The position numbers and the translations under genes were made by a program. A DNA stretch of 64,000 bases from assembly GCF_000430995.1 (NCBI RefSeq), contig NZ_HF952018.1:1368449-1432448 (forward strand), read 5' to 3'. This document shows positions 1-64,000 of this stretch, in pieces. Under the pieces are notes generated by a model. The model was given only the letters and a program-made list of their open reading frames with translations, made no database searches and was not told where the DNA came from. The stretch is from Thermobrachium celere DSM 8682 (lineage in GTDB: Bacteria; Bacillota; Clostridia; Clostridiales; Caloramatoraceae). Numbering within the stretch: position 1 is the stretch's first letter; every line of letters starts with the position of its first letter.

Positions 1-2563
1 GAGGTGCCTTTGCTACAAAGTTTGGATTATTTAGCTTGCCCTCTGCTCTTTCTACTTCCTTCTCAAGCTTTTCCTTTTCTTTAGTTAGTCTTTCTATTTC
101 CTTCTGTTTGTCTATTAAATCCTCAAGAGGCATATATATTTGTGCTCCTTCTGTAACTTGAGATACAGCGTCCTTTGGTATATCATTTTCATCTATAAAT
201 ACTACCTCTGATGCAAAGGCAAGTTTTTCAAAGTAAACTGCACCATCTTGGAATGCCCTCTTTGCTGCTTCATTTGATGGTATTAACATTATTTTTGCTC
301 TTCTTGAGTTTGGAACATTCATTTCAGCTCTAATATTTCTTACTGCTCTTATGGCATCAATTACATATTCCATTGATTTCATATCTTCTTGATAATTTCT
401 GTCTTCTCTGTATTCTGGCCATTTAGCTATAGTTATTGATGGTGTTTCATCAGTTATGTGCTTGTAAATCTCCTCTGTTATAAATGGCATAAATGGATGT
501 AGAAGCTTTAAGCTGTCCTTTAAAACTTCAATTAGTGTAATTTGTGCTGCAGCCTTTGACTTTTCGTCATCGCCATATAATCTTGGCTTTACAAGTTCTA
601 TATACCAATCGCAAAGTTCTGACCAGATAAAGTCATATATTTTTTGTGCTGCAATACCAAGTTCAAATTTATTTAGATTTTCTGTAACTTCCTTTGCCAC
701 TTCATTTATTCTGCTTAATATCCATCTATCAGCAGTATTTCTTATGTTATTTGCTTCACTCTTATATCTATTTACAAGCTCCTCATCATAGTTCATAAGC
801 ATAAATCTTGAAGCATTCCAAATCTTATTTGCAAAGTTTCTTGAGGCTTCTACTCTTTCCATATAAAATCTCATATCATTTCCTGGTGAGTTTCCTGTAA
901 CAAGAGTAAATCTTAATGCATCTGCACCGTATTTATCTATTATTTCAAGTGGGTCTATACCATTTCCAAGGGATTTTGACATCTTTCTTCCCTGTGAATC
1001 TCTAACTATTCCATGTACAAGTACATGCTTAAATGGTACGCTTCCCATTTCATTAATTGCTGAGAATATCATTCTTGCAACCCAGAAGAAGATTATATCA
1101 TATCCTGTAACTAATACATCTGTTGGGAAGAAGTATTCTAAATCCTCTGTTTTATCTGGCCATCCTAACGTTGAGAAAGGCCATAGTGCTGAGCTAAACC
1201 AAGTATCTAAAACATCTTCATCCTGTTTTAAATTATTTGAATTACATTTTGTACATACTGATGGATCTTCAGATTCAACTATTATTTCTCCACAATCTTC
1301 ACAGTACCATACAGGTATTCTGTGTCCCCACCAAAGCTGTCTTGAAATACACCAGTCTTGTATATTTTCCATCCAATTAAAATAAACCTTTGCAAACCTT
1401 TCTGGAACAAATTCAACTTCTCCATTTTTAACAGCCTCAATTGCTGGCTCAGCAAGTGGTTTCATCTTTACAAACCATTGTTTTGATAAAAGTGGTTCAA
1501 CTGTTGTTCCACATCTGTCATGTGCACCAACATTATGGTTGTGTTCCTCTATCTTAACAAGAAGGCCTAACTCTTGTAAATCGTTTACTATTTGCTTTCT
1601 TGCTTCATATCTATCAAGTCCAGCATATTTACCAGCAAGTTCATTCATAGTTCCATTATCATTCATTACAACAATTTGCTCAAGATTGTGTCTTTGACCA
1701 ACCTCAAAGTCATTTGGGTCATGGGCTGGAGTAATCTTTACTGCTCCAGTTCCAAATTCCATTTCAACATACTCATCAGCAATTACAGGTATTTCTCTAT
1801 TTACAAGTGGAAGAATTAAAGTTTTTCCTATTAAATGCTTATATCTTTCATCATTTGGATTTACTGCAACTGCAACATCACCAAGCATTGTTTCTGGTCT
1901 TGTTGTTGCAATAACTATATATTCATTACTATCTTTAACAGGATATTTAATATGCCATAGATTGCCTTGTTTTTCTTGATATTCAATTTCTGCATCTGAA
2001 AGAGCTGTCATACATCTTGGGCACCAGTTAATTATTCTATTACCTCTGTATATAAGCCCTTTTTTATACAGTCTTACGAAAACTTCTCTAACTGCTCTAT
2101 TTAATCCTTCATCCATAGTAAATCTTTCACGTGTCCAGTCACAAGAAGCTCCTAGTTTCTGTAATTGTTTCTTAATTCTTTCTCTATATGTATGTGTCCA
2201 ATCCCAAACATGTTTTAAAAACTCTTCTCTACCTATTTCTTTTTTGTATATTCCCTTTTTAGCAAGTTCCCCTTCTACTTTTACTTCTGTTGCAATACTT
2301 GCATGGTCTTCACCTGGAAGCCAAAGTGCTTCATAGCCTTGCATTCTCTTCCATCTTATTAATACATCTTGAAGTGTATTATCTAATGCATGCCCCATAT
2401 GAAGTTGACCTGTTATGTTTGGAGGTGGCATTACAATTGTAAAAGGTTTTTTTGTTTTGTCTACCTTAGGAGTAAAGTATCCATTTTGAAGCCATTCATT
2501 ATATAATCTTTCTTCAAATTCCTTTGGGTCATAGTTTTTTGCTATATTCTTATTTTCATCCAT
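1..2563 (-). CDS. valS: Valyl-tRNA synthetase (partial, C-terminal end cut by window)
   Basis: Class I aminoacyl-tRNA synthetase that charges tRNA-Val in the cytoplasm. About 854 codons are present. The HIGH-type motif (GQLHMGHA) lies near 2395, the KMSKS motif near 975, and the C-terminal coiled coil reads off the window start, so probably only a few tens of residues are missing. The ATG at 2563 is preceded by AAAGGAGG at 7-nt spacing. It is the last gene of a transcript that begins with a T-box leader and a small membrane ORF, so it is probably induced by uncharged tRNA-Val. Confidence 0.97.
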
Positions 2564-2584
2564 AGCTTTACCTCCTTTGTCATA

Positions 2585-2737
2585 TTATACCCATAATTTT
2601 AAAACATCCGCAACTGCAGTAATAAGACCTATGGTTTTAACAATTAATTCTTTATCCTCTGAGATATTTAATATTTTTATTAGCTTATTTGAACCGTAAG
2701 TTATAAAACCTCCAATTACCGCTAATATAAATCCCAC
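2585..2737 (-). CDS. Small hydrophobic protein between T-box and valS
   Basis: A 50-codon ORF starting with GTG at 2737, preceded by GGAGG at 7-nt spacing. The start is chosen because a longer reading of this frame would begin inside the T-box antiterminator. The protein has an N-terminal hydrophobic segment (FILAVIGGFITYG), a short polar stretch and a second hydrophobic stretch (TIGLITAVADVLKL), so it may be a one- or two-span membrane peptide. It lies after the T-box terminator and 21 nt before valS, so it is co-regulated with valS. No family recognised; it could also be an untranslated spacer. Confidence 0.55.
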   Translation of the reverse strand: MGFILAVIGGFITYGSNKLIKILNISEDKELIVKTIGLITAVADVLKLWV

Positions 2738-2739
2738 TA

Positions 2740-2990
2740 AAACACCTCCAAATATAAAAGTCCTTCGCACACTAAGGGCGAAGGACCGCGGTACCACCTT
2801 AATTCTGCACTTTGCAGCACTCATTTAGATAACGGTTACCCGTTTCATCCTACTTTACTTCAGATGAAAGGCTCCGAAGCTACCTTCGATAGCGCTTAAC
2901 CTAAGAAGACCTCTCAGCCTATGGGCCTTCCTCTCTTTTAGGTGACACTACCTACTCCTCTTCTTCACAGCCTGTTAGATATTAACTTTT
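2740..2990 (-). promoter_or_regulatory. T-box leader of the valS transcript
   Basis: On the minus strand the canonical T-box antiterminator sequence AAGGTGGTACCGCG is at 2787-2800. It is followed by a terminator hairpin (arms 2760-2768 and 2778-2786, 9 bp) and a U tract. The upstream part holds Stem I-like structure. T-boxes read the charging state of the cognate tRNA and antiterminate when it is uncharged. The gene downstream makes tRNA-Val the expected ligand; I could not assign the specifier triplet with confidence. Confidence 0.93.
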
Positions 2991-2997
2991 ATTTATA

Positions 2998-3025
2998 ATT
3001 ATATTATAAAAAACTTCCTTGTCAA
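2998..3025 (-). promoter_or_regulatory. Sigma-A type promoter of the valS T-box transcript
   Basis: On the minus strand TTGACA (3020-3025) and TATAAT (2998-3003) are separated by 16 bp. This places the transcription start near 2990, at the 5' end of the T-box leader. Confidence 0.8.
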
Positions 3026-3030
3026 CATAT

Positions 3031-3519
3031 TTATCTTTTATTTTGAAGTAAAAGGTATAGACCTCCTAATACCATAACAACAGGTATAAAATACATTTTA
3101 ACAAATGATTTTATCATTATATATAGCTCATTTGTTGCAAATGCCTTATTAATTATAGAAAAAACACCTACTAAAATTAATAATATTGCTAATAAGTTTA
3201 TAAGATATTTTGAATCTATATTTTTTCTATTTCCATATATATCTCTAGAGTAAAAATTTCCCAATATAAAAGTATCATCATAAATCTCTCTTCCTGAATC
3301 CATTAATGATGCGATTTTAAATGTATCAACAAAGGCATATATCCATATAAAAAACTGCAACAATGCCCCTATAGCACCTAAACCTACAATTGAAAACACA
3401 GGCTTTACAAGTAAAAACAGTGCTAGTGCCTCAAGCCCCTTTTTATAAAGACCTAAATACATATATCCTACTCCAGGTATAAGTGCCGCAATAAATGTAG
3501 AAAGTGCATTCCTTCTCAT
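3031..3519 (-). CDS. Small multi-span membrane protein of unknown function
   Basis: 162 aa with about four or five hydrophobic helices. The N-terminal part (AALIPGVGYMYLGLYKKG) resembles TM2-type membrane domains, which carry a G-x-G-x-x-Y-x-G turn between two helices. The RBS GAGGTGAG lies just upstream of the ATG. It is transcribed alone, upstream of the valS promoter and divergent from the ABC transporter. The function cannot be given from sequence; the TM2-like assignment is an inference from the short motif. Confidence 0.75.
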   Translation of the reverse strand: MRRNALSTFIAALIPGVGYMYLGLYKKGLEALALFLLVKPVFSIVGLGAIGALLQFFIWIYAFVDTFKIASLMDSGREIYDDTFILGNFYSRDIYGNRKNIDSKYLINLLAILLILVGVFSIINKAFATNELYIMIKSFVKMYFIPVVMVLGGLYLLLQNKR

Positions 3520-3660
3520 ACCCTCACCTCTTATAAATTATCTTTATATAATTATTACATTTTTTAACTAATAAATCAAGTTTAACACATTTAAAAAGTA
3601 GTAACTAAAATTCTCTTAACTACATAATATAAACTGATATTAAAAAAAGGAGTTGGATAT

Positions 3661-4671
3661 ATGAGGTTTAAAAAAGCACTTGCTATCTTTACTATATTTG
3701 TGTTATCATTAACTATTTTTTCAGGCTGTAAAGAACAGCCCAAAAAAGATCTCATTAAGGTACGTTTAAATGAAGTTGTTCGTTCTATTTTCTATGCTCC
3801 AATGTATGTTGCTATAAGCCAAGGTTTCTTTAAAGAAGAAGGACTTGAGATTGAACTTTCAACAGGGCAAGGTGCTGATAAAACAATGCAACAGGTTCTA
3901 TCTAAAAATGCCGATATAGGTTTTTGTGGTCCTGAACAGGTAATATATCTCTATAATCAAGGAAGAGAAGATTATGCTATTTTATTTGCTCAACTAACCA
4001 AAAGAGATGGATCCTTCTTAGTATCAAGGGTAAATGAGACTGATTTTGCTTGGGAAAACTTAAAAGGTAAAACAATAATAGGTGGTCGTCCAGGTGGAGT
4101 TCCTGAAATGACTCTTGAATATGTTTTAAGAAATCATGGCTTAACTCCAGGTAAAGATGTAAATATAATTACAAATATTGCTTTTACAGCAACAGCTCAG
4201 GCCTTTAAATCTGGAACAGGCGATTATGTAGCACTATTTGAACCAACAGCTAGTATGCTTGAAAAGGAAAATGGTGGATATGTTGTCGCTTCAATTGGTA
4301 AAGCTTCTGGTGAAATTCCATATACCTGCTTCTTTGCAACAAAATCATATATAAATGAGAATCCTGAAATAATTCAAAAGTTTACAAATGCAATTTATAA
4401 GGGAATGCTATGGACAGAAAGTCATTCATCAAGGGAAATAGCTGAAGCTGTAAAGGATTTCTTCCCTGGTTCTGATATTGAAGTCTTAACAAAAGTTGTA
4501 GAAAGGTATAAACAACAGGATACATGGGCTAAAACTCCAATCTTAAGTGAAGATGCTCTTTCAAGACTAATGGATATAATACAATCCTACAATCCAAGCC
4601 TAATCCCAAAACGTCCTCCTTATAAAGATATTGTTACAACAGAATTTGCTAAGAAGTCTCTAGAGAAGTAA
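3661..4671 (+). CDS. ABC transporter substrate-binding lipoprotein, NMT1/SsuA-like
   Basis: 336 aa. An N-terminal signal with a lipobox-like stretch (LTIFSGC, Cys about 23) predicts a lipid-anchored extracellular protein. The rest fits the NMT1/THI5/SsuA family (YAPMYVAISQGFFKEEGLEIEL; ADIGFCGPEQ), whose members bind sulfonates, taurine, nitrate or thiamine-pyrimidine precursors. It is the first gene of a three-gene importer with the ATPase and permease downstream. No riboswitch or recognised operator is seen in the 141 nt upstream, so the substrate is open. Confidence 0.88.
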   Translation: MRFKKALAIFTIFVLSLTIFSGCKEQPKKDLIKVRLNEVVRSIFYAPMYVAISQGFFKEEGLEIELSTGQGADKTMQQVLSKNADIGFCGPEQVIYLYNQGREDYAILFAQLTKRDGSFLVSRVNETDFAWENLKGKTIIGGRPGGVPEMTLEYVLRNHGLTPGKDVNIITNIAFTATAQAFKSGTGDYVALFEPTASMLEKENGGYVVASIGKASGEIPYTCFFATKSYINENPEIIQKFTNAIYKGMLWTESHSSREIAEAVKDFFPGSDIEVLTKVVERYKQQDTWAKTPILSEDALSRLMDIIQSYNPSLIPKRPPYKDIVTTEFAKKSLEK

Positions 4672-4692
4672 TCGCATATGCGATTACTTCTC
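4663..4692 (+). repeat. Perfect 30-bp palindrome at the binding protein/ATPase junction
   Basis: Two 15-bp halves with no spacer, centred between 4677 and 4678. It contains the stop codon of the binding-protein gene. In RNA it folds to a strong intercistronic stem-loop without a U tract. Such structures can stabilise the upstream mRNA, raising binding protein over ATPase and permease. A DNA-binding operator role is also possible. Confidence 0.75.
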
Positions 4693-4719
4693 AAATTGTA
4701 TAAAGCGAGAGTGATCTAT

Positions 4720-5487
4720 ATGGATAAGCTTGTTTTAAAAAATATTTCAATGATATACCAGACAATCGAAACAGAAACAAAGGCCGTGGAAGACATCAGC
4801 TTTAATATAAAAGATGGAGAATTTGTTGTAATAGTTGGTCCATCAGGTTGTGGAAAATCTACTATACTCTCTATAATAGCAGGTCTAATTAATCCATCTT
4901 ATGGTGAGATTTATCTTGATGGAGAAAAGATATCCTATCCTTGTAATAAGATAGGATATATGTTTCAAAAAGATACACTGTTTGAATGGAGAACTATATT
5001 TAAAAATATCACCCTAGGCCTTGAAATTAGAAAAGAATTAACTAAAGAAAATTTAAATTATGCAAATATTTTAATTGAAAAATATGGCCTTGCAAGTTTT
5101 AAAAACTACTATCCTAGACAGCTCTCTGGAGGAATGAGGCAAAGAGTAGCTTTAATTAGAACATTGGTATTAAATCCTGAAATACTTCTTTTAGATGAAC
5201 CTTTTTCTGCATTAGACTATCATACAAGGCTATTAGTTGCTGATGAGATATATAAAATAATAAAAGCTGAAGGAAAAACAGCAGTAATGGTAACTCATGA
5301 CATAGCAGAAGCCATATCTTTGGCAGATAGGGTCATTGTATTAAGTTCAAGGCCAGCAAGGATTAAAACAATTATAGACATTAAACTATCTGTTAATAAT
5401 AAAACACCTCTACTATCTAGAAATGCTCCTGAATTTAAAGACTACTTCAATTTAATATGGAAGGAGTTGGATAAAAATGAATACTAA
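4720..5487 (+). CDS. ABC transporter ATP-binding protein, SsuB/TauB-like
   Basis: 255 aa from the ATG at 4720. An upstream in-frame ATG at 4678 lies inside the palindrome and would add non-family residues. Walker A GPSGCGKST, the Q-loop in FQKDTLFEW, signature LSGGMRQR, Walker B LLLDEPFSALD and the H-loop THD are all present. It powers import with the neighbouring permease and binding protein. The permease gene overlaps its 3' end by 11 nt, indicating translational coupling. Confidence 0.92.
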   Translation: MDKLVLKNISMIYQTIETETKAVEDISFNIKDGEFVVIVGPSGCGKSTILSIIAGLINPSYGEIYLDGEKISYPCNKIGYMFQKDTLFEWRTIFKNITLGLEIRKELTKENLNYANILIEKYGLASFKNYYPRQLSGGMRQRVALIRTLVLNPEILLLDEPFSALDYHTRLLVADEIYKIIKAEGKTAVMVTHDIAEAISLADRVIVLSSRPARIKTIIDIKLSVNNKTPLLSRNAPEFKDYFNLIWKELDKNEY

Positions 5488-6274
5488 TACTCCTTCAAAG
5501 GAACACCTAGAATATATATCTAAAATCAAGCATAAAAATATGCTTATTACAATTACAAGAATATTAATATTGGTTATATTCATAGCTCAATGGGAATTAA
5601 CCGCTAGACTTAATATAGTTGATCCTTTTCTTGTAAGTCAACCTTCAAGAATTTTTAAAACGTTTATTAAATTAATGCAGGAAGGAAATTTAATTAGACA
5701 CACATATGTAACCTGCATAGAAACCATAATAGGTTTTACACTTGGAACAATAATAGGTACCTTAATAGCAATAATATTGTGGCTATCCGACTTTACAAAT
5801 AAAGTTTTAGAACCATATCTTGTAGTTTTAAATGCACTTCCTAAAATAGCCCTTGGACCAATTTTAATATTTTGGATAGGAAACGGACAGCCTGCAATAA
5901 TTATAATTGCCCTTACTATATCTCTTATTGTAACTATAATCTCTGTACTAACTGGATTTAATAATGTTGATGAAGATATGATAAAGCTTGTAAAAACATT
6001 TGGTGCAAACAAATACCAAATTTTAAAATATGTTGTTCTACCTAGCAGTTTTCCTACTATAGTATCAACACTTAAAATAAACGTTGGACTCTCGTGGGTT
6101 GGTGTAATAGTTGGAGAATTTTTGGTTGCAAAAGAAGGTCTAGGATTTTTGATAGTATTTGGTGGGCAAGTTGCTCAACTTGACATGGTTATGCTAAGTA
6201 TAATAATACTTTCTATAGTAGCATATATCATGTATGCAATAGTAAACCGAATAGAACAAAAACTAATAAAATAA
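5477..6274 (+). CDS. ABC transporter permease, SsuC/TauC-like
   Basis: 265 aa integral membrane protein with about six helices. A BPD_transp_1-type EAA loop lies around residues 158-180 (DMIKLVKTFGANKYQILKYV). It starts inside the ATPase gene and ends in front of an 18-bp terminator hairpin, so it closes the importer operon. Confidence 0.92.
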   Translation: MNTNTPSKEHLEYISKIKHKNMLITITRILILVIFIAQWELTARLNIVDPFLVSQPSRIFKTFIKLMQEGNLIRHTYVTCIETIIGFTLGTIIGTLIAIILWLSDFTNKVLEPYLVVLNALPKIALGPILIFWIGNGQPAIIIIALTISLIVTIISVLTGFNNVDEDMIKLVKTFGANKYQILKYVVLPSSFPTIVSTLKINVGLSWVGVIVGEFLVAKEGLGFLIVFGGQVAQLDMVMLSIIILSIVAYIMYAIVNRIEQKLIK

Positions 6275-6310
6275 GCTTATGAGAAGGCAAAACCTTCTCA
6301 TAAGCTTATT
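6270..6310 (+). terminator. Bidirectional terminator between the ABC operon and AOR
   Basis: Perfect 18-bp stem (6270-6287 and 6293-6310) with loop CAAAA, AT-rich on both outer sides. It sits between the converging ABC permease and AOR genes and can serve both. Confidence 0.85.
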
Positions 6311-6312
6311 TA

Positions 6313-8058
6313 TTATTGTTCATTCATAAGTTCATCTATTAACTTCTTGTATTCTTTAACCATTTCATGTGCCTTTTCACTGCTTAGAACACCATTTAGA
6401 GTCTTTGTTTGGAAGAATCTTTCTGGTATTTTAATACTATCTAAGCTATAACCTAACTTAGCCTTAATTTGATACTTTAATCTTTGTACATCCTTTGCAA
6501 ACTTAGTTAGTTCTTCATTAGTCATACTAATTCCTACTGCATCTAATGCCTCAAGCACTATGTCTCTTGTATATACTTTTCTTGCAAATAGACAAATTAC
6601 TAAGCTTGTTAAAATGTTTCTTTCTAGTTCTTCATCGTATACTTTCTTAACGATGTCCTCTTCCTTTGGTTTTGATTGGTCTATTGAGTATCCACCATTG
6701 TCAAGGTGTGAGTGTCTTGAACCTACAGCAAATCCAACTACATTTCCATAACCTGTATGGTATCCTGCCATTTCATTTCCACCTAAATGACAAGCAAAAT
6801 CTGCTCCACCATAAATCTTAGATGCATGAACTACACCTTTTCCTAAGTCTTCGTAGAACTTGTTCTTTCTAGTTGATATATACTTAACAGCTGCAATGTA
6901 GTTTTGTACTATACCAAATTCGAATGGTACAAGTGTTTCTTCTAATGAAACATATCCTCTCTTATATGCCTCTGTAGCCCATCCAAGAACAACACCTGTT
7001 GAAATAGCGTCTAATCCTTCGCTTTCAACAACATCAATTAACTCAAGTATCTCATCTGTTGATCTAATTCCTAGGAAAGTTCCTAGTGCAAATATAAGCT
7101 CATGGTCGTATGAAACATTTATTGTTTCATATTCATATCCTGCATCAAATTCTCTTCTAACTTGACCTATGTGTATACATCCTATAGGACATCCTGCACA
7201 TGCAACCTTTCTTACAAGGTTATCTTCAGCAAATTTTTCACCTGATATATCTTCAGCAAAGTCAATTTTATTCTTTTGAAGGTTAAATGATGGTAGTGAA
7301 TGCATTTCATTTAATGGAATAACGTTAACTGGTGTACCAAGTTCATGATACTTCTTCATTAAATCTGTATTTAATACTCTATCATATATCTTATCATAAA
7401 CCTTTCTGTACTTAACCTTTAATTCTTGTGGTATATCTACTGTGTTATTTCCTATTACAACTATTGCCTTTAAGTTCTTTGAACCCATTACAGCACCAAG
7501 ACCTAGTCTTCCGAAGTGTCTATATGTATCAACATTTACTCCTGCATAAGTTACAAGATTTTCACCTGAACGTCCTATTCTTATTGAGCTTCTAACACCA
7601 CTTCCATGTGTTGTTTGTCTTAAAATCTTACCTGTTTCTTCAACAGATAATCCCCACATTGCTCTTGCATCTCTAAATTGTACGCCATCATCAATAAGAA
7701 GATATTGAGGATGAGCTGATTTACCAGTAATAACCATAGCATCTATACCGGCAAATCTCATAGCCATTGCAAATCTTCCACCTGCATGGCTTTCTCCATA
7801 TTCCTTTGTATGTGGAGAATAGAATGTTGCAACTGCCTTAGTACAAACTGGCATTACAAATGAAAGAGGTCCTATAGCATAAATCATAGGTTGTGCTGGA
7901 TCTAATGGATCAAGCTCTGGCTTTATGTTTTCATCAAGAAGCTTTGCTGCAAGACCTGTACCACCTAAGTATTTTACAAGGTCCTTTCTTTGTTCATATC
8001 TATACTCTTGCTTGTCTAAGTCTATATATAAAACATTAATATAATCTCTTGCTAGCAT
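6313..8058 (-). CDS. Aldehyde:ferredoxin oxidoreductase (tungsten-pterin enzyme)
   Basis: 581 aa, close to the usual AOR length. It oxidises aldehydes to acids with ferredoxin, or the reverse, using a bis-tungstopterin and one [4Fe-4S] cluster. The cluster ligands C287-x2-C290-x3-C294 and the distal Cys489 (LVICLFAR) are visible, as are pterin-binding segments (RFAMAMRFAGIDA; GRLGLGAVMGSKNLKAI). It follows the ferredoxin-like gene by one base, so the two are one operon. Substrate is unknown. The pterin genes at 20-26.5 kb would supply its cofactor. Confidence 0.93.
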   Translation of the reverse strand: MLARDYINVLYIDLDKQEYRYEQRKDLVKYLGGTGLAAKLLDENIKPELDPLDPAQPMIYAIGPLSFVMPVCTKAVATFYSPHTKEYGESHAGGRFAMAMRFAGIDAMVITGKSAHPQYLLIDDGVQFRDARAMWGLSVEETGKILRQTTHGSGVRSSIRIGRSGENLVTYAGVNVDTYRHFGRLGLGAVMGSKNLKAIVVIGNNTVDIPQELKVKYRKVYDKIYDRVLNTDLMKKYHELGTPVNVIPLNEMHSLPSFNLQKNKIDFAEDISGEKFAEDNLVRKVACAGCPIGCIHIGQVRREFDAGYEYETINVSYDHELIFALGTFLGIRSTDEILELIDVVESEGLDAISTGVVLGWATEAYKRGYVSLEETLVPFEFGIVQNYIAAVKYISTRKNKFYEDLGKGVVHASKIYGGADFACHLGGNEMAGYHTGYGNVVGFAVGSRHSHLDNGGYSIDQSKPKEEDIVKKVYDEELERNILTSLVICLFARKVYTRDIVLEALDAVGISMTNEELTKFAKDVQRLKYQIKAKLGYSLDSIKIPERFFQTKTLNGVLSSEKAHEMVKEYKKLIDELMNEQ

Positions 8059-8059
8059 A

Positions 8060-8461
8060 TTATAAAACCTCCTTCGTTGTAATACATCTATGTGGACAAT
8101 ATTTTGTACAGTATCCGCAATGCGTACAGATTATTGGATATCCTTCTTCATCAAATCTTATTGCATTAACTGCACAAGCTACTCCACAAGCACCACATTT
8201 TGTACACTTATCCTTATGGAATATTACTCCTCCACCATTTCTTTTAGTTAATGCACCAAACTTACATGCCTCCATGCATGCTGGCTCTTCACATCCACGA
8301 CATATATTTATAACAAATTCTCCAGTATAACCCCCAGAAGTTTTAACCTCTATTGCTGAATTTGCAATTGAAAATTCTCCCCTTAGTCTTGCACAGGCTT
8401 GACGACATGATAAGCAGCCAATACATCTTCTTCTATCTGCTACCTTTAATACTTTAGCCAT
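8060..8461 (-). CDS. Polyferredoxin-like electron-transfer subunit of AOR
   Basis: 133 aa with 17 cysteines. Sixteen fall into four [4Fe-4S] groups of the HycB/DMSO reductase-B type (CIGCLSCRQAC; CRGCEEPACMEAC; CTKCGACGVAC; CTHCGYCTKYC). It is therefore likely the electron-transfer partner of the AOR encoded one base downstream, as in AorA/AorB pairs. RBS GGAGGTG precedes the ATG. No other operon gene is visible. Confidence 0.9.
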   Translation of the reverse strand: MAKVLKVADRRRCIGCLSCRQACARLRGEFSIANSAIEVKTSGGYTGEFVINICRGCEEPACMEACKFGALTKRNGGGVIFHKDKCTKCGACGVACAVNAIRFDEEGYPIICTHCGYCTKYCPHRCITTKEVL

Positions 8462-8581
8462 TGTTACACCTCCATTTTATATTAAATAAATAAGGTTCAA
8501 TATGAAATTGTTAATATTTAAACTTGCATTAAGAACATTGTTATTATATCACAAATCGTTAAATAATTTGTTAATAGTTTG

Positions 8582-11173
8582 TTAACTTTTTATCATGTAC
8601 TCAAGTTGTCCTTGATTTTCCTTAATTATAACTTCATTTCCCTCACTAATTTTACCTGATAAAATCATTTTTGCAAGCTCTGTTTCAATATACTTTTGAA
8701 TAAATCTCTTTAAAGGTCTTGCACCATATATAGGATCATATCCTATTTTTGCGATATGTTTTAATGCACTAGGTTCTATATTAAGTTTTATATTCTTTTC
8801 AGTTAGTCTTTCTTGAATTTCCTTAACAAACACCTTTATTATCTTTACAACAGATTCTTCAGAGAGTGGTCTAAATATAACAATATCATCTACTCTATTT
8901 AAAAATTCAGGCCTAAACCTAACTTTTAATACATTTTGAACATCTTTATATATTTCATCTAAATCCTTATTTGATTCAAGTCCTGCCTGTATTACATCAC
9001 TTGCTAAATTTGATGTCATTATTATAATGGTATTTTTAAAATCAACAACATGTCCTTTACTATCTGTCAATCTACCTTCGTCTAGTAGCTGCAAAAATAT
9101 ATCAAACACTTCTTCGTTTGCCTTTTCTATTTCATCAAATAAAATAACGCTATATGGTTTTCTTCTAACAGCTTCTGTTAATTGTCCTCCCTGTTCATAA
9201 CCTACATATCCTGGAGGAGCTCCAATTAATCTTGAAACTGAAAATTTTTCCATATACTCTGACATATCTATTCTAATCATATTATCTTCTGTATCAAATA
9301 GTTCCCTTGCTAATGTTTTTGCAAGCTCAGTTTTTCCTACTCCTGTAGGTCCTAAGAATATAAAAGATCCTATAGGACGTTTTGGATCTTTTATACCTGC
9401 TCTGGCTCTTAAAACCGAACTTACTACAACATCCACTGCTTCATCCTGTCCTATTACCCTTTCTTTAATACTTTTTTCTAAGTTTAATAACTTTTCTCTT
9501 TCTCCCTCAACAAGTTTAGAAACAGGTATATGCGTCCATCTAGATACAATTTCACATATTTCCTCTTCTGTAACTTCTTCCTTTAGAAGCAGATTTGAAC
9601 TTTTCATTTTTTCTTCTAAATTTTTAAGCTCTGATTCAAGCTGTGGAAGTTTACCATATTTTATTTCTGCAAGTTTATTTAAATCATAATCCTTTTCAGC
9701 TTGCTGCATCTGAGCTTTTAAGTTGTCTATCTCTTCTTTTATATTTCTTATTCTACTGAGCTCTTCCTTCTCTTTACTATACCTTGCATTTAATTCTTTT
9801 TCCTTTTCCTTTAAATTTGCTATTTCTTTTTCTACTTCCTGTAATCTAACTATTGATAATTCATCATTTTCACCTGATAGCGCCTGTTTTTCAATTTCAA
9901 GCTGTAAAATCCTTCTTTTTACTTCATCAAGTTCATAGGGAACACTCTCTATTTGTGTTCTTATCATTGCACATGCTTCATCTACTAAGTCTATTGCCTT
10001 ATCAGGTAAGAACCTATCTGTTATATATCGTTTTGATAGTTTTGCAGCTGAAACTAATGCACTATCATGTATTCTTATTCCATGATGTATTTCAAATCTT
10101 TCCTTAAGTCCCCTTAATATTGCTATAGTATCCTCTACACTTGGTTCATCTACATAGACAGGTTGAAATCTTCTCTCTAGAGCCTTATCCTTTTCAATAT
10201 ACTGTCTATATTCATCAAATGTAGTAGCTCCAATGCAGTGAAGTTCTCCTCTTGCAAGCATAGGTTTAATTAAATTTCCAGCATCCACTGCACCTTCAGC
10301 CTTTCCTGCACCAACAATTGTATGTATTTCATCTATGAAAAGTATAACTTTCCCTTCACTTCTCTGTATTTCCTTTAATACTGCCTTTAATCTTTCCTCA
10401 AATTCTCCTCTATATTTTGCCCCAGCAATTAATGCTCCTAAATCTAATGAAAAAATTTTCTTATCCTTTAGTCCTTCTGGAACATCTCCTTTAACTATTC
10501 TTTGAGCTAGTCCTTCTACTATTGCAGTTTTTCCTACACCTGGATCTCCTATTAACACAGGATTATTTTTTGTTTTCCTTGATAAAATCATTATTACTCT
10601 TCTTATCTCATCATCTCGTCCTATAACAGGATCTAGCTTGTTTTTCCTTGCTTCTTCGGTTAAATCTCTTCCATATCTTTTTAAAGCATCATAGGTTCCT
10701 TCAGGGTCATTTGTCTCAACCCTTTGCCCACCCCTTGCATCCATTAACACCTTTAAAAACTTTTCCTTTTCAACTCCATTTTGAACTAAAATTTTCTTTA
10801 CCGGATGTTCCATATCAAGTAAAGCTAAAAAAATATGCTCTACACTAATATAAAGGTCGTTCATCTGTTTCATTATCTTTTCGGCATTTAATAGAAGTTC
10901 CTCTAATCTTCTTGTTGCATAAACATAGCCTGAATCAGCTCCCTGCCCATAAACTTTAGGGAGTCTGTCTAGATAATTTTCTACTTCCTTTTGTAATTTA
11001 TTAATGTTAATTCCCATTCTTTCGATTAAATTTGGAATAAGCCCATCCTCTTGTTTTATAAGTGCAAGGGTTAAATGCTCTATATCTACCTGCTGATGTT
11101 TAAAAGAAATTGCAATTTGTTGAGATGAGTTTAATGCCTCTTGAACCTTAAGAGTCATCTTATTTATGTCCAT
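8582..11173 (-). CDS. clpB: ATP-dependent disaggregase ClpB
   Basis: 863 aa, the full family length. Domain order is N-terminal Clp repeat domain (1-150), AAA+ 1 with Walker A GDPGVGKT near 205, the long coiled-coil middle domain (about 405-525) that distinguishes ClpB from ClpC, then AAA+ 2 with GPTGVGKT near 600. It resolubilises protein aggregates with DnaK. The start has GGAG upstream, 12 nt after the preceding hypothetical gene, so the pair is probably co-transcribed. No CIRCE element was found close by. Confidence 0.97.
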
Positions 11174-11185
11174 AGTACCATCTCC

Positions 11186-11794
11186 TCATAAAGTTTTAAT
11201 AAAGTCATTTAACTTCTTAAACTCATCATAGCTACTGTTTATAAGCTGCTTCTTAAGTTTCAAACATTCTGCCTTACTAAAAAATACCCCTATAAATATT
11301 TTGTATTTATAATTTTCATCTTGAATTAAATTAATTATTGATTCATAGGCCTTCATATTTAAATCCATACAACCTAACCTTATAACTTCACTATACTTAT
11401 TCTTTGTAAGCCTGTTTAAACTTATAAAGGATTTTTTATTGCTCAAAATATATTCCCAAATCTTATTTTTATATCTAGTTAAAATTCCAACGTCATTAGA
11501 TTCATAAAATATACTTATACCAGCTTGACTTAATACAAAATCAATGTTTATTTCTTCATTAACTTTATGTGTTGCCTTAAAATAATCAAGCTTTCGATTA
11601 CTCTTTAAAAACTCCTTTTCTAACTCCAAAAAGCCACTTGTTTCTTTATGATAAACCTTCTGTAGTTCATAGCAAAATGCCCTAAAACTATTCTTGCTTG
11701 CTTCTCTTTGTTTAGTATAATCACCATTTGAAAGCCTATCTAAATTCTTAAAAAAATCAAAATCCTGAGCTTCAAACCCTAAGAAATCCATCAT
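11186..11794 (-). CDS. Hypothetical protein upstream of clpB
   Basis: 202 aa, soluble, rich in Lys, Asp and Phe, with no signal peptide or membrane segment. A GGGGGG-type RBS precedes tandem ATGs at 11794. It lies 12 nt before clpB on the same strand, so a stress-linked role by context is possible, but no family is recognised. The opening MDFLGFEAQDFDFF superficially resembles DUF1054 proteins; the rest does not clearly follow. Confidence 0.7.
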   Translation of the reverse strand: MMDFLGFEAQDFDFFKNLDRLSNGDYTKQREASKNSFRAFCYELQKVYHKETSGFLELEKEFLKSNRKLDYFKATHKVNEEINIDFVLSQAGISIFYESNDVGILTRYKNKIWEYILSNKKSFISLNRLTKNKYSEVIRLGCMDLNMKAYESIINLIQDENYKYKIFIGVFFSKAECLKLKKQLINSSYDEFKKLNDFIKTL

Positions 11795-11811
11795 TTATCC
11801 CCCCAAAAAAT

Positions 11812-11873
11812 AAAGCATGATTTCTTTTTTTAATAATTATACCAAACATTTCTAAAAAAGAAATCATGCTTTT
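11812..11873 (-). terminator. Terminator after the XRE-TPR gene, with a promoter-like loop
   Basis: An approximately 18-bp stem (11812-11829 and 11854-11873) with T-rich flanks on both strands. The loop contains TATAAT in minus orientation (11836-11841), a candidate -10 for the hypothetical-clpB transcript. One element may both end the XRE gene and start the next transcript. The -35 is weak. Confidence 0.65.
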
Positions 11874-11894
11874 TATTAACATTTCTTTATTTTC

Positions 11895-13196
11895 TTATAT
11901 TACTCCTAGTTGTTTGTATATGTCTAAACCATAGTTCATATACTTTAATGCTAAATCTTGCATATTTAGATCAGTATATAATCTACCTAAAAGAATACAA
12001 AAATCAGCTAACTGCTTTTTGTAATCAGTATGCTCTAGATATTTTATTGCTTCAATTAATACCTCTTCCATCCTTCTTTTATCATTTTCAATATTATATA
12101 TTTTATATAGGTATTTATATAGCTTTATTCTATATACATGGTCTTCATACCCTAACTTATCTTGAATTTCTTTAATAATGTCCTTTGCCTTTTGAAGTTG
12201 TCCTATTTTAACATAATTATCACACATCTTAAACAACGTTTCTGGCAGTGTTGAATCATTTATTTCCTGTTTTATTTTTAAAGCATTTGAAAGATGTAAG
12301 AAGGACTCATCATAATTTTCATACTTTGCCAATATTTCACCTATTCCATCCTCAACCTCAGCAATATTCTTCTTAGAGTCTAATTCTGCTAAAATATCCT
12401 TTGCCTTTTTTGAATATTCAATTGCCTCTTTAATCTTTCCATCCTTTGCATATGATAAACTCAAAAGAATTAGCACATCAGCATAAGCCTTTTTATCATT
12501 AAGAATTTCTAATCTCTTCTTTGATACATAAGCCAAATCAATTGCTTGAGATATTTTCCCTAAATATAAATTAGACATAGCAATATAGTAATTTATTCTT
12601 GCTTTTAAAAGTTCGTCCTCAAAATAATTTTCACTTAAAATTGAATCTGCTTGTTTAAAATAGTTAACAGCACTTGAATAATAGCCCATACCTATACTTA
12701 TTTTACCTAATAATATAAAACTCTTTACTGCATCTTCGATTAGATTTAATTTTAAAAATATGCTATTTGCCACTAGGCAATATTGTTGAGCTTCTTCATA
12801 ATTTTTATCATAATATGTTAACATAGCTAAAACCATGTTAAACTTACCCTTATATAAAAGAAGGTTATATTCATTTGCATAATGCAATCCCTTTTCAACA
12901 TATTCCTTTGCCCTTAAAAAATTTTCTGAGGAAAGTGATGCCTCAGCTATATTTAAATAATATTCACATATTTTTGATGCTTGTTTTTCTTCACTCTCTA
13001 AAAAATAATCTACATCTGTTTCCAACTTTTGTGCTATATATTCTAAAAGCTCTATACTTGGATTTGCTTTTCCTGACTCAACTAAACTTATCTGTCCTGG
13101 AGTAACCCTATCCCCAGCTAACTCTTTTAAAGTCATGTTTTTTTCTTTTCTTTTTGCTTTTATCTTTTCACCCAATGTTAAAATTTCCATACTCAT
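11895..13196 (-). CDS. XRE-family transcriptional regulator with TPR domain
   Basis: 433 aa. A helix-turn-helix of the XRE type occupies about residues 8-65 (MTLKELAGDRVTPGQISLVESGKANPS, split here by type). It is followed by about nine tetratricopeptide-like repeats to the C-terminus. This architecture matches RRNPP-type and other TPR regulators that sense peptides or partner proteins. No obvious short pro-peptide gene lies next to it, so the ligand is unknown. Confidence 0.85.
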   Translation of the reverse strand: MSMEILTLGEKIKAKRKEKNMTLKELAGDRVTPGQISLVESGKANPSIELLEYIAQKLETDVDYFLESEEKQASKICEYYLNIAEASLSSENFLRAKEYVEKGLHYANEYNLLLYKGKFNMVLAMLTYYDKNYEEAQQYCLVANSIFLKLNLIEDAVKSFILLGKISIGMGYYSSAVNYFKQADSILSENYFEDELLKARINYYIAMSNLYLGKISQAIDLAYVSKKRLEILNDKKAYADVLILLSLSYAKDGKIKEAIEYSKKAKDILAELDSKKNIAEVEDGIGEILAKYENYDESFLHLSNALKIKQEINDSTLPETLFKMCDNYVKIGQLQKAKDIIKEIQDKLGYEDHVYRIKLYKYLYKIYNIENDKRRMEEVLIEAIKYLEHTDYKKQLADFCILLGRLYTDLNMQDLALKYMNYGLDIYKQLGVI

Positions 13197-13281
13197 CCCG
13201 CCTATATTATTTTTTCTATTTAATTATATATAATTCTGATGATAGTTTACAATATAAAAATTAACAATAAAAAGAAAAATA

Positions 13282-13306
13282 AAATAGGGGCACATTACCC
13301 CTATTT
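13282..13306 (-). terminator. Terminator after the small YtxH-like gene
   Basis: 9-bp stem AAATAGGGG/CCCCTATTT (13282-13290 and 13298-13306) with a 7-nt loop and a T-rich run on the minus strand. The stop codon of the small gene lies within it. Confidence 0.7.
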
Positions 13307-13477
13307 CATATAATCTCTTAAATCTTCTACTATGTCTTCAAGTCTATGAGCCATTCTCTTCCCCATTCTATTTACTCTTCTTCTAGTTCTATAGTCCATC
13401 TTTGGCATTGCCATTAAGCTTGCTGCTGCACCAAGTAGAGCTCCTGCTGCAAGACCTGTAAGTAATCTATTCCTCAT
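13301..13477 (-). CDS. Small YtxH-like membrane-associated protein
   Basis: 58 aa from the ATG at 13477, which has AAAGGAG at 8-nt spacing; a GTG three codons upstream is poorly placed. The N-terminal segment LLTGLAAGALLGAAASLMA is a glycine/alanine helix, followed by a basic amphipathic tail ending in EDLRDYMK. This layout resembles YtxH-type general-stress proteins, but the length is short and the assignment tentative. Own terminator, no operon partner. Confidence 0.65.
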   Translation of the reverse strand: MRNRLLTGLAAGALLGAAASLMAMPKMDYRTRRRVNRMGKRMAHRLEDIVEDLRDYMK

Positions 13478-13549
13478 AAAGCACACTCCTTTCTTTTATC
13501 TTCACTATTTAGGGTGTGCATTATTACAATTAATAAACAAGGAAATTTA

Positions 13550-14488
13550 TTATTTTATAGTATTAATTTGTATTATTTTGTATACATCTCCCATTTCAAC
13601 AAAGTATCTATTTACTTGAACAACTGTACTTACACTCTCATTTTCATCTGTAACAACCTTAACTTCCCATTCTTCCTTTACATCTACTTCTATAACACCA
13701 GAATGCTTTAATTTAGCTGATAATACCTCCCAATTTTTTAACCTCTTTTGGAACTTATAATCAACAGTTTTTAGCCACTCTATTTCATTTAAAACTTCAT
13801 TATACAAACCCGAGTCTGTATATAGACATTGAACTTCACTTATCTTTTTATTCTCTAAAGCTTCCTCCTTAAATTTTAAGTAATCATATATTGCAATTTT
13901 ACATTTATCTAAAACTTCCTTAGACAATTCTAATTTTATATCTATTTTTTGTCCAGCCAGAATTCTACCATTAAAATCTTCACATCCCTTTAATTTTATT
14001 TTAACTTCATAAGAAGCAAAGGGAATTCTTTCTATTGTAACTGATCCATCTTTGTTTTCATATACTTGTCCAGCAACCTCAACTGACGCATAAAGAGGAA
14101 CTTTTATAATCCAATTGTAAACATAATCATCAAAATCCCAATAGTATTTATTTTTAACTTTTACTATTTTTATACTTTTTTCACCTGTTTTACTGTTTAA
14201 AGTAATGTATTGAGTTTCACCAATATTATATTTATTTTTTATTACTACATCATCAGAAAAATTATATTTAACATACTCTTCAAAAACTTGATATGTAAAA
14301 TCCTTATGAAGTATCATATCATATAATGCTTTATAATCTTTTTCCAACAGAGACTTTTCAAAGGCTGTGTACTTATCCCTTGGCTTAACTAAAACAAAAA
14401 TTAAAGCTAGTACCAATATAGCTACAAAAGGAAGAATTCGTCTGATCAAATATTTTTTTTCTAAATCATACAATCCACTCGTATGCAT
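13550..14488 (-). CDS. Membrane-anchored protein resembling the TcaA extracellular region
   Basis: 312 aa with one membrane helix at about 15-34 (ILPFVAILVLALIFVLV), short cytoplasmic N-terminus and a large outside domain. The extracellular part (LLEKDYKALYDMI; beta-rich middle with KVPLYASVEVAGQVYEN; C-terminal NTF2-like stretch) resembles TcaA/YvbJ-type proteins of Firmicutes, but the usual zinc ribbon before the helix is absent. Its ribosome binding site can pair with an upstream sequence (14558-14567). Family call is an inference. Confidence 0.65.
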   Translation of the reverse strand: MHTSGLYDLEKKYLIRRILPFVAILVLALIFVLVKPRDKYTAFEKSLLEKDYKALYDMILHKDFTYQVFEEYVKYNFSDDVVIKNKYNIGETQYITLNSKTGEKSIKIVKVKNKYYWDFDDYVYNWIIKVPLYASVEVAGQVYENKDGSVTIERIPFASYEVKIKLKGCEDFNGRILAGQKIDIKLELSKEVLDKCKIAIYDYLKFKEEALENKKISEVQCLYTDSGLYNEVLNEIEWLKTVDYKFQKRLKNWEVLSAKLKHSGVIEVDVKEEWEVKVVTDENESVSTVVQVNRYFVEMGDVYKIIQINTIK

Positions 14489-14490
14489 AT

Positions 14491-14567
14491 AGACCTCCTA
14501 AAATTCCTTCAAAACATTTTATTAAAGATTATAATCATTTATTACTCTATTTATACATAGGAGGTCT
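14491..14567 (-). promoter_or_regulatory. Inverted repeat that can mask the RBS of the TcaA-like gene
   Basis: AGACCTCCTA (14491-14500) and TAGGAGGTCT (14558-14567) are perfect 10-bp complements. On the minus strand the downstream copy is the ribosome binding site of the gene starting at 14488; the upstream copy is just past the flavoprotein stop codon. A TATAAT (14528-14533) lies between them, so only read-through RNA would carry both arms. Confidence 0.5.
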
Positions 14568-14575
14568 TAAAATTA

Positions 14576-15118
14576 CTATATTTTTTTAACTACTTCCTCT
14601 AATTTTTCTAAAACTTTTTCATCCAGTTCCTTTACTTCATCTGTATTTAACTGGTAAATACAATCTAAAAATTCAGCATTTAAGGATAGAAATACATATT
14701 TTGCCTGTAGCACCATAGAATTTAGCATTTTTTCACTTTTTCTTCCTGCAGTAAAGATAAATATTCCCTTTTTGGGTTTCAAACTCTTATTTAATACAAA
14801 ATGTTTAGCATAAATCACCTGAAGCCTATCAATAAGAACTTTAAGTGAACTTGTAAATGAACCAAAATAAACAGGCGAAGATATTACAACCAAATCTGCT
14901 TTTTCTATTATCTCGTAAAGGTTATCCATATCTCTATAAATGCATTCACCAGTTTTTTCACAATTTCTGCAACCTATACAGTAATTTATATTCAAATCAT
15001 ATGTATTTATTAAATAAATACTATGTTTTTTACCATCAATCTTGTTTATAAATTTTTCTAATAATTTGTATGTTGTTCCTTTTTTATTGTAACTTCCATT
15101 TAAAACAACTATATTCAT
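14576..15118 (-). CDS. NAD(P)H-dependent flavin oxidoreductase / iron-sulfur flavoprotein-like
   Basis: 180 aa flavodoxin fold. The phosphate loop NGSYNKKGTTYKL binds FMN, a cysteine-rich segment C-x2-C-x2-C-x4-C (YCIGCRNCEKTGEC, about residues 47-60) resembles iron-sulfur flavoproteins, and SSPVYFGSFTSSLKVLIDR is the second FMN loop. Likely a cytoplasmic flavin-dependent reductase. The leader in front ends in an intrinsic terminator 3 nt before the RBS, so expression is attenuated by an unknown signal. Confidence 0.85.
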   Translation of the reverse strand: MNIVVLNGSYNKKGTTYKLLEKFINKIDGKKHSIYLINTYDLNINYCIGCRNCEKTGECIYRDMDNLYEIIEKADLVVISSPVYFGSFTSSLKVLIDRLQVIYAKHFVLNKSLKPKKGIFIFTAGRKSEKMLNSMVLQAKYVFLSLNAEFLDCIYQLNTDEVKELDEKVLEKLEEVVKKI

Positions 15119-15119
15119 A

Positions 15120-15230
15120 CCTTCACTCCTTCAAAAAGCTGAGGCACCACGAAGGTGCCTCAACTCTACCTATAGGGGGTAACACCATTTATTTAATGGC
15201 ATCACATACACATATATATTTTCTTGTATT
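15120..15230 (-). promoter_or_regulatory. Attenuated leader (candidate riboswitch) of the flavoprotein gene
   Basis: About 100 nt of untranslated RNA. In 5' to 3' order on the minus strand: hairpin CCATT/AATGG (15185-15199), hairpin TACC/GGTA (15167-15181), then an 11-bp terminator stem (15139-15149 and 15155-15165) with loop UUCGU and a UUUUU run at 15134-15138, followed directly by the RBS. GGTG and TGCC segments in the first part can pair with the terminator's 5' arm GAGGCACC, giving an antiterminator. No known class recognised. Confidence 0.6.
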
Positions 15231-15231
15231 A

Positions 15232-15260
15232 ATTTTACCAATACAAAATTTTAAAGTCAA
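15232..15260 (-). promoter_or_regulatory. Promoter of the flavoprotein leader
   Basis: On the minus strand TTGACT (15255-15260), 17-bp spacer, TAAAAT (15232-15237). It sets the leader start near 15225. Confidence 0.7.
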
Positions 15261-15314
15261 TATTATTTTGATGTTATTTTCTTAACAATTTCTTATTTCA
15301 GAATATTACATTTT

Positions 15315-15710
15315 TTACAAGTCTAAATCGTCTAAAACTTTATCTGTGTCAAAATTAACATCCTTATCGCTTGCTATTAAAACAAACTCACACTGTTCAA
15401 AGAAATTTCTATCTAACTCATATGTTACAAAATCAACATTCAAATCAAATTCTTCAGCTAAATCCTCAACTATGTCCCTTACATTATCAACAGCTATATC
15501 CACTAAATATGGAAGAAAATATTCATCATACCAAACATCTTCACCTTTGTCTTCATAATTTTCATTTGCATATTCCTTGGCTGCTTCAATCTCTGCATCA
15601 TCAAAAGTATAAACAAAATTAAATACAGCAATTTTTTCTTTGTATTCAATTTGGTCAATTTCATCTAATCCTTGTTTTTCTAAAAATTCATATATTCTCT
15701 TAGTATTCAT
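15315..15710 (-). CDS. Acidic hypothetical protein downstream of the flavodiiron gene
   Basis: 131 aa from the ATG at 15710, which has CGAGGTGAT upstream; an in-frame start at 15758 would overlap the flavodiiron gene. The protein is very acidic (many Asp/Glu, e.g. DVNFDTDKVLDDLDL at the end) with no membrane segment or motif I recognise. It follows the flavodiiron gene by 44 nt on the same strand, so co-transcription is likely, and a role in the same oxidative or NO response is possible by context only. Confidence 0.65.
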   Translation of the reverse strand: MNTKRIYEFLEKQGLDEIDQIEYKEKIAVFNFVYTFDDAEIEAAKEYANENYEDKGEDVWYDEYFLPYLVDIAVDNVRDIVEDLAEEFDLNVDFVTYELDRNFFEQCEFVLIASDKDVNFDTDKVLDDLDL

Positions 15711-15754
15711 AATTATCACCTCGTTTACATTATAACCCTTCATAATAAATTTAT

Positions 15755-16930
15755 TCATATTCTATTGGCAATCATATTTCCAAGTTCTTTTGCTTTTATT
15801 AAATCATCTTCACTTGGCTTAAATTTTACTTTTAACCCTTCAATTTCTGTATTAAATTTTAATCCTTTAAGTCTATCTATAAGCATAGGTACAGCCTCTC
15901 CACTCCAACCATATGAACCAAATGCAGTAGCTATTTTTCCTCTATTGTTTATTGGACATATCAGTGACAATAAATCCCATACTGGTTTTACTGCATCTTG
16001 GTTAATTGTAGGTGAACCTACTAATAAAGCCTTTGATCTTTCTATTTTATCTACTATTTCAGATAGATTTGACTCTGAAATGTCATATAAGTATACATTT
16101 ACACCATTTTCTTTTAAACCATTAGTTATAGCTTCTGCAATTTGTTTTGTATATCCATACGCAGAAACATAAGCTACTACTGCCGATTTTTCTTCCTCGT
16201 AAATTCCTTCCCTGCTCCACTTTTCATATAGATCTATGTATTTATTTACATCCCTTCTTAAAACAGGACCATGACTTGTGCATACCATATCAAAATCAAT
16301 ATTTTTTATCTTTTCTATGGCTGATACAACATACTTTTTAAATGGTCCCATTATAACATCATAATAGTATCTAAATTCATCTGAAAAATCCCCTACTTCA
16401 TCGTTGAATATGCTATTTTCATCACAGTAATGACATCCAAATGCATCGCAGGTAAACAATATTTTATCCTTTTCACTATATGTAAAAATAGTATCTGGCC
16501 AATGTAAAAATGGTGCTGAAATAAATTTTAAGGTTCTATCACCTATATTTAACTCTTCCTTCGCCTCAACTCCATTGAAATTCATATTTGTAATTTCTCT
16601 TATATTAATCAAAGCTGGCTTTGAAGCGTATACTACTATGTCTTCATATGTTTCAAGAATTTTTCTTAAAGAACCACTATGGTCAGGTTCTGTATGATGA
16701 ACAACAAGATAATCTATTTTTCTGTCCCCAATTAAGCTCTTTATATTTTTTAAAAACTCATCTTGATAACCATCCTTAACGGTATCTATTAATGTAATCT
16801 TTTCATCAACTATTAAATATGAGTTATATGTTGTACCTTTTTTTGTAGTCATTATAATATCAAAAACTCTCAATTCAGGATTTTTAACTCCTACCCAATA
16901 TACACCCTTCTTTAATTCCACAGCTGACAT
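15755..16930 (-). CDS. fprA: Flavodiiron protein (A-type, oxygen/NO reductase)
   Basis: 391 aa. An N-terminal metallo-beta-lactamase-like domain holds the diiron ligands H-x-E-x-D-H (HHTEPDHSGS, near 80), a His near 145 (HWPDTIFTY), Asp near 165 (CDAFGCHY) and His near 225 (TSHGPVLR). A C-terminal flavodoxin domain binds FMN (YVSAYGYTKQIA, near 255). All canonical ligands are present. Such proteins reduce O2 to water or NO to N2O and protect anaerobes. A TGATGTATAAT extended -10 lies upstream. First gene of a two-gene unit. Confidence 0.95.
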   Translation of the reverse strand: MSAVELKKGVYWVGVKNPELRVFDIIMTTKKGTTYNSYLIVDEKITLIDTVKDGYQDEFLKNIKSLIGDRKIDYLVVHHTEPDHSGSLRKILETYEDIVVYASKPALINIREITNMNFNGVEAKEELNIGDRTLKFISAPFLHWPDTIFTYSEKDKILFTCDAFGCHYCDENSIFNDEVGDFSDEFRYYYDVIMGPFKKYVVSAIEKIKNIDFDMVCTSHGPVLRRDVNKYIDLYEKWSREGIYEEEKSAVVAYVSAYGYTKQIAEAITNGLKENGVNVYLYDISESNLSEIVDKIERSKALLVGSPTINQDAVKPVWDLLSLICPINNRGKIATAFGSYGWSGEAVPMLIDRLKGLKFNTEIEGLKVKFKPSEDDLIKAKELGNMIANRI

Positions 16931-17081
16931 ATTGTTACACCTCCATTTTATTTTCTTTTATTATACATCAAATTCTAAAACAATAAAATATTAATGGATA
17001 ATTTTTTTCTTTTTATTTTAATGTTATAATCAATTCTTGTAAATCATATAATTTCTATGTAATAATCTTGGAGGTAAATTT

Positions 17082-18143
17082 ATGTTACTTCACCTATTCT
17101 TTCTACTATGGGGAATACTTATCTGTTTAATACTTAGTGCTCCACCTTCGTATATTCCTCTTTTTGTATATATCTTTATAATATCTATTGCAATACTAAT
17201 TTCTGCAAAAAAATTATTATGTATACACAAAAAATGTATTATTTATGGAATTATTGTTTTTATTTTCTCCTATTTACTTTCAAGTTATGTTATATTTAAA
17301 CCCCACAACAACAACTTCATGAATTTCAGCACTATATCAAGCGATAAAAAAGCTGTAATATTCTTTTGCGAAGGGGAAATGGAAAAATATACTCCATACT
17401 ATGCAAACGCTTTTTTAGAAAGAGTACCTTTTTATATAAAACCAATTTTTAGCTATAGAATAAAAAAAATTTACTCCGAACTTGAAATAAATAATAAAAA
17501 TAACACACTTAATCTTGTTGCTAGAGATGTTAAATCTTCAATTTTAAGTTATAAACCCTACTATTTCTATATAGCATACTCAGGTTATACTCCTACTTTA
17601 AATGATGCTATAACATACGCTGTAAACGATGGATGCTCCGAAATAATAGTTATTAATTATACTCCTTATGAGAACATATTTGAAATAACAAAAAAATATG
17701 TAGATTACAATAAACTTACATCAAACGGAATAAATATAAAGTTTACTAAAAGTGTACAGGATACTGGAGAATTTCATCAATATATTGTAGAAAAAATAAT
17801 AAACATGCCTGCAAAGTTTGATGGAATAATATTTATAACAAAAAATAATGAAAATGCAACCTCAATTAAAACACAGCTAAATGAGTACTACAGAAAAGAT
17901 GATATATTCTATATAACTGATAATTTTGAAAATGGAATAAAACATTTTATAAATAAAGGATGTAATAATATTTTATATGTAAGTCTTGATGAATCATCAT
18001 CTGGCATTACTGCTGAATATTTTTATCCTAAAATAGCACTTAAATATTCAGATAAAATAAATATCGTTGGAATTAAGGATTGGGGATATGACAAACTACT
18101 TGTTAAAGCAAGTATAAGATGTTTCCTTGAAAAGGAAAAATAA
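17082..18143 (+). CDS. Membrane-anchored ferrochelatase-like protein
   Basis: 353 aa. Three hydrophobic helices fill the first 75 residues. The rest is soluble: FFCEGEMEKYTPYYANAFLE, a YSGYTPTLNDAITYAVNDG segment and SEIIVINYTPYE resemble the HemH/chelatase fold (a GxRYxxP-like segment followed by a beta strand and PxYP-like loop). A second chelatase-like half follows. Catalytic His/Glu of HemH are not convincingly aligned by eye, so chelatase activity is doubtful. A TGTTATAAT extended -10 at 17022-17030 drives it, divergent from fprA. Confidence 0.6.
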   Translation: MLLHLFFLLWGILICLILSAPPSYIPLFVYIFIISIAILISAKKLLCIHKKCIIYGIIVFIFSYLLSSYVIFKPHNNNFMNFSTISSDKKAVIFFCEGEMEKYTPYYANAFLERVPFYIKPIFSYRIKKIYSELEINNKNNTLNLVARDVKSSILSYKPYYFYIAYSGYTPTLNDAITYAVNDGCSEIIVINYTPYENIFEITKKYVDYNKLTSNGINIKFTKSVQDTGEFHQYIVEKIINMPAKFDGIIFITKNNENATSIKTQLNEYYRKDDIFYITDNFENGIKHFINKGCNNILYVSLDESSSGITAEYFYPKIALKYSDKINIVGIKDWGYDKLLVKASIRCFLEKEK

Positions 18144-18171
18144 AAATCAGCCTTAATTTAGGCTGATTTTT
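18142..18171 (+). terminator. Bidirectional terminator after the chelatase-like gene
   Basis: 11-bp stem (18142-18152 and 18161-18171) with an 8-nt loop and T-rich run. The converging niacin-transporter gene ends in it too. Confidence 0.85.
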
Positions 18172-18652
18172 TTATTTTATATAAACCTGTTGCTCTTGCA
18201 AAGAAAACTGATATAACTGAATCAACTAAATGGTGAATAGCAGTCCCTAAAGCTATGACATAGAACATCTTATATAGGTTAAGTCCAATTATTGGTATAA
18301 CTATGAATGCTTCTAAAAGAGCATGTATTGGAAGCACTATAAGTAGAACTAATTCATAACGTAATCCCTTTTTAACCAGCAATCCTCCAATATATCCAAC
18401 AACTATGTGCATTAACGCTCTTAATGTTACAGCAGGATTACCAAGCTTTATAAAAAATCCAAGAGCAGAAGCTGCACCAACCATTGCTGCAACCTGAGGA
18501 CTTATCAGCATTGATAAAAATAAAGGTACATGTGACATTATTGTTGCAGTAAATGGAGGTATTGTAACTGTTAAAAATCCTCCAAAGGCAAGTGGTATTA
18601 GCATTGAAAGTGCTGCAAAAACAGCTCCTATTGTTAACTCTCTTGTCTTCAT
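18158..18652 (-). CDS. niaX: ECF transporter S component, niacin (NiaX-like)
   Basis: 164 aa, about five or six membrane helices, with the S-component look of ECF vitamin importers (TRELTIGAVFAALSMLIPLAFGG at the start). S components bind the vitamin and use a shared EcfAAT energising module, which is not in this window. The niacin call rests on the operator in front of it, which has the repeated ACACCTGTCTTTACA pattern I associate with the NiaR/YrxA niacin repressor. The protein alone would only support a vitamin S component. Confidence 0.8.
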   Translation of the reverse strand: MKTRELTIGAVFAALSMLIPLAFGGFLTVTIPPFTATIMSHVPLFLSMLISPQVAAMVGAASALGFFIKLGNPAVTLRALMHIVVGYIGGLLVKKGLRYELVLLIVLPIHALLEAFIVIPIIGLNLYKMFYVIALGTAIHHLVDSVISVFFARATGLYKIKKSA

Positions 18653-18664
18653 GTATATCCTCCT

Positions 18665-18708
18665 TTACACCTGTCTTTACACCTATTATACTGTAAAGAC
18701 AGGTGTAA
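18665..18708 (-). promoter_or_regulatory. NiaR-like operator overlapping the niaX promoter
   Basis: Perfect 17-bp inverted repeat, TTACACCTGTCTTTACA (18665-18681) and its complement (18692-18708), separated by 10 bp. The spacer holds a minus-strand TATAAT (18685-18690), so a bound dimer would cover the -10. Pattern fits niacin-responsive NiaR control. Confidence 0.75.
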
Positions 18709-18719
18709 GTCTATATTTT

Positions 18720-19106
18720 TTACATATTTTTAGTAATTATTTTTTCAACCACTCCAACATCTGCCTCTAAAAAGTTATACTCATTTAATTCCAAAGGGGT
18801 AACCCATCTAAAATCCTCAACTTCCTTTGCTGTTATTTCCCCTCCCTTAAGCCTACATCTATACACTAACATTAACATATTAAATTCAGTATACCTATGA
18901 AAAACAACATCAAATATATCTATAACCTCAATATCAATGTTAAGCTCCTCTTTTATTTCTCTTACAATACACTCTTTAGGATCCTCTCCTTCCTCAAGTT
19001 TTCCACCAGGAAACTCCCAAAGAAGTCCCCCATGTTTCTCCTTTTTTCTTTGAGTTATAAGTATTTTCCCTTCATTTTCAATAATAGCAGCTGTTACAAT
19101 TATCAT
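18720..19106 (-). CDS. Nudix hydrolase, MutT / 8-oxo-dGTPase type
   Basis: 128 aa. The Nudix box G-x5-E-x7-R-E-x2-E-E is complete (GGKLEEGEDPKE then REIKEELNI, residues about 34-58). The short single-domain form and ITQRKKEKHGGLLWEFPGG match MutT-like enzymes that remove oxidised dGTP from the nucleotide pool. Divergent from the selenoprotein gene at 19163 with only 56 nt between them. Confidence 0.88.
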   Translation of the reverse strand: MIIVTAAIIENEGKILITQRKKEKHGGLLWEFPGGKLEEGEDPKECIVREIKEELNIDIEVIDIFDVVFHRYTEFNMLMLVYRCRLKGGEITAKEVEDFRWVTPLELNEYNFLEADVGVVEKIITKNM

Positions 19107-19162
19107 TTTTTATTACTCCTTTATATGATAAAATTGATATATATGGATTTGGAGGTGTGAGT

Positions 19163-19462
19163 ATGAAATTTAATATAAACCAAAGGGCTTTAGATTATAT
19201 TATCTCAAAGGGTGGCAACTTAATAATAACTGTTGTAAAATCCTCCTGCGGATGAGCAGGTAGTGTAAAAAGTCTCTGGATAGAGGCTGTAAAATATGTA
19301 GATAATATTGAAAACTACTATTATTATGAGCAGGATAAAATAAAAATATATATCCATAAAAGTCTTTTACTTGATAATGAGATAACTATTGAACTAAAAG
19401 CAAAAATCCCCCTAATTGGACCTATCTTTAATGTTAAAGGTGTAAAAATAAATTCCATATAG
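19163..19462 (+). CDS. CC/Se-motif selenoprotein (in-frame UGA = selenocysteine)
   Basis: 99 aa if the TGA at 19253-19255 (codon 31) is selenocysteine; the frame stays open before and after it to the TAG at 19460. The site reads SSCGUAG, the hallmark of the small CC/Se-motif (HesB-like) family, whose other members carry Cys there. GGAGG lies 7 nt before the ATG. A 7-bp stem with loop GGAU starts 15 nt after the UGA, matching bacterial SECIS geometry. Function is unknown; a redox or metal-binding role fits the C-x-U pair. Confidence 0.88.
19253..19288 (+). promoter_or_regulatory. Bacterial SECIS element of the CC/Se selenoprotein
   Basis: UGA at 19253-19255; stem AGUCUCU/AGAGGCU (19271-19277 and 19282-19288, one G-U pair) with loop GGAU (19278-19281). 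The loop GG is about 23 nt after the UGA, in the usual window for SelB recognition. Confidence 0.75.
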
Positions 19463-19477
19463 TTAAACTATATGGAA
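19453..19477 (+). terminator. Terminator after the selenoprotein gene
   Basis: Inverted repeat TTCCATATAGTT/AACTATATGGAA followed by CTTATTTTTT. The selenoprotein stop codon lies in the left arm, which supports the gene ending there and not at the internal UGA. Confidence 0.75.
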
Positions 19478-19485
19478 CTTATTTT

Positions 19486-19947
19486 TTACTCATCCTTATA
19501 AACTTCATATGCCCTGTCTACATACATAATACCATCTAAATGGTCTATCTCGTGGCAAAAGGCTCTACATAAAAGCTCTGTTGCCTTATACTTTACTTTT
19601 TTACCTTCTTCATTTAATCCCTCAACTTCAACCTCAACAGGTCTTTCTAAAAATCCATAATATCCAGGATAACTTAAGCAGCCTTCTTCACTCTCTTGCT
19701 TACCCTTTTGTTTTGTTATAACAGGATTTATAAGAACTATAGGCTCCATTCCATCCCTTAAATCTATAAGTATAACTCTTTTATTTACTGCAATCTGTGG
19801 TGCAGCAAGCCCTATACCTGTTGTGCTGTATAGTGTATCCTTTAAGTCTTGAATAAGCTCTCTAATTTCATTATCAATTACCTTTACTTCTTCACTTTTT
19901 GTTTTAAGTGCAGGATGTCCTAATTTTACTATTTCTCTTACTGCCAT
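19486..19947 (-). CDS. def: Peptide deformylase
   Basis: 153 aa. All three family motifs are present: TGIGLAAPQ (near 43), EGCLSYPG with the metal-binding Cys (near 88) and the metal site HEIDH (CHEIDHLDG, near 131). It removes the N-formyl group from nascent proteins using Fe2+. It lies 19 nt after the moaC-MOSC gene on the same strand. Confidence 0.97.
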   Translation of the reverse strand: MAVREIVKLGHPALKTKSEEVKVIDNEIRELIQDLKDTLYSTTGIGLAAPQIAVNKRVILIDLRDGMEPIVLINPVITKQKGKQESEEGCLSYPGYYGFLERPVEVEVEGLNEEGKKVKYKATELLCRAFCHEIDHLDGIMYVDRAYEVYKDE

Positions 19948-19966
19948 AATAAAACCTCCAAAAAAA

Positions 19967-20887
19967 CTATTCTATAACTATTATATCATCGCCTACTCTA
20001 ACCTTTCCACCCTTTAACACCTTAACAAATATTCCCTCTCTTGGCATTACACAGTCTCCAACAAGCCTTTTAATTTCACATCCACCATGGCACTCTTTAC
20101 CTATTTGAGTTACTTCAACCTCTGCCTCTCCAATTATCATTCTTGTACCTATCTTTAAATTTGGAAGGTCTATTCCTTGAGTAGTTATATTTTCTGCAAA
20201 CTTTCCATAGTCTAAATGGTCAAGCCCCATCTTCTTCATTTTATCAATGCTCTCTTCTGCAAGAAGGCTAACCTGTCTGTGCCACTTTCCTGCATGAGCA
20301 TCTCCCTTTACTCCAAAATCCTCAACTAATTCTATCTCATTTACTGGGTTTTTAACAACTCCCTTTTTTTCACTTATATTAACTGATACTACCTTTCCCA
20401 TCTTTAAATCACTCCTTACAAAATGTCCAGATTTTCCACCTTTTTTCTCAATAAGCTTAATATCCCCTATTATCATCTCTTTATCTATCGCCTTACACAT
20501 ATCATATATAGTTAATGCAGCTGTTGATACTGCTGTTAAAGCCTCCATCTCAACTCCTGTTTTTCCAACTGTCTTTGCCTTTGCTGTAATATATACCCTT
20601 GAGTTTTCTTCGTCTATTTGAAACTCAATATCACATCCACTTAAAAATATGTTGTGACACATAGGGATTATATCACTTGTCTTTTTTGCTCCCATAATTC
20701 CAGCAACCTGTGCAACTGCTAAAACATCTCCCTTTTTTATAGCCCCCTGCTTTATGGCCTCAATGGTTTCTTTTTTCATCTCAATATATCCTCTTGCTAC
20801 TGCAACCCTTTTTGTATCATCCTTTTCCCCAACATCAACCATTCTTGCTCTTCCTTCTTCGTTAAAGTGAGTTAAACTCATAATCAA
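19967..20887 (-). CDS. moaC: MoaC-MOSC fusion, molybdopterin precursor synthesis
   Basis: 306 aa with two domains. Residues 1-160 are MoaC ([50 protein letters not shown]), which finishes cyclic pyranopterin monophosphate with MoaA. Residues 163-306 are a MOSC domain with conserved Cys ([20 protein letters not shown]), a fold that handles sulfur or delivers cofactor. The ATG overlaps the moaA stop by 4 nt. This fusion is known from Clostridia. Confidence 0.94.
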
Positions 20888-21828
20888 CCTCCTGTTCTAA
20901 CCATATCTCTACTACTTTTACTTATTTTATCCTCTAAAAGAGTATGCCTTTCGTACTTATTATAAATGCCTGCTCTTAAAACTTCTGTTAGCTTGTCTAC
21001 GTCATCAATATATGGTCTTAGATCATATTCATCTGGATTATGAAGGCAGGTTTTTAATTTTCCATCTGATGTTATTCTAACTCTATTGCACCTACTACAG
21101 AAGCTATGGGACATTGTGGTGATAAATCCCACCCTACCAACATGTCCATTTAACCTGTAGACTTCTGATGGTCCACCACCATTATTTTCTATCTTTACAA
21201 TATTTGCACCATCTAAATACTTAAGAATATCATCCTTTGTTACTCCTTTAAATTTAGTTGCTTCACCAATTGGCATAAGCTCAATAAATCTTACATCTAT
21301 ATTTAAATGTTTCGTAATATTAATGAAATCAATTATTTCTTCATCATTTATCCCCTTTATAGGAATCATATTTACCTTTACAACAAGTCCAAGCTCAATC
21401 GACTTATTTAATCCATCCAATACCTTTTTTAAGTCTCCACCAGTCAGCTTTTTAAATCTATCTTCCTTTAGGGTATCCAGGCTTATATTAACCCTCTTTA
21501 AGCCATATTTAATCAAATCTTGAATTTTTTCTCCCAATAATATTCCATTAGTAGTAATCCCAATATCATCTATTCCCTCAACTTGATTTATTGTCTTTAT
21601 TATCTCAATTATATCCTTTCTTATTAAAGGTTCTCCCCCTGTTACTCTTATCCTCTTTACACCTAATCGTGATAATGCAGTTACAATATTTTTAATCTCA
21701 TCTACAGTTAAAAAATTATAGTGCTTTGCAATATATCCATTTGGCATACAGTATAAGCATCTTAAATTACAAGCGTCAGTAATTGATATTCTTGCATAAT
21801 TTATTTCTCTATTAAACTTATCTAACAT
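20884..21828 (-). CDS. moaA: GTP 3',8-cyclase MoaA (radical SAM)
   Basis: 314 aa. N-terminal radical SAM site C-x3-C-x2-C ([10 protein letters not shown]) and C-terminal second cluster (CSRCNRVR then C at KLKTCLHNP). The C-terminal GG needed for activity is present (RTGG). It makes the first pterin intermediate from GTP. It overlaps moaC-MOSC by 4 nt and follows moeA2 by 12 nt. Confidence 0.97.
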
Positions 21829-21840
21829 GTCACCACACCT

Positions 21841-23709
21841 TTAATATATTATATCTAAGCTATTTATCTCATAGCCTCCAATTTCATAAAGCCTATTTTT
21901 AAACTCCTCTGATTTAACAACCTCTAAGAAGCATTTAAATCTTTCATCATTTAGCATATCCCTTGATATTGCAATATCATATTCCTCAAAGCAAACAGGT
22001 ATAAAGTCAAGTCCCATAAACTGTGCTGCAGATAGTACCCCAAGTCCACAATCTGCACTACCTGATGCTACCTGTGCTGCTACATTTAAATGTGTAACTT
22101 CCTCTCTTTCATACCCATTAATATCCTTAGGATTTATTGAAAGCTTATTTAGATGATAATCAAGAAGCATTCTTGTACCAGAACCCTTTTGCCTATTTAC
22201 AAACCTTACTCGACTTAAATCTTCAAATCCCTTTATATTTAAAGGATTACCCTTTTTAACCATAAATCCCTGAACTCTTTTTATAAACTTAAGTAGAGCA
22301 AATTCTCCTAAGTATCTATTAAGATAGCTTGTATTATACTCTCCTTTTTCATCAAGAAGATGAACAGGTGCTATATGTGTCTCTCCCCTCTTTAATGCCA
22401 TAATTCCACCCATACTTCCAACATGGGTTGAATTTAGATTAAATCCCCTTTTATTCATCATATCAGATATTATATCAAGTACAACATCGTGGCTTCCTAT
22501 GCAAACAAGTGTACTATCTATATCCTTTATGTCCCTTAATAGCTTAACGCTTACCTTCTCTCCTGCCTCAAGTCCCTCTGTGTTTTTATCTATAACCAAA
22601 ACACCATCCGCTGTTGTTAAAGACATTGTAACCCCAGCACCTCTTCCTATAGGAGATGCAATTAGTTTGTCCTTTACCTTACCAAGCTTTACCCTTATAA
22701 ATTCATCATTTTTTAAAGAGGAATTTATCTTCTTTGTTAAAATAGCTTCAACCTCTCTTTTTTCTTCTGATTTTGCCTTTAAAACTGTATCAAAACCCAC
22801 TCTAACTATGTTCTCCATAACAAAGTAGGCAGAAACAGGATACCCTGGAACTCCAAATATAGCCTTTCCCTTTGCCATTGAAAAACTCGCAGGTCGTCCA
22901 GGCTTTATAGAAACTCCATGGAATTTGAGTTCTCCAAGTGTACTTAATATATCCTCTGCAAAATCTCCTCTTCCCTTTGCTGAACCTGCATTTACAATTA
23001 CAATATGGCATTCATCAAGGGCCCTTTGTGTTGTCTCCTTTATCTTTTCAAAATCGTCCTTTACTATATCATATCTTATGGGCTCTCCACCCCATTCTCT
23101 TACTAATGCTGCAAAGGTCCAAGAGTTAAAATCTATAAGTTCTCCTATTTTAGGTGTAACTCCAACATCTACAAGTTCATCTCCCGTTGGTATAATTCCT
23201 ACCCTTACCTTTTCAAAAACAGGAACCTCATTTACTCCTCCTGCAAGAAGAGATGCAATGTCTATTGCCCTAATTTTATGATTTGAGGGAAGTATCATTG
23301 CACCCATTGGAATATCTTCTCCAACAGGCCTTATGTTTTGATAAGGATGTGCTGGTTTTCTAATGATTACACCCTCGTCGGTTGTTTGAATATCCTCAAC
23401 CATTATAACACAATCAAACCCCTCTGGTATCGCATCTCCAGTATCTACAACTTCATATTGTCCATGTTTTAATAGAATTGGTCTATTTATATCAGCATCT
23501 AGGGTATATATAAACTTTGTTGCTATTCCATCCATTGCAGAAGCAATAAAATGGGGTGAGGAAATTTTAGAAAATATAGGCTCAGCAGTAACTCTACCAA
23601 GAGACTCTCTTGTATCAATATATTCTATTTTAAGCTCTATATTACTACATTCTTTTTTTATGATTTCTCTTGCTTCACTTAAATCTATATTTTTAAGAAA
23701 AAGAGCCAT
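21841..23709 (-). CDS. moeA: MoeA-like molybdenum/tungsten insertase fused to a PBP-like domain
   Basis: 622 aa, much longer than a plain MoeA (about 400). Residues 1-400 are MoeA (FIASAMDGIA; PTGDELV; NAGSAKGRGDF; HGVSIKPGRPASF). Residues 405-622 form a periplasmic-binding-protein-like domain without signal peptide (STHVGSMGGIMALKRGE; RQKGSGTRMLLDYHL), probably an intracellular oxyanion or cofactor sensor. MoeA loads metal into the pterin dithiolene. Second of a moeA pair in one operon. Confidence 0.93.
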   Translation of the reverse strand: MALFLKNIDLSEAREIIKKECSNIELKIEYIDTRESLGRVTAEPIFSKISSPHFIASAMDGIATKFIYTLDADINRPILLKHGQYEVVDTGDAIPEGFDCVIMVEDIQTTDEGVIIRKPAHPYQNIRPVGEDIPMGAMILPSNHKIRAIDIASLLAGGVNEVPVFEKVRVGIIPTGDELVDVGVTPKIGELIDFNSWTFAALVREWGGEPIRYDIVKDDFEKIKETTQRALDECHIVIVNAGSAKGRGDFAEDILSTLGELKFHGVSIKPGRPASFSMAKGKAIFGVPGYPVSAYFVMENIVRVGFDTVLKAKSEEKREVEAILTKKINSSLKNDEFIRVKLGKVKDKLIASPIGRGAGVTMSLTTADGVLVIDKNTEGLEAGEKVSVKLLRDIKDIDSTLVCIGSHDVVLDIISDMMNKRGFNLNSTHVGSMGGIMALKRGETHIAPVHLLDEKGEYNTSYLNRYLGEFALLKFIKRVQGFMVKKGNPLNIKGFEDLSRVRFVNRQKGSGTRMLLDYHLNKLSINPKDINGYEREEVTHLNVAAQVASGSADCGLGVLSAAQFMGLDFIPVCFEEYDIAISRDMLNDERFKCFLEVVKSEEFKNRLYEIGGYEINSLDIIY

Positions 23710-23713
23710 ACTA

Positions 23714-24901
23714 TCACCTCATAACAATAACTTCTTGTTCCTTCATAACTCCCTCAAGGTCACGCTCTATCTTTATAAAACCATCACACTTTGCCATAAC
23801 ACTAATAGCTGATGACTTTGCATATATTGGATATGCATAACCTCCCTCAATCGTAACAGGTAGATATTCCTCTCTTCCTTTAGCCTTGTGATAATTTTCA
23901 CCCATCTTTAAAATTAAAGAATTATCAATTTTTATTCTTCCAAGCATCCTATCTACTAATTCTGACATTATAAATCTATAAACAACAGCACAGGATAAAG
24001 GATGACCTGGCAACCCTACTATGAATTTTTCCCCCACCTTTGCCATTAAAGTTGGTTTTCCTGGCTTTATCGCAATACCGTGAAATAAAACTTCTCCAAG
24101 CCTTTCCATTATATTTATAGTAAAATCCCTATTTCCAGCAGAACTTCCACCTGATATAAATACTATATCAGATTCCTCAAGAGACTCCTTTACTAATGTA
24201 AAAAGTTCTTCTTCATTATCCTTAGAAATTCCCTTATATTTTGCATCACAACCATCCTTAATAAGTGCCGAAGTCAAATAGTAGCCATTTATATCTCTTA
24301 CCTTTGGAATCTCCCTCTTTTCATATGGAGAAATAAGTTCATCTCCTGTTGAAATTACAGTTGCCTTAACCTTTCTTTTTACATTAACATTAGTTATGCC
24401 AAGCCCTGCTAAAACTGCTATGTGTCTATCTTCTATTACAGTTCCTTTTTTTATTACTACCTCTCCTATCTTAACATCATCATCTTCAAAGACAACATTT
24501 TCCCATCTACTTGTTGGCTTATTTATTAATACTTCATCCCCTAATTCTTCACAATCCTCAATCATTGCAACTGCATCTGCCCCATCTGGAAGCATTGCAC
24601 CTGTTGGTATATAAATACATTCACCTTCATTTAATGAATATTTTGGTCTTTCACCAATTACAATAGAACCCTTATTCTTTAAAATAGCAGGCATTGATTC
24701 GCTACATAGATATGTATCATTTGAAATTAGTGCATATCCATCTACCGATGACCTTTTAAATCCTGGTAAATTTTCACAAGCTACAACATCCTCTGCTAAA
24801 ACTCTGCCAAGTGCACTATTTATATCAACGTTTTCATTATCTACTTCTTTTGCATTTTCAAATATGTTTAAAACCTCTGAAACATTTAAGACCTTAAGCA
24901 T
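23714..24901 (-). CDS. moeA: Molybdopterin molybdenumtransferase MoeA
   Basis: 395 aa from ATG 24901, chosen because GAAGGAGG lies 8 nt upstream; the longer reading adds 12 unlike residues. Conserved MoeA stretches: FKRSSVDGYALIS, PTGAMLPDGADAVAMIED, STGDELI, SGGSSAGNRDFT, GIAIKPGKPT, VGLPGHPLSCAV. It catalyses metal insertion. First gene of the pterin operon, divergent from mog. Confidence 0.95.
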   Translation of the reverse strand: MLKVLNVSEVLNIFENAKEVDNENVDINSALGRVLAEDVVACENLPGFKRSSVDGYALISNDTYLCSESMPAILKNKGSIVIGERPKYSLNEGECIYIPTGAMLPDGADAVAMIEDCEELGDEVLINKPTSRWENVVFEDDDVKIGEVVIKKGTVIEDRHIAVLAGLGITNVNVKRKVKATVISTGDELISPYEKREIPKVRDINGYYLTSALIKDGCDAKYKGISKDNEEELFTLVKESLEESDIVFISGGSSAGNRDFTINIMERLGEVLFHGIAIKPGKPTLMAKVGEKFIVGLPGHPLSCAVVYRFIMSELVDRMLGRIKIDNSLILKMGENYHKAKGREEYLPVTIEGGYAYPIYAKSSAISVMAKCDGFIKIERDLEGVMKEQEVIVMR

Positions 24902-25009
24902 ATAATATGCCTCCCTTCTATTTAATAATTTTAACACATATTACTTTAAATAGATACAAATTTGAAATATTGTGATAAAATAAACTATATATAAAAAGGA
25001 GGGTTCAAA

Positions 25010-25507
25010 TTGAAGGCAGGAGTTATAACTGTTAGTGATAAAGGTTATGCAGGACTTCGTGAAGACACATCTGGTCCACTTATAAAGGAGATGCTAAAGG
25101 AAATAAACTGTGAAGTTGTTGAGTACATAATTGTACCTGATGAAAAAGAGGATATAAAGCGTGAACTTATTAGAATGTCGGATTTAGACCTTGATTTAAT
25201 ATTCACAACAGGTGGTACAGGATTTTCTAAAAGAGACGTTACTCCTGAGGCAACCCTTGAGGTATTAGAGAGACTTGCACCAGGAATTCCAGAGGCAATG
25301 AGGCTACGATCCCTTCAAATAACTCCAAAGGCTATGCTGTCCCGTGGAGTTGCAGGAATTAGAAAAAACAGTATTATTATAAATCTCCCTGGAAGTGCAA
25401 AGGCAGTTAAGGAACACCTTGAGGTTGTTCTTCCTGTTTTAACCCACGGAGTTGAAATATTAAGGGGAATAGCAAGTGAATGTGGAACAAATAAGGTGGC
25501 TAAATAG
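25010..25507 (+). CDS. mog: Molybdopterin adenylyltransferase (MogA/MoaB family)
   Basis: 165 aa. A TTG start at 25010 is used because AAAGGAGGG lies 6 nt upstream and no ATG fits. Family motifs SDKGYAGLREDTSGP, FTTGGTGFSKRDVTPEA and NLPGSAKAV are complete. It adenylates molybdopterin so MoeA can add the metal. Divergent from moeA with 108 nt between, and convergent with the moaD/moeB pair through a shared terminator. Confidence 0.93.
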   Translation: MKAGVITVSDKGYAGLREDTSGPLIKEMLKEINCEVVEYIIVPDEKEDIKRELIRMSDLDLDLIFTTGGTGFSKRDVTPEATLEVLERLAPGIPEAMRLRSLQITPKAMLSRGVAGIRKNSIIINLPGSAKAVKEHLEVVLPVLTHGVEILRGIASECGTNKVAK

Positions 25508-25514
25508 CCACCTT
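25493..25514 (+). terminator. Bidirectional terminator between mog and the moaD-like gene
   Basis: AAGGTGGC/GCCACCTT, 8-bp stem with a 6-nt loop followed by TATTTT. The mog stop codon is inside it. Confidence 0.8.
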
Positions 25515-25518
25515 TATT

Positions 25519-25752
25519 TTAACCTCCTCCTAAATAAGGATAAAATCCTACATTGTCTCCATCTTTTACTTTATCATCAAGAGTTGCATTCTCTCCATTT
25601 ATTGTACAGGTAAATATCTCATCCTCAGGAAGTCCAAGCTTATTTAAAACATCCCTTAAAGTTGAACCTTCTTCAACTAGTATCTCAAAATTCTTATTTG
25701 TTTCTATGTACTTAGATAACATTGCAAAGGCCTTTGCATTTACTTTAATCAA
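25519..25752 (-). CDS. MoaD/ThiS-like sulfur carrier protein
   Basis: 77 aa with a TTG start at 25752, supported by GGAGG 8 nt upstream; upstream GTG codons overlap the RBS itself. Beta-grasp fold pattern with the essential C-terminal double glycine (FYPYLGGG). After adenylation by the E1 protein encoded just upstream it would carry sulfur, for pterin dithiolene or another pathway. It overlaps the E1 gene by 8 nt, so translation is coupled. Confidence 0.85.
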   Translation of the reverse strand: MIKVNAKAFAMLSKYIETNKNFEILVEEGSTLRDVLNKLGLPEDEIFTCTINGENATLDDKVKDGDNVGFYPYLGGG

Positions 25753-26491
25753 CTTTTTCACCTCCACACACAGTACAATTTATATCTCTCTTGACTTCTA
25801 TTGTTTGAAAATCATCTTCAAACAAATCAATATAGATAAGCTTTGTTGATGGTTTGCCTATAATATATCTTATTGCCATATTTGCTTCAATGGCACCAAT
25901 TACAGCCGTTATACCATTCATTATACCAGAATTTCTTGCTGTATACTCCTCATTTGTCCTTTTTTTCATAAAACATTTTAAGCAGGCTGTCTCCTTAGGT
26001 ATTATAGTCTTTGCCATACCAAAGGCTGCAGCAACCCCTCCATATATCCACGGAATATTATTTTCTATCGCATATTTATTTATAATCTCCCTTGTACTAA
26101 AATTATCTGTTGCATCTATTATTATATCACAACCTAAGGCATATTTACCAATTGTATCAGCTGTTATTCTATCCACAATTGGCTCAAGATTGACTTCTGA
26201 ATTTATAAGCTTTAATTTATTTGTTGCTGCTATAACCTTTTTTTCTCCTAAATCCTTCTCATCAAAAAGCATCTGCCTTTGAAGATTTGAAAGTTCTACA
26301 ACATCCATATCAACAACTCTTATAAATCCTACCCCTGCTCTAACAAGGCTATTTAAAATGCTTGTACCAAGTGCACCTGCTCCAACAACTAAAATCTTTG
26401 CATTTAATATTTTATTTTGTGCCTCCTCACCAATTACAGCAATCTGTCTATCATATCTTTCAAGCACTTTTTTCACCACCTTATTGATCAT
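25745..26491 (-). CDS. ThiF/MoeB-family E1-like adenylyltransferase
   Basis: 248 aa. ATP-binding GAGALGTS (near 38), DxDxVELSNLQRQ (near 62), the second substrate loop DATDNFSTR (near 125) and zinc Cys pairs C-L-K-C (near 173) and C-T-V-C at the C-terminus. It activates the C-terminal glycine of the sulfur carrier encoded next to it. Whether it serves pterin, thiamine or another product is not decided by sequence, but the pterin genes around it favour MoeB. Confidence 0.88.
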   Translation of the reverse strand: MINKVVKKVLERYDRQIAVIGEEAQNKILNAKILVVGAGALGTSILNSLVRAGVGFIRVVDMDVVELSNLQRQMLFDEKDLGEKKVIAATNKLKLINSEVNLEPIVDRITADTIGKYALGCDIIIDATDNFSTREIINKYAIENNIPWIYGGVAAAFGMAKTIIPKETACLKCFMKKRTNEEYTARNSGIMNGITAVIGAIEANMAIRYIIGKPSTKLIYIDLFEDDFQTIEVKRDINCTVCGGEKVD

Positions 26492-26563
26492 ATTTAAGTT
26501 TATTTATATCATCTTTTTATAAATACGTAAAGTATTTTTTATATATTCCCAAAATTAAAATTT

Positions 26564-26594
26564 AAGTACCATGAAAATTAAATTCATGGTACTT
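26564..26594 (-). terminator. Terminator-like hairpin between moeB-like and DUF2383-like genes
   Basis: 12-bp perfect stem AAGTACCATGAA/TTCATGGTACTT with a 7-nt loop. On the minus strand it follows the gene at 26613 and is trailed by T-rich sequence. Confidence 0.75.
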
Positions 26595-26612
26595 ATTATT
26601 AACACTTTATAA

Positions 26613-27041
26613 TTATAGAAATCCCTTATACTCATCAAGGCTTTTTTGTTCAAATTGTAAAAGCCCATTAGCTAAATCTAATGTCTCCTTTTCAACTCCT
26701 TGATATTCCTTTATCTTTTTTGTCATATCTACTATACCCATAGTACTTCCCTGTATGAGCATCTCTGCCATATGGGAAGGTGATTTATCTCTAAGAGTCT
26801 TTAAATTTATCATTAAATCAGTAAATGTCTTTGATAAGAAATTAAGCTCCTTGGGTTCTATATTTTTTGATTTTAGCTTACTATCGGCCAAATCATGAAA
26901 CTTTTGATATTCGTTAAGATGTCTTTGAAGTACATTTTTCATATTTTCATCTTTAGTTTCCTTTATAAGCTGTTTCAAAGTTTCTATTCCCATTTGAGCA
27001 TTTTGATGAATATAGTTTAAAAGTTCTATATTTTTATCCAT
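26613..27041 (-). CDS. Ferritin-like four-helix protein, DUF2383-like
   Basis: 142 aa from the ATG at 27041, which has AGAGGAGGG at suitable spacing; an in-frame start 11 codons upstream lacks one. The protein is all-helical (KNIELLNYIHQNAQMGIETLKQ; KNVLQRHLNEYQKFHDLAD), as in DUF2383/ferritin-like small proteins. Clear diiron E-x2-H motifs are not seen, so metal binding is doubtful. Function unknown. Confidence 0.7.
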   Translation of the reverse strand: MDKNIELLNYIHQNAQMGIETLKQLIKETKDENMKNVLQRHLNEYQKFHDLADSKLKSKNIEPKELNFLSKTFTDLMINLKTLRDKSPSHMAEMLIQGSTMGIVDMTKKIKEYQGVEKETLDLANGLLQFEQKSLDEYKGFL

Positions 27042-27083
27042 ATAAATCCCTCCTCTATAAATTATTTTCCCCAAAATAGATGT

Positions 27084-27119
27084 ATATATTTTGTATTAAA
27101 AATATATTTTGTATTAAAA
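27084..27119. repeat. Two exact 18-bp AT-rich tandem repeats
   Basis: Units 27084-27101 and 27102-27119 are identical (ATATATTTTGTATTAAAA), with a partial third unit after them. They lie between the DUF2383-like gene and the hydrogenase terminator. No function assigned. Confidence 0.8.
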
Positions 27120-27123
27120 ATAT

Positions 27124-27163
27124 AAAGAGTTTCGTTTTAATTAAATCTAAAACGAAACTCTTT
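27124..27163 (-). terminator. Terminator of the hydrogenase operon
   Basis: 16-bp stem (27124-27139 and 27148-27163) with an 8-nt loop, 11 nt beyond the hndD stop, followed on the minus strand by an AT-rich tract. Confidence 0.8.
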
Positions 27164-27173
27164 GCAATAAAAA

Positions 27174-28913
27174 TTATATCTTTTCCCTTGGTGTATAATG
27201 AGTATGTAGTAATTTATGGGCTTTGTGACCTCCAATTTCTCCTATATACTCCTCATACATCTTCAAAACTGCTGGATTTTCGTGGGATTTTCTTAAAGGC
27301 TTTCTTCTATCCTCTTCATATAATGCATTCATTCTAGCCTTCACTATTTCAAGATTTCCATGATGATATGGCTGTCCTCCACCATCTATACATCCTCCTG
27401 GGCAAGCCATTATTTCAATTGCATGATAGAATCTCTTTCCATCTCTTATATCCTCTAGTAATCTTCTTGCATTTCCAAGCCCATGAGCAACACCAATCTT
27501 AAGTTCCATATCCTTAAGTTTTACTGTTGCTTCTTTTAGTCCATCCTCAAAACCTCTTACTCCATGGAATTCAACATCTTGTAGTGTCTCACCTGTTGCC
27601 CACTCATAAGCAGTTCTTAATGCTGCCTCTATTACTCCACCTGTTGTACCAAATATTACAGATGCACCTGTTGACTCTCCTAGTGGATTATCAAAGTCTT
27701 CATCTGGAAGTTTAGTAAAATCTATACCTGCTTCTCTTATCATCTTTGCAAATTCTCTTGTGGTTATAACATAATCAACATTTTGTACTCCATCTGATTT
27801 TAGCTCTTCTCTTTGAATTTCATATTTTTTAGCAATACAAGGCATAACTGATACTACAACTATCTTATCAGCAGGTATATTAAACTTTTCTGCAAAATAT
27901 GTCTTTGCTATTGCTCCAAACATCATATGAGGAGACTTACAGGTTGAAGGTATATCTAAAAGTTCAGGGAACTGGTGCTCAATAAACTTAACCCAGCTAG
28001 GACAACAGCTTGTAAGAATTGGAAGTCTTCCCTTTCCATTTAGTCTATCTATAAATTCCTTTGCTTCCTCCATTATTGTTACATCCGCTGCAAAATCTGT
28101 ATCAAACACCTTCTTAAATCCAAGTCTTCTTAATGCCGCAACCATTTTGCCTGTAACTATTGTTCCAGGTTTTAATCCAAACTCCTCACCAAGTGCAACT
28201 CTTATAGCTGGTGCTGTTTGTGCTATTACATATTTATCTGGATCATGTAGTGCATTCCATACATCCTGTACATAACTAACTTCTGTAAGTGCTGCAGTTG
28301 GGCAAACTGATACACACTGTCCACAGAAGGTACATTGAGTATCAAGCATTGGTAGATTAAAGGCAGGTCCTACAACTGTTTCAAAGCCTCTATCTATTGC
28401 TGAATAAACACTACATGTTTGAACTTCATTACACATTGTCTCACAGCGTCTGCACATTATACACTTATCAGGATTTCTATAGAGGGCACCACTTGAACTA
28501 TCCTTTTGATATGTTGACTGTTCACCTTCAAATCTAATTTTTCTAATTCCAAGTTCAGCAGCTATTCTCTGTAGGTCACAATTTCCATTCTTTTCACAAA
28601 CTAAGCAATCTGTTGGATGGTCTGAAAGCAAAAGCTCTACCATTGTTCTTCTTGCTCTAATTGCCCTTTTTGTATTTGTTCTAATTATCATTCCATCAAA
28701 ACACTCAGTTGCACATGCAGGTGCAAGATTTCTTCTTCCTTCCACTTCAACTAAACATACTCTACAGGAAGCTGTCCTATTTACCATCTTAATATCATGT
28801 AAATTTAAATGGCATAGAGTAGGTATGTTTATATTTACCATTTTAGCTGCATCTAAAATTGTTGTACCCTCTGGCACCTGCAATTTTATATCATTTATAG
28901 TTACATTAATCAT
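27174..28913 (-). CDS. hndD: [FeFe]-hydrogenase catalytic subunit HndD/HydA
   Basis: 579 aa. In order: N-terminal [2Fe-2S] domain (CHLNLHD; CRVCLVEV), His-ligated cluster (DHPTDCLVCEKNGNCDLQ), two [4Fe-4S] sites (CIMCRRCETMC; CTFCGQCVSVC) and the H-cluster motifs L1 TSCCPSW, L2 MPCIAKKYE and L3 ACPGGCIDGGGQ. The tail GHKAHKLLHTHYTPR is typical. It makes or splits H2 in the multi-subunit, probably electron-bifurcating complex encoded with it. Confidence 0.97.
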   Translation of the reverse strand: MINVTINDIKLQVPEGTTILDAAKMVNINIPTLCHLNLHDIKMVNRTASCRVCLVEVEGRRNLAPACATECFDGMIIRTNTKRAIRARRTMVELLLSDHPTDCLVCEKNGNCDLQRIAAELGIRKIRFEGEQSTYQKDSSSGALYRNPDKCIMCRRCETMCNEVQTCSVYSAIDRGFETVVGPAFNLPMLDTQCTFCGQCVSVCPTAALTEVSYVQDVWNALHDPDKYVIAQTAPAIRVALGEEFGLKPGTIVTGKMVAALRRLGFKKVFDTDFAADVTIMEEAKEFIDRLNGKGRLPILTSCCPSWVKFIEHQFPELLDIPSTCKSPHMMFGAIAKTYFAEKFNIPADKIVVVSVMPCIAKKYEIQREELKSDGVQNVDYVITTREFAKMIREAGIDFTKLPDEDFDNPLGESTGASVIFGTTGGVIEAALRTAYEWATGETLQDVEFHGVRGFEDGLKEATVKLKDMELKIGVAHGLGNARRLLEDIRDGKRFYHAIEIMACPGGCIDGGGQPYHHGNLEIVKARMNALYEEDRRKPLRKSHENPAVLKMYEEYIGEIGGHKAHKLLHTHYTPREKI

Positions 28914-28928
28914 GCTATCCCTCCCAAC

Positions 28929-30719
28929 TTACTTTCTTGTGATAGCTCCAAATCTACAAGTGTTGTAGCACTGGCCACATTTTATACATCCATCTCTGTC
29001 TATAACATGAACCTTCTTTGGCTCTCCATGAATTACATTAACAGGGCACACTCTAGCACAAGCAGTACATCCTACGCATTTTTCTGGAATTATGTAATAC
29101 TTTAGAAGTTCTTTACATACTCCTGCAGGACACTCTTTATCTCTAACATGTGCTAGATATTCATCATAGAAGAATTTCATTGTTGACAAAACAGGGTTAG
29201 GCGAAGTTTGACCAAGTCCACAGAGTGATGAATCTCTAACAGTCTCTGCAAGTTCCTTTAACATCTCTAAGTCTTCCATTTCACCCTTACCCTCTGTAAT
29301 CTTATTTAGTATTTCTAGCAATCTCTTATTACCTATTCTACATGCAGTACATCTTCCGCATGATTCATCACAGCTAAACTCAAGGTAGAATTTTGCTATG
29401 TTTACCATACAGTCATCTTCATCCATAACAATCATTCCACCTGAGCCCATCATTGAACCTAGTGCTGTTAAGTTATCATAGTCTATTGGAGTATCTAGAT
29501 GTTCTGCTGGTATACATCCACCTGAAGGTCCACCTGTTTGAACTGCCTTAAACTTTTTACCTCCCTTTATTCCTCCACCTAAATCATATATTATCTCTCT
29601 TAAGGTAATTCCCATTGGAACCTCAACTAGTCCAACATTATTTACTTTTCCAGCAAGTGCAAATACTTTAGTTCCCTTACTCTTTTCTGTTCCAATAGAA
29701 GCAAACCAATCTGCTCCATTTAATATAATAGGAGCAATATTAGCAAAGGTCTCTACATTGTTAATATTTGTTGGTTTTTTCCAAAGTCCAACCTGTGCAG
29801 GATATGGTGGCTTTACAGTTGGCTCTCCACGTCCACCCTCAATTGAATTTATTAGTGCAGTTTCCTCACCACATATAAAAGCACCAGCACCTATTTTTAT
29901 TTCTACATCAAAGGAAAAATCTGTTCCAAATATGTTCTTACCTAAAAGTCCTAACTCCCTTGCTTGATTTATTGCAATTCTAAGTCTATGGATTGCAAGA
30001 GGATATTCTGCCCTTACATATATATATCCAAACTGTGCACCAATTGCATAGGCTGCAATTGCCATTCCCTCCAAAACAGAATGAGGATCACCCTCAAGAA
30101 TACTTCTGTCCATAAAAGCTCCGGGGTCACCTTCATCAGCATTACATATTACATATTTAATATCTGATTTAGATTTTCTTGTTGCCTCCCATTTTACACC
30201 TGTTGGGAATCCTCCACCTCCACGACCCCTTAGGCCACTCCTCTTTACAACATCAATTACCTCCTCTGGAGTCATTTCTGTCAGTACTTTTCCAAGTGCC
30301 ATATATCCATCAGCTGCTATATATTCATTAATGTTTTCTGGATCAATCTTTCCACAATTTCTTAGTGCAATTCTTAGCTGTTTCTTATAAAAAGGTATTT
30401 TACTCTGTTCTGAAAGTTTTTCATGGGTATCTGGTTCAACATATAGTTTTTCTTGATAAACTCTACCTTTTACCACATGTTCTGCAACTATCTTTCTTGC
30501 AGCATCCTCATCTACTTCAACATAAAAAACGTTGTCGGGCATTACCTTAACAATAGGTCCCTTTTCACAAAAACCAAAGCATCCAGTCATGAGAACATTA
30601 ACTTCTGACTGCAGATTTGCCTTTTTAATTTCCTCTTTTAAAACATCAAGAACCCTATTGCTGTTGGAGGCTTGACAGCCAGTTCCACCACAAACCAAAA
30701 GTTCCATTCTTATTGGCAT
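28929..30719 (-). CDS. hndC: Hydrogenase NAD(P)/FMN subunit HndC/HydB (NuoF-like)
   Basis: 596 aa. Thioredoxin-like [2Fe-2S] domain at the start (CGGTGCQAS; CFGFCEKGP), the NuoF core with Gly-rich NAD and FMN sites (GLRGRGGGGFPTG; CNADEGDPGAFMDR), a [4Fe-4S] site (CDESCGRCTACRIG) and two C-terminal [4Fe-4S] motifs (CVGCTACARVC; CIKCGQCYNTC). It passes electrons between NAD(P)H and ferredoxin/H2. 15 nt before hndD. Confidence 0.96.
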   Translation of the reverse strand: MPIRMELLVCGGTGCQASNSNRVLDVLKEEIKKANLQSEVNVLMTGCFGFCEKGPIVKVMPDNVFYVEVDEDAARKIVAEHVVKGRVYQEKLYVEPDTHEKLSEQSKIPFYKKQLRIALRNCGKIDPENINEYIAADGYMALGKVLTEMTPEEVIDVVKRSGLRGRGGGGFPTGVKWEATRKSKSDIKYVICNADEGDPGAFMDRSILEGDPHSVLEGMAIAAYAIGAQFGYIYVRAEYPLAIHRLRIAINQARELGLLGKNIFGTDFSFDVEIKIGAGAFICGEETALINSIEGGRGEPTVKPPYPAQVGLWKKPTNINNVETFANIAPIILNGADWFASIGTEKSKGTKVFALAGKVNNVGLVEVPMGITLREIIYDLGGGIKGGKKFKAVQTGGPSGGCIPAEHLDTPIDYDNLTALGSMMGSGGMIVMDEDDCMVNIAKFYLEFSCDESCGRCTACRIGNKRLLEILNKITEGKGEMEDLEMLKELAETVRDSSLCGLGQTSPNPVLSTMKFFYDEYLAHVRDKECPAGVCKELLKYYIIPEKCVGCTACARVCPVNVIHGEPKKVHVIDRDGCIKCGQCYNTCRFGAITRK

Positions 30720-30729
30720 ATTATCCCTC

Positions 30730-31095
30730 CTATCCTCTTAAAACCCATTCTTTTATTACTTCTCCATTTTTAACATGCCTTTTTACAATTTCCTTTGCTT
30801 TTTCACTATCAACCTTGCCATATAGCACAGGCTCTTTATTTGGCATTCTCACCTCAACTGTTGGCTCTGCATAGCAAAAACCCATACAGCCTGTTTGAAC
30901 CACAACTGCATTATCTATATGTTCATTTCTTATTTCTTCAACTATTGCATTGATTGTATTTCTAGCACCTGCTGCTATACCACATGTAGCCATACCAACT
31001 AATATTTTTACTTTATCCTCATTAGTTTCTCTATTTTGAAGAGTATCTTTATATTTTTCTCTTATCTGCTTTAGTTCCTCTAAAGACTTAATCAT
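30730..31095 (-). CDS. hndB: [2Fe-2S] ferredoxin-like subunit HndB
   Basis: 121 aa thioredoxin-like ferredoxin. Ligands C-x10-12-C at MATCGIAAGA and C-x3-C at CMGFC are visible. This small subunit is specific to Hnd-type complexes. It overlaps the hndA stop by 4 nt (ATGA). Confidence 0.9.
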   Translation of the reverse strand: MIKSLEELKQIREKYKDTLQNRETNEDKVKILVGMATCGIAAGARNTINAIVEEIRNEHIDNAVVVQTGCMGFCYAEPTVEVRMPNKEPVLYGKVDSEKAKEIVKRHVKNGEVIKEWVLRG

Positions 31096-31586
31096 TGAGT
31101 GCTACCTCCTTCTCTATATTCATCTAATATAGACTTGACATCTTCTACCTTAACTCTTCCATAAACCTTTCCATCTACCATAACAACTGGTGCAAGTCCA
31201 CAAGCACCAACACATCTTAAACTATCAACCGTAAACATTCCATCTGGAGACATATTACCCTCTGTGATGTTAAGCTGTTTTTTTATCTCCTCTAATACCT
31301 TATCCGCACCCTTTACGAAGCACGCTGTACCCATACATACATTGATTACATGTTTTCCTCTAGGTTCCATAGTAAAATAAGAATAGAATGTTGCCACTCC
31401 ATAAACCTTAGCTGCAGGAATATTAAGCTTTCTTGCTATAAATAACTGTACATCTTTAGGAAGGTATCCAAATATCTCTTGGGCTTTATAAAGAACTCCA
31501 ATCAGTGCTCCTTCCTTTTGTTCTATTGAGTCAATATAACTCTCTAGCTGTTTCAATTTTTCAGCATCAACATCGTACTTTGCCAT
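31092..31586 (-). CDS. hndA: NuoE-like [2Fe-2S] subunit HndA/HydC
   Basis: 164 aa. The four cluster ligands follow the NuoE spacing (CMGTACFVKG near 88, then CVGACGLAP near 130). First gene of the hndABCD operon, with AAGGAGG upstream. No recognised operator in the 140-nt upstream gap. Confidence 0.94.
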   Translation of the reverse strand: MAKYDVDAEKLKQLESYIDSIEQKEGALIGVLYKAQEIFGYLPKDVQLFIARKLNIPAAKVYGVATFYSYFTMEPRGKHVINVCMGTACFVKGADKVLEEIKKQLNITEGNMSPDGMFTVDSLRCVGACGLAPVVMVDGKVYGRVKVEDVKSILDEYREGGSTQ

Positions 31587-31677
31587 AAAATACCTCCTTA
31601 CACAAAGTATAGATATACAAACCTAGTAATTATTTTTTCCTAAATTATTTATGTAAATACAAATTTTTAAAATAAAA

Positions 31678-31718
31678 ATAAGCAAACAAAAGGTTTTTAA
31701 TCCCTTTTGTTTGCTTAT
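31678..31718 (-). terminator. Terminator after the histidine kinase gene
   Basis: Stem of about 15 bp (31678-31693 and 31703-31718), 8 nt past the kinase stop codon, with T-rich trailer on the minus strand. Confidence 0.8.
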
Positions 31719-31726
31719 TTATAAAT

Positions 31727-32791
31727 CTAAATTTCAATTATAATTTTTAATGTATTGTCTTCCTTTATGGCTTTTAATTGCCCACCATGGAGCTCTATAA
31801 TTCTCTTTGCTATAGCAAGCCCTAAACCGCTACTTCCTTCACCTCTTGATGTATCTCCTTTGTAAAACTTTTGAAATATACGATCTACATCTATACAATC
31901 TAAATTTTTAGATTGATTTATTATTAAAAGTTCAGCTTTTTCTTTATTGAATAACTTTATATATACTGAAGAACCTATATCACTATATTTTAATGCATTT
32001 GAAATTAGATTATCCATAACCCTAACAAACTGTTCAATATCTATATTTACATTTATATCATAGCTTTCAATTTCATATTCTAATGACAAATTTTTATTTT
32101 GAAAAATTGGTTTATATTCCTCTGCTATTTGAATAACTAATGTAGCTAAGTTTACTTCTTGTTTTTTTAATTTAAAATCTACACTATTTAGCTTTGCAAA
32201 TTCAAACAAATCATCTATTATTTTTTTAATTTTATGCGATGCATTGTAGGCCAAATTTATATACTTTTCATTTTCACCTTCTTTATTGTTATTTGTATTT
32301 TGTAATATCTCTAAATACCCCATTAATGTTGTTAAAGGTGTCTTTAAATCATGTGCTAAACCAACAATTAAATCATTTTTTATCTTTTCCTCCTGCCTTT
32401 CTTTATCAAACATTCTTTTTAGTTCTCTTGACATATTATTTATGCTTTTAGTTAGTTCTGATATTTCATCATTACCTATCACTTCTATTGTATCCCCTAT
32501 GCTTCCATTAGCAATATTTTTAACCCTTTGAGATAGATACATAATATATTTAACTCTTTTATTTACTAAAACATAAAAAGTTATTATAAAACATATTATG
32601 CTTCCCAAAATGATAATCAAAGCAAATAAATTAAAAATAACAGGTGCTACATTATTTACGTTTTTAATTATATACATTGTCAAAATATTTCCTATTAAAA
32701 TTATATAAATAATTGAAATCATTAAACTTATTATTATTGTAAATATTAACTTTGCTGTGATTCCACTAATTAGCTTTTTAATTCTTTTCAT
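31727..32791 (-). CDS. Sensor histidine kinase
   Basis: 354 aa. Two membrane helices (about 12-35 and 48-70) with almost no extracellular loop, then HAMP, H-box LAHDLKTPLTTLMGY (phospho-His near 148), N-box NLISNALKYS and G-box GLGLAIAKR. The tiny sensor loop suggests it senses within the membrane, as in intramembrane-sensing kinases for cell-envelope stress. The ATG overlaps the response-regulator stop by 4 nt. Confidence 0.92.
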   Translation of the reverse strand: MKRIKKLISGITAKLIFTIIISLMISIIYIILIGNILTMYIIKNVNNVAPVIFNLFALIIILGSIICFIITFYVLVNKRVKYIMYLSQRVKNIANGSIGDTIEVIGNDEISELTKSINNMSRELKRMFDKERQEEKIKNDLIVGLAHDLKTPLTTLMGYLEILQNTNNNKEGENEKYINLAYNASHKIKKIIDDLFEFAKLNSVDFKLKKQEVNLATLVIQIAEEYKPIFQNKNLSLEYEIESYDINVNIDIEQFVRVMDNLISNALKYSDIGSSVYIKLFNKEKAELLIINQSKNLDCIDVDRIFQKFYKGDTSRGEGSSGLGLAIAKRIIELHGGQLKAIKEDNTLKIIIEI

Positions 32792-33468
32792 ATTTTATAC
32801 CCTACTCCCCATACTGTTTTAATATAAACTGGTCTTTTTGGATCTTCTTCTATCTTTTGCCTTAAATTTGTTATATGAACCATAACAGTATTATCTGCTT
32901 TAAAAAATTCTTCTCCCCACACAGTCTCATATATTTTAGGTATACTCATTACTATTCCTCTATTTCTTGCAAGAAGTTCTAATATACCAAACTCCTTTGA
33001 TGTTAATGTTACTTCTCTATCCTTTACAAACACTTGTCTTGTATCACAATTAATTTTTAAATCTCCTATTTCTATAACCCTATCGTCATTTTTATTATTA
33101 TATCTTTTATATCTTCTAAGTTGTGATTTTACTCTTGCCACAAGTTCCATAATGCTAAAGGGTTTAGTAATATAGTCCTCTGCTCCAGATGATAATCCTA
33201 ATAATTTATCCTTCTCCTCATCCTTTGCTGATAGTATTATGATAGGCATATAATAGTTTTTTCTTATTTCATTACATAAACTTATGCCATCTAATCCCTT
33301 CATCATTATATCTGTAATTACTAAATCCACTGTTGTTTCTTTTAATATATTCAGTGCTTCAATACCATCATTAGCATGTATAACTTTATACCCTTCATTT
33401 TTTAAATATATTTCTATAATATCTCTAATCTCCTTTTCATCATCTACAATTAAAATTGTTTCACTCAT
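32788..33468 (-). CDS. OmpR/PhoB-family response regulator
   Basis: 226 aa from ATG 33468, chosen for the AGAGGG 9 nt upstream; three codons earlier an ATG abuts the RBS. Receiver domain with acidic pocket (VDDE) and phospho-Asp in VITDIMMKG (D53), then a winged-helix DNA-binding domain (TSKEFGILELLARN; VWGVGYKI). It works with the kinase encoded immediately downstream. Confidence 0.94.
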   Translation of the reverse strand: MSETILIVDDEKEIRDIIEIYLKNEGYKVIHANDGIEALNILKETTVDLVITDIMMKGLDGISLCNEIRKNYYMPIIILSAKDEEKDKLLGLSSGAEDYITKPFSIMELVARVKSQLRRYKRYNNKNDDRVIEIGDLKINCDTRQVFVKDREVTLTSKEFGILELLARNRGIVMSIPKIYETVWGEEFFKADNTVMVHITNLRQKIEEDPKRPVYIKTVWGVGYKI

Positions 33469-33473
33469 CTCAA

Positions 33474-34043
33474 TCATCCCTCTTTACCATTATTACAGAT
33501 TAATACATATGCAGGCGGAACATTAAGAAAAGTCCTTTTTAAAGTAATTAGGTTAAAATATCTCCTAAATAATTTTAACTTTAACAATGTATATTGAAAC
33601 GTAATAAAAACTCCATGTATTGAAAGAATTTCCTTGGTATTTCTTAATATATTCTCTGCTACCTCACTTGGCAAACTTGTAAAAGGTAAACCTGATACTA
33701 TATAATCAACTTTATTTATCTCTAATACCTTTAGGTATTCTTTTATATTTTCTGCTGAATCATTTATTATAAATAAGTTATCAACTCCACTAAATTTATT
33801 AACAAGAATATCATAAAATTCTTCATTGTATTCTATTGCAATTAATATTGTATCTTTTTTCCTTCTTTTTATCAATTCTTCTGTAAATACTCCTGTTCCA
33901 GGTCCATATTCTACAATACACTCTGCTTTATTAAAATCTATTCCCTCCATCATCTTTTTACATAGTTTCTTAGAGCTTGGTAATATTGCACCAGTAAAGT
34001 TAGGATTTTTTATAAATTGGCTTATAAAAACTTTATATTCCAT
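33474..34043 (-). CDS. SAM-dependent methyltransferase, phospholipid N-methyltransferase-like
   Basis: 189 aa. The nucleotide site VEYGPGTGVFTEEL (near 44), preceded by FTGAILPSSKKLCKKM, matches phosphatidylethanolamine N-methyltransferase-like proteins more than rRNA dimethylases, whose catalytic N-[LI]-PY motif is replaced by SGLPF. First gene of a three-gene unit with the two-component system, so envelope lipid modification under that system is plausible. Activity untested. Confidence 0.75.
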   Translation of the reverse strand: MEYKVFISQFIKNPNFTGAILPSSKKLCKKMMEGIDFNKAECIVEYGPGTGVFTEELIKRRKKDTILIAIEYNEEFYDILVNKFSGVDNLFIINDSAENIKEYLKVLEINKVDYIVSGLPFTSLPSEVAENILRNTKEILSIHGVFITFQYTLLKLKLFRRYFNLITLKRTFLNVPPAYVLICNNGKEG

Positions 34044-34161
34044 TATTATACCCCCTTCATATTATTTAAGGGTATAATAGAACATAAACCTTAAGCATAT
34101 AATAAAAAAAGTCTTAAGAATTCTTAAGTTTGAAAAGTATATTCTTTGAATTATAATAAAA

Positions 34162-34209
34162 AAACACCAATTGGTTTTATAGAAGGGGGAACGCAACCAA
34201 TTGGTGTTT
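34162..34209 (-). terminator. Bidirectional terminator after ptsI
   Basis: 15-bp perfect stem (34162-34176 and 34195-34209) with an 18-nt loop and T-run on the minus strand. Confidence 0.8.
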
Positions 34210-34215
34210 CTTACA

Positions 34216-35925
34216 TTATCTATTTACAAAATTTTGTATTTTGCTCTTTATCTCTTCAGAAGTTGCACACATAACAACTTCATCTGCAAGCTTCTTTGCT
34301 TCTTCATAGTTTAGACTTGTTATTAGCTTTCTTGCCTTTAGTATTGAAGAGGCACTCATACTAAACTCATCAAGTCCAAATCCTAATAGAACTGGAATTA
34401 TTCTTTCATCTCCTGCCATTTCTCCACACATTCCAGCCCATTTTCCTTCTTTATGTGCATTGTCTATTACCATCTTTATTAATCTTAAAACTGCTGGATG
34501 GAATGGGTCATATAGGTATGATATCTTTTCATTCATTCTATCAACTGCAACTGTATATTGAATTAGGTCATTTGTTCCTATACTAAAGAAGTCTACTTCC
34601 TTTGCTAATATGTCTGATACTATTGCAGCAGATGGTATCTCTATCATTATACCTATCTCTACATCATTACTGTAGGCAATTCCTTCTACCTTAAGTTCAT
34701 TTTTAACTTCTTCAACTACTGCCTTTGCCTGTCTTAATTCCTCTATTCCTGATATCATAGGGAACATTATCTTTAGGTTTCCATAAACTGATGCTCTAAA
34801 TAGAGCTCTAAGTTGAGTCTTGAATATGTCCTTTCTATCAAGACATAGTCTTATTGCTCTATATCCAAGGAATGGGTTCATTTCTTCATCAATCTTTAGA
34901 TATGGAAGCTTCTTGTCTCCACCAATATCTAATGTTCTTATAACAACTGGTCTTCCTTCCATTCCTTCTAGAACTGCCTTGTAGGCTTCAAATTGCTCTT
35001 CTTCTGTTGGAAGGCTGTCCTTATCCATATATAAGAACTCTGTTCTAAATAATCCTACACCCTCTGCACCATTTTTAAGTGCTCCTTCTACGTTGCTTGG
35101 TGTACCTATATTTGCAGCAAGTTCTACCTTTCTTCCATCAACTGTTATTGACTCAGCATTTACAAGCTTTGATAGTTCCTTCTTGTACTCTATTAGTTTT
35201 TGTTGTTTTTCTCTATACTTTTGTAGAGTTTCTTCATCTGGATTTACTATAACAACGCCTTCATCACCATCTAATATTAGCATATCACCAGTTTTAACTG
35301 TAGTTGTTACATTTGATAATCCAACTACTGCTGGTATTTCAAGTGATCTTGCCATTATAGCTGAGTGGGATGTTCTACCACCTATATCTGTAGCAAATCC
35401 TAATACCTTTTCCTTATCCATTTGTGCAGTATCAGATGGTGTTAGGTCATTTATAACTATTATGCATTCTCTATCTATTTCTGCAATTGATGCAGTTTCT
35501 ATTCCCATTAGTATATTTATTATTCTCTTGCTTACGTCTCTTATATCTGCTGCTCTTTCTCTCATGTATTCATTATCCATTGACTCAAACATTGAAATAA
35601 ACATATCAGCAGTTTGCTTTAGTGCATACTCTGCACAAATTGATTCTGCACTAATTTGTGCCTCTACTGCACCAATAAATTCAGGGTCTTCTAACATCAT
35701 AAGATGTGCCTCAAAAACTTGTGCCTTATCTTCACCTATTTTTTCTCTTGCTATTTCTTTTATTTTTTCAAGTTGCTCCTTTGCAGTAGCTACAGCATTT
35801 TGTAATTTTGTAGTTTCAGCTTCAACATTTTCTATAGTTCTTCTTTCGATCTCAACTTCTTTATCTACTATTACAAGTGCCTTGCCGATAGCTACTCCTG
35901 ATGACGCAGCTATTCCCTTTAACAT
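34216..35925 (-). CDS. ptsI: PTS enzyme I, phosphoenolpyruvate-protein phosphotransferase
   Basis: 569 aa, full length. Phospho-His lies in [12 protein letters not shown] (near 189), the PEP/metal site in GIMIEIPSA and [12 protein letters not shown], and the reactive Cys in [11 protein letters not shown] (near 500). It transfers phosphate from PEP to HPr in the cytoplasm. 20 nt after ptsH in a crr-ptsH-ptsI operon. Confidence 0.97.
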
Positions 35926-35945
35926 TTAGCTTCTCCTCCTTAGAA

Positions 35946-36206
35946 TTATTCAAGGCCGTTTAGTATAAGGTTTGTAAGAGCCTCTATTGCTTGAGCTTCA
36001 TCTTCTCCATTTGCCTTTATTACTATTTCTTCACCCTTCTTTGCAGCCATTGTCATAAGGCTCATTATGCTCTTTGCATTGTATTCTTTTCCAGCCTTTT
36101 CAATTGTTATAGCTGACTTAAACTTTGCAGCCTCTTTTACTATTATTCCTGCTGGTCTTGCATGTATTCCTGTTTCATTTTGAATAACTATCTTCTTTTC
36201 CATCAT
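35946..36206 (-). CDS. ptsH: HPr phosphocarrier protein
   Basis: 86 aa from ATG 36206 (GGAGG 8 nt upstream), which puts the phospho-His at residue 15 (GIHARPAG) as in the family. The regulatory Ser region KSIMSLM is present, so HPr kinase control is likely. It relays phosphate from enzyme I to the IIA protein encoded 21 nt upstream. Confidence 0.95.
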   Translation of the reverse strand: MMEKKIVIQNETGIHARPAGIIVKEAAKFKSAITIEKAGKEYNAKSIMSLMTMAAKKGEEIVIKANGEDEAQAIEALTNLILNGLE

Positions 36207-36227
36207 CTTCATAACCTCCATCTATTA

Positions 36228-36713
36228 TTATTTTTTTATTTTTACATTTGCAACAACACTGTTTGCATTAACTTCTCCATTATTTACACTTAGCTCTTCT
36301 ACAACGTCCATATTAGTTATAAGCATTGGAGTTATTGTTGACTTAGCCTTTTCCTTTACTAGATTTAAATCAAATGCAACAAGCTTATCTCCCTTTTTAA
36401 CTTTATCTCCTTCTTTTACAAACGCTTCAAATCCTTCTCCTTGCATTTGAACTGTATCAATTCCTATGTGAAGAAGAATTTCAAGTCCTTCGTTTGTCTT
36501 TAAACCTACTGCATGCTTAGTTGGGAAAACTTGAACAACTTCTGCATCGCATGGTGCATATAAAACTCCTTCAGTTGGCTCAATAGCTAGTCCATCTCCA
36601 AGCATTTTTGAAGCAAACACTTCATCTGGAACATTTGAAAGTTCTACAACAGTACCTACCATGTGTGCGTTTAATTCTATTGCATTGTTCTTTTTCTTGA
36701 AAAATCCAAACAT
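36228..36713 (-). CDS. crr: PTS glucose-family IIA component (Crr-like)
   Basis: 161 aa soluble single-domain IIA-Glc. Both histidine motifs are present: VFPTKHAVGL (near 76) and the phospho-His LLHIGIDTV (near 91). Stand-alone forms phosphorylate IIBC permeases encoded elsewhere. Its transcript begins beyond a RAT/terminator pair controlled by the antiterminator gene just upstream. Confidence 0.93.
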   Translation of the reverse strand: MFGFFKKKNNAIELNAHMVGTVVELSNVPDEVFASKMLGDGLAIEPTEGVLYAPCDAEVVQVFPTKHAVGLKTNEGLEILLHIGIDTVQMQGEGFEAFVKEGDKVKKGDKLVAFDLNLVKEKAKSTITPMLITNMDVVEELSVNNGEVNANSVVANVKIKK

Positions 36714-36753
36714 GTTCTTACCTCCTAATTTTCTAAAAATTATTAAAAATTAA

Positions 36754-36820
36754 AGGCATGAGCTAATAAGACATATAAAAGTCTTATTAGGCTCATGCCT
36801 GATCGAATCAGTAACACGCC
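36754..36820 (-). promoter_or_regulatory. RAT antiterminator site overlapping a terminator, in front of crr
   Basis: On the minus strand a ribonucleic antiterminator (36790-36820; paired GGC/GCC and CTGA/TCAG with TGTTA facing CATGA) overlaps the 5' arm of a 19-bp terminator hairpin (36754-36772 and 36781-36800). The two folds exclude each other. The RAT starts on the stop codon of the antiterminator gene, so the protein controls read-through into crr-ptsH-ptsI. Confidence 0.85.
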
Positions 36821-37653
36821 TATACGTTACTCTTTATTCTGCTTAAATGTATTGCAATGTACCCTATTTCATCATCAGGTACTTTTTTATCTAATTTCTT
36901 TTGAATTAAGTCACATACCTTTTTAGAAAGCTTATACTCTTCCTTAAGTTGTCTTTTAATTGATGATAAAAGTATATTTTTTATTGGCTTATCATGTTCA
37001 ATTCTATAAAGTGCATACCTTAGGTGAGAAATTAACCTAATATAATCTAGTGACTTTTCGTCAATTTTAATATTTAGTTCCTTTTGTATAAATTCTATCA
37101 CTTCTTTTACTATTTGTGTATATCTTAAAGTTTCTCCAACTGTCTGATTAACCCTTGCTGAATAAATATGAAGAGCAATAAAACTCTTTTCACTTTCTGG
37201 AAGTTCAACACCAATTCTCTTTTTTATTAAATCTAGAGCCTCTTCTGCTATTGCATATTCAGTAGGGTACATTGTTTTTATCTCCATCTCAAATGGATTT
37301 ACTATGTTAATTCCCTCTTTTAATCTTGCAATAGCAAAGTTTATGTGATCTGTCAGTCCAATGTGGATGTGTGAATTTAATTCTTTTCCTAATCTATCTA
37401 CTGCTAATTTAATAATTTCCTCTGATACTGCAACTATTTCTTCATTAACTGTATTAAGTAGCCTGTTGTAATTTTCTGCATGCTCACTTTTTATTTGAAT
37501 AAACTTCTGTTCAATTATGTCCTTTTCTGTTATAGGGTCCCCTTTCTTTTTCCCAAACCCTATTCCTTTACCAATTAAAACAAAAATCTCATCATCTTTT
37601 TGAGTAATAACAACGTTATTGCTTAATACTTTGGTAACTACATACCCTTCCAT
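36820..37653 (-). CDS. BglG/LicT/GlcT-family transcriptional antiterminator
   Basis: 277 aa from ATG 37653 (AAGGAG 8 nt upstream). CAT RNA-binding domain (KVLSNNVVITQ; GKGIGFGKKKGD) then two PRDs with conserved His (HIHIGLTDHINFAI; HIYSARVNQ; SHLRYALYRI; IAIHLSRI). PTS phosphorylation of the PRDs sets activity. The RAT directly after its stop codon is the obvious target, and the downstream IIA-Glc suggests GlcT-like glucose control. Confidence 0.93.
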   Translation of the reverse strand: MEGYVVTKVLSNNVVITQKDDEIFVLIGKGIGFGKKKGDPITEKDIIEQKFIQIKSEHAENYNRLLNTVNEEIVAVSEEIIKLAVDRLGKELNSHIHIGLTDHINFAIARLKEGINIVNPFEMEIKTMYPTEYAIAEEALDLIKKRIGVELPESEKSFIALHIYSARVNQTVGETLRYTQIVKEVIEFIQKELNIKIDEKSLDYIRLISHLRYALYRIEHDKPIKNILLSSIKRQLKEEYKLSKKVCDLIQKKLDKKVPDDEIGYIAIHLSRIKSNV

Positions 37654-37734
37654 ACACATTACTCCTTATTAGGATACTAATATTTTATTAAAAAAGAAGA
37701 AAAAATTCAATACCTTTTTATTTACAAAATTGTA

Positions 37735-37769
37735 GGAAGGAGATCGGAGTTTAACTCCAATCCCCTTCC
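37735..37769 (-). terminator. Terminator of the V/A-ATPase operon
   Basis: 17-bp stem (37735-37751 and 37753-37769) with two mismatches, GC-rich, 2 nt past the subunit D stop codon. Confidence 0.8.
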
Positions 37770-37771
37770 CA

Positions 37772-38407
37772 TTAACCTCTTTGTTCCATCATTGACTTTA
37801 CCTTCATAAGCCTTGTTAAATTTCCTCTTTCATTCTCTTCAAGCTTCATTGTTATATATTTTATAGTTTCTTGAAGTTGAGGTATCATTACATATTCAAG
37901 AGCATTAACTCTTCTTCTTGTTTTTTCAATTTCATCAGCCATAAGCTGACATGCCTTTTCAACTTCTGCAAGCTCAAGAAGTTGTGGAAGGATATTGTAA
38001 AGCTTATTTATTGCTCCATCAAGTTCTGCTGATGTTAATGCATAACCATAAGGGTATATACTTGCCCCCTCTGATCCTTCCCTTATAAACTTCATAATTG
38101 GAACATTTACACTCATTATATTCTTCTTTGAAATTTCAAGGCTTATAGTCTCACTAGGCATGATTATTGCTTCTTCTAGCATTTCAGAACCCATAACTGC
38201 CTTTGCCATCATAAATTCTTTAAGCGATTCTGTCAGTTCCTCTTCTACCTTTATTCTAAGCTCATTGTTCTTTTTAATTAAATCAATAAATTTTTTCATT
38301 AATTCATCTTGTTTATCCTTTAAAAGCTTATGACCTCTCTTTGCTACAACTAAACGCTTTTTTAATTTCGTAAGCTCCATTCTGGTTGGGTTTACATTAA
38401 GTCTCAT
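37772..38407 (-). CDS. ntpD: V/A-type ATPase subunit D (central stalk)
   Basis: 211 aa. Two long helices ([35 protein letters not shown]) form the rotor coiled coil. It transmits rotation between the catalytic A3B3 head and the membrane ring. Last gene of the operon, 2 nt after subunit B. Confidence 0.95.
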
Positions 38408-38409
38408 AC

Positions 38410-39792
38410 CTATTCATCCCCTTTTTTGGGCAAGTACTTTTCGATGTACTCATCCCTAATTCTCTTAAGTTCTGACTTAGGTAGAATTGATAGAAGCTCC
38501 CAACCAATATTTAAGGTTTCTTCTATACTTCTGTTTTCATATTCTCCTTGTGATACATATCTCTTTTCAAATTCATCTGCAAATTTTGCATAAAGCTTAT
38601 CTATGTCTGAAAGTGCAGATTCACCAAGAATTACTGCAAGCTCTTTAGCTTGTTTTCCTTGAGCATATGCAGCAAAGAGCTGGTTCATTGTATCTGCATG
38701 GTCTTCTCTTGTTTTGCCTTTACCAATACCCTTATCCTTCAATCTTGATAGGGATGGTAAAACATCTATTGGAGGCATAACACCCTTTCTATATAGCTCT
38801 CTACTTAATATAATTTGTCCTTCAGTTATATATCCAGTAAGGTCTGGAATTGGGTGAGTCTTATCATCTTCTGGCATTGTTAATATAGGAATTTGTGTTA
38901 TTGAACCTTCTTTTCCTCTTATTTTACCTGCTCTTTCATATAAAGTTGAAAGGTCGGTATAAAGATATCCTGGATATCCACGTCTTCCTGGAACTTCCTT
39001 TCTTGCTGCTGAAACTTCTCTTAATGCTTCACAATAGTTTGTCATGTCAGTCATTATAACAAGTACGTGCATTCCCTTTTCATAAGCTAGATATTCTGCA
39101 CAAGTTAGAGCCATTCTTGGAGTTGCAATTCTCTCGATTGCAGGGTCATTTGCTAGGTTTATAAACAGAACTGCTCTATCAATTGCACCTGTCTTCTTAA
39201 AATCTGTTATAAAGAAATCTGCTTCTTCAAATGTAATACCCATAGCAGCAAACACAACTGCAAATTTGCTCTCTGCACTTAAAACCTTTGCCTGTCTTGC
39301 AATTTGTGCTGCTAAATTTGCATGTGGAAGACCTGAACCTGAGAATATTGGAAGCTTTTGTCCTCTAACTAGAGTATTAAGTCCATCTATTGCTGAAATT
39401 CCTGTTTGAATAAACTCTGATGGATAGTCTCTTGCAACAGGGTTTAGAGGGTTACCATTTACATCAAGTCTTTTCTCTGGAATTATCTTTGGTCCTCCAT
39501 CCTTTGGTCTTCCTAGACCATCAAAGACTCTTCCAAGCATATCTATTGATACACCAAGTTCAAGTGTCTTTCCTAAAAATCTAACTTTACTATCCTTTAA
39601 GTTAATTCCTGCTGAACTTTCAAATAATTGTACAAGAGCCTTATCACCGTTTATTTCAAGAACCTTACCACGTCTTATTTCACCAGTTTGTGTTTCTATT
39701 TCAACAAGTTCGTCATATACTGCCCCTTCTACTTGGTCTACTAGCATAAGAGGACCTGCAACTTCTCTTATAGTTCTATATTCCTTAAGCAT
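38410..39792 (-). CDS. ntpB: V/A-type ATPase subunit B (non-catalytic)
   Basis: 460 aa. Typical B-subunit core ([55 protein letters not shown]) with no intact Walker A. It alternates with subunit A in the head. Its ATG lies inside the end of the A gene, an 8-nt overlap. Confidence 0.97.
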
Positions 39793-41557
39793 TTACTTCT
39801 CCTCCCTTCATGAGTGTTTCCATCTGCATATGAAGTTCTGAGGATATTTCATCTATTTTTGTCATTTCTGCTTCTGGTATATATTTTGCTCTTGCTATCT
39901 TTTCACGAACAGGAAGAGAAGTTATTTTACTTAAGTAAACTCCCTGCTTTAATGCTTCTTGTCCAAGATGATAGAAATCTAGTATTAATTTTAACATCTT
40001 TTGTTGTTTTGTTAATGAAGCATATGTGTCAACTTCATGGAAAGCATTTTGATGTAGATAATCTTCTCTTAATGATCTAGCTGCCTCTAGTGTTAATCTA
40101 TCCTTTTCAGATAGGGCATCAATACCAACTAATCTTACAATTTCTTGTAATTCTGCTTCTTCTTGAAGTATCTTCATAGCTTCTTTAGTCATTTGGCCCC
40201 AGCCTTTATATCCCTGTTCTTCAAGGTAATTTGATATTTTATCAAGGTAAAGCGAATAGCTTAATAACCAGTTTATAGCTGGGAAGTGTCTTCTATATGC
40301 AAGGTTTGAATCAAGACCCCAGAAAACTTTAACTATCTTTAATGTCGCTTGAGTTACTGGTTCTGAAAGGTCTCCACCAGGAGGTGATACTGCACCTACA
40401 ACTGTAAGTGCACCTATTCTCTCATCACTTCCTAAACAGTAAACTTTACCTGCTCTTTCATAAAACTCTGCAGCACGTGAAGTAAGATATGCTGGATATC
40501 CTTCTTCACCTGGCATTTCTTCAAGACGTCCTGACATTTCTCTTAATGCCTCTGCCCAACGTGAAGTTGAGTCTGCCATTATAGCAACTGAGTAACCCAT
40601 ATCTCTAAAATATTCAGCAATTGTTATACCAGTATAAATTGAAGCTTCTCTCGCTGCAACTGGCATATTTGATGTATTAGCAATAAGCACAGTTCTCTTC
40701 ATTAATGGTTCCCCAGTCTTTGGGTCTTTAAGTTCTGGGAACTCCATTAGAACGTCTGTCATCTCATTTCCACGTTCTCCACAACCTATATAAACAACAA
40801 CTTCTGCATCTGCCCATTTAGCAAGCTGATGTTGAACAACTGTCTTACCACTTCCAAATGGCCCTGGAATACAAGCAGTACCACCCTTAGCAACTGGGAA
40901 GAAGGTATCTATAATTCTTTGTCCTGTAAGCATTGGCTCAGCTGGTGGGATTTTACCCTTATATGGTCTTCCCTTTCTAACTGGCCATTTTTGCATCATC
41001 ATAATATCCTTTATTTCACCCTTTGGTGTTTTTACCTTTGCAATAGTATCTACTACTGTAAAATCTCCTTCGTAAATTTCTGTTATCTCACCTTCAACAC
41101 CATAAGGAACCATAATTCTGTGTTCAATAATTGTTGTTTCTTGAACTACTCCTATAATATCTCCAGCAACAACATAATCTCCAACCTTTTTTGTTGGTTT
41201 AAAATTCCATTTCTTTTCTCTATCAAGTGATGGTACTTCAACTCCTCTTGTAATAAAATCTCCTGCAACCTTCATTACAGCATCAAGAGGTCTTTGAATA
41301 CCATCAAACATAGATTCAATAAGTCCTGGACCTAGTTCAACTGAAAGTGGTTCTCCAGTTGTTTCAACTGGCTCACCTATACCAAGTCCTGAAGTTTCTT
41401 CATAAACCTGTATTGAGGCCTTATCTCCTCTCATTTCAATTATTTCACCAACTAGTCTTTTATGACCAACCTTAACCACGTCAAACATCTTTGCATTTTC
41501 CATTCCCTCTGCAACTACAAGAGGTCCTGAAACTTTAATAATTCTACCGTACTTCAA
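39785..41557 (-). CDS. ntpA: V/A-type ATPase subunit A (catalytic)
   Basis: 590 aa. Walker [10 protein letters not shown] (near 232), the long V-type insertion (about 110-200) and the catalytic Glu in [10 protein letters not shown]. It hydrolyses or makes ATP. Four nucleotides after subunit F. Confidence 0.97.
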
Positions 41558-41561
41558 GCTA

Positions 41562-41885
41562 TCAACCTTCCTTCTTTGATAATATATCTACACCGACAGC
41601 TTTTTCAACATTATCTCTTATCTTTTCAAGTCCTATACCTAGGCTTCCTTGTGTGCCTGGTATTAATATAACTGCGGGAATCATTTGATTTTGATATCTA
41701 AGTAGAGTTTCCTCCATGTCCTTTGCAAATGTTTCTGTTAAAAATATTAATCCATAGCCTTCCCTTGCCATACCATCTACAGCCTGTACAGCCTCATTTA
41801 CTGTTTCAACTGCCTTAACAGTCATACCAAGGGATAGAAAGGCTATAACTGCGTCCTTTTCTCCTACTACACCAATTTTATACAT
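41562..41885 (-). CDS. ntpG: V/A-type ATPase subunit F
   Basis: 107 aa from the ATG at 41885; the in-frame GTG three codons upstream is poorer. Rossmann-like regulatory stalk subunit ([19 protein letters not shown]). It overlaps subunit C by 8 nt and, with D, forms the central stalk. No strong RBS, consistent with coupled translation. Confidence 0.92.
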
Positions 41886-42867
41886 ATATATCACGCAGCC
41901 TTTCCCTTATGGTATCGGCACTAACTCTATTCTTTTTACCGGTTAATATTATTCTTAGTATTTTAATCTCGTTTTCTTTGGCATATATGTATGCCACTAC
42001 TGGTTCTGGTCCAAAGCTTATAAACTTTGAATTTTTTAACACACTTAATAAATAATCATCAGCCATCTTTTCTATTCTTCCTAAATCCTTTGTTTTTAGG
42101 TATTCCTCAACCCCCTCTTTAATCCATTTAAAGTGTTCTGTATGGAATACCTTATTTGAGAAGCTCTCAATGTCTTCAATGTAATTGCTTATAAATAGGT
42201 CTAGGTCTATCTTTCCACCTTTGATTAAAACCTTTTTTAGAAATTCTCTATCCCTTTTTTGCTCCTTTGCTCTTATAAATGTTTTTATATTCTGAATATC
42301 TATAAGAAGCTGAATATAACTTTGTAAAAATTCTAGCCTTGCTGATTTAGCAATGTTCATCTGTCTAACAAACATCGCTTCATCAATTATTGTATCTATA
42401 TCCTGAGGGTTTTTGTTTGAATTATATTCTTCAAAAACTTTAAAAACTGCTTCTCTAAACTCAGGATATAAATCCCTTAAATTTTCATCTTTAAATATAT
42501 CCTTCAATTTAGATACATCTACTGTTCCTGCATTTATTAAAAGTTTATCAATATCTTTATTTAGAAACCTACTTTTTACTAATGTTTTTATATTATGAGC
42601 ATCATATTTAGTTCTAAAAATATCAACTACTTCACTAACAGGACAAAGCTTAAACATTTCTAGATAAAAATCCTCTAGAGATCTTTTCAAACCTTCTTCA
42701 TATGATGGCATTGAAATATAGTCTGAGTAAATGCTGTCTTGAAGTATTCTTTTTGCCTCATCAAAATCCTTAGCCTCAATTAAACTCTCTAGCTTTGCCC
42801 TATCTAGCATTTTTGTTTCTAAAACCTTAATTCTTGCAATACATTGTGCAAATATAGTACTATCCAT
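41878..42867 (-). CDS. ntpC: V/A-type ATPase subunit C (stalk/ring connector)
   Basis: 329 aa, all-helical, family motifs near LETKMLDRAKLESLIEA and KENEIKILRIILTGK. It caps the membrane ring and docks the D/F stalk. Within the operon between E and F. Confidence 0.94.
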   Translation of the reverse strand: MDSTIFAQCIARIKVLETKMLDRAKLESLIEAKDFDEAKRILQDSIYSDYISMPSYEEGLKRSLEDFYLEMFKLCPVSEVVDIFRTKYDAHNIKTLVKSRFLNKDIDKLLINAGTVDVSKLKDIFKDENLRDLYPEFREAVFKVFEEYNSNKNPQDIDTIIDEAMFVRQMNIAKSARLEFLQSYIQLLIDIQNIKTFIRAKEQKRDREFLKKVLIKGGKIDLDLFISNYIEDIESFSNKVFHTEHFKWIKEGVEEYLKTKDLGRIEKMADDYLLSVLKNSKFISFGPEPVVAYIYAKENEIKILRIILTGKKNRVSADTIRERLRDIYV

Positions 42868-42900
42868 TATTCACCCTCCTTTTTTAGAACTGGAGGCCTT

Positions 42901-43503
42901 TTAAAATAACACTGAAGCAACTTCTGCCTCAAGCTCATCCCTTAATCCTCTAATTAGAGCTTCAAAGGTACAATTTATTTCTAATCCACTCTTTCTTAAA
43001 ATAAAACCCGATGGAATATCTGCATATTCTGGATTAATTCTAAGAAGCCCTCTTTTTCCTCCTGCAACTAATGTTTTATTAATTTCATCGAGGTTTATAC
43101 TTACCCTATCCTTATCCCTGATTGATAAAACTATTTCTTCTTCTCCTGTTTGAACATTGTTTATAATCATTTTGTTTATTAAAATTGAATACTCATTCTT
43201 TGACATATTGTTAATCTTGTTTATAACTTCATTTAATATTAAATCTATTGCTTCTTGCTTTGCTTGAAGAATTATGTTTCTAGATTCAAGTTCTGCTCTT
43301 GCAATCATTCTTTCCTTTCTATCTTTACCATCCTTTTCAGCCTTCTGCTTTACTTCTTCAACTATTTGATTAGCTTTAATATTTGCTTGTTCTAGTATTT
43401 CATCTGCCTTTTTTCTTGCTTCTTGTTCTATATCTGAGGCCTTCTTCATGTCCTCGCTTAAAAGCCTCTCCTTTAGGCTATCTATACTATTCATTTTGGC
43501 CAC
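42901..43503 (-). CDS. ntpE: V/A-type ATPase subunit E (peripheral stalk)
   Basis: 200 aa. Long N-terminal coiled coil (about 15-95, KADEILEQANIKANQIVEEV) then a globular head (PEYADIPSGFIL). It pairs with subunit H to make the stator. 4 nt after subunit K. Confidence 0.93.
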   Translation of the reverse strand: MAKMNSIDSLKERLLSEDMKKASDIEQEARKKADEILEQANIKANQIVEEVKQKAEKDGKDRKERMIARAELESRNIILQAKQEAIDLILNEVINKINNMSKNEYSILINKMIINNVQTGEEEIVLSIRDKDRVSINLDEINKTLVAGGKRGLLRINPEYADIPSGFILRKSGLEINCTFEALIRGLRDELEAEVASVLF

Positions 43504-43507
43504 TCCC

Positions 43508-44017
<510 letters not shown>

Positions 44018-44029
44018 TTACTCCTCCTT

Positions 44030-45940
44030 TTAAATTTCTTCTTTGATTTTTATAAATTTTGTTGATATTTTTAAAGGCTTAAATGCCTTTCCGCCACCTT
44101 GATAGAATTTTCCAAAGAATTCTAGATATTGTAATCTACAAGTATGAACAAAAGTACCTAATGCACCTATTAAAAAGTTAAATGTATGTCCTGCTATAAA
44201 TATAATTGGTCCAAAAATGAAGGCTACTGCACCTTTTCCTAATAGACCTATAAGCAGGTTAAATGACCATCCAATCAATCCAGATGCTAAACCTAGTGCT
44301 AGAAGTCTTGAATATGATAGTGCGTCTCCTAAGTATCCTGTAACTCCATATAGTCCATAAAGACCACCAAAGAATTTTCCAACAAGTGTTTTGTTGCTTC
44401 TTCCTTGAGTTAGTAATAATCCTAAAGCACTTACTATTGAAATAATCTGAGCTGTCTTTCCACCACCTAATAACATCCATATCAATCCTGAAACTAAACC
44501 ATACCAGAAAAATACGTCAAATATTGCATCAAGTATTTTTCCTTCTTTAATAAGTTGGTATGCCTTTACACCTAAACCTACATAAAGATGGATTATACCA
44601 AATGCTATTGAGTACTTTAGAACTGTCATAGGATCAGCTACTGGGTCAACCCATAGAGGTTTCATTTTAATAATGCCTCCAAAGAAGCTACCATAAAGTA
44701 CACCAAAAATAACAGTTGGAACACTTACTAATGCTAAAAGTTTAACCATCTTTTTCAGAGAATCACTTAAATCAGCCTTATATAGTAAGAATAAACTTAC
44801 AGCACCAAGTAAAAGTCCATATCCAACATCAGCCATCATCATTCCAAAGAATATTAGGAAAAATGGTGCTAAAACTGGTGTTGGATCTACTTCATTTGGT
44901 AGAGGAAGTGCATACATTTCAGTTATTGCTTCAAATGGTTCTACAAGTGGATTGTTTTTAAGTAGAACTGGAGGCATATCTTCTTCTGATGCTTCTCCAA
45001 ATTCTATATAAACTTTAAGCTTAAATTTATCAATTGCCTTTTTAAGATTATCAATCTTATCCTCAGGAACCCAGCCTTGAAGTACAACAGCTCTTTTAGT
45101 ATTTAATATCTTTGAGTTTTGTCTTTCAATTTCTAATTGTGAGTTAAAGTAGTCATATACCTTTTCAATTTCAGGTAAAATATTTGCTAATTCAACTGCT
45201 TCTTTTTTAACCTCTTCCTCTTTTTTGAATATTTCGTCAATTTCAGTTTTAAGATTTTTAATTATGTTTTGTGGTGTATCATCCAATTCAATTGTAGCCT
45301 TAGTAAAGCCATATTTTTTAAGCACTTCATAAACTTGATTATAGTCATCCTTATGACACAATATAAATACATTAATATCTTGTTGTTTTTCTGATACTCT
45401 TTCCATATAGAGCTCTTTGATATTTTTTAGTTCATCCAATAAAGCACCTTCATATTTTTTAGATATTGTTCCTATAAAATAACCAACTCTTTTTAATTTT
45501 TCTAAATCCTTTACTGAAATATCTAAATTACTCCATAAACTATAGTGCTGAACTAAAGACTCTAATTTTGAATGTCTAGCTTTAATATTATTAATTTCTT
45601 CTTCTATTCTTTTTGCTCTTTCACAAACCTCTAACCACTTAAAATTTTTTACGAAATTTTCTAAACTTTCAACCTCCACCTCTTCCCTTTTATCTAGGAA
45701 TCCCTTTTTATTCTGATTATAATTCTTTAAGAATTCATAGGCTTGCTTAATTTTATTAAAATTAAATTCAGTTTCACTTATGCTTTTACCCTCAAAGCTT
45801 ACTCCTTCTATCTCCTCATTTAAAACTTCCTTTAAATCAATAACCTCTACTGCAGAAGCTCTTTGAAGGGCCTTTAAAATTTTAAATTTATCTTCTTTTG
45901 CACCAGTTATGGTGACTTTTTTCATCTTAACTATTGCCAT
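44030..45940 (-). CDS. ntpI: V/A-type ATPase subunit I (membrane stator)
   Basis: 636 aa. Cytoplasmic N-terminal half with coiled coils (about 60-320), then seven or eight membrane helices (from about 350) that carry the ion half-channels next to the ring. It overlaps subunit H by 14 nt. Confidence 0.95.
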   Translation of the reverse strand: MAIVKMKKVTITGAKEDKFKILKALQRASAVEVIDLKEVLNEEIEGVSFEGKSISETEFNFNKIKQAYEFLKNYNQNKKGFLDKREEVEVESLENFVKNFKWLEVCERAKRIEEEINNIKARHSKLESLVQHYSLWSNLDISVKDLEKLKRVGYFIGTISKKYEGALLDELKNIKELYMERVSEKQQDINVFILCHKDDYNQVYEVLKKYGFTKATIELDDTPQNIIKNLKTEIDEIFKKEEEVKKEAVELANILPEIEKVYDYFNSQLEIERQNSKILNTKRAVVLQGWVPEDKIDNLKKAIDKFKLKVYIEFGEASEEDMPPVLLKNNPLVEPFEAITEMYALPLPNEVDPTPVLAPFFLIFFGMMMADVGYGLLLGAVSLFLLYKADLSDSLKKMVKLLALVSVPTVIFGVLYGSFFGGIIKMKPLWVDPVADPMTVLKYSIAFGIIHLYVGLGVKAYQLIKEGKILDAIFDVFFWYGLVSGLIWMLLGGGKTAQIISIVSALGLLLTQGRSNKTLVGKFFGGLYGLYGVTGYLGDALSYSRLLALGLASGLIGWSFNLLIGLLGKGAVAFIFGPIIFIAGHTFNFLIGALGTFVHTCRLQYLEFFGKFYQGGGKAFKPLKISTKFIKIKEEI

Positions 45941-46253
45941 GGCTATTCACTATCCTCTCAATAACCATATTTACAGCTTTCTCCATTTTATCTTTAGGAA
46001 TGTTTTTGATTTCGTCTCTCCTTCTTTTTGCTTCTTCAATCATTGGCTCAACTTGTTTTTTAGCTTCATCTTCAAATTTTTTAATAGTTTCCTTGTAGTA
46101 GGCATCAGCATTGTTCTGTGCATCGATAATTATTTCTTCACTCTTTTTCTTTGCATCCTGAATTAAAATATTTGCCTTATGCTGTGCCTCTTTAACAATA
46201 TCTTCCCCTTGCCTTTCAATTTCAGCAATCTTTTTTACAATATCAAGAGCCAA
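45927..46253 (-). CDS. V/A-type ATPase subunit H (peripheral stalk coiled coil)
   Basis: 108 aa, nearly all coiled coil rich in Glu, Lys and Ala. First gene of the H-I-K-E-C-F-A-B-D operon, in the order seen in E. hirae ntp. A TATAAT (46299-46304) upstream is a candidate -10; its -35 is weak. Confidence 0.88.
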   Translation of the reverse strand: MALDIVKKIAEIERQGEDIVKEAQHKANILIQDAKKKSEEIIIDAQNNADAYYKETIKKFEDEAKKQVEPMIEEAKRRRDEIKNIPKDKMEKAVNMVIERIVNSHGNS

Positions 46254-46382
46254 AGTATCACCACCTTTTTTATAAATTATTTAAAAAATTTTAACTTAAT
46301 TATACTAAATTTTTTTGATAAATAAAAGTCATTTTTAGTCGAATTGCATTTCGTTTTTTATTATTTGCAAACTATTTTTCTT

Positions 46383-48071
46383 TTACTCTAAATCTTTCAC
46401 ATGAATTGTATAACTAATTTGATTTTTGAGGTCAAATAGTATTAAAACTTCATTATAAATGATATCAAATTTATTATTGTTTTTACAAACTTCTAAACTC
46501 ATAGGAAGTATAAATAGCCCCTTCATACTCTCTAAATTTAATTTTTTCATTATATTTTCTTTGTATTTTTTAAATTTTCTATCAATTTTAGTATCTATGT
46601 CTTTTCTCAAGAATTCTGGCAAATTGGACTTTTTAGTTGTAAATAAATAATCATATATTAACAAATCTTTAATAATTGAAACTTCATATTTCTGAATTAA
46701 GAAATTAAACAAAAGGAAAAATTTTTCCTGAAGCCCTACATTCCTTTCAAAAAACTCATAACCTTGTAAGTATGTAGTCAAATCCTCAAAAAACTTAAAA
46801 TAATCACTTGTATTATTCAATACATAACTAATAGTTCTCTCAAAAATTCTACTATTATAAAAACTATCAAATACCTTTTCAAAATTTAAAAGCCAATAAA
46901 TTTCTTCACTCTTTAACCAGTCTGTTTTTAAAACATGGTATGGAGGATAGCTTAAATATTTTATTCCATATTTATCTTTATCATAAAATATTGGCGAACC
47001 CTTAAGTACCTTTAAAAATCCAATCTGAAGTTCATCAGGCATTATACTCATAACATCATTGAAGGATTTTTTAAATGAAATTATATCTTCTCCTGGAAGC
47101 CCAACTATCAAATCAAGATGGCAGTGAATATTTCCTACTTTCAATATCCTTTCTATGTTTTCCTTAACCTTTTTAAAGTTCATAGTTCTATTTATGTTTT
47201 TTAAAACACATTCATTTGTACTTTGTACTCCTATTTCAAACTGGAATAATCCCTTTGGTGCGTTTGAAAGTATATTTAAATCTTCTTCATCTAAAAGATC
47301 TGCTGCTATTTCAAAGTGGAAACATGTGGAAGGTGATAAATCTATTAAGTACTTCCATATTTCCCTTGAATAAGATTTATTTGCATTAAATGTCCTATCT
47401 ACAAACTTGATTAATTTAACATTATTTTCAATTAAGTACTTTAATTCTTTTTTTACAAGTTCTAAACTTCTAACTCTAACCTTTTTATCTATTGATGACA
47501 TACAATAACTACATCTAAAAGGACATCCTCTTGATGCCTCGTAATAGATTATTTTATCTGGAATTTCACTCTCATAAGGAAATTTTAATGTATCCATATC
47601 CATAATAGTATCAGAATAACCTGTATCAATAATTTCATTGTTATATCTAAAGGAAAGCCCTTTAATTTTAGTAAGACTACTCAAACTATCTTCGTTTATA
47701 CATTCAATCAATGGTCGTATAACCCTTTCTCCCTCACCTTTTATTATGTAATCTACAAAATTGTATGTACTTAAAATACTTGTTGCATCAAATGAAACCT
47801 CAGGTCCACCTAAAATGATCTTAATATCACTGTTAATATTTTTTATAATATTTGCCACCTTTAAAGTGTTTTCTATGTTCCATATATAACAAGAAAAGCC
47901 TACTACATTAGGCCCTTTATCTAATATTTCAAAGGCTACTTTTAAAATATCATCATTTATTGTTGATTCATATAATTCAACATCATAATCTTCTATTTCC
48001 CTTTTTAAATATCTTATAGCTAGGTTTGAATGAACGTATTTTGCGTTTAATGCTGCTAATACTATCTTCAT
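46383..48071 (-). CDS. B12-binding radical SAM protein with DUF4080-like tail
   Basis: 562 aa. Cobalamin-binding-like N-terminus (MKIVLAALNAKYVHSNLAIRY; VVGFSCYIWN; ILGGPEVS), radical SAM cluster C-x3-C-x2-C (RGCPFRCSYCMSS, near 185) and a long C-terminal extension of the DUF4080 type. The substrate is unknown. The start overlaps the 3' end of the preceding gene by 89 nt, which is unusual; the N-terminal family motif requires this start. Confidence 0.85.
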   Translation of the reverse strand: MKIVLAALNAKYVHSNLAIRYLKREIEDYDVELYESTINDDILKVAFEILDKGPNVVGFSCYIWNIENTLKVANIIKNINSDIKIILGGPEVSFDATSILSTYNFVDYIIKGEGERVIRPLIECINEDSLSSLTKIKGLSFRYNNEIIDTGYSDTIMDMDTLKFPYESEIPDKIIYYEASRGCPFRCSYCMSSIDKKVRVRSLELVKKELKYLIENNVKLIKFVDRTFNANKSYSREIWKYLIDLSPSTCFHFEIAADLLDEEDLNILSNAPKGLFQFEIGVQSTNECVLKNINRTMNFKKVKENIERILKVGNIHCHLDLIVGLPGEDIISFKKSFNDVMSIMPDELQIGFLKVLKGSPIFYDKDKYGIKYLSYPPYHVLKTDWLKSEEIYWLLNFEKVFDSFYNSRIFERTISYVLNNTSDYFKFFEDLTTYLQGYEFFERNVGLQEKFFLLFNFLIQKYEVSIIKDLLIYDYLFTTKKSNLPEFLRKDIDTKIDRKFKKYKENIMKKLNLESMKGLFILPMSLEVCKNNNKFDIIYNEVLILFDLKNQISYTIHVKDLE

Positions 48072-48582
48072 TTTTATCTAACTTTTCCTCCCTTATAAAT
48101 TCTGCTTCGATATAAAAAACATTATTATTTATTACGCTATTATTTATTTTAAAACCATTATTCTCTAAAATTCTTAGAATGTCAAGAAAAGTCAATCTAA
48201 ATGGTTTAAATATGATTTTTAAAGGCATCTTTTTAATACCAAATTCTCCTTCAACATTGACTTCATAATTAATAAAAAATTGATTACTTAAAACTATATC
48301 CCATATGTAAATTTTACTTCCCTTATCTAAACTTTTTATTAAAGCTTTAATTATTTTAATAAATTTAAATCTATTAACTCCCCTTGATAAAGTAAAAAAG
48401 AATATACATGAATCATACTTTGTATTTATTTTTTTTATTTCATTAAGGTTAGTTATATTTTTTTCTACATCATTGAATTTGAAGCTTATCAATTCATTTA
48501 TAATACTATTACCTTCATAGCAAACATCAATAATATTTTCTCCAAACTCAATATTTCTTATATCTACATATATCTTTTGCAT
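47983..48582 (-). CDS. Hypothetical protein overlapping the radical SAM gene
   Basis: 199 aa from ATG 48582. The order of segments (an acidic strand FGENIIDVCYEG, SCIFFFTLSRG, LDKGSKIYIWDIVL, ILENNGFKI) looks like a reduced class I methyltransferase lacking a clear Gly-rich SAM loop. Immediately upstream of, and overlapping, the B12 radical SAM gene by 89 nt, so the two are probably one functional unit. No function can be assigned from sequence. Confidence 0.6.
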   Translation of the reverse strand: MQKIYVDIRNIEFGENIIDVCYEGNSIINELISFKFNDVEKNITNLNEIKKINTKYDSCIFFFTLSRGVNRFKFIKIIKALIKSLDKGSKIYIWDIVLSNQFFINYEVNVEGEFGIKKMPLKIIFKPFRLTFLDILRILENNGFKINNSVINNNVFYIEAEFIREEKLDKNEDSISSIKRKIRSFKPSYKIFKKGNRRL

Positions 48583-48623
48583 TTCAACCACCCCAACCAT
48601 ATAATAATTATAAATTCAATTAA

Positions 48624-48663
48624 AAAAAAGTAATTCCTGCTTTATCGCAGAAATTACTTTTTT
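48624..48663 (-). terminator. Terminator after the flavin-reductase-like gene
   Basis: About 17-bp stem with one bulge (48624-48640 and 48647-48663), T-run on the minus strand. It overlaps the gene's stop codon. Confidence 0.75.
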
Positions 48664-49250
48664 CTTTTATTTTTATTTTTATTTTTATTTTTCTTCTTTT
48701 CAACAGAAAAACCAAACTTGCCTAAACTTTTACCCACAACACAGTATTGTCCATGATTGTAGCATATAAGTTCTGCTTTATCTAAGTGCAGCTTACCTCC
48801 TTCATCAAGAAGAGCTTCATCAACATTTACAGCAACAACTTCTGCTAAAAACATATCATGGCTTCCAAGACTTATTATATCCTTCACTTTACATTCTAAA
48901 GATAAAGGTGCCTCTTTAATGAGAGGAACATTAACTATTGATGCCTTTTCTTTTGTTAAATTTAAAACTTCAAACTTATCAATATCTCTACCAGACTTTA
49001 CACCGCAATAATCTGTTGCAAAGGCTAAATTCTTATTAGGTATGTTGATTACAAACTCCCCTGACTTTTTTATTAAATCATATGAATATCTTTCAGGTCT
49101 TATAGAGATTGAAACCATAGGAGGATTAGTACATACTGTACCTGCCCACGCAATGGTAATTATATTATCTCTCCCTTCAAAACTGCACGTAACTAAAGCT
49201 GCTGGTACTGGATAAAGCATTGTACCAGGCTTCCAAGTTAACTTTGGCAA
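48654..49250 (-). CDS. Flavin reductase-like FMN-binding protein
   Basis: 198 aa with a TTG start at 49250, placed by AAGGAG 8 nt upstream and just after the preceding stop. Split-barrel flavin domain (PVPAALVTCSFEGRDNIIT; WAGTVCTNPPMVSISIRPER; GEFVINIP). The last 13 residues are a (Asn-Lys) repeat coded by a (ATTTTT) microsatellite. Probably FMN-dependent; partner unknown. Confidence 0.82.
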   Translation of the reverse strand: MPKLTWKPGTMLYPVPAALVTCSFEGRDNIITIAWAGTVCTNPPMVSISIRPERYSYDLIKKSGEFVINIPNKNLAFATDYCGVKSGRDIDKFEVLNLTKEKASIVNVPLIKEAPLSLECKVKDIISLGSHDMFLAEVVAVNVDEALLDEGGKLHLDKAELICYNHGQYCVVGKSLGKFGFSVEKKKNKNKNKNKRKK

Positions 49251-49252
49251 TA

Positions 49253-49975
49253 TTACCACTCCTTGTTTAAATTCTCAATCCTGCGTATATCATAAAAGAA
49301 TTTTAGCATAAGCCCTGCTGTTGTTCTCTGAGCTAATTTTAAAATTACAGAGGTTATTTTATAATATCTAATTTCATCATTCAACTCATTTTTATATTTA
49401 TAATAGGTTTTTAAAGCTGCATGTGAATTAAAATCAATAAACTGTTTTATAGATACAAAATAGATTCCTCCATCGTAAGCTCTAAAACTCTCTTGATTTT
49501 TATATGTTTTTATAACCCACTGTTCAAACTTTCTATGGCTATCTAAAAGTTTAACATTTACATGTTGTGGTACTGTTACATCTTGAATTAAATGACATGC
49601 AGCTCCAAGATAAAAATATGCATTATCTTTATTTCCCTTTTTATATTCAGTTAAAGCCATAGCGTAATAAAATGAACATTCCTTTAAAGCATTACTACAG
49701 CCATATAGACCTTTTTTTCTATCTGGATTATAAAAGTGATTACTGCTTTTAAAATCTTGGTCAGCCCATACAACTCCTTCATTTATTTTGTCAATATTAA
49801 GCCCTATTTCCCTATATACATAATCATGTCCATCATTTTTTAATATTATTAAAGCTTGATTGTTTATAAACTGATGCACCTTACATTCTGTTTTTATTAT
49901 TTTTTTCTTAATTGGATTTACAGCTTTTAGCATTCCTTTAAAAACTTTAGAATACGATTTTTCTACAATACTCAT
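49253..49975 (-). CDS. Zinc-dependent phospholipase C-like protein without signal peptide
   Basis: 240 aa. Zn ligand region VWADQDFKSSNHFYNP and the H-x3-D-x4-H pattern in AACHLIQDVTVPQHVN are those of the Zn-PLC/S1-P1 nuclease fold; an N-terminal His lies in ECKVHQF. No hydrophobic signal precedes it, unlike secreted alpha-toxin-type enzymes, so it is probably cytosolic. The flavin reductase-like gene starts right after its stop. Confidence 0.78.
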   Translation of the reverse strand: MSIVEKSYSKVFKGMLKAVNPIKKKIIKTECKVHQFINNQALIILKNDGHDYVYREIGLNIDKINEGVVWADQDFKSSNHFYNPDRKKGLYGCSNALKECSFYYAMALTEYKKGNKDNAYFYLGAACHLIQDVTVPQHVNVKLLDSHRKFEQWVIKTYKNQESFRAYDGGIYFVSIKQFIDFNSHAALKTYYKYKNELNDEIRYYKITSVILKLAQRTTAGLMLKFFYDIRRIENLNKEW

Positions 49976-50046
49976 ATCTCATCATCCCTGTGTTTCTTTT
50001 TTATTTTTATTTTAAACCTTTTTAAAAGTATTATCCACAATACAAT

Positions 50047-51450
50047 TTATTTTTTTCTTATTTGTAAAATAATTATAACAATTAAAGCTATAACAACTGT
50101 TCCAATCAAATATTCCACAGGGATGTAAATTTTACTTACTACTTGAGTTTTTTCCTCAATCCTTTCAACTGAATAGATACATCCGCTTGCCTTATCTAAA
50201 ATATATAATATACCGTCTTTGGAAAAGGTACACTGTATAGGTTCCTTTATAACATTACTATCCTTGTTTTTTATAAAATCAACCACAGTATTTTGTTTTA
50301 TATCATAAGCAACTATTTTAGCCTCATTATTTTTTCCACTTTTAAGTGGTATGAATAAATTTCCAACATAACCAAATACATTCTGTCTTGATATATCCAT
50401 TGAACCTATTCGTCCACTTTCATTAAATGAAATTAGAGGCTTAGGAGGTGTTGTTGTTGGATGCATTTGAGTTATAAATTGTGGCTGAGAAGCATTTTTA
50501 GGTTTAAACTTTTTTAAAGTAACTGGTTCTCCACCTTCATAATCTGGCCATCCAAGCCAATCACCCTTCTTTATTTCATAAACATAATCACAGCCATTTT
50601 CTATAGGTCTTGAACCTCTGTTTTCCATTCCCTGAACAGACACATAGGCCTTATTATCATGGGTAAAAACAATATTTATTGGATTTCTTATGCCATATGC
50701 AAACAGCTCAAGATTTGATGATCCAATATAAACTCTATAAATACTAGCATTACCTGGTGTTTTACCTTTAACTATAGTATCCTTTCCTGTCTGCATATTA
50801 AACGGCATAAATGCACCTGTTTGGGCTTTATCATTTTTACCTTCTGTCATTGGATTATTGGATTTAAAATTTATTCCTGATAGTACAACATCGACTGGAT
50901 AAAAATCATGAACATATGGATTTTCCTTCAGCCAACCTCTTTCATAGTTATCTAATCCAACTATTCCAGAGTTTGTGGCAGAACCTTGACAAATATATAA
51001 ATATCCATCATATCCTATTTGAATACCATTATTAGAATAATCTCCATAGCTAGGAAGACCTGTTATTATATCTTCTATGTCATTCTTTGTTATTTTTGAT
51101 ATTTTACCTTTATGTGAAACCAATATATAATCTTTATATGTTAAAATAGAAGTTACAGGATAATTTAACCCCTTTGCAATAACTTCATTTTTACCATCTT
51201 TATAATATTTACTTATCACTTCATCTTTACCTATCTTTTCTGCAACATATAAATTTCCTGTTGAATCAACAGCAAAGGCTGTAGGTTCGTTAAGTCCCTC
51301 AATTTGCTTTTTTATTTTATATCCTTCCTGTATATATACTTTATCAGTTATATCTATATTTTCTTCTCCACCTCTAATAAAAAAATGAATAAATGTAAAT
51401 CCTATAATCAAAATAGAAACTAAAATGATCAATATTTTATTTTCCTTCAT
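50047..51450 (-). CDS. Membrane-tethered beta-propeller protein (sorbosone/PQQ dehydrogenase-like)
   Basis: 467 aa. One membrane helix at each end (ILIILVSILIIGFTFIHFF; YLIGTVVIALIVIIILQI) with a propeller domain between, outside the cell (LNEPTAFAVDSTGNLYVAE; FAYGIRNPINIVF; CDYVYEIKKGDWLGWPDYEGG). The GWPDYEGG blade matches soluble sugar dehydrogenases, but PQQ use in a Clostridium-type cell is unproven. A terminator-bearing leader precedes it. Confidence 0.8.
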   Translation of the reverse strand: MKENKILIILVSILIIGFTFIHFFIRGGEENIDITDKVYIQEGYKIKKQIEGLNEPTAFAVDSTGNLYVAEKIGKDEVISKYYKDGKNEVIAKGLNYPVTSILTYKDYILVSHKGKISKITKNDIEDIITGLPSYGDYSNNGIQIGYDGYLYICQGSATNSGIVGLDNYERGWLKENPYVHDFYPVDVVLSGINFKSNNPMTEGKNDKAQTGAFMPFNMQTGKDTIVKGKTPGNASIYRVYIGSSNLELFAYGIRNPINIVFTHDNKAYVSVQGMENRGSRPIENGCDYVYEIKKGDWLGWPDYEGGEPVTLKKFKPKNASQPQFITQMHPTTTPPKPLISFNESGRIGSMDISRQNVFGYVGNLFIPLKSGKNNEAKIVAYDIKQNTVVDFIKNKDSNVIKEPIQCTFSKDGILYILDKASGCIYSVERIEEKTQVVSKIYIPVEYLIGTVVIALIVIIILQIRKK

Positions 51451-51494
51451 ATTATTCCCCCTAAAACATTTTCAACTAAAATATATGAAGGAAA

Positions 51495-51609
51495 ATAAAA
51501 AAAAATGCCTTTTCAGGCATTTTAGGTGGAGCTTTTAAAGTTTCATGTTTAAGACCTTACGTTACTAACACACTTTTATTATTTTAGCTAATTTTCGACA
51601 TCTTGTAAA
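51495..51609 (-). ncRNA. Short terminated leader or small RNA upstream of the beta-propeller gene
   Basis: On the minus strand a promoter TTTACA (51604-51609), 17-bp spacer and TAAAAT (51581-51586) is followed by about 70 nt ending in a terminator (AAAATGCCT/AGGCATTTT, 51502-51523, then nine Us). Hairpin UUAAA/UUUAA and an AGGU/ACCU pair lie in between. Either an attenuator for the 51450 gene or an independent sRNA. No known family recognised. Confidence 0.5.
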
Positions 51610-51674
51610 TAGTTTTTTTGATTTTTTTAATAAACAAATTTGAAATAATTCCTTCAGAAATTTTGACAATATTT

Positions 51675-51703
51675 TTGAAAAATTTCAGTTTTCATGTTAT
51701 AAT
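51675..51703 (+). promoter_or_regulatory. Promoter of the aminopeptidase gene
   Basis: TTGAAA (51675-51680), 17-bp spacer and TATAAT (51698-51703), with a TG two bases before the -10. It overlaps the divergent leader's upstream region, not its transcript. Confidence 0.75.
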
Positions 51704-51742
51704 AAAAATGCAAAATTGATAATCAGACAGGGGGTAACAAAA

Positions 51743-52858
51743 ATGGTAGATCCAAGAATAACAACTTTAGCCCACAATTTAATAAACTATTCATGTAGAC
51801 TAAAGGAAGGAGAAAAGGTTCTTATTGAATCAATAGGGCTAGAACTTCCTCTAGTAAAGGAACTTGTTAAAGAGGCTTATAAGGTAGGAGCAATTCCATT
51901 TGTAACAATTAAGAACAAATCAGTAGACAGAGCAATCCTAATGGGTGCTACTGAAGAACAAATGAAAATGATGGCTAAATATGAAGCTGCAAGAATGAGC
52001 GATATGGATGCGTACATAGGAATTCGTTCAGGTGACAATGCTTCTGAACTTTCTGATGTTCCAGCAGATAAGATGGACCTATATTTTAAATATTTCTGGA
52101 AAGAAGTTCATGGAAACATTAGAGTACCAAAAACTAAGTGGGTTGTTTTAAGATATCCATCACCTTCAATGGCTCAACTTGCAAATACAAGCACAGAAGC
52201 ATTTGAAGATTTCTACTTCAATGTATGTAACCTTGATTATTCAAAAATGTCAAAGGCAATGGATCCACTAGTAGAACTTATGAGCAAAACTGACAAGGTA
52301 AGAATAGTAGGACCTGGAACAGACCTTACTTTCTCAATAAAGGGTATACCAGTTGTAAAATGTGATGGAAAGATGAATATTCCAGATGGTGAAGTTTACA
52401 CAGCTCCAGTTAAGGATTCTGTAAACGGATATATAACATACAACACACCAGCAGAATATCAAGGATTTACTTATGAAAATATTAGACTTGAATTCAAGGA
52501 TGGAAAGATTGTAAAGGCTACAGCAAATGATACAGAAAGAATAAATAAAGTATTTGATACAGATGAAGGCGCAAGATATATTGGTGAATTTGCTATAGGT
52601 GTAAATCCATATATAACAAAGCCAATGAAGGATACTTTATTTGATGAAAAGATTACAGGTTCAATCCACTTTACACCAGGAAGCTCATATGATGATGCTT
52701 TCAATGGAAATAAGTCAGCTATACACTGGGATTTAGTATATATTCAAACTCCAGAATACGGTGGAGGAGAAATCTATTTTGATGATGTACTAATTAGAAA
52801 AGACGGTAGATTTGTACTTCCAGAACTTGAAGGACTAAATCCAGAAAACTTAAAATAA
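51743..52858 (+). CDS. M29-family aminopeptidase
   Basis: 371 aa from ATG 51743 (GGGGGT upstream), matching family length; the longer in-frame start has no RBS. Metal-ligand segments of M29 enzymes are visible: GEVYTAPVKDSVNGYI, GARYIGEFAIGVNP and the C-terminal SIHFTPGSSYDDAF with IHWDLV. Cytosolic cobalt/zinc aminopeptidase for peptide turnover. Single-gene unit with its own terminator. Confidence 0.92.
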   Translation: MVDPRITTLAHNLINYSCRLKEGEKVLIESIGLELPLVKELVKEAYKVGAIPFVTIKNKSVDRAILMGATEEQMKMMAKYEAARMSDMDAYIGIRSGDNASELSDVPADKMDLYFKYFWKEVHGNIRVPKTKWVVLRYPSPSMAQLANTSTEAFEDFYFNVCNLDYSKMSKAMDPLVELMSKTDKVRIVGPGTDLTFSIKGIPVVKCDGKMNIPDGEVYTAPVKDSVNGYITYNTPAEYQGFTYENIRLEFKDGKIVKATANDTERINKVFDTDEGARYIGEFAIGVNPYITKPMKDTLFDEKITGSIHFTPGSSYDDAFNGNKSAIHWDLVYIQTPEYGGGEIYFDDVLIRKDGRFVLPELEGLNPENLK

Positions 52859-52864
52859 TAAATT

Positions 52865-52889
52865 AAAGGGACTAGTTTCTAGTCCCTTT
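52865..52889 (+). terminator. Terminator after the M29 aminopeptidase
   Basis: AAAGGGACTAG/CTAGTCCCTTT, 11-bp stem with a 3-nt loop and a T-run. Confidence 0.9.
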
Positions 52890-52951
52890 TTCATATTCAT
52901 TAAAAAGGCACCATATTATTATAGTATGTAGAAATTTTATCGGGGTGTAAA

Positions 52952-54445
52952 ATGCGTTCTAAATTTTTTATAAATACATTAATACTAACTTTGTCAAATA
53001 TATTAACAGGTGCCCTTGCATTTATATTTACTGTTATTTTATCAAGAGAAATAGGTTCTAGAGGAATGGGACTTTATCAATTAGTAGCTCCATTATATAC
53101 AATGTTTCTATTTTTCACAGGTGGTGGGATAACTGTTTCAATTTCTAAAATAACTGCAGAAAAAAAAGCACTTGGAAAAACGAGAGAGATGTATAATACA
53201 ATAAAGGCTGCATGTATATTTGAAATTATTTGGTCAATTTTTATTACGACACTACTTATACTACTTTCAGGTTTTGTATCTAAAAATATATTAAACGATG
53301 ATAGAACTCTCCTTAGCATTTTAAGTTTTTGTCCAGCTCTTATAATAGTATCTATCTCTTCAGTATTTAAAGGAGTTTTTTATGGATATCAAAAAATTTT
53401 AGAACCAGCAATAATAGATGTTTTAGAAAAGGCAATAAGAATTTTAAGTATATATGTACTTATCCAAACATTTAAGGGATATGATATAAATGTAAAATCT
53501 GCTGCAGCATTCATTTCTTTAAGCTTAGGAGAACTGTCAAGCTTAATATTACTTTATATATGTTATTTAAGGTTTAAACATTCTACTCCTCCTATGGGTA
53601 AATCAGACAATAGTCTTCAGCTGCTTTTCAACCTACTTAAGCTATCTATTCCTCTAGCATTAAATGGCATATTATCAACCATGTTTAATTCAATAATTGC
53701 AATTTTAATTCCTAAAAGACTCAGTATTGCAGGAATACCTTATGAAGAGGCTATATCTCTACTTGGAAAGCTTCAAGGTATGGCAATGAATATTATTTTC
53801 TTTCCTTCTATAATATTATCATCTTTAAGTACAATCTTAATACCATCACTCTCTGAAGGTGTCGCCTTTAAAAACTATAAGATTTTAAACCACAGAATAA
53901 ACACAACCTTTAAATTTACAATGGTAGTAGCCTTTGCTTCATTGTCAATTTTATTAAATGCTTCAAAGGAAATAGCAATGTTTATATATAAAGATTCATC
54001 AGTTGGTAAAATAATTTACTATTTATCCTTTGGAATACCTATTGTATATTTTGAAATAATGAGTTTTTCAATACTTAATGGACTTGGGAAACAATTTAAT
54101 CTCTTAATCAACTCAATTGTACTTTCTTTGATTGATGTGTTATTGATTTATTTCATAATGCCTATACCTTCCATAAACATATATGGTTACAGCATTAATT
54201 TTATCGTTTCTGCATTAGTAGGAATATTTTTAAATATAAAATGTATATTGAATACTCTAGACAACTTTAAATTTGATTTATTTAATATTATAATACTTCC
54301 CCTTTTTATTGGAATATTAAACTATATAGTAGGATCAATAATAAAAAATATTATTCCAATACATATGTTTATTTTTATATGTTATATGATATATGGAACT
54401 TTATATTTAGTTTTAAGTAAATTAAGCACCTCTAAAAAAATTTAG
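52952..54445 (+). CDS. spoVB: SpoVB-like flippase of the MATE/MOP superfamily
   Basis: 497 aa with about 14 membrane helices. Characteristic N-terminal stretch (NTLILTLSNILTGALAFIF; REIGSRGMGLYQLVAPLY) and GVFYGYQKILEP. SpoVB-type proteins export cell-wall or spore-cortex lipid intermediates, which supports a spore-forming host. The stop codon lies in its terminator, and two miniprotein genes follow on the same strand. Confidence 0.9.
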   Translation: MRSKFFINTLILTLSNILTGALAFIFTVILSREIGSRGMGLYQLVAPLYTMFLFFTGGGITVSISKITAEKKALGKTREMYNTIKAACIFEIIWSIFITTLLILLSGFVSKNILNDDRTLLSILSFCPALIIVSISSVFKGVFYGYQKILEPAIIDVLEKAIRILSIYVLIQTFKGYDINVKSAAAFISLSLGELSSLILLYICYLRFKHSTPPMGKSDNSLQLLFNLLKLSIPLALNGILSTMFNSIIAILIPKRLSIAGIPYEEAISLLGKLQGMAMNIIFFPSIILSSLSTILIPSLSEGVAFKNYKILNHRINTTFKFTMVVAFASLSILLNASKEIAMFIYKDSSVGKIIYYLSFGIPIVYFEIMSFSILNGLGKQFNLLINSIVLSLIDVLLIYFIMPIPSINIYGYSINFIVSALVGIFLNIKCILNTLDNFKFDLFNIIILPLFIGILNYIVGSIIKNIIPIHMFIFICYMIYGTLYLVLSKLSTSKKI

Positions 54446-54451
54446 AGGTGC
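54426..54451 (+). terminator. Terminator after spoVB
   Basis: GCACCTCTAAA/TTTAGAGGTGC, 11-bp stem with a 4-nt loop and an ATTTTTA tail. Confidence 0.85.
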
Positions 54452-54518
54452 ATTTTTATGTATAAACTTAGAAAATAAGCTAAAAATACTAATAGAAATT
54501 TTAAAAGGAGGTGCTTTT

Positions 54519-54635
54519 ATGTACAATCTAACACCAAACATAGGATGGGGATGGTGGCTACTACTACATATAATCGCAATTCCTCTTCTTTTATATTGGG
54601 GAGCTTCCATGAGAAGAAATAGAGAATTAGAATAA
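54519..54635 (+). CDS. Tandem membrane miniprotein 1
   Basis: 38 aa: MYNLTPNIGWGWWLLLHIIA opens a single hydrophobic helix (WWLLLHIIAIPLLLYWG), followed by a basic tail (RRNRELE). AAAAGGAGG lies 8 nt before the ATG. The sequence is a paralogue of the next gene, sharing GW, the LHxIAIPL core and the RNR tail. No function known. Confidence 0.8.
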   Translation: MYNLTPNIGWGWWLLLHIIAIPLLLYWGASMRRNRELE

Positions 54636-54653
54636 TAGGAAAGGAGAATAGAT

Positions 54654-54773
54654 ATGTATACACCAAGAATGGGATGGACTTATTGGATTATTCTTCATCT
54701 TATAGCAATACCCCTAACTGTATATATAGGTACATTCTTTAGAAATAGAAATAGAGTAAAAGTTAATAAATAA
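54654..54773 (+). CDS. Tandem membrane miniprotein 2
   Basis: 39 aa, with AAAGGAG at 8-9 nt before the ATG. Layout as miniprotein 1: GWTYWIILHLIAIPLTVYIG helix, then basic FRNRNRVKVNK tail. The pair are 18 nt apart. Both are preceded by strong RBSs, which supports real translation. Length and charge fit a membrane-inserted modulator or toxin-like peptide; this is inference. Confidence 0.8.
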   Translation: MYTPRMGWTYWIILHLIAIPLTVYIGTFFRNRNRVKVNK

Positions 54774-54777
54774 AAAA

Positions 54778-54832
54778 GAAGAGCGAGTGCAAGCGGCTCA
54801 GCCACTTTTTCTCAACGCGCATCTCGCTCTTC
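54778..54832 (+). terminator. Long-loop structured hairpin after the miniproteins
   Basis: 10-bp outer stem GAAGAGCGAG/CTCGCTCTTC, extended by TGC/GCA with one bulge, enclosing about 30 nt that itself has an internal GGC/GCC pair, followed by CTATTTTATTT. The GC-rich loop is much larger than in neighbouring terminators; it may be a small RNA. It ends both the miniprotein unit and the opposing pseudouridine synthase. Confidence 0.65.
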
Positions 54833-54897
54833 CTATTTTATTTAAATTATACTATACAATATACTTTTTTTCAATTAAAAAATATATACAATTTACA

Positions 54898-55785
54898 TCA
54901 TTTTTCGATATAATCAATTAATTTTTGAATATCTTCAGGTATATCTGCAGTAATTTCAATTTCTTTTCCTTCTCTTATGGTAGTAAATTTTAATTTATAT
55001 GCATGTAGTGCCTGTCTATTAATTAAATTACTCTCCCTACCATATAGAGTATCCCCTATAAGAGGATGTCCTATATGGCTAAAATGTACTCTTATCTGAT
55101 GAGTTTTTCCTGTCTCCAATTTTATTAATACCAAACTCATATCATTAGATGCCTTTAATACTTCATAGTGGGTAACAGCCCTTTGTCCCCCCTCCATAAC
55201 TTCTCTTTTTATTGATTCTAGAGAAGGCCTATCTATAGGTAAATCAATTGTTCCACTTCCATCAATATATCCTTCAACAACAGCTATATAATATTTATCA
55301 ATTTCATTTTTATCCATTTTATTAGCCATTTGCTGATGTGCAAATTGACTTTTTGCAATCATAACAAGGCCTGAGGTATCTCTATCTAACCTATTTACCA
55401 ACCTTACTATTGAGTTTTGATTTGTTTTTATAAAATAATTCATTACAGCATTAGATAAGGTTCCTGTAGGATGACCTTTAGTTGGATGAACAACCATAAA
55501 GGGTGGTTTATTAACAATTAATATATCACTGTCTTCATATACTACTTCAATTGGTATATCCTCAGGTAGAATATCTTGACTCTCCTCAGTTGTTAAATCT
55601 ACTTCAATTTTATCCCCTGCATCTAATGTATAATCCATCTTAACACTTTTACCATTAACTAATATATTTCCTTTTCTAGATAGTTTTTTAATTAATCTCG
55701 TAGACAAATCCTTTTCATACTTTAAAAAATTTGATATTTTTACTCCAGCATCTTTTTTGTCAGCAATAAATACCAGTTTGTTCAT
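54898..55785 (-). CDS. RluA/RluD-family pseudouridine synthase
   Basis: 295 aa from ATG 55785 (AAGGAG 7 nt upstream). An N-terminal S4-like domain (about 10-70) and the catalytic RLVNRLDRDTSGLV loop with its Asp (near 140), then RQALHAYKL near the end. It isomerises uridine in rRNA or tRNA. The ATG follows the LolA-like gene stop by 2 nt. Confidence 0.93.
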   Translation of the reverse strand: MNKLVFIADKKDAGVKISNFLKYEKDLSTRLIKKLSRKGNILVNGKSVKMDYTLDAGDKIEVDLTTEESQDILPEDIPIEVVYEDSDILIVNKPPFMVVHPTKGHPTGTLSNAVMNYFIKTNQNSIVRLVNRLDRDTSGLVMIAKSQFAHQQMANKMDKNEIDKYYIAVVEGYIDGSGTIDLPIDRPSLESIKREVMEGGQRAVTHYEVLKASNDMSLVLIKLETGKTHQIRVHFSHIGHPLIGDTLYGRESNLINRQALHAYKLKFTTIREGKEIEITADIPEDIQKLIDYIEK

Positions 55786-55787
55786 AT

Positions 55788-56825
55788 TCACTCTCCTTGT
55801 ATTGTAAATTTTGAATGTGTTATTTCTTCAGCAATCATTATTATATCATTAAAACTCTGTAATTCACCATAAATTTCAATAACTATATTATCCTGTATCC
55901 ATTTTAAAGATACGTTATTATCAGTTTTTAATAAATATGCATTGATATTACCCAACTTAGCGTTTGGTTTATAATCCATTTTACCAACCCATTCACTTAA
56001 TATTATTCTTTTATTGTTAACTATATATACTAAAGTCAAACTCGGATTGCTTGAAGGTGGACTTACCGAAATATACATAGGTTTAAAACTTATTGGAAGT
56101 TTTGCTTGAAAATTTAAGTATTTTTTCGTTTCCTCTATTAAATCAAAATGTTTTGCCAAATATCCATCATCAATTACTTCTACATTAGGAAGACTTGAAA
56201 GCTCAAAAACGTCTTTATCTATACTATCATTAACAATTTCGTATGTAAATTCACTTTTTTCTACTACTTGACCATTAATAAAATATTCTTCTTTTATTGG
56301 CAATAAAATTCCATTTATTTCTGTTATCCATATTTTATGCATATAACTATTTTGATCTATATTATTCTTAATGCCTAAAACCTCCATTTTCAAGTTATTT
56401 TTTTCCTCATAACCAAAAAACTCATATCTTCCTGAATCAACCACTTCCGAAACCTTTTTAATAATCTCAATTACATAAGGTTCATCTGGTGGAAAAGCTT
56501 GTTTCACTCTAATTTTGTTTGTATTATCGTCATAGTAATAGTGTTTTTCATCATTATATATTTCTATAGTTTTTATATCTGTAAAGGTATCAATTCTTAA
56601 CTTATATGGATAAACAAAATATACATCCTGATGCTTAACAAATTTCCCCTGACTTTCACTAAAGCTCTCTGTAAGAACATGATATTTTATTGACTTTAAT
56701 TTGTTCACCTCAACCCTGTCCATTTTATAAGTAAATACTAATTGCAGAGCTGTCGTATAATAATTTATATAAGCAATGTAAACAATTAAAGAAACAATAA
56801 GCAATTTTATAATTCTATCTTTCAT
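55788..56825 (-). CDS. Membrane-anchored LolA-like protein
   Basis: 345 aa. One N-terminal helix (LIVSLIVYIAYINYY) then an extracytoplasmic domain whose beta-rich start (KSIKYHVLTESFSE; VYFVYPYKLRIDTF; IYNDEKHYYYDD) looks like the LolA/LppX outer-membrane-lipoprotein-sorting fold found in Firmicute DUF4367-type proteins. Followed by a pseudouridine synthase in an apparent operon. Function not established. Confidence 0.7.
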   Translation of the reverse strand: MKDRIIKLLIVSLIVYIAYINYYTTALQLVFTYKMDRVEVNKLKSIKYHVLTESFSESQGKFVKHQDVYFVYPYKLRIDTFTDIKTIEIYNDEKHYYYDDNTNKIRVKQAFPPDEPYVIEIIKKVSEVVDSGRYEFFGYEEKNNLKMEVLGIKNNIDQNSYMHKIWITEINGILLPIKEEYFINGQVVEKSEFTYEIVNDSIDKDVFELSSLPNVEVIDDGYLAKHFDLIEETKKYLNFQAKLPISFKPMYISVSPPSSNPSLTLVYIVNNKRIILSEWVGKMDYKPNAKLGNINAYLLKTDNNVSLKWIQDNIVIEIYGELQSFNDIIMIAEEITHSKFTIQGE

Positions 56826-56957
56826 ATTATCACCAATTAATTTTTTACTAATATATATGATAAATAAATATAAAATCTGCTTAAAGTTAATTTTTTTGTT
56901 GACTAATGACGATAATATATATAATATAAAATGTACTACAACTCATGAGGTGATGTT

Positions 56958-57920
56958 ATGAAGGAAATAGTTATCACAAAAAATGAAGCTGGCCAAAGAC
57001 TTGATAAATTTTTACGAAAATATTTAAAGGAAATGTCACTAGGTGCTATATATAAATCCATTAGAAAAGGTGAAGTTAAAGTTAATAATCAAAAAAGAAA
57101 TGAAAAGTACATACTTAATGAAGGAGATATTTTAAATCTTGATATCGAAGTAGAAAGTACAAAAAACAAAGAAACTAAAAAATTTTTAGAGATTGATTAT
57201 GATTTAAAAGTGGCTTATGAAGATGAAAATATATTAGTTGTTGAAAAAAGACCAGATTTGCTTGTTCATCCAGATGAGGGAAAGGAAATAACCTTAACAG
57301 ATGAAGTATGGGCATACCTATTTGATAAGGGAGAATATAATCCTGAAAACGAAAAAACATTTGCCCCTTCTCCTTGTAATAGATTAGATAGGAATACAGA
57401 AGGTCTAGTTATATTTGCTAAAAACTATGAAGCATTAAGACAAATAAATGAAGCTATAAGACTTGGAGGTATACAGAAAATTTACACAGCACTAGTTAAG
57501 GGAAAAATAAAAGAAGGGGAATATAAGGGGTACATAGTTAAAAACGAAAGAAACAATAAAGTAACTATAACAGATAAAAAGATTAAAAATGCAAAAGAAA
57601 TAATTACAAAGGTTTTAAATGTTGAATCAGTCGGTATTGCATCAGTTATTGAAATAGACCTAGTAACCGGGAGAAGCCATCAAATCAGAGCCCATCTATT
57701 ACACTTGGGAAATCCTATTGTTGGAGATCCAAAATACGGTAATAGAAAATTCAATAGTTTCTTCTTTAATAAATTTGGTTTAAAGCACCAACTTCTTGTT
57801 GCTAATAAAATCATATTTAAAAATGTTGGCGGCAATCTAAAATATCTTGAAGGAAAAGTTATAACAATGAATTTACCTCCAATATTTAAAAAAGTAAAAA
57901 ACGATCTATTTAAATTTTAA
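56958..57920 (+). CDS. RluA/RluC-family pseudouridine synthase
   Basis: 320 aa. S4 RNA-binding domain at the start (GQRLDKFLRKYLKEM), catalytic CNRLDRNTEGLVIFAK (Asp near 140), GRSHQIRAHLLHLGNPIVGD. RBS GAGGTGATGTT. It points away from the other RluA gene, sharing a divergent promoter region. Its terminator follows the stop codon. Confidence 0.93.
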   Translation: MKEIVITKNEAGQRLDKFLRKYLKEMSLGAIYKSIRKGEVKVNNQKRNEKYILNEGDILNLDIEVESTKNKETKKFLEIDYDLKVAYEDENILVVEKRPDLLVHPDEGKEITLTDEVWAYLFDKGEYNPENEKTFAPSPCNRLDRNTEGLVIFAKNYEALRQINEAIRLGGIQKIYTALVKGKIKEGEYKGYIVKNERNNKVTITDKKIKNAKEIITKVLNVESVGIASVIEIDLVTGRSHQIRAHLLHLGNPIVGDPKYGNRKFNSFFFNKFGLKHQLLVANKIIFKNVGGNLKYLEGKVITMNLPPIFKKVKNDLFKF

Positions 57921-57962
57921 AGGTCTTGGCTTAAGGATTCTTACCTTAAGCCAAGACCTTTT
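57919..57962 (+). terminator. Terminator after the RluC-like gene
   Basis: 18-bp stem (57919-57936 and 57944-57961), 7-nt loop, TTTTA tail. Confidence 0.85.
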
Positions 57963-57965
57963 ATA

Positions 57966-58268
57966 TCAGCATGAACATCCACTTCTACCATATAGTTGCT
58001 CTACTACAAATCTCTTTCCAAAGAAAGAATTTCTGTAATCAATTACAAATCCCTTTGAATATCTTGATAGTTCCTTATCAAACAATACCTTAATTCCCTC
58101 AACCTCATAAACATTGTCTGTTTTCTTCTGCTCATCCAGAGCAAGACCATAGCTTGGGCCACCTCATCCAATGCCAGCTATAAATATTCTTACTCCTAAT
58201 GTTTGATCTTTTCCTTCTAACTTTTTCTTCAACTCTTCAGCAGCTGACTGAGTAATCTTTATTTCCAT
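57966..58268 (-). CDS. HesB/IscA-like selenoprotein (in-frame UGA = selenocysteine)
   Basis: 100 aa if the UGA at 58164-58166 (codon 35, context GIGUGG) is selenocysteine; the frame is open on both sides to a C-terminal CSC. HesB/IscA fold (ITQSAAEELKKKLEG; FIAGIG; GPSYGLALDE; IDYR), with the Sec at a conserved Cys position. The RBS GGAGGTG precedes the ATG. Its SECIS-like stem-loop sits 19 nt after the UGA. Cys homologues bind Fe-S or act in Fe-S delivery; the Sec version is probably redox active. Confidence 0.9.
58128..58166 (-). promoter_or_regulatory. Bacterial SECIS element of the HesB-like selenoprotein
   Basis: UGA at 58164-58166; stem UUGCUC/GAGCAG (58139-58144 and 58128-58133) with loop UGGAU, the GG about 27 nt after the UGA. 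The loop resembles that of the other selenoprotein gene in this window. Confidence 0.75.
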
Positions 58269-58312
58269 ATTATACACCTCCATTATATACCCCATTATGG
58301 TATGCATAGTAT

Positions 58313-58341
58313 ATTATATTATCTTTATATTACATTGTAAA
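58313..58341 (-). promoter_or_regulatory. Promoter of the HesB-like selenoprotein gene
   Basis: On the minus strand TTTACA (58336-58341), 17-bp spacer and TATAAT (58313-58318). Downstream a small inverted repeat ATACC/GGTAT lies before the RBS; it has a weak resemblance to an IscR site, but I do not claim one. Confidence 0.7.
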
Positions 58342-58385
58342 CATTTTTCTTATATTTTTTAATAATTATTTAAGTTTATAAAAAT

Positions 58386-58440
58386 AATCACCATGAATAG
58401 CCTCTAATTATTATTTTTATGAAAGCTATTCATGGTGATA
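58386..58440 (-). terminator. Terminator after the nitroreductase gene
   Basis: About 15-bp stem (58386-58401 and 58425-58439), 23-nt loop, AT-rich tail. Confidence 0.7.
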
Positions 58441-58453
58441 AGTATTTTAAATT

Positions 58454-58954
58454 TTACCATTTATTATAATGAATCCTACTTGCATCAAATCTATCTACCT
58501 CATCTTTATATTCATCTGGATATCCTACTGCAACAATAGAAAATGGAATAATATTTGCAGGTAAATTAAACATCTTTATAAGCTCATTTACCCTTGTTTC
58601 ATTTGGATATACTCCTATCCACACAGTTCCTAAACCTAGGCTTACTGCTTGCAAGAGCATGTTTTGTGTAGCAGCTGATAAATCTTGAACCCAAAAGCCT
58701 TCATATTTTTCCTTTGTCAAGTCACCACAAACTAATATTCCAACAGGTGCTTCCTTCAACATTGCTGCATGAGGATGTGTATTTGCAATATTGTTTAATA
58801 TATTTCTATCGTCTATAACTATGTAATGCCAAGGCTGTTCATTTCCAGCTGATGGAGCTGCCATAGCTGCACGCAATAATTCGTCGATCTTTTCCTTTTC
58901 AACTGGCTTTGATTGATATTTTCTTATACTTCTTCTTTTAAAAATTTCTTGCAT
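58454..58954 (-). CDS. Nitroreductase-family flavoprotein
   Basis: 166 aa. Flavin/FMN contact segments RRSIRKYQSKPV, MAAPSAGNEQPWHYIV and LGLGTVWIGVYPN are typical of short clostridial nitroreductases. It reduces nitro or quinone compounds with NAD(P)H. Divergent from the [NiFe] hydrogenase gene. Confidence 0.92.
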   Translation of the reverse strand: MQEIFKRRSIRKYQSKPVEKEKIDELLRAAMAAPSAGNEQPWHYIVIDDRNILNNIANTHPHAAMLKEAPVGILVCGDLTKEKYEGFWVQDLSAATQNMLLQAVSLGLGTVWIGVYPNETRVNELIKMFNLPANIIPFSIVAVGYPDEYKDEVDRFDASRIHYNKW

Positions 58955-59074
58955 AGTATCACTCCTTCCTATAATTTATTTTTTCTCACAAGATTTTTAC
59001 TATTCGTCGAATACATAAAGTATATACTTCATAAAATCTATTATGTATTAGAAATTATTAGAAGGAGAAGGTAT

Positions 59075-59845
59075 ATGGAACTCATTTGGCTTGAAGCAAA
59101 TGGTTGTTCAGGAAATATCATATCTTTTTTAAACAGTCAAAACCCTTCATTTGGATTTTTAAAACAAAAAATAAATATAACCTTTAGTAATAGCGATATG
59201 TACCCATATGGGGAAGCAGCAATGGAAGATTTTTTTAAAACTGTTGAAAATGGAAATTATATTCTTGTTGTTGAAGGTGCAATTGCAACAAGAGAAAATG
59301 GAAAATATAACATAATTGGATACTACAATAATCAATATGTTACTGCACTAGAAGCCGTAAAAATAGCATCAGAAAACGCCAAATATATAATATCTGCTGG
59401 AACTTGTTCATGTTTTGGAGGTATATCTGCATCAGATCCCAACATATCCGAATCTAAAGCATTAAGCGAAGTCATCCCAAATAAAATGATAATAAAAATG
59501 CCTGGATGTCCTGTATCTGGTAATTGGATGGCATCCCTTCTTTTAAGTCTTTTAGAAAATAAGGCTATTGAACTTGATCCACTTGGAAGGCCTATATATC
59601 TATATGGTAACACTGTGCATGACTTTTGCGAGAGAAGAACTTTCTTTGAAAGAAATATATTTGCAAAAAAAGTTGGAGATATAGGATGCTATTTAAAAAT
59701 AGGTTGTGTTGGCCCTTCTACTAAAGCCCCCTGCCCATATACAAAATGGAATGGATATATTAAGTGGCCTATTGGAGTAAATTCACAATGCATAGGCTGT
59801 ACATCTAAAGACTTTCCAAATTACACACTTTTTAAGGAGGAATGA
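59075..59845 (+). CDS. [NiFe]-hydrogenase small subunit (cytosolic)
   Basis: 256 aa from ATG 59075 (AGAAGGAGAAGG upstream); the longer ORF has an unlikely leader and no RBS. No Tat signal, so it is cytosolic. Fe-S sites: proximal C11 then SAGTCSCFGG, MPGCPVSG; medial and distal HDFCERR, CYLKIGCVGPSTKAPC, CIGCTSKD. The second proximal ligand, usually Cys in a C-x2-C pair, is Asn14 (CSGN). First gene of a three-gene unit. Confidence 0.92.
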   Translation: MELIWLEANGCSGNIISFLNSQNPSFGFLKQKINITFSNSDMYPYGEAAMEDFFKTVENGNYILVVEGAIATRENGKYNIIGYYNNQYVTALEAVKIASENAKYIISAGTCSCFGGISASDPNISESKALSEVIPNKMIIKMPGCPVSGNWMASLLLSLLENKAIELDPLGRPIYLYGNTVHDFCERRTFFERNIFAKKVGDIGCYLKIGCVGPSTKAPCPYTKWNGYIKWPIGVNSQCIGCTSKDFPNYTLFKEE

Positions 59846-59851
59846 AATAAT

Positions 59852-61150
59852 ATGGAGATAATTTTAAGCCCTATAACTAGAATAAGTGGTTTTTTAACAA
59901 TAGTACTTGAAATTGATAATAATGTTGTCATAGATGCAAAATGTAAAGGAACCATGTTTCGTGGATTTGAAAAACTTCTAATCAACAGACATCCGCTTGA
60001 TGCTATTTATTTAACCCAAAGAATATGTGGCATATGTTCCTCAGCTCATAGTATAGCATCAAGCCGTGCATTAGAAGATTGTTCAAAGATTGATATTAGC
60101 TTCAATTCTAAACTAGTTAGAAATATAATTCATGGTTTTGATATACTTCAAAATCATATAAGACATTTTTATCTTTTTTCAGTTCCAGACTTTATAAATG
60201 TAGAAGGTGAAAAAATAAATAGCAAAGTTCCAAAGGAGTTAGAAAATAAAATAAATGAAAACTATATAAAATCCCTATATTATTCAACACTTGCACATCA
60301 GGGTTTAAGTATTTTTGGTGGTAAAGCCCCCCACAACCATGGAATTGTATTTGGAGGTGTAACTTCTAAACTAAATCTTTATGAATTTTCAAAGGCAGTT
60401 GAAATTTCAAAGGAACTACTTGAATTTACTAATATTATGATTGATGATTACCAGATAATTGAAAAGTATTACGATGAATATAATAAGTTAGGAGATACAG
60501 GAGGAAATTATATAAGCTTTGGTCTATTTGAAGATACACCTGAATTTACTATTTGTAAAAGCGGTGCTTTAATTAATAAAGAACTTTGCAATTTAGATTT
60601 AAATAATTTAAAAGAATATGAAGTTCAGGATGACATATCTTTTATAAATGCACCAAGGTATATAGACCTTCCTGTTGAGGTTGGACCACTTGCAAGGCAA
60701 TCCATAAGAAGTGGGTGGATTAAAAGTTCTACATTAAACAGAATAAAAGCTAGAGTCTATGAAGCTAAACTGATTGCTGAAAGGTTAAATGAAATGCTTA
60801 ACTTAGTCACAATAAATCAAAATGAAACAAAAACAGATTTTATAGATGGAATTGGAGTAGGTATAACAGATACAATACGTGGAGCATTATATCATAATGT
60901 TGAAATAAAGGATAAGAAAATTTATAAATATAACATAATAACACCATCAGCATTTAATCTCTCGCCAACATATAATAATGTTAAGGGCCCATTAGAAAAA
61001 GCATTAATAGGAACTTATATAGAAGACATAAATAATCCTATTGAAATAATTAGAATAGTTCATTCCTTTGATCCATGTGTATCCTGTGCGACTCATTTAG
61101 TAAGTAAAAATGGGGAATTTTTAAATGAAAACTATTTTATGCATAGGTAA
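59852..61150 (+). CDS. [NiFe]-hydrogenase large subunit (catalytic)
   Basis: 432 aa. Metal ligands: L1 R-I-C-G-I-C-S-S-A-H near 58-67 and L2 D-P-C-V-S-C-A-T-H (Cys409, Cys412, His415). A 17-residue tail after His415 would be cut off by the protease encoded next. Short for the class and without a leader peptide, so it partners the cytosolic small subunit 6 nt upstream. It contains a 26-nt overlap with the protease gene. Confidence 0.94.
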   Translation: MEIILSPITRISGFLTIVLEIDNNVVIDAKCKGTMFRGFEKLLINRHPLDAIYLTQRICGICSSAHSIASSRALEDCSKIDISFNSKLVRNIIHGFDILQNHIRHFYLFSVPDFINVEGEKINSKVPKELENKINENYIKSLYYSTLAHQGLSIFGGKAPHNHGIVFGGVTSKLNLYEFSKAVEISKELLEFTNIMIDDYQIIEKYYDEYNKLGDTGGNYISFGLFEDTPEFTICKSGALINKELCNLDLNNLKEYEVQDDISFINAPRYIDLPVEVGPLARQSIRSGWIKSSTLNRIKARVYEAKLIAERLNEMLNLVTINQNETKTDFIDGIGVGITDTIRGALYHNVEIKDKKIYKYNIITPSAFNLSPTYNNVKGPLEKALIGTYIEDINNPIEIIRIVHSFDPCVSCATHLVSKNGEFLNENYFMHR

Positions 61151-61520
61151 TATATTAATGGGTGATGACGGAATAGGTATAATCCTTGGACATCTACTTA
61201 AGAAAAAAGGAATTAACTGCATAATTTGTGAAACAGATATATCTTTAATTAATGAAGTAATTAATAATTCTGAACAGCTAATAATTGTAGATGCAGTTAA
61301 TTTTGATCTAAATCCAGGAGATATTGTTATTTTTAATAATTTTGAATTTTATTCATCTCCAATACTTCAACACGACTTGGTATTCTATAAAAACAAAAAA
61401 ACAACATTGTTTGGAATACAAGTAAAGGATATTGATTATAGAATAGGTATCTCAAGTGAAATACTAAAAAATTTAAAAGTTTACTTGAACTACATTATAA
61501 AACTTTATAATTCAAATTAG
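61125..61520 (+). CDS. Hydrogenase maturation protease (HycI/HyaD family)
   Basis: 131 aa. The nickel-contact motif CIGNILMGDDGIG carries the Asp typical of the family, with IIVDAVNF near 51 and a His in LQHDL near 85. It cleaves the C-terminal tail of the large subunit after nickel insertion. No hypA-F genes lie in this window. Confidence 0.9.
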   Translation: MKTILCIGNILMGDDGIGIILGHLLKKKGINCIICETDISLINEVINNSEQLIIVDAVNFDLNPGDIVIFNNFEFYSSPILQHDLVFYKNKKTTLFGIQVKDIDYRIGISSEILKNLKVYLNYIIKLYNSN

Positions 61521-61584
61521 TATAAAAGTACTTAAATAAGCGCCTCCTCTTTTGTCCTTTATGATTTTATAAATTCATTTAAAA

Positions 61585-61610
61585 AAGGCTGTCAGCTAAC
61601 TGACAGCCTT
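61585..61610 (-). terminator. Bidirectional terminator between the protease and thiT
   Basis: AAGGCTGTCAG/CTGACAGCCTT, about 11-bp stem with a 4-nt loop; T-run on the minus strand. Confidence 0.85.
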
Positions 61611-62227
61611 TATATCCTTGCTTCTAATGTTTTTACAGCCTTTTTAAACTGAGGTATAAACGCAATTACAACACATAATATTAAATCTGGCATGAGGTAA
61701 GTTAAATTATATATAAATGAATACACAAATACGTTTTGCCCTTCTGGTGCATAAGAGGCAAAAAATATTACACCCGAAATCACATGGAAAAATAGCCTTC
61801 CAAAACCACCTAAAACCATTCCTATTGGTAAACTTTTTTTAGATAGTCCAGCAAGCCCCAATGCTCCAAATGCAAGTGGATAATCTATTAATACTTGAGC
61901 CCAATGTACAATATATGGTTCCTGTATAAATTGTAAAACACCATAAACTGCTCCAACTAATATTCCATCTTTAGCACCATAAATATAAGCAAAAATGAAT
62001 ATAGGTATTAAACTCCCTAATGTTATTGATCCACCCTGTGGAAGTTTAAATATTCTAATATAGGATAAAACAAATGATAGGGCTATGCATAGACTTGCTG
62101 TAGTTAATTTTTTCGTATCAAATTTCTTTTCCTTTGGGGACTTGTTTAAAATGATTGATACTGCCACCAAAAGGGCTAAAATTGACCATACAATAATTTT
62201 TAAATTGAGACCATTAAAAAAATTCAT
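61610..62227 (-). CDS. thiT: ECF thiamine transporter S component ThiT
   Basis: 205 aa, about six membrane helices (ALLVAVSIILN; ALSFVLSYIRI; PQGGSITLGSLIPIFIFAYIYG, shown in parts by type). The SITLGSLIP segment and W in HWAQVLIDYPLAFGALG match ThiT. It sits behind a TPP riboswitch, so thiamine is the substrate. Energising genes are not in the window. Confidence 0.92.
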   Translation of the reverse strand: MNFFNGLNLKIIVWSILALLVAVSIILNKSPKEKKFDTKKLTTASLCIALSFVLSYIRIFKLPQGGSITLGSLIPIFIFAYIYGAKDGILVGAVYGVLQFIQEPYIVHWAQVLIDYPLAFGALGLAGLSKKSLPIGMVLGGFGRLFFHVISGVIFFASYAPEGQNVFVYSFIYNLTYLMPDLILCVVIAFIPQFKKAVKTLEARI

Positions 62228-62234
62228 AAAAAAA

Positions 62235-62361
62235 CCTCCTTTTTTACAGACGCAAAAAGGAGTTCTCTTCCGCTTCCCTTCGCTGGCATTACCCAGTTCA
62301 GGTTCTAAGGGTCGAAGGCTTGTTTGCCTTCCTCTCAGCCAAAGGCTCCCCTAGCGTCTGC
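62235..62361 (-). promoter_or_regulatory. TPP riboswitch in front of thiT
   Basis: Minus-strand aptamer with the consensus blocks GGCTGAGAGG, ACCCTT, GAACCTGA and GGGTAATGCCAGCGAAGGGA. P1 pairs CGCU (62353-62356) with AGCG (62271-62274). Downstream a hairpin CTCCTTTTT/AAAAAGGAG (62254-62262 and 62236-62244) covers the RBS and is followed by seven Us. Its loop GCGTCTGT is complementary to the first bases of the leader, which also overlap P1. Confidence 0.96.
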
Positions 62362-62522
62362 TTTTATTTATTTTACATTAATAATTATACTATTGTGAGT
62401 TATAAAATACAACTAAAAATTAGCAAAATAAAAAAATAAATTCATCTTTCCTTTATATCTATTTCTTGTATAGGTGTTGATTTATTTTTAAAAAAGTTTT
62501 ATAATATATTTGACAATTACAT

Positions 62523-62598
62523 CTGGGTGTGGCGCAGATGGTAGCGCGCAAGAATGGGGTTCTTGAGGTCGCTGGTTCAAGTCCAGTCACCCAGACCA
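62523..62598 (+). tRNA. tRNA-Pro (anticodon GGG)
   Basis: Complete cloverleaf: acceptor CTGGGTG/CACCCAG, D arm GCGC...GCGC, anticodon stem CAAGA/TCTTG with loop ATGGGGT, T arm GCTGG TTCAAGT CCAGT, discriminator A and encoded CCA. Anticodon GGG reads proline CCC/CCU. Confidence 0.95.
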
Positions 62599-62629
62599 AA
62601 AGCCTTGGTAAAATTACCAAGGCTTTTTA
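62598..62629 (+). terminator. Terminator after tRNA-Pro
   Basis: AAAGCCTTGGTAA/TTACCAAGGCTTT stem with a short loop and T-run. Confidence 0.85.
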
Positions 62630-62666
62630 CATTTTGTGGATAATTTCACATTTCACTTGGGTGGCA

Positions 62667-63065
62667 CTATTTAAACCAAAGTGCAATCTCTCTTTCTGCT
62701 GAAGCTTGGCAGTCAGATGCATGAACTAGATTATATGTATCTTTATAAGCAAAATCTCCCCTAATTGTACCAGGAAGTGCATCTTGATATTTTGTAGCAC
62801 CATTTATATTTCTAACACATTTAATTGCATTTTCACCTTCTAAAATCATTGCAATTACCATACCAGAAGTTAAGTAATTTATTAGATCCTCAAAAAACTC
62901 CTTCCCCCTATGTTCTTCATAATGTTTTTCAGCAAGCTCCCTTGTTGGAACTAGAGATTTTAGCTCTTTAATCTTCAACCCCTTCATTTCATATCTCTTT
63001 ATTATTTCACCAACCAATCCTCTTTCTACTCCATCTGGTTTAATCAACACTAATGTTCTCTCCAT
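62667..63065 (-). CDS. ndk: Nucleoside diphosphate kinase
   Basis: 132 aa. [18 protein letters not shown] at the start, phospho-His in YNLVHASD (near 114) and [10 protein letters not shown] near the end. It exchanges phosphate between nucleotides. The usual 15-20-residue extra C-terminal part is absent, as in short forms. Confidence 0.95.
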
Positions 63066-63138
63066 TATTTCCCCTCCATTTTAAATATTTATGTGTAATA
63101 TTTATTAATTTCATGTATAATATTAACGAGGTGATTTT

Positions 63139-64000
63139 ATGCTTAGTTTATATCCTAATGAAAAAATAGAAAATCAACCTGTTGTAGTAAGAAAAATTGA
63201 TAAAAAGGTAGGACAAAATGATAAAGGATATTATCATCTTCAAATAAGCTATGGAATTAAAAGCTATGATGCAAAAATATGGAACGACAGCCCAGAAATA
63301 GGAGATAAAATTAACCCTGGTTGTTTAGCATACATAACAGGTGTGGCAAAGGATTTTAAAGGAACTATTCAAATACATATTAACAAGATAGAAAAGATTG
63401 AAAATCCTAGTCAAGACTTAATTAATAAAGTAATTCCATCATGCTATTTAAATTCAGATGAGATGGAAAAAAGCCTATTTGAAATAATAAATACAATCAA
63501 TAATATACATATAAAACAGTTGTTAAATAATATATTTACTAACGACACAATTAAGAATGCATTTTTTAAAAAAGCAGCAGGAGCAGAAATACATCATGCA
63601 TATGTAGGAGGACTTGCTCAGCATACACTAGAAGTTGCTAGAATTGTAATTAATTTTACACAAGTTTTTCCATATGTCAACTACGACATAGCTGTTGCAT
63701 CAGCCTTGTTACACGATATTGGTAAAATAGCAGAGCTTTCTGATTTTCCTGAAAACAAATATACAACTAGAGGAAAACTTATAGGACACATAAATATTGG
63801 TGTTGAGATATTGAATAGCTTTATATCTAAAATACCAGACTTCCCAAATCAAATAAAATATGAGATAGAACACTGTATTCTATCTCATCACGGAACCTTA
63901 GAAATGGGCTCACCGGTTTTACCAATGACAATTGAAGCAATAGCAGTACATAACGCTGATAAGTCAAGCGCTGAAATAAATGCCTTCCACCTTGCAATAG
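63139..64000 (+). CDS. yhaM: 3'-5' exoribonuclease YhaM-like, HD domain (partial, 3' end cut by window)
   Basis: 287 codons present of an expected ~310. N-terminal OB-fold region (DKGYYHLQISYGIKSYDAK; AYITGVAKDFKGTIQIHI) then an HD hydrolase domain (HHAYVGGLAQHTLEVARI; LLHDIGK; LSHHG; HNADK). The RBS GAGGTGATT precedes the ATG. It trims RNA and DNA ends in the cytoplasm. Confidence 0.9.
   Translation, partial: MLSLYPNEKIENQPVVVRKIDKKVGQNDKGYYHLQISYGIKSYDAKIWNDSPEIGDKINPGCLAYITGVAKDFKGTIQIHINKIEKIENPSQDLINKVIPSCYLNSDEMEKSLFEIINTINNIHIKQLLNNIFTNDTIKNAFFKKAAGAEIHHAYVGGLAQHTLEVARIVINFTQVFPYVNYDIAVASALLHDIGKIAELSDFPENKYTTRGKLIGHINIGVEILNSFISKIPDFPNQIKYEIEHCILSHHGTLEMGSPVLPMTIEAIAVHNADKSSAEINAFHLAI

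What the first reader, a model, noticed from the sequence alone, without database searches (positions are those of the whole stretch)
19163..19462. UGA-coded CC/Se-motif selenoprotein
A 100-codon frame with one in-frame UGA in SSCGUAG context, a strong RBS, a stem-loop with GG in its loop 15 nt after the UGA, and a terminator at the proper stop. Any standard annotation would truncate this gene. Family function is not known, and the C-x-U pair suggests redox or metal chemistry. Seen: frame, context, hairpin. Established: such motifs mark the CC/Se (HesB-like) family. Inferred: Sec insertion.
Basis: partly seen in the sequence, partly recalled or inferred. Interest (0 to 1): 0.75.

Follow-up and report, generated by a model that had tools for sequence, protein, structure and literature searches.

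The report
CC/Se-family selenoprotein with IscA fold
A small bacterial gene uses an internal UGA codon to insert selenocysteine into a protein shaped like an iron-sulphur-cluster carrier; the gene and its recoding look real, but the protein family was already catalogued.

Summary
Window 19163-19462 (+) is a 99-residue gene with one in-frame UGA at codon 31 (SSCGUAG). It belongs to NCBIfam NF041239, the 'CC/Se motif family (seleno)protein' (45 bits, cut-off 40). The host genome, genus Caloramator by its relatives, has selA, selB, selD and a tRNA-Sec in one cluster. Of 48 homologues, 27 have UGA at this site, 20 have Cys and one is a fragment. UGA forms go with selB (28 of 29 genomes, against 8 of 18 Cys-only genomes). 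Sequence after the UGA is under purifying selection. A SECIS-type hairpin follows the UGA in most UGA forms and is weak or absent in Cys forms (p about 1e-6). The predicted structure (pLDDT 93.7) matches only IscA/SufA/HesB folds; Sec31 falls on IscA Cys35, and IscA's C-terminal Cys-Gly-Cys is missing. Most likely Sec31 and Cys29 form a selenolate-thiolate site for soft-metal or redox chemistry; that is inferred. The family is in a 2026 inventory, so this is a new member, in an unusual C-x-U subfamily. In passing: a second HesB-like selenoprotein lies at 57966-58268 (-), and other Clostridia carry relatives with two adjacent UGA codons (Sec-Sec).

The parts
19151..19156 (+). Shine-Dalgarno GGAGGT, 6 nt before the ATG
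   Evidence: GGAGGTG is kept upstream of all five Caloramator copies
19163..19462 (+). CC/Se motif family selenoprotein gene, 99 aa, ATG to TAG
19247..19249 (+). Cys29 codon (TGC), partner of Sec31 in C-x-U
19253..19255 (+). UGA codon 31, read as selenocysteine
19271..19288 (+). bSECIS-type hairpin: 7-bp stem, loop GGAU at 19278-19281, 22 nt between UGA and loop
19453..19487 (+). rho-independent terminator whose stem includes the TAG stop

Best explanation
This is a stand-alone gene for a CC/Se-motif (NF041239) selenoprotein. A SelB-type hairpin just after UGA-31 directs selenocysteine insertion by the genome's own SelA/SelB/SelC/SelD. The product has the HesB/A-type-carrier (IscA/SufA) beta fold. 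It keeps only the first metal-binding position of that fold (IscA Cys35), here Sec31 with Cys29 two residues before it, and lacks the C-terminal Cys-Gly-Cys, so it cannot be a canonical three-cysteine Fe-S carrier. The best-supported mechanism is a surface selenolate-thiolate pair that either binds or hands on a soft metal (iron, a small Fe-S cluster, or a metal such as Cu/Hg) or cycles between selenol/thiol and selenenylsulphide. I favour metal ligation over pure redox at about 55:45. Shown by computation: gene, recoding signals, machinery, family, fold. Inferred: Sec insertion in the cell and the chemistry.
For: Family hit 45.0 bits over a cut-off of 40. tRNA-Sec 71.4 bits, anticodon tca; selB 385 bits, selA 650 bits, selD 382 bits and itself holding an in-frame UGA, all at C32:965877-970375. 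Of 48 distinct homologues, 27 have UGA at the motif, 20 Cys and 1 is a fragment. UGA-form genomes have SelB over the cut-off in 28 of 29 (the exception, G004, is 74% complete and has a SelB fragment), against 8 of 18 Cys-only genomes (Fisher p 7e-5). After the UGA, dN is 0.07-0.09 against dS 0.35-1.1 among the well-separated genus pairs. Hairpin energy median -6.8 in UGA forms against 0 in Cys forms, p 9e-7, and synonymous-codon resampling seldom reproduces it (window 0.018). bSECIS criteria met. AF2 pLDDT 93.7; Foldseek hits with probability over 0.8 are all IscA/SufA/HesB-type, and all VIA hits belong to that fold. hhalign puts position 31 on the Sec of the window's HesB-like protein (E 1.7e-9) and on IscA Cys35 (E 3.6e-4).
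Against: No protein-level data. The window hairpin alone is ordinary in strength, and in a few UGA homologues (L040, L045, L049, L054, L043) the simple hairpin rule finds none or only a weak one. Gene neighbourhood gives no functional clue: the gene has its own terminator, and its neighbours (Nudix, peptide deformylase, moco genes) are housekeeping and on the other strand. Metal or redox role is not tested. The IscA match is remote (TM about 0.5, Z about 7).
Confidence: 0.93

Rival explanations
1. UGA is a true stop: the gene makes a 30-residue peptide, or it is a pseudogene broken by one nonsense mutation.
For: UGA is a stop in the standard code, and no protein data are at hand.
Against: Frame, UGA and purifying selection persist after the UGA in all genus members. 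Homologues in many other clostridial families carry UGA at the same residue or have Cys there. Terminator lies at the TAG, not near the UGA.
Confidence: 0.02
2. UGA is read as another residue (Trp by near-cognate readthrough, or Cys through a recoded tRNA), not as Sec.
For: The aligned residue in homologues is Cys, so Cys insertion would also make sense.
Against: A canonical tRNA-Sec and selA-selB-selD are present, a SECIS-type hairpin follows the UGA in most UGA forms, and UGA forms track selB. A Trp reading has no support from the aligned residues.
Confidence: 0.03
3. The protein is a canonical Fe-S cluster A-type carrier (IscA/ErpA equivalent).
For: Same fold, sub-threshold Fe-S_biosyn similarity, position 31 = IscA Cys35.
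Against: It has no C-terminal Cys-x-Cys and scores 14.6 bits against the Pfam cut-off of 26.3. The genome has another protein with the full set (GU + CSC) at window 57966-58268.
Confidence: 0.1

Closest known systems
CC/Se motif family (seleno)protein, NCBIfam NF041239 (Moor_selen_rel); listed in PMC13188914 Table 1
   Same: Length, profile match over the cut-off, Sec/Cys at the motif, bSECIS hairpin, Clostridia
   Different: Sec is followed by Ala, not Cys; the second thiol sits two residues before (C-G-U). The 2026 table lists the motif as CxxU.
HesB-like selenoprotein (TIGR01911, NF038090; motif UxGP)
   Same: Sec aligns at the same place; close homologues even read CGUGGP; loop UGGAU is shared with the window's own HesB-like gene
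   Different: Lacks the C-terminal Cys-x-Cys, has the extra Cys29, and scores far below those families' cut-offs
IscA / SufA / ErpA A-type carriers (PF01521)
   Same: Fold and first ligand position
   Different: Only one of three conserved ligand positions is kept, and that one is Sec; 14.6 bits against a cut-off of 26.3

Membership tests
CC/Se motif family NF041239 | Whole-protein score above the curated cut-off (40 bits) | tested here: met
   45.0 bits, E 8.8e-12, UGA read as Cys; the genome scan, which scored the part aligned there, gave 38.2
CC/Se motif family NF041239 | Cys/Sec at the motif position across the family | tested here: met
   27 Sec forms, 20 Cys forms, 1 fragment among 48
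CC/Se motif family NF041239 | Vicinal CC/UC/CU pair | tested here: not met
   Window protein is C-G-U-A; the vicinal pair is replaced by C-x-U in its own clade, whose Cys members read CC or CDC(G/C). The name-giving pair is thus absent, but the curated profile accepts the protein.
Bacterial selenoprotein (SelB-dependent) | selA, selB, selC, selD in the genome | tested here: met
Bacterial selenoprotein (SelB-dependent) | bSECIS: loop 3-9 nt with G in its first two positions, stem 4-16 bp, 16-37 nt from the UGA, MFE <= -7.5 | tested here: met
   loop GGAU, 7 bp, 22 nt, -8.5 kcal/mol for the stretch; model quoted from PMC13188914
Bacterial selenoprotein (SelB-dependent) | Selenium in the protein | not testable with these tools
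   needs 75Se labelling or mass spectrometry
HesB/A-type carrier PF01521 | Pfam gathering score | tested here: not met
   14.6 against 26.3 bits
HesB/A-type carrier PF01521 | Three conserved Cys including the C-terminal Cys-x-Cys | tested here: not met
   no Cys after residue 31
HesB/A-type carrier PF01521 | Fold | tested here: met
   Foldseek E 4e-4 to SufA and 5e-4 to IscA; VIA Z 7.4, 85 residues aligned, rmsd 3.6 to 1r94

The most novel reading that the evidence does not exclude
The CC/Se family is a graded set of soft-metal or redox sites built on one A-type-carrier strand turn (CC, CDC, UC, CU, C-x-U and, in a separate branch, UU). Its far end is a natural selenoprotein with two adjacent selenocysteines, encoded UGA-UGA and served by one SECIS hairpin, a type not recorded in the 2026 inventory entry for this family. 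The window protein is the C-x-U step.
Probability: 0.5. Interest if true: 0.6.

Novelty: new member of a known kind. Interest (0 to 1): 0.4.

Why it matters
Standard gene callers would cut this protein to 30 residues or miss it. The work links the uncharacterised CC/Se family to the IscA/HesB fold with Sec on the Cys35 position, which gives it a first testable function (metal or cluster handling against redox). It also shows repeated Sec/Cys exchange within one small fold. The tandem UGA-UGA relatives, if real, would ask how one SECIS serves two neighbouring Sec codons.

Tried and rejected
PHROGs: no match. PDB sequence search with the protein and with the profile gave only chance hits. Weak matches to AB5-type toxin B subunits were dismissed: 18.4 bits against a cut-off of 40, low-complexity Tyr/Ile stretch, and no support from the fold search. 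Gene neighbourhood: conserved synteny inside the genus; peptide deformylase and an ECF-type transporter gene recur also beside Cys forms in related Clostridiaceae, which supports orthology but tells nothing about function. No open-access paper joining Caloramator and selenoproteins was found. The automatic DNA alignment of the hairpin region was not used for covariation counts: two rows were cut one or more codons off the UGA; the hairpin comparison was used instead. The search for papers on tandem Sec gave nothing specific.

Full report
OBSERVATION. The frame 19163-19462 (+) is as described: GGAGGT, 6 nt, ATG, 99 residues with one TGA at codon 31 (19253-19255), then TAG. The hairpin at 19271-19288 has a 7-bp stem (two of the pairs are closing A-U, one is U-G) and the loop GGAU, starting 15 nt after the UGA; its energy alone is not remarkable (z -1.42). 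A strong terminator spans the TAG (11 pairs, then CTTATTTTTT; z -5.35). A mechanical ORF list misses the gene: no ORF of 60 aa or more is listed in that frame.

FAMILY. Read with UGA as a residue, the protein matches NF041239, 'CC/Se motif family (seleno)protein', 45.0 bits over a cut-off of 40. Pfam Fe-S_biosyn is seen only below its cut-off (14.6 against 26.3), but 18 of 45 homologues give the same weak match, best E 1.5e-5. The family is listed in a 2026 review of prokaryotic selenoproteins (PMC13188914, Table 1: 'CC/Se motif family selenoprotein (hypothetical protein predicted in Moorella thermoacetica)', NF041239, CxxU, one Sec).

MACHINERY. The window's own genome has a tRNA-Sec (71.4 bits, anticodon tca), selB (385 bits), selA (650 bits) and selD (382 bits, with its own in-frame UGA), side by side at C32:965877-970375.

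HOMOLOGUES. Searches of relatives and of 391 genomes of the class gave 48 distinct proteins. At the window's position 31, or one residue on, 27 have UGA, 20 have Cys, and one is a fragment. Motifs seen: CGUAG and CGUGG (the window's bacterial family), UC, CU, CC, CDC(G/C). In L023 there is no upstream Cys (NVGUSG), so Cys29 is usual, not essential. UGA-form genomes carry SelB over its cut-off in 28 of 29, Cys-only genomes in 8 of 18 (Fisher p 7e-5; relatedness is not corrected for). A tree needs 7 to 8 changes of Sec/Cys state (the motif was not masked and deep forks are weak), and the window's clade, with Cys and Sec members, has 100% SH-aLRT support. Nearby genes (peptide deformylase, an ECF-type transporter) are shared between Sec and Cys forms in that clade, so these are orthologues.

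SELECTION AND SECIS. Among genus members, dN after the UGA is about 0.07-0.09 with dS 0.35-1.1 in the well-separated pairs. A hairpin rule taken from the bSECIS model was scored on all homologues: median -6.8 kcal/mol after UGA, 0 after the aligned Cys codon, Mann-Whitney p 9e-7; synonymous-codon resampling reached the window's value in 1.8% of draws. This removes the objection that the hairpin is only a by-product of the coding sequence. The published criteria (loop 3-9 nt, stem 4-16 bp, G in the first two loop positions, 16-37 nt spacing, MFE <= -7.5) are met.

STRUCTURE. AlphaFold2 on the 45-row alignment: pLDDT 93.7, pTM 0.83. The only clear Foldseek hits are SufA, IscA and other HesB-type proteins (E 4e-4 and below significance after them); VIA gives Z 7.4 for IscA 1r94 over 85 residues at 3.6 A, a middling Z, but no unrelated fold competes. 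Profile alignment puts Sec31 on Cys35 of E. coli IscA (sequence fetched) and on the Sec of a second HesB-like selenoprotein in this same window. No Cys follows residue 31, so the C-terminal Cys-Gly-Cys of IscA is lacking.

MECHANISM. Shown: gene, machinery, SECIS-type hairpin, constraint, family, fold. Inferred: Sec insertion, and a selenolate-thiolate site (Cys29, Sec31) at the first A-type-carrier ligand position that binds or passes a soft metal or cycles through a selenenylsulphide. The replacement of C-x-U by C-D-C or CC in relatives fits either.

VERDICT. Confirmed and well supported; a new member of a known family. The C-x-U form and the HesB fold assignment add modest novelty. The most interesting by-product is outside the window: relatives with adjacent UGA-UGA codons in at least nine clostridial genomes, each with a SECIS-type hairpin about 20-21 nt after the second UGA where checked, forming one branch of the tree (92% SH-aLRT, with a long-branch warning).

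Noticed in passing
window 57966-58268, minus strand: A second selenoprotein gene: HesB/IscA-like, 100 aa, MEIKITQ...FIAGIGUGGPSYGL...GRSGCSC, UGA at 58166-58164, with a downstream hairpin whose loop is UGGAU, as in the finding. TIGR00049 63.1 bits over the cut-off of 58.8; below the cut-offs of NF038090 and TIGR01911.
   Followed up: partly
L066-L074 (nine loci in eight genomes) and L081: Distant CC/Se relatives with two adjacent UGA codons (GUU[MSV] or TUUF) at the motif, conserved across genera; in L066-L074 a SECIS-type hairpin (-5.6 to -10.5 kcal/mol) follows the second UGA by 20-21 nt. Looks like a tandem Sec-Sec protein.
   Followed up: partly
L069, downstream of the UU gene: The UU gene is followed at once by a small Cys-rich thioredoxin-like protein (SSGCRSCGSGCCGG...), weakly like the 'DF family (seleno)protein' NF049942 (48.6 bits against a cut-off of 70).
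   Followed up: partly
L032, L029-L033: Cys forms in related Clostridium-type genomes read C-D-C-C or C-D-C-G, the sulphur counterpart of C-G-U.
   Followed up: partly
G000:C32:969464-970375: selD of this genome is itself a selenoprotein (in-frame UGA, KAAGUAAK), with hairpin GGUCCUGAGACC.
   Followed up: partly
window 19967-24937, minus strand: Molybdenum-cofactor cluster: moaC with a C-terminal MOSC-like part, moaA and two moeA-like genes, next to peptide deformylase (names from sequence reading).
   Followed up: no
window 2771-2977 (-) and 62258-62362 (-): T-box leader and TPP riboswitch above Rfam gathering scores.
   Followed up: no
window 58913-61150, plus strand: Two genes that read like NiFe-hydrogenase small and large subunits, close to the HesB-like selenoprotein but on the other strand (by eye only).
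   Followed up: no

Follow-up and report, generated by a model that had tools for sequence, protein, structure and literature searches.

Comparative sequence evidence for a somewhat divergent HesB-like selenoprotein in Thermobrachium celere DSM 8682

A short gene of Thermobrachium celere DSM 8682 almost certainly encodes a real selenoprotein of the HesB/IscA fold, judging by comparison with related sequences. It is located in a stretch of 64,000 nucleotides (the window; contig NZ_HF952018.1, positions 1,368,449 to 1,432,448), where it occupies positions 58268-57966 of the minus strand. Translation with the in-frame TGA of codon 35 (58164-58166) taken as selenocysteine (Sec, U) gives 100 amino acids followed by a TGA stop (57968-57966): MEIKITQSAAEELKKKLEGKDQTLGVRIFIAGIGUGGPSYGLALDEQKKTDNVYEVEGIKVLFDKELSRYSKGFVIDYRNSFFGKRFVVEQLYGRSGCSC. 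Ordinary translation ends at codon 35, and the gene is readable only through this UGA, within GIGUGG, exactly at the place and codon given in the original prediction, with the strand being minus. The whole explanation favoured here is a HesB/IscA-fold selenoprotein whose Sec35 is decoded via a downstream hairpin and which serves in Fe-S or metal handling or in redox control. Taken as a whole, it is considered probable.

The start codon is ATG, and the claimed ribosome-binding site ahead of it is read directly as GGAGGT at 58281-58276. The claimed promoter is present as a sigma-70-like TTTACA-17-TATAAT sequence found by motif scan (58313-58341, minus strand, 11/12 match), but the scan of the region returned six sites versus 3.7 expected in shuffles, which is not clearly above them, and the promoter is therefore weak evidence. 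Between the gene and a convergent rluA-family gene, a perfect 18-bp inverted repeat can be read directly (57919-57961, strand not specified). It is likely a terminator common to both genes, and was not flagged by a terminator scan of the region. No Rfam family was found at the gene at the gathering threshold. A separate strong hairpin at 58383-58440 (about 18 pairs, z -7.1) lies downstream of a nitroreductase-like gene and is probably its terminator.

Reading past the UGA is supported by the orthologues. The search set comprised 60 related genomes, T. celere included, of which 48 have some match to the HesB-like protein, and the same-family set comprised 17 genomes (G000-G016) of the genus Caloramator and its kin. 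An orthologue with a single in-frame TGA occurs in 15 of these 17, at 57-99% identity. The TGA occupies the identical codon in 15/15 and all of them keep Sec; of the other two family genomes, G006 has no match and G011 has distant matches only. Close relatives (L050-L053, three from Caloramator, among them L051 of C. proteoclasticus DSM 10124, and L052 from Clostridiales) are 82-87% identical. Among orthologue pairs with dS < 3 (87/105 after the UGA and 71/105 before it), the median dN/dS is 0.128 after the UGA versus 0.197 before it, and purifying selection on the protein evidently goes on past this codon. An alternative would be that the UGA is a plain stop ending a 34-residue peptide, with the remainder being a pseudogene or the product of a sequencing error. 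Although ordinary reading does halt at codon 35, this alternative is ruled out by the TGA shared among 15 genomes, the constraint beyond it, a covarying hairpin and the Sec machinery of the genome, and its probability is put next to nil.

The hairpin lies shortly downstream of the UGA (58128-58144, minus strand), with a 6-bp stem (58144-58139 / 58133-58128) and a G-containing apical loop, UGGAU (58138-58134); the usual distance from UGA to SECIS is about 16-37 nt. In 30 non-redundant Sec genes the UGA is followed by a 6-bp stem enclosing a UGGAU loop, with 92.8% of stem cells paired versus 78.2% in shuffles and changes on both sides in five of the six pairs. Covariation scores 0.420, compared with 0.173 in shuffles, and none of the 500 shuffles scores as high. 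Moreover, pairing drops to 30-58% in slid versions of the stem, and RNAalifold predicts the same six pairs unprompted. The SECIS-like element of the original prediction is thus upheld as a covarying stem with its loop, but in energy alone the window sequence is ordinary, being not stronger than shuffles (z -0.23 and -0.02), and as that energy comparison gave the SECIS no support, comparative covariation was used instead. Additionally, the loop overlaps a Leu codon, which is CTG in 34/35 Sec loci (29/30 distinct) and in 0/6 Cys homologues; in an overlapping wider set it is CTG in 30/33 Sec rows and 0/11 Cys rows. In the window, CTG accounts for 19 of 1146 Leu codons (1.7%; 27 ORFs). This pattern of codon use in the aligned genes indicates selection for the loop in Sec loci. 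The exception is the Sec copy of L044, with TTA at this codon and a poor hairpin. L044 belongs to one of the tandem arrangements in which Sec and Cys HesB copies stand side by side (L044/L119 in G035, L040 in G043 and L041 in G025). The G035 Sec copy keeps the TGA with the UGGAU loop and CTG codon absent, and is perhaps a Sec gene in decay.

The genome possesses the machinery for Sec insertion. It contains a tRNA-Sec (71.4 bits, over the cut-off), SelB (385.4 bits), SelD (381.6 bits, itself carrying an in-frame TGA) and SelA, the last being an ORF adjoining selB in L009 that was recognised by reading the sequence. These four genes form one cluster on the same contig, about 0.46 Mb from the HesB-like gene. 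Among the 60 genomes, SelB exceeds the cut-off in 25/27 with a TGA-containing HesB versus 9/33 others (Fisher p 2.5e-7, uncorrected for ancestry). In G004 and G008, the two where it does not, SelB is represented by broken or contig-edge pieces only. Neither of the objections named beforehand applies: with selA, selB, selD and tRNA-Sec in the genome the Sec machinery is not absent, and with the same TGA in 15 genomes a sequencing error hiding a Cys codon at 58164-58166 does not account for it. SelB and tRNA-Sec would decode the UGA of codon 35 as Sec, aided by the hairpin just downstream.

By sequence and predicted fold, the protein is of the IscA/HesB type. It passes the cut-offs of TIGR00049 (63.1 bits, cut-off 58.8) and PF01521 (41.4 bits, cut-off 26.3, the terminal stop being counted as an additional residue), and a profile of 37 relatives matches the PDB entries IscA, SufA, HI1723 and AQ_1857. 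The predicted structure has a pLDDT of 81.3, with residues 97-100 below 50, and a Foldseek search with it gave ten matches at E <= 0.001, of which eight are IscA/SufA/HI1723/AQ_1857 chains, one is DsrR and one a 9a4q chain. The HesB/IscA-type fold claimed earlier is supported by the profile cut-offs and by the likeness of the predicted fold to IscA and SufA. The scores are below the cut-offs of the selenoprotein models NF038090 (IscA_HesB_Se; 70.4, cut-off 85) and TIGR01911 (HesB_rel_seleno; 54.0, cut-off 66.35), and far below those of the IscA, SufA and ErpA equivalogs (43.0, 41.2 and 62.1 versus 150.6, 136.2 and 117). The HesB-like selenoproteins of these two families share with the protein the HesB fold, Sec at a conserved Cys and the motif UxGP (here UGGP), whereas the sub-cut-off scores and the CSC tail kept in this genus set it apart. 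Its likeness to the carriers IscA, SufA and ErpA extends to the fold and a full-length alignment in which U35, C98 and C100 fall on the carriers' three Cys positions, which we take to be the cluster ligands; unlike the carriers, it has Sec in place of the first Cys, and the second tail Cys is not conserved among its orthologues. Two proposed checks were carried out: the IscA/HesB alignment maps Sec35 onto the first cluster Cys, and the search for Cys homologues found 12, which have Cys at this position, as do the IscA-type PDB entries.

The window holds another Sec gene at 19163-19462 (plus strand, U at 19253), belonging to NF041239 (CC/Se motif; 45 bits, cut-off 40), and its UGA is followed by a hairpin with a UGGAU loop. 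It resembles the HesB-like gene in size, in the place of Sec and in this hairpin, but is of another family with the motif SCGU. One of the 37 members of the alignment of HesB relatives (A1) matches the NF041239 profile (E 4e-4), and the NF041239 family may share ancestry with HesB.

The C-terminal tail is more variable than was first supposed. The original prediction placed Sec for Cys near an Fe-S or metal site in a conserved fold ending in CSC; the first cluster-Cys position stands and the window protein does end in CSC, but this ending is not conserved, occurring in just 6/15 orthologues (the window, L021-L024 and L027). The three conserved Cys of a canonical A-type protein are not found, since the first is Sec and CSC is limited to those six, and thus the canonical three-thiol site does not extend across the whole clade. 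All 37 aligned rows (37/37) have Sec or Cys at the first position and one C-terminal Cys, and the second tail Cys varies; because only Sec35 and this single Cys are always kept, it is not certain that the protein is a three-ligand Fe-S carrier. The tree puts a divergent pair from G011 inside the window's orthologues, and a test holding these orthologues together as a clade neither showed nor rejected it (AU p 0.144).

A two-residue Se/S site competes seriously with the three-ligand Fe-S carrier as an explanation. In this redox alternative, the HesB fold would be retained and the three-ligand cluster site lost, while Sec35 and the single C-terminal Cys would be joined as a selenenyl-sulfide and the protein would have glutaredoxin-like partners. 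The invariance of one C-terminal Cys, but not of the second, agrees with it, as does the finding among 61 non-redundant proteins of a single tail Cys in 30/49 Sec forms versus 0/12 Cys forms (Fisher p 1.3e-4). However, the same association has a p of 0.5 when counted by ancestry (seven independent pairs, about two informative), and the tail itself is not confidently modelled at residues 97-100. YruB/glutaredoxin-like genes adjoin the Sec gene in L111, L112 and L116, and lie farther off in L109 and L114 (about 1.1 kb) and also in L055, but the tested ones reach just 78-87 bits (TIGR02196 cut-off 88.55), and no such gene was observed next to the window gene. The redox alternative is a tentative possibility. 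As a claim in its own right, a link between Sec and the loss of the second tail Cys was discarded, having failed the count by ancestry. Near the Sec-HesB gene, L109, L114 and L115 also have a TIGR03980 gene (hybrid-cluster-protein-associated redox disulfide domain), scored in L109 only (102 bits).

The genomic setting bears on the Fe-S or metal reading. No protein of the genome other than the HesB-like selenoprotein exceeds the Pfam cut-off for PF01521, and the genome has one NifU_N protein (IscU); beside IscU stand cysteine-desulfurase-like (IscS-like) and MnmA-like ORFs, labelled from sequence reading, and no A-type carrier (iscA) among the ORFs read around it. SufBD has no match in the genome, the same search being positive in 14/14 control genomes. 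As the only PF01521 protein above the cut-off in an ISC-type setting (IscU, no SufBD found), the selenoprotein is the strongest contender for the role of A-type carrier. Searching with the protein sequence turned up other HesB-type genes in the same genome. A second one with Sec (L018, G000:C32:1635112-1635372, minus strand) is 44% identical over residues 1-86, with a UAGP motif and an RSSC end, and comes closer to the TIGR01911 type (54.8 bits, cut-off 66.35). The assembly has two copies of a Cys-type gene (L019/L020), one on a short contig (G000:C6:9080-9382) and the other on the main contig (G000:C32:1603119-1603421), and assembly redundancy is a possible explanation.

The conserved neighbours in the window's clade do not point to Fe-S work. 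Gene order with the rluA-family gene and an unnamed 345-residue protein, for which no NCBIfam match was found, is kept in 15/15 loci. A functional link to rluA was set aside, since in most Caloramator loci, including the window, rluA faces the opposite way, and for want of any suggested mechanism. Elsewhere, Mrp/ApbC-type genes occur near the Sec gene in five loci of two lineages (L062, L063, L066, L054 and L055), and selA-selB stands directly upstream of it in L092 (G023) and L108 (G113). As one neighbour survey, which covered 44 loci, was made without a matched control, the Mrp, glutaredoxin and selAB links are leads. The selA-selB placement would suit a role in selenium delivery or storage in place of Fe-S work, but it is confined to two loci and the sel cluster of T. 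celere is far from the window gene, which makes such a role improbable. Also in the window, small and large hydrogenase subunit genes (58970-61150, plus strand) are closest to NiFeSe hydrogenase models; Cys is read in their DPCVSC motif, at the position where NiFeSe enzymes may have Sec. A maturation protease follows at 61125-61520.

Sec35 stands at the first cluster-ligand Cys position of A-type Fe-S carriers, and in the favoured explanation the protein would act in Fe-S or metal handling or its redox control. Sec35 would partner the always-kept C-terminal Cys (C98), C100 being a further thiol in this genus, and the Sec35/Cys pair may be either a selenolate/thiolate ligand set or a selenenyl-sulfide pair. 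A carrier of Fe-S or metal, as against a purely redox protein, is given somewhat less than even confidence.

HesB-like selenoproteins are an already known kind, present in listings since at least 2006. They are among the 25 selenoprotein families of one table, with 11 members at that time (PMC1794560), are entered with TIGR01911 and the motif UxGP in Table 1 of another source (PMC13188914), and are listed as a selenoprotein family in a third (PMC9312934). The HesB-like selenoprotein of Methanococcus maripaludis, found by mutagenesis and 75Se labelling, is described as having no clear function; its disruption left nitrogen fixation normal, according to an unpublished observation cited there (PMC11097638), which speaks against the favoured explanation. 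A literature search combining Caloramator and selenoprotein found no paper, and searches on HesB selenoproteins brought up mainly reviews and surveys. The window gene is a new, somewhat divergent HesB-like selenoprotein of a kind already described.

For annotation, the finding matters because ordinary ORF calling splits the gene and the cut-offs of both seleno-HesB models miss it. More broadly, although the HesB-like selenoprotein family was recognised some twenty years ago, it still has no assigned function. Since the sole A-type-carrier-like protein over the Pfam cut-off is a selenoprotein, alongside an ISC-type scaffold and no SufBD, it is conceivable, though unlikely, that Fe-S or metal hand-over in the anaerobes of Caloramator runs through a selenolate site, and that the clade-wide Sec plus one Cys constitutes a novel type of Se/S site built on the IscA fold. 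With Sec in 15/15 members and a variable tail, the clade offers a clean system for asking why selenium is preferred on this fold.
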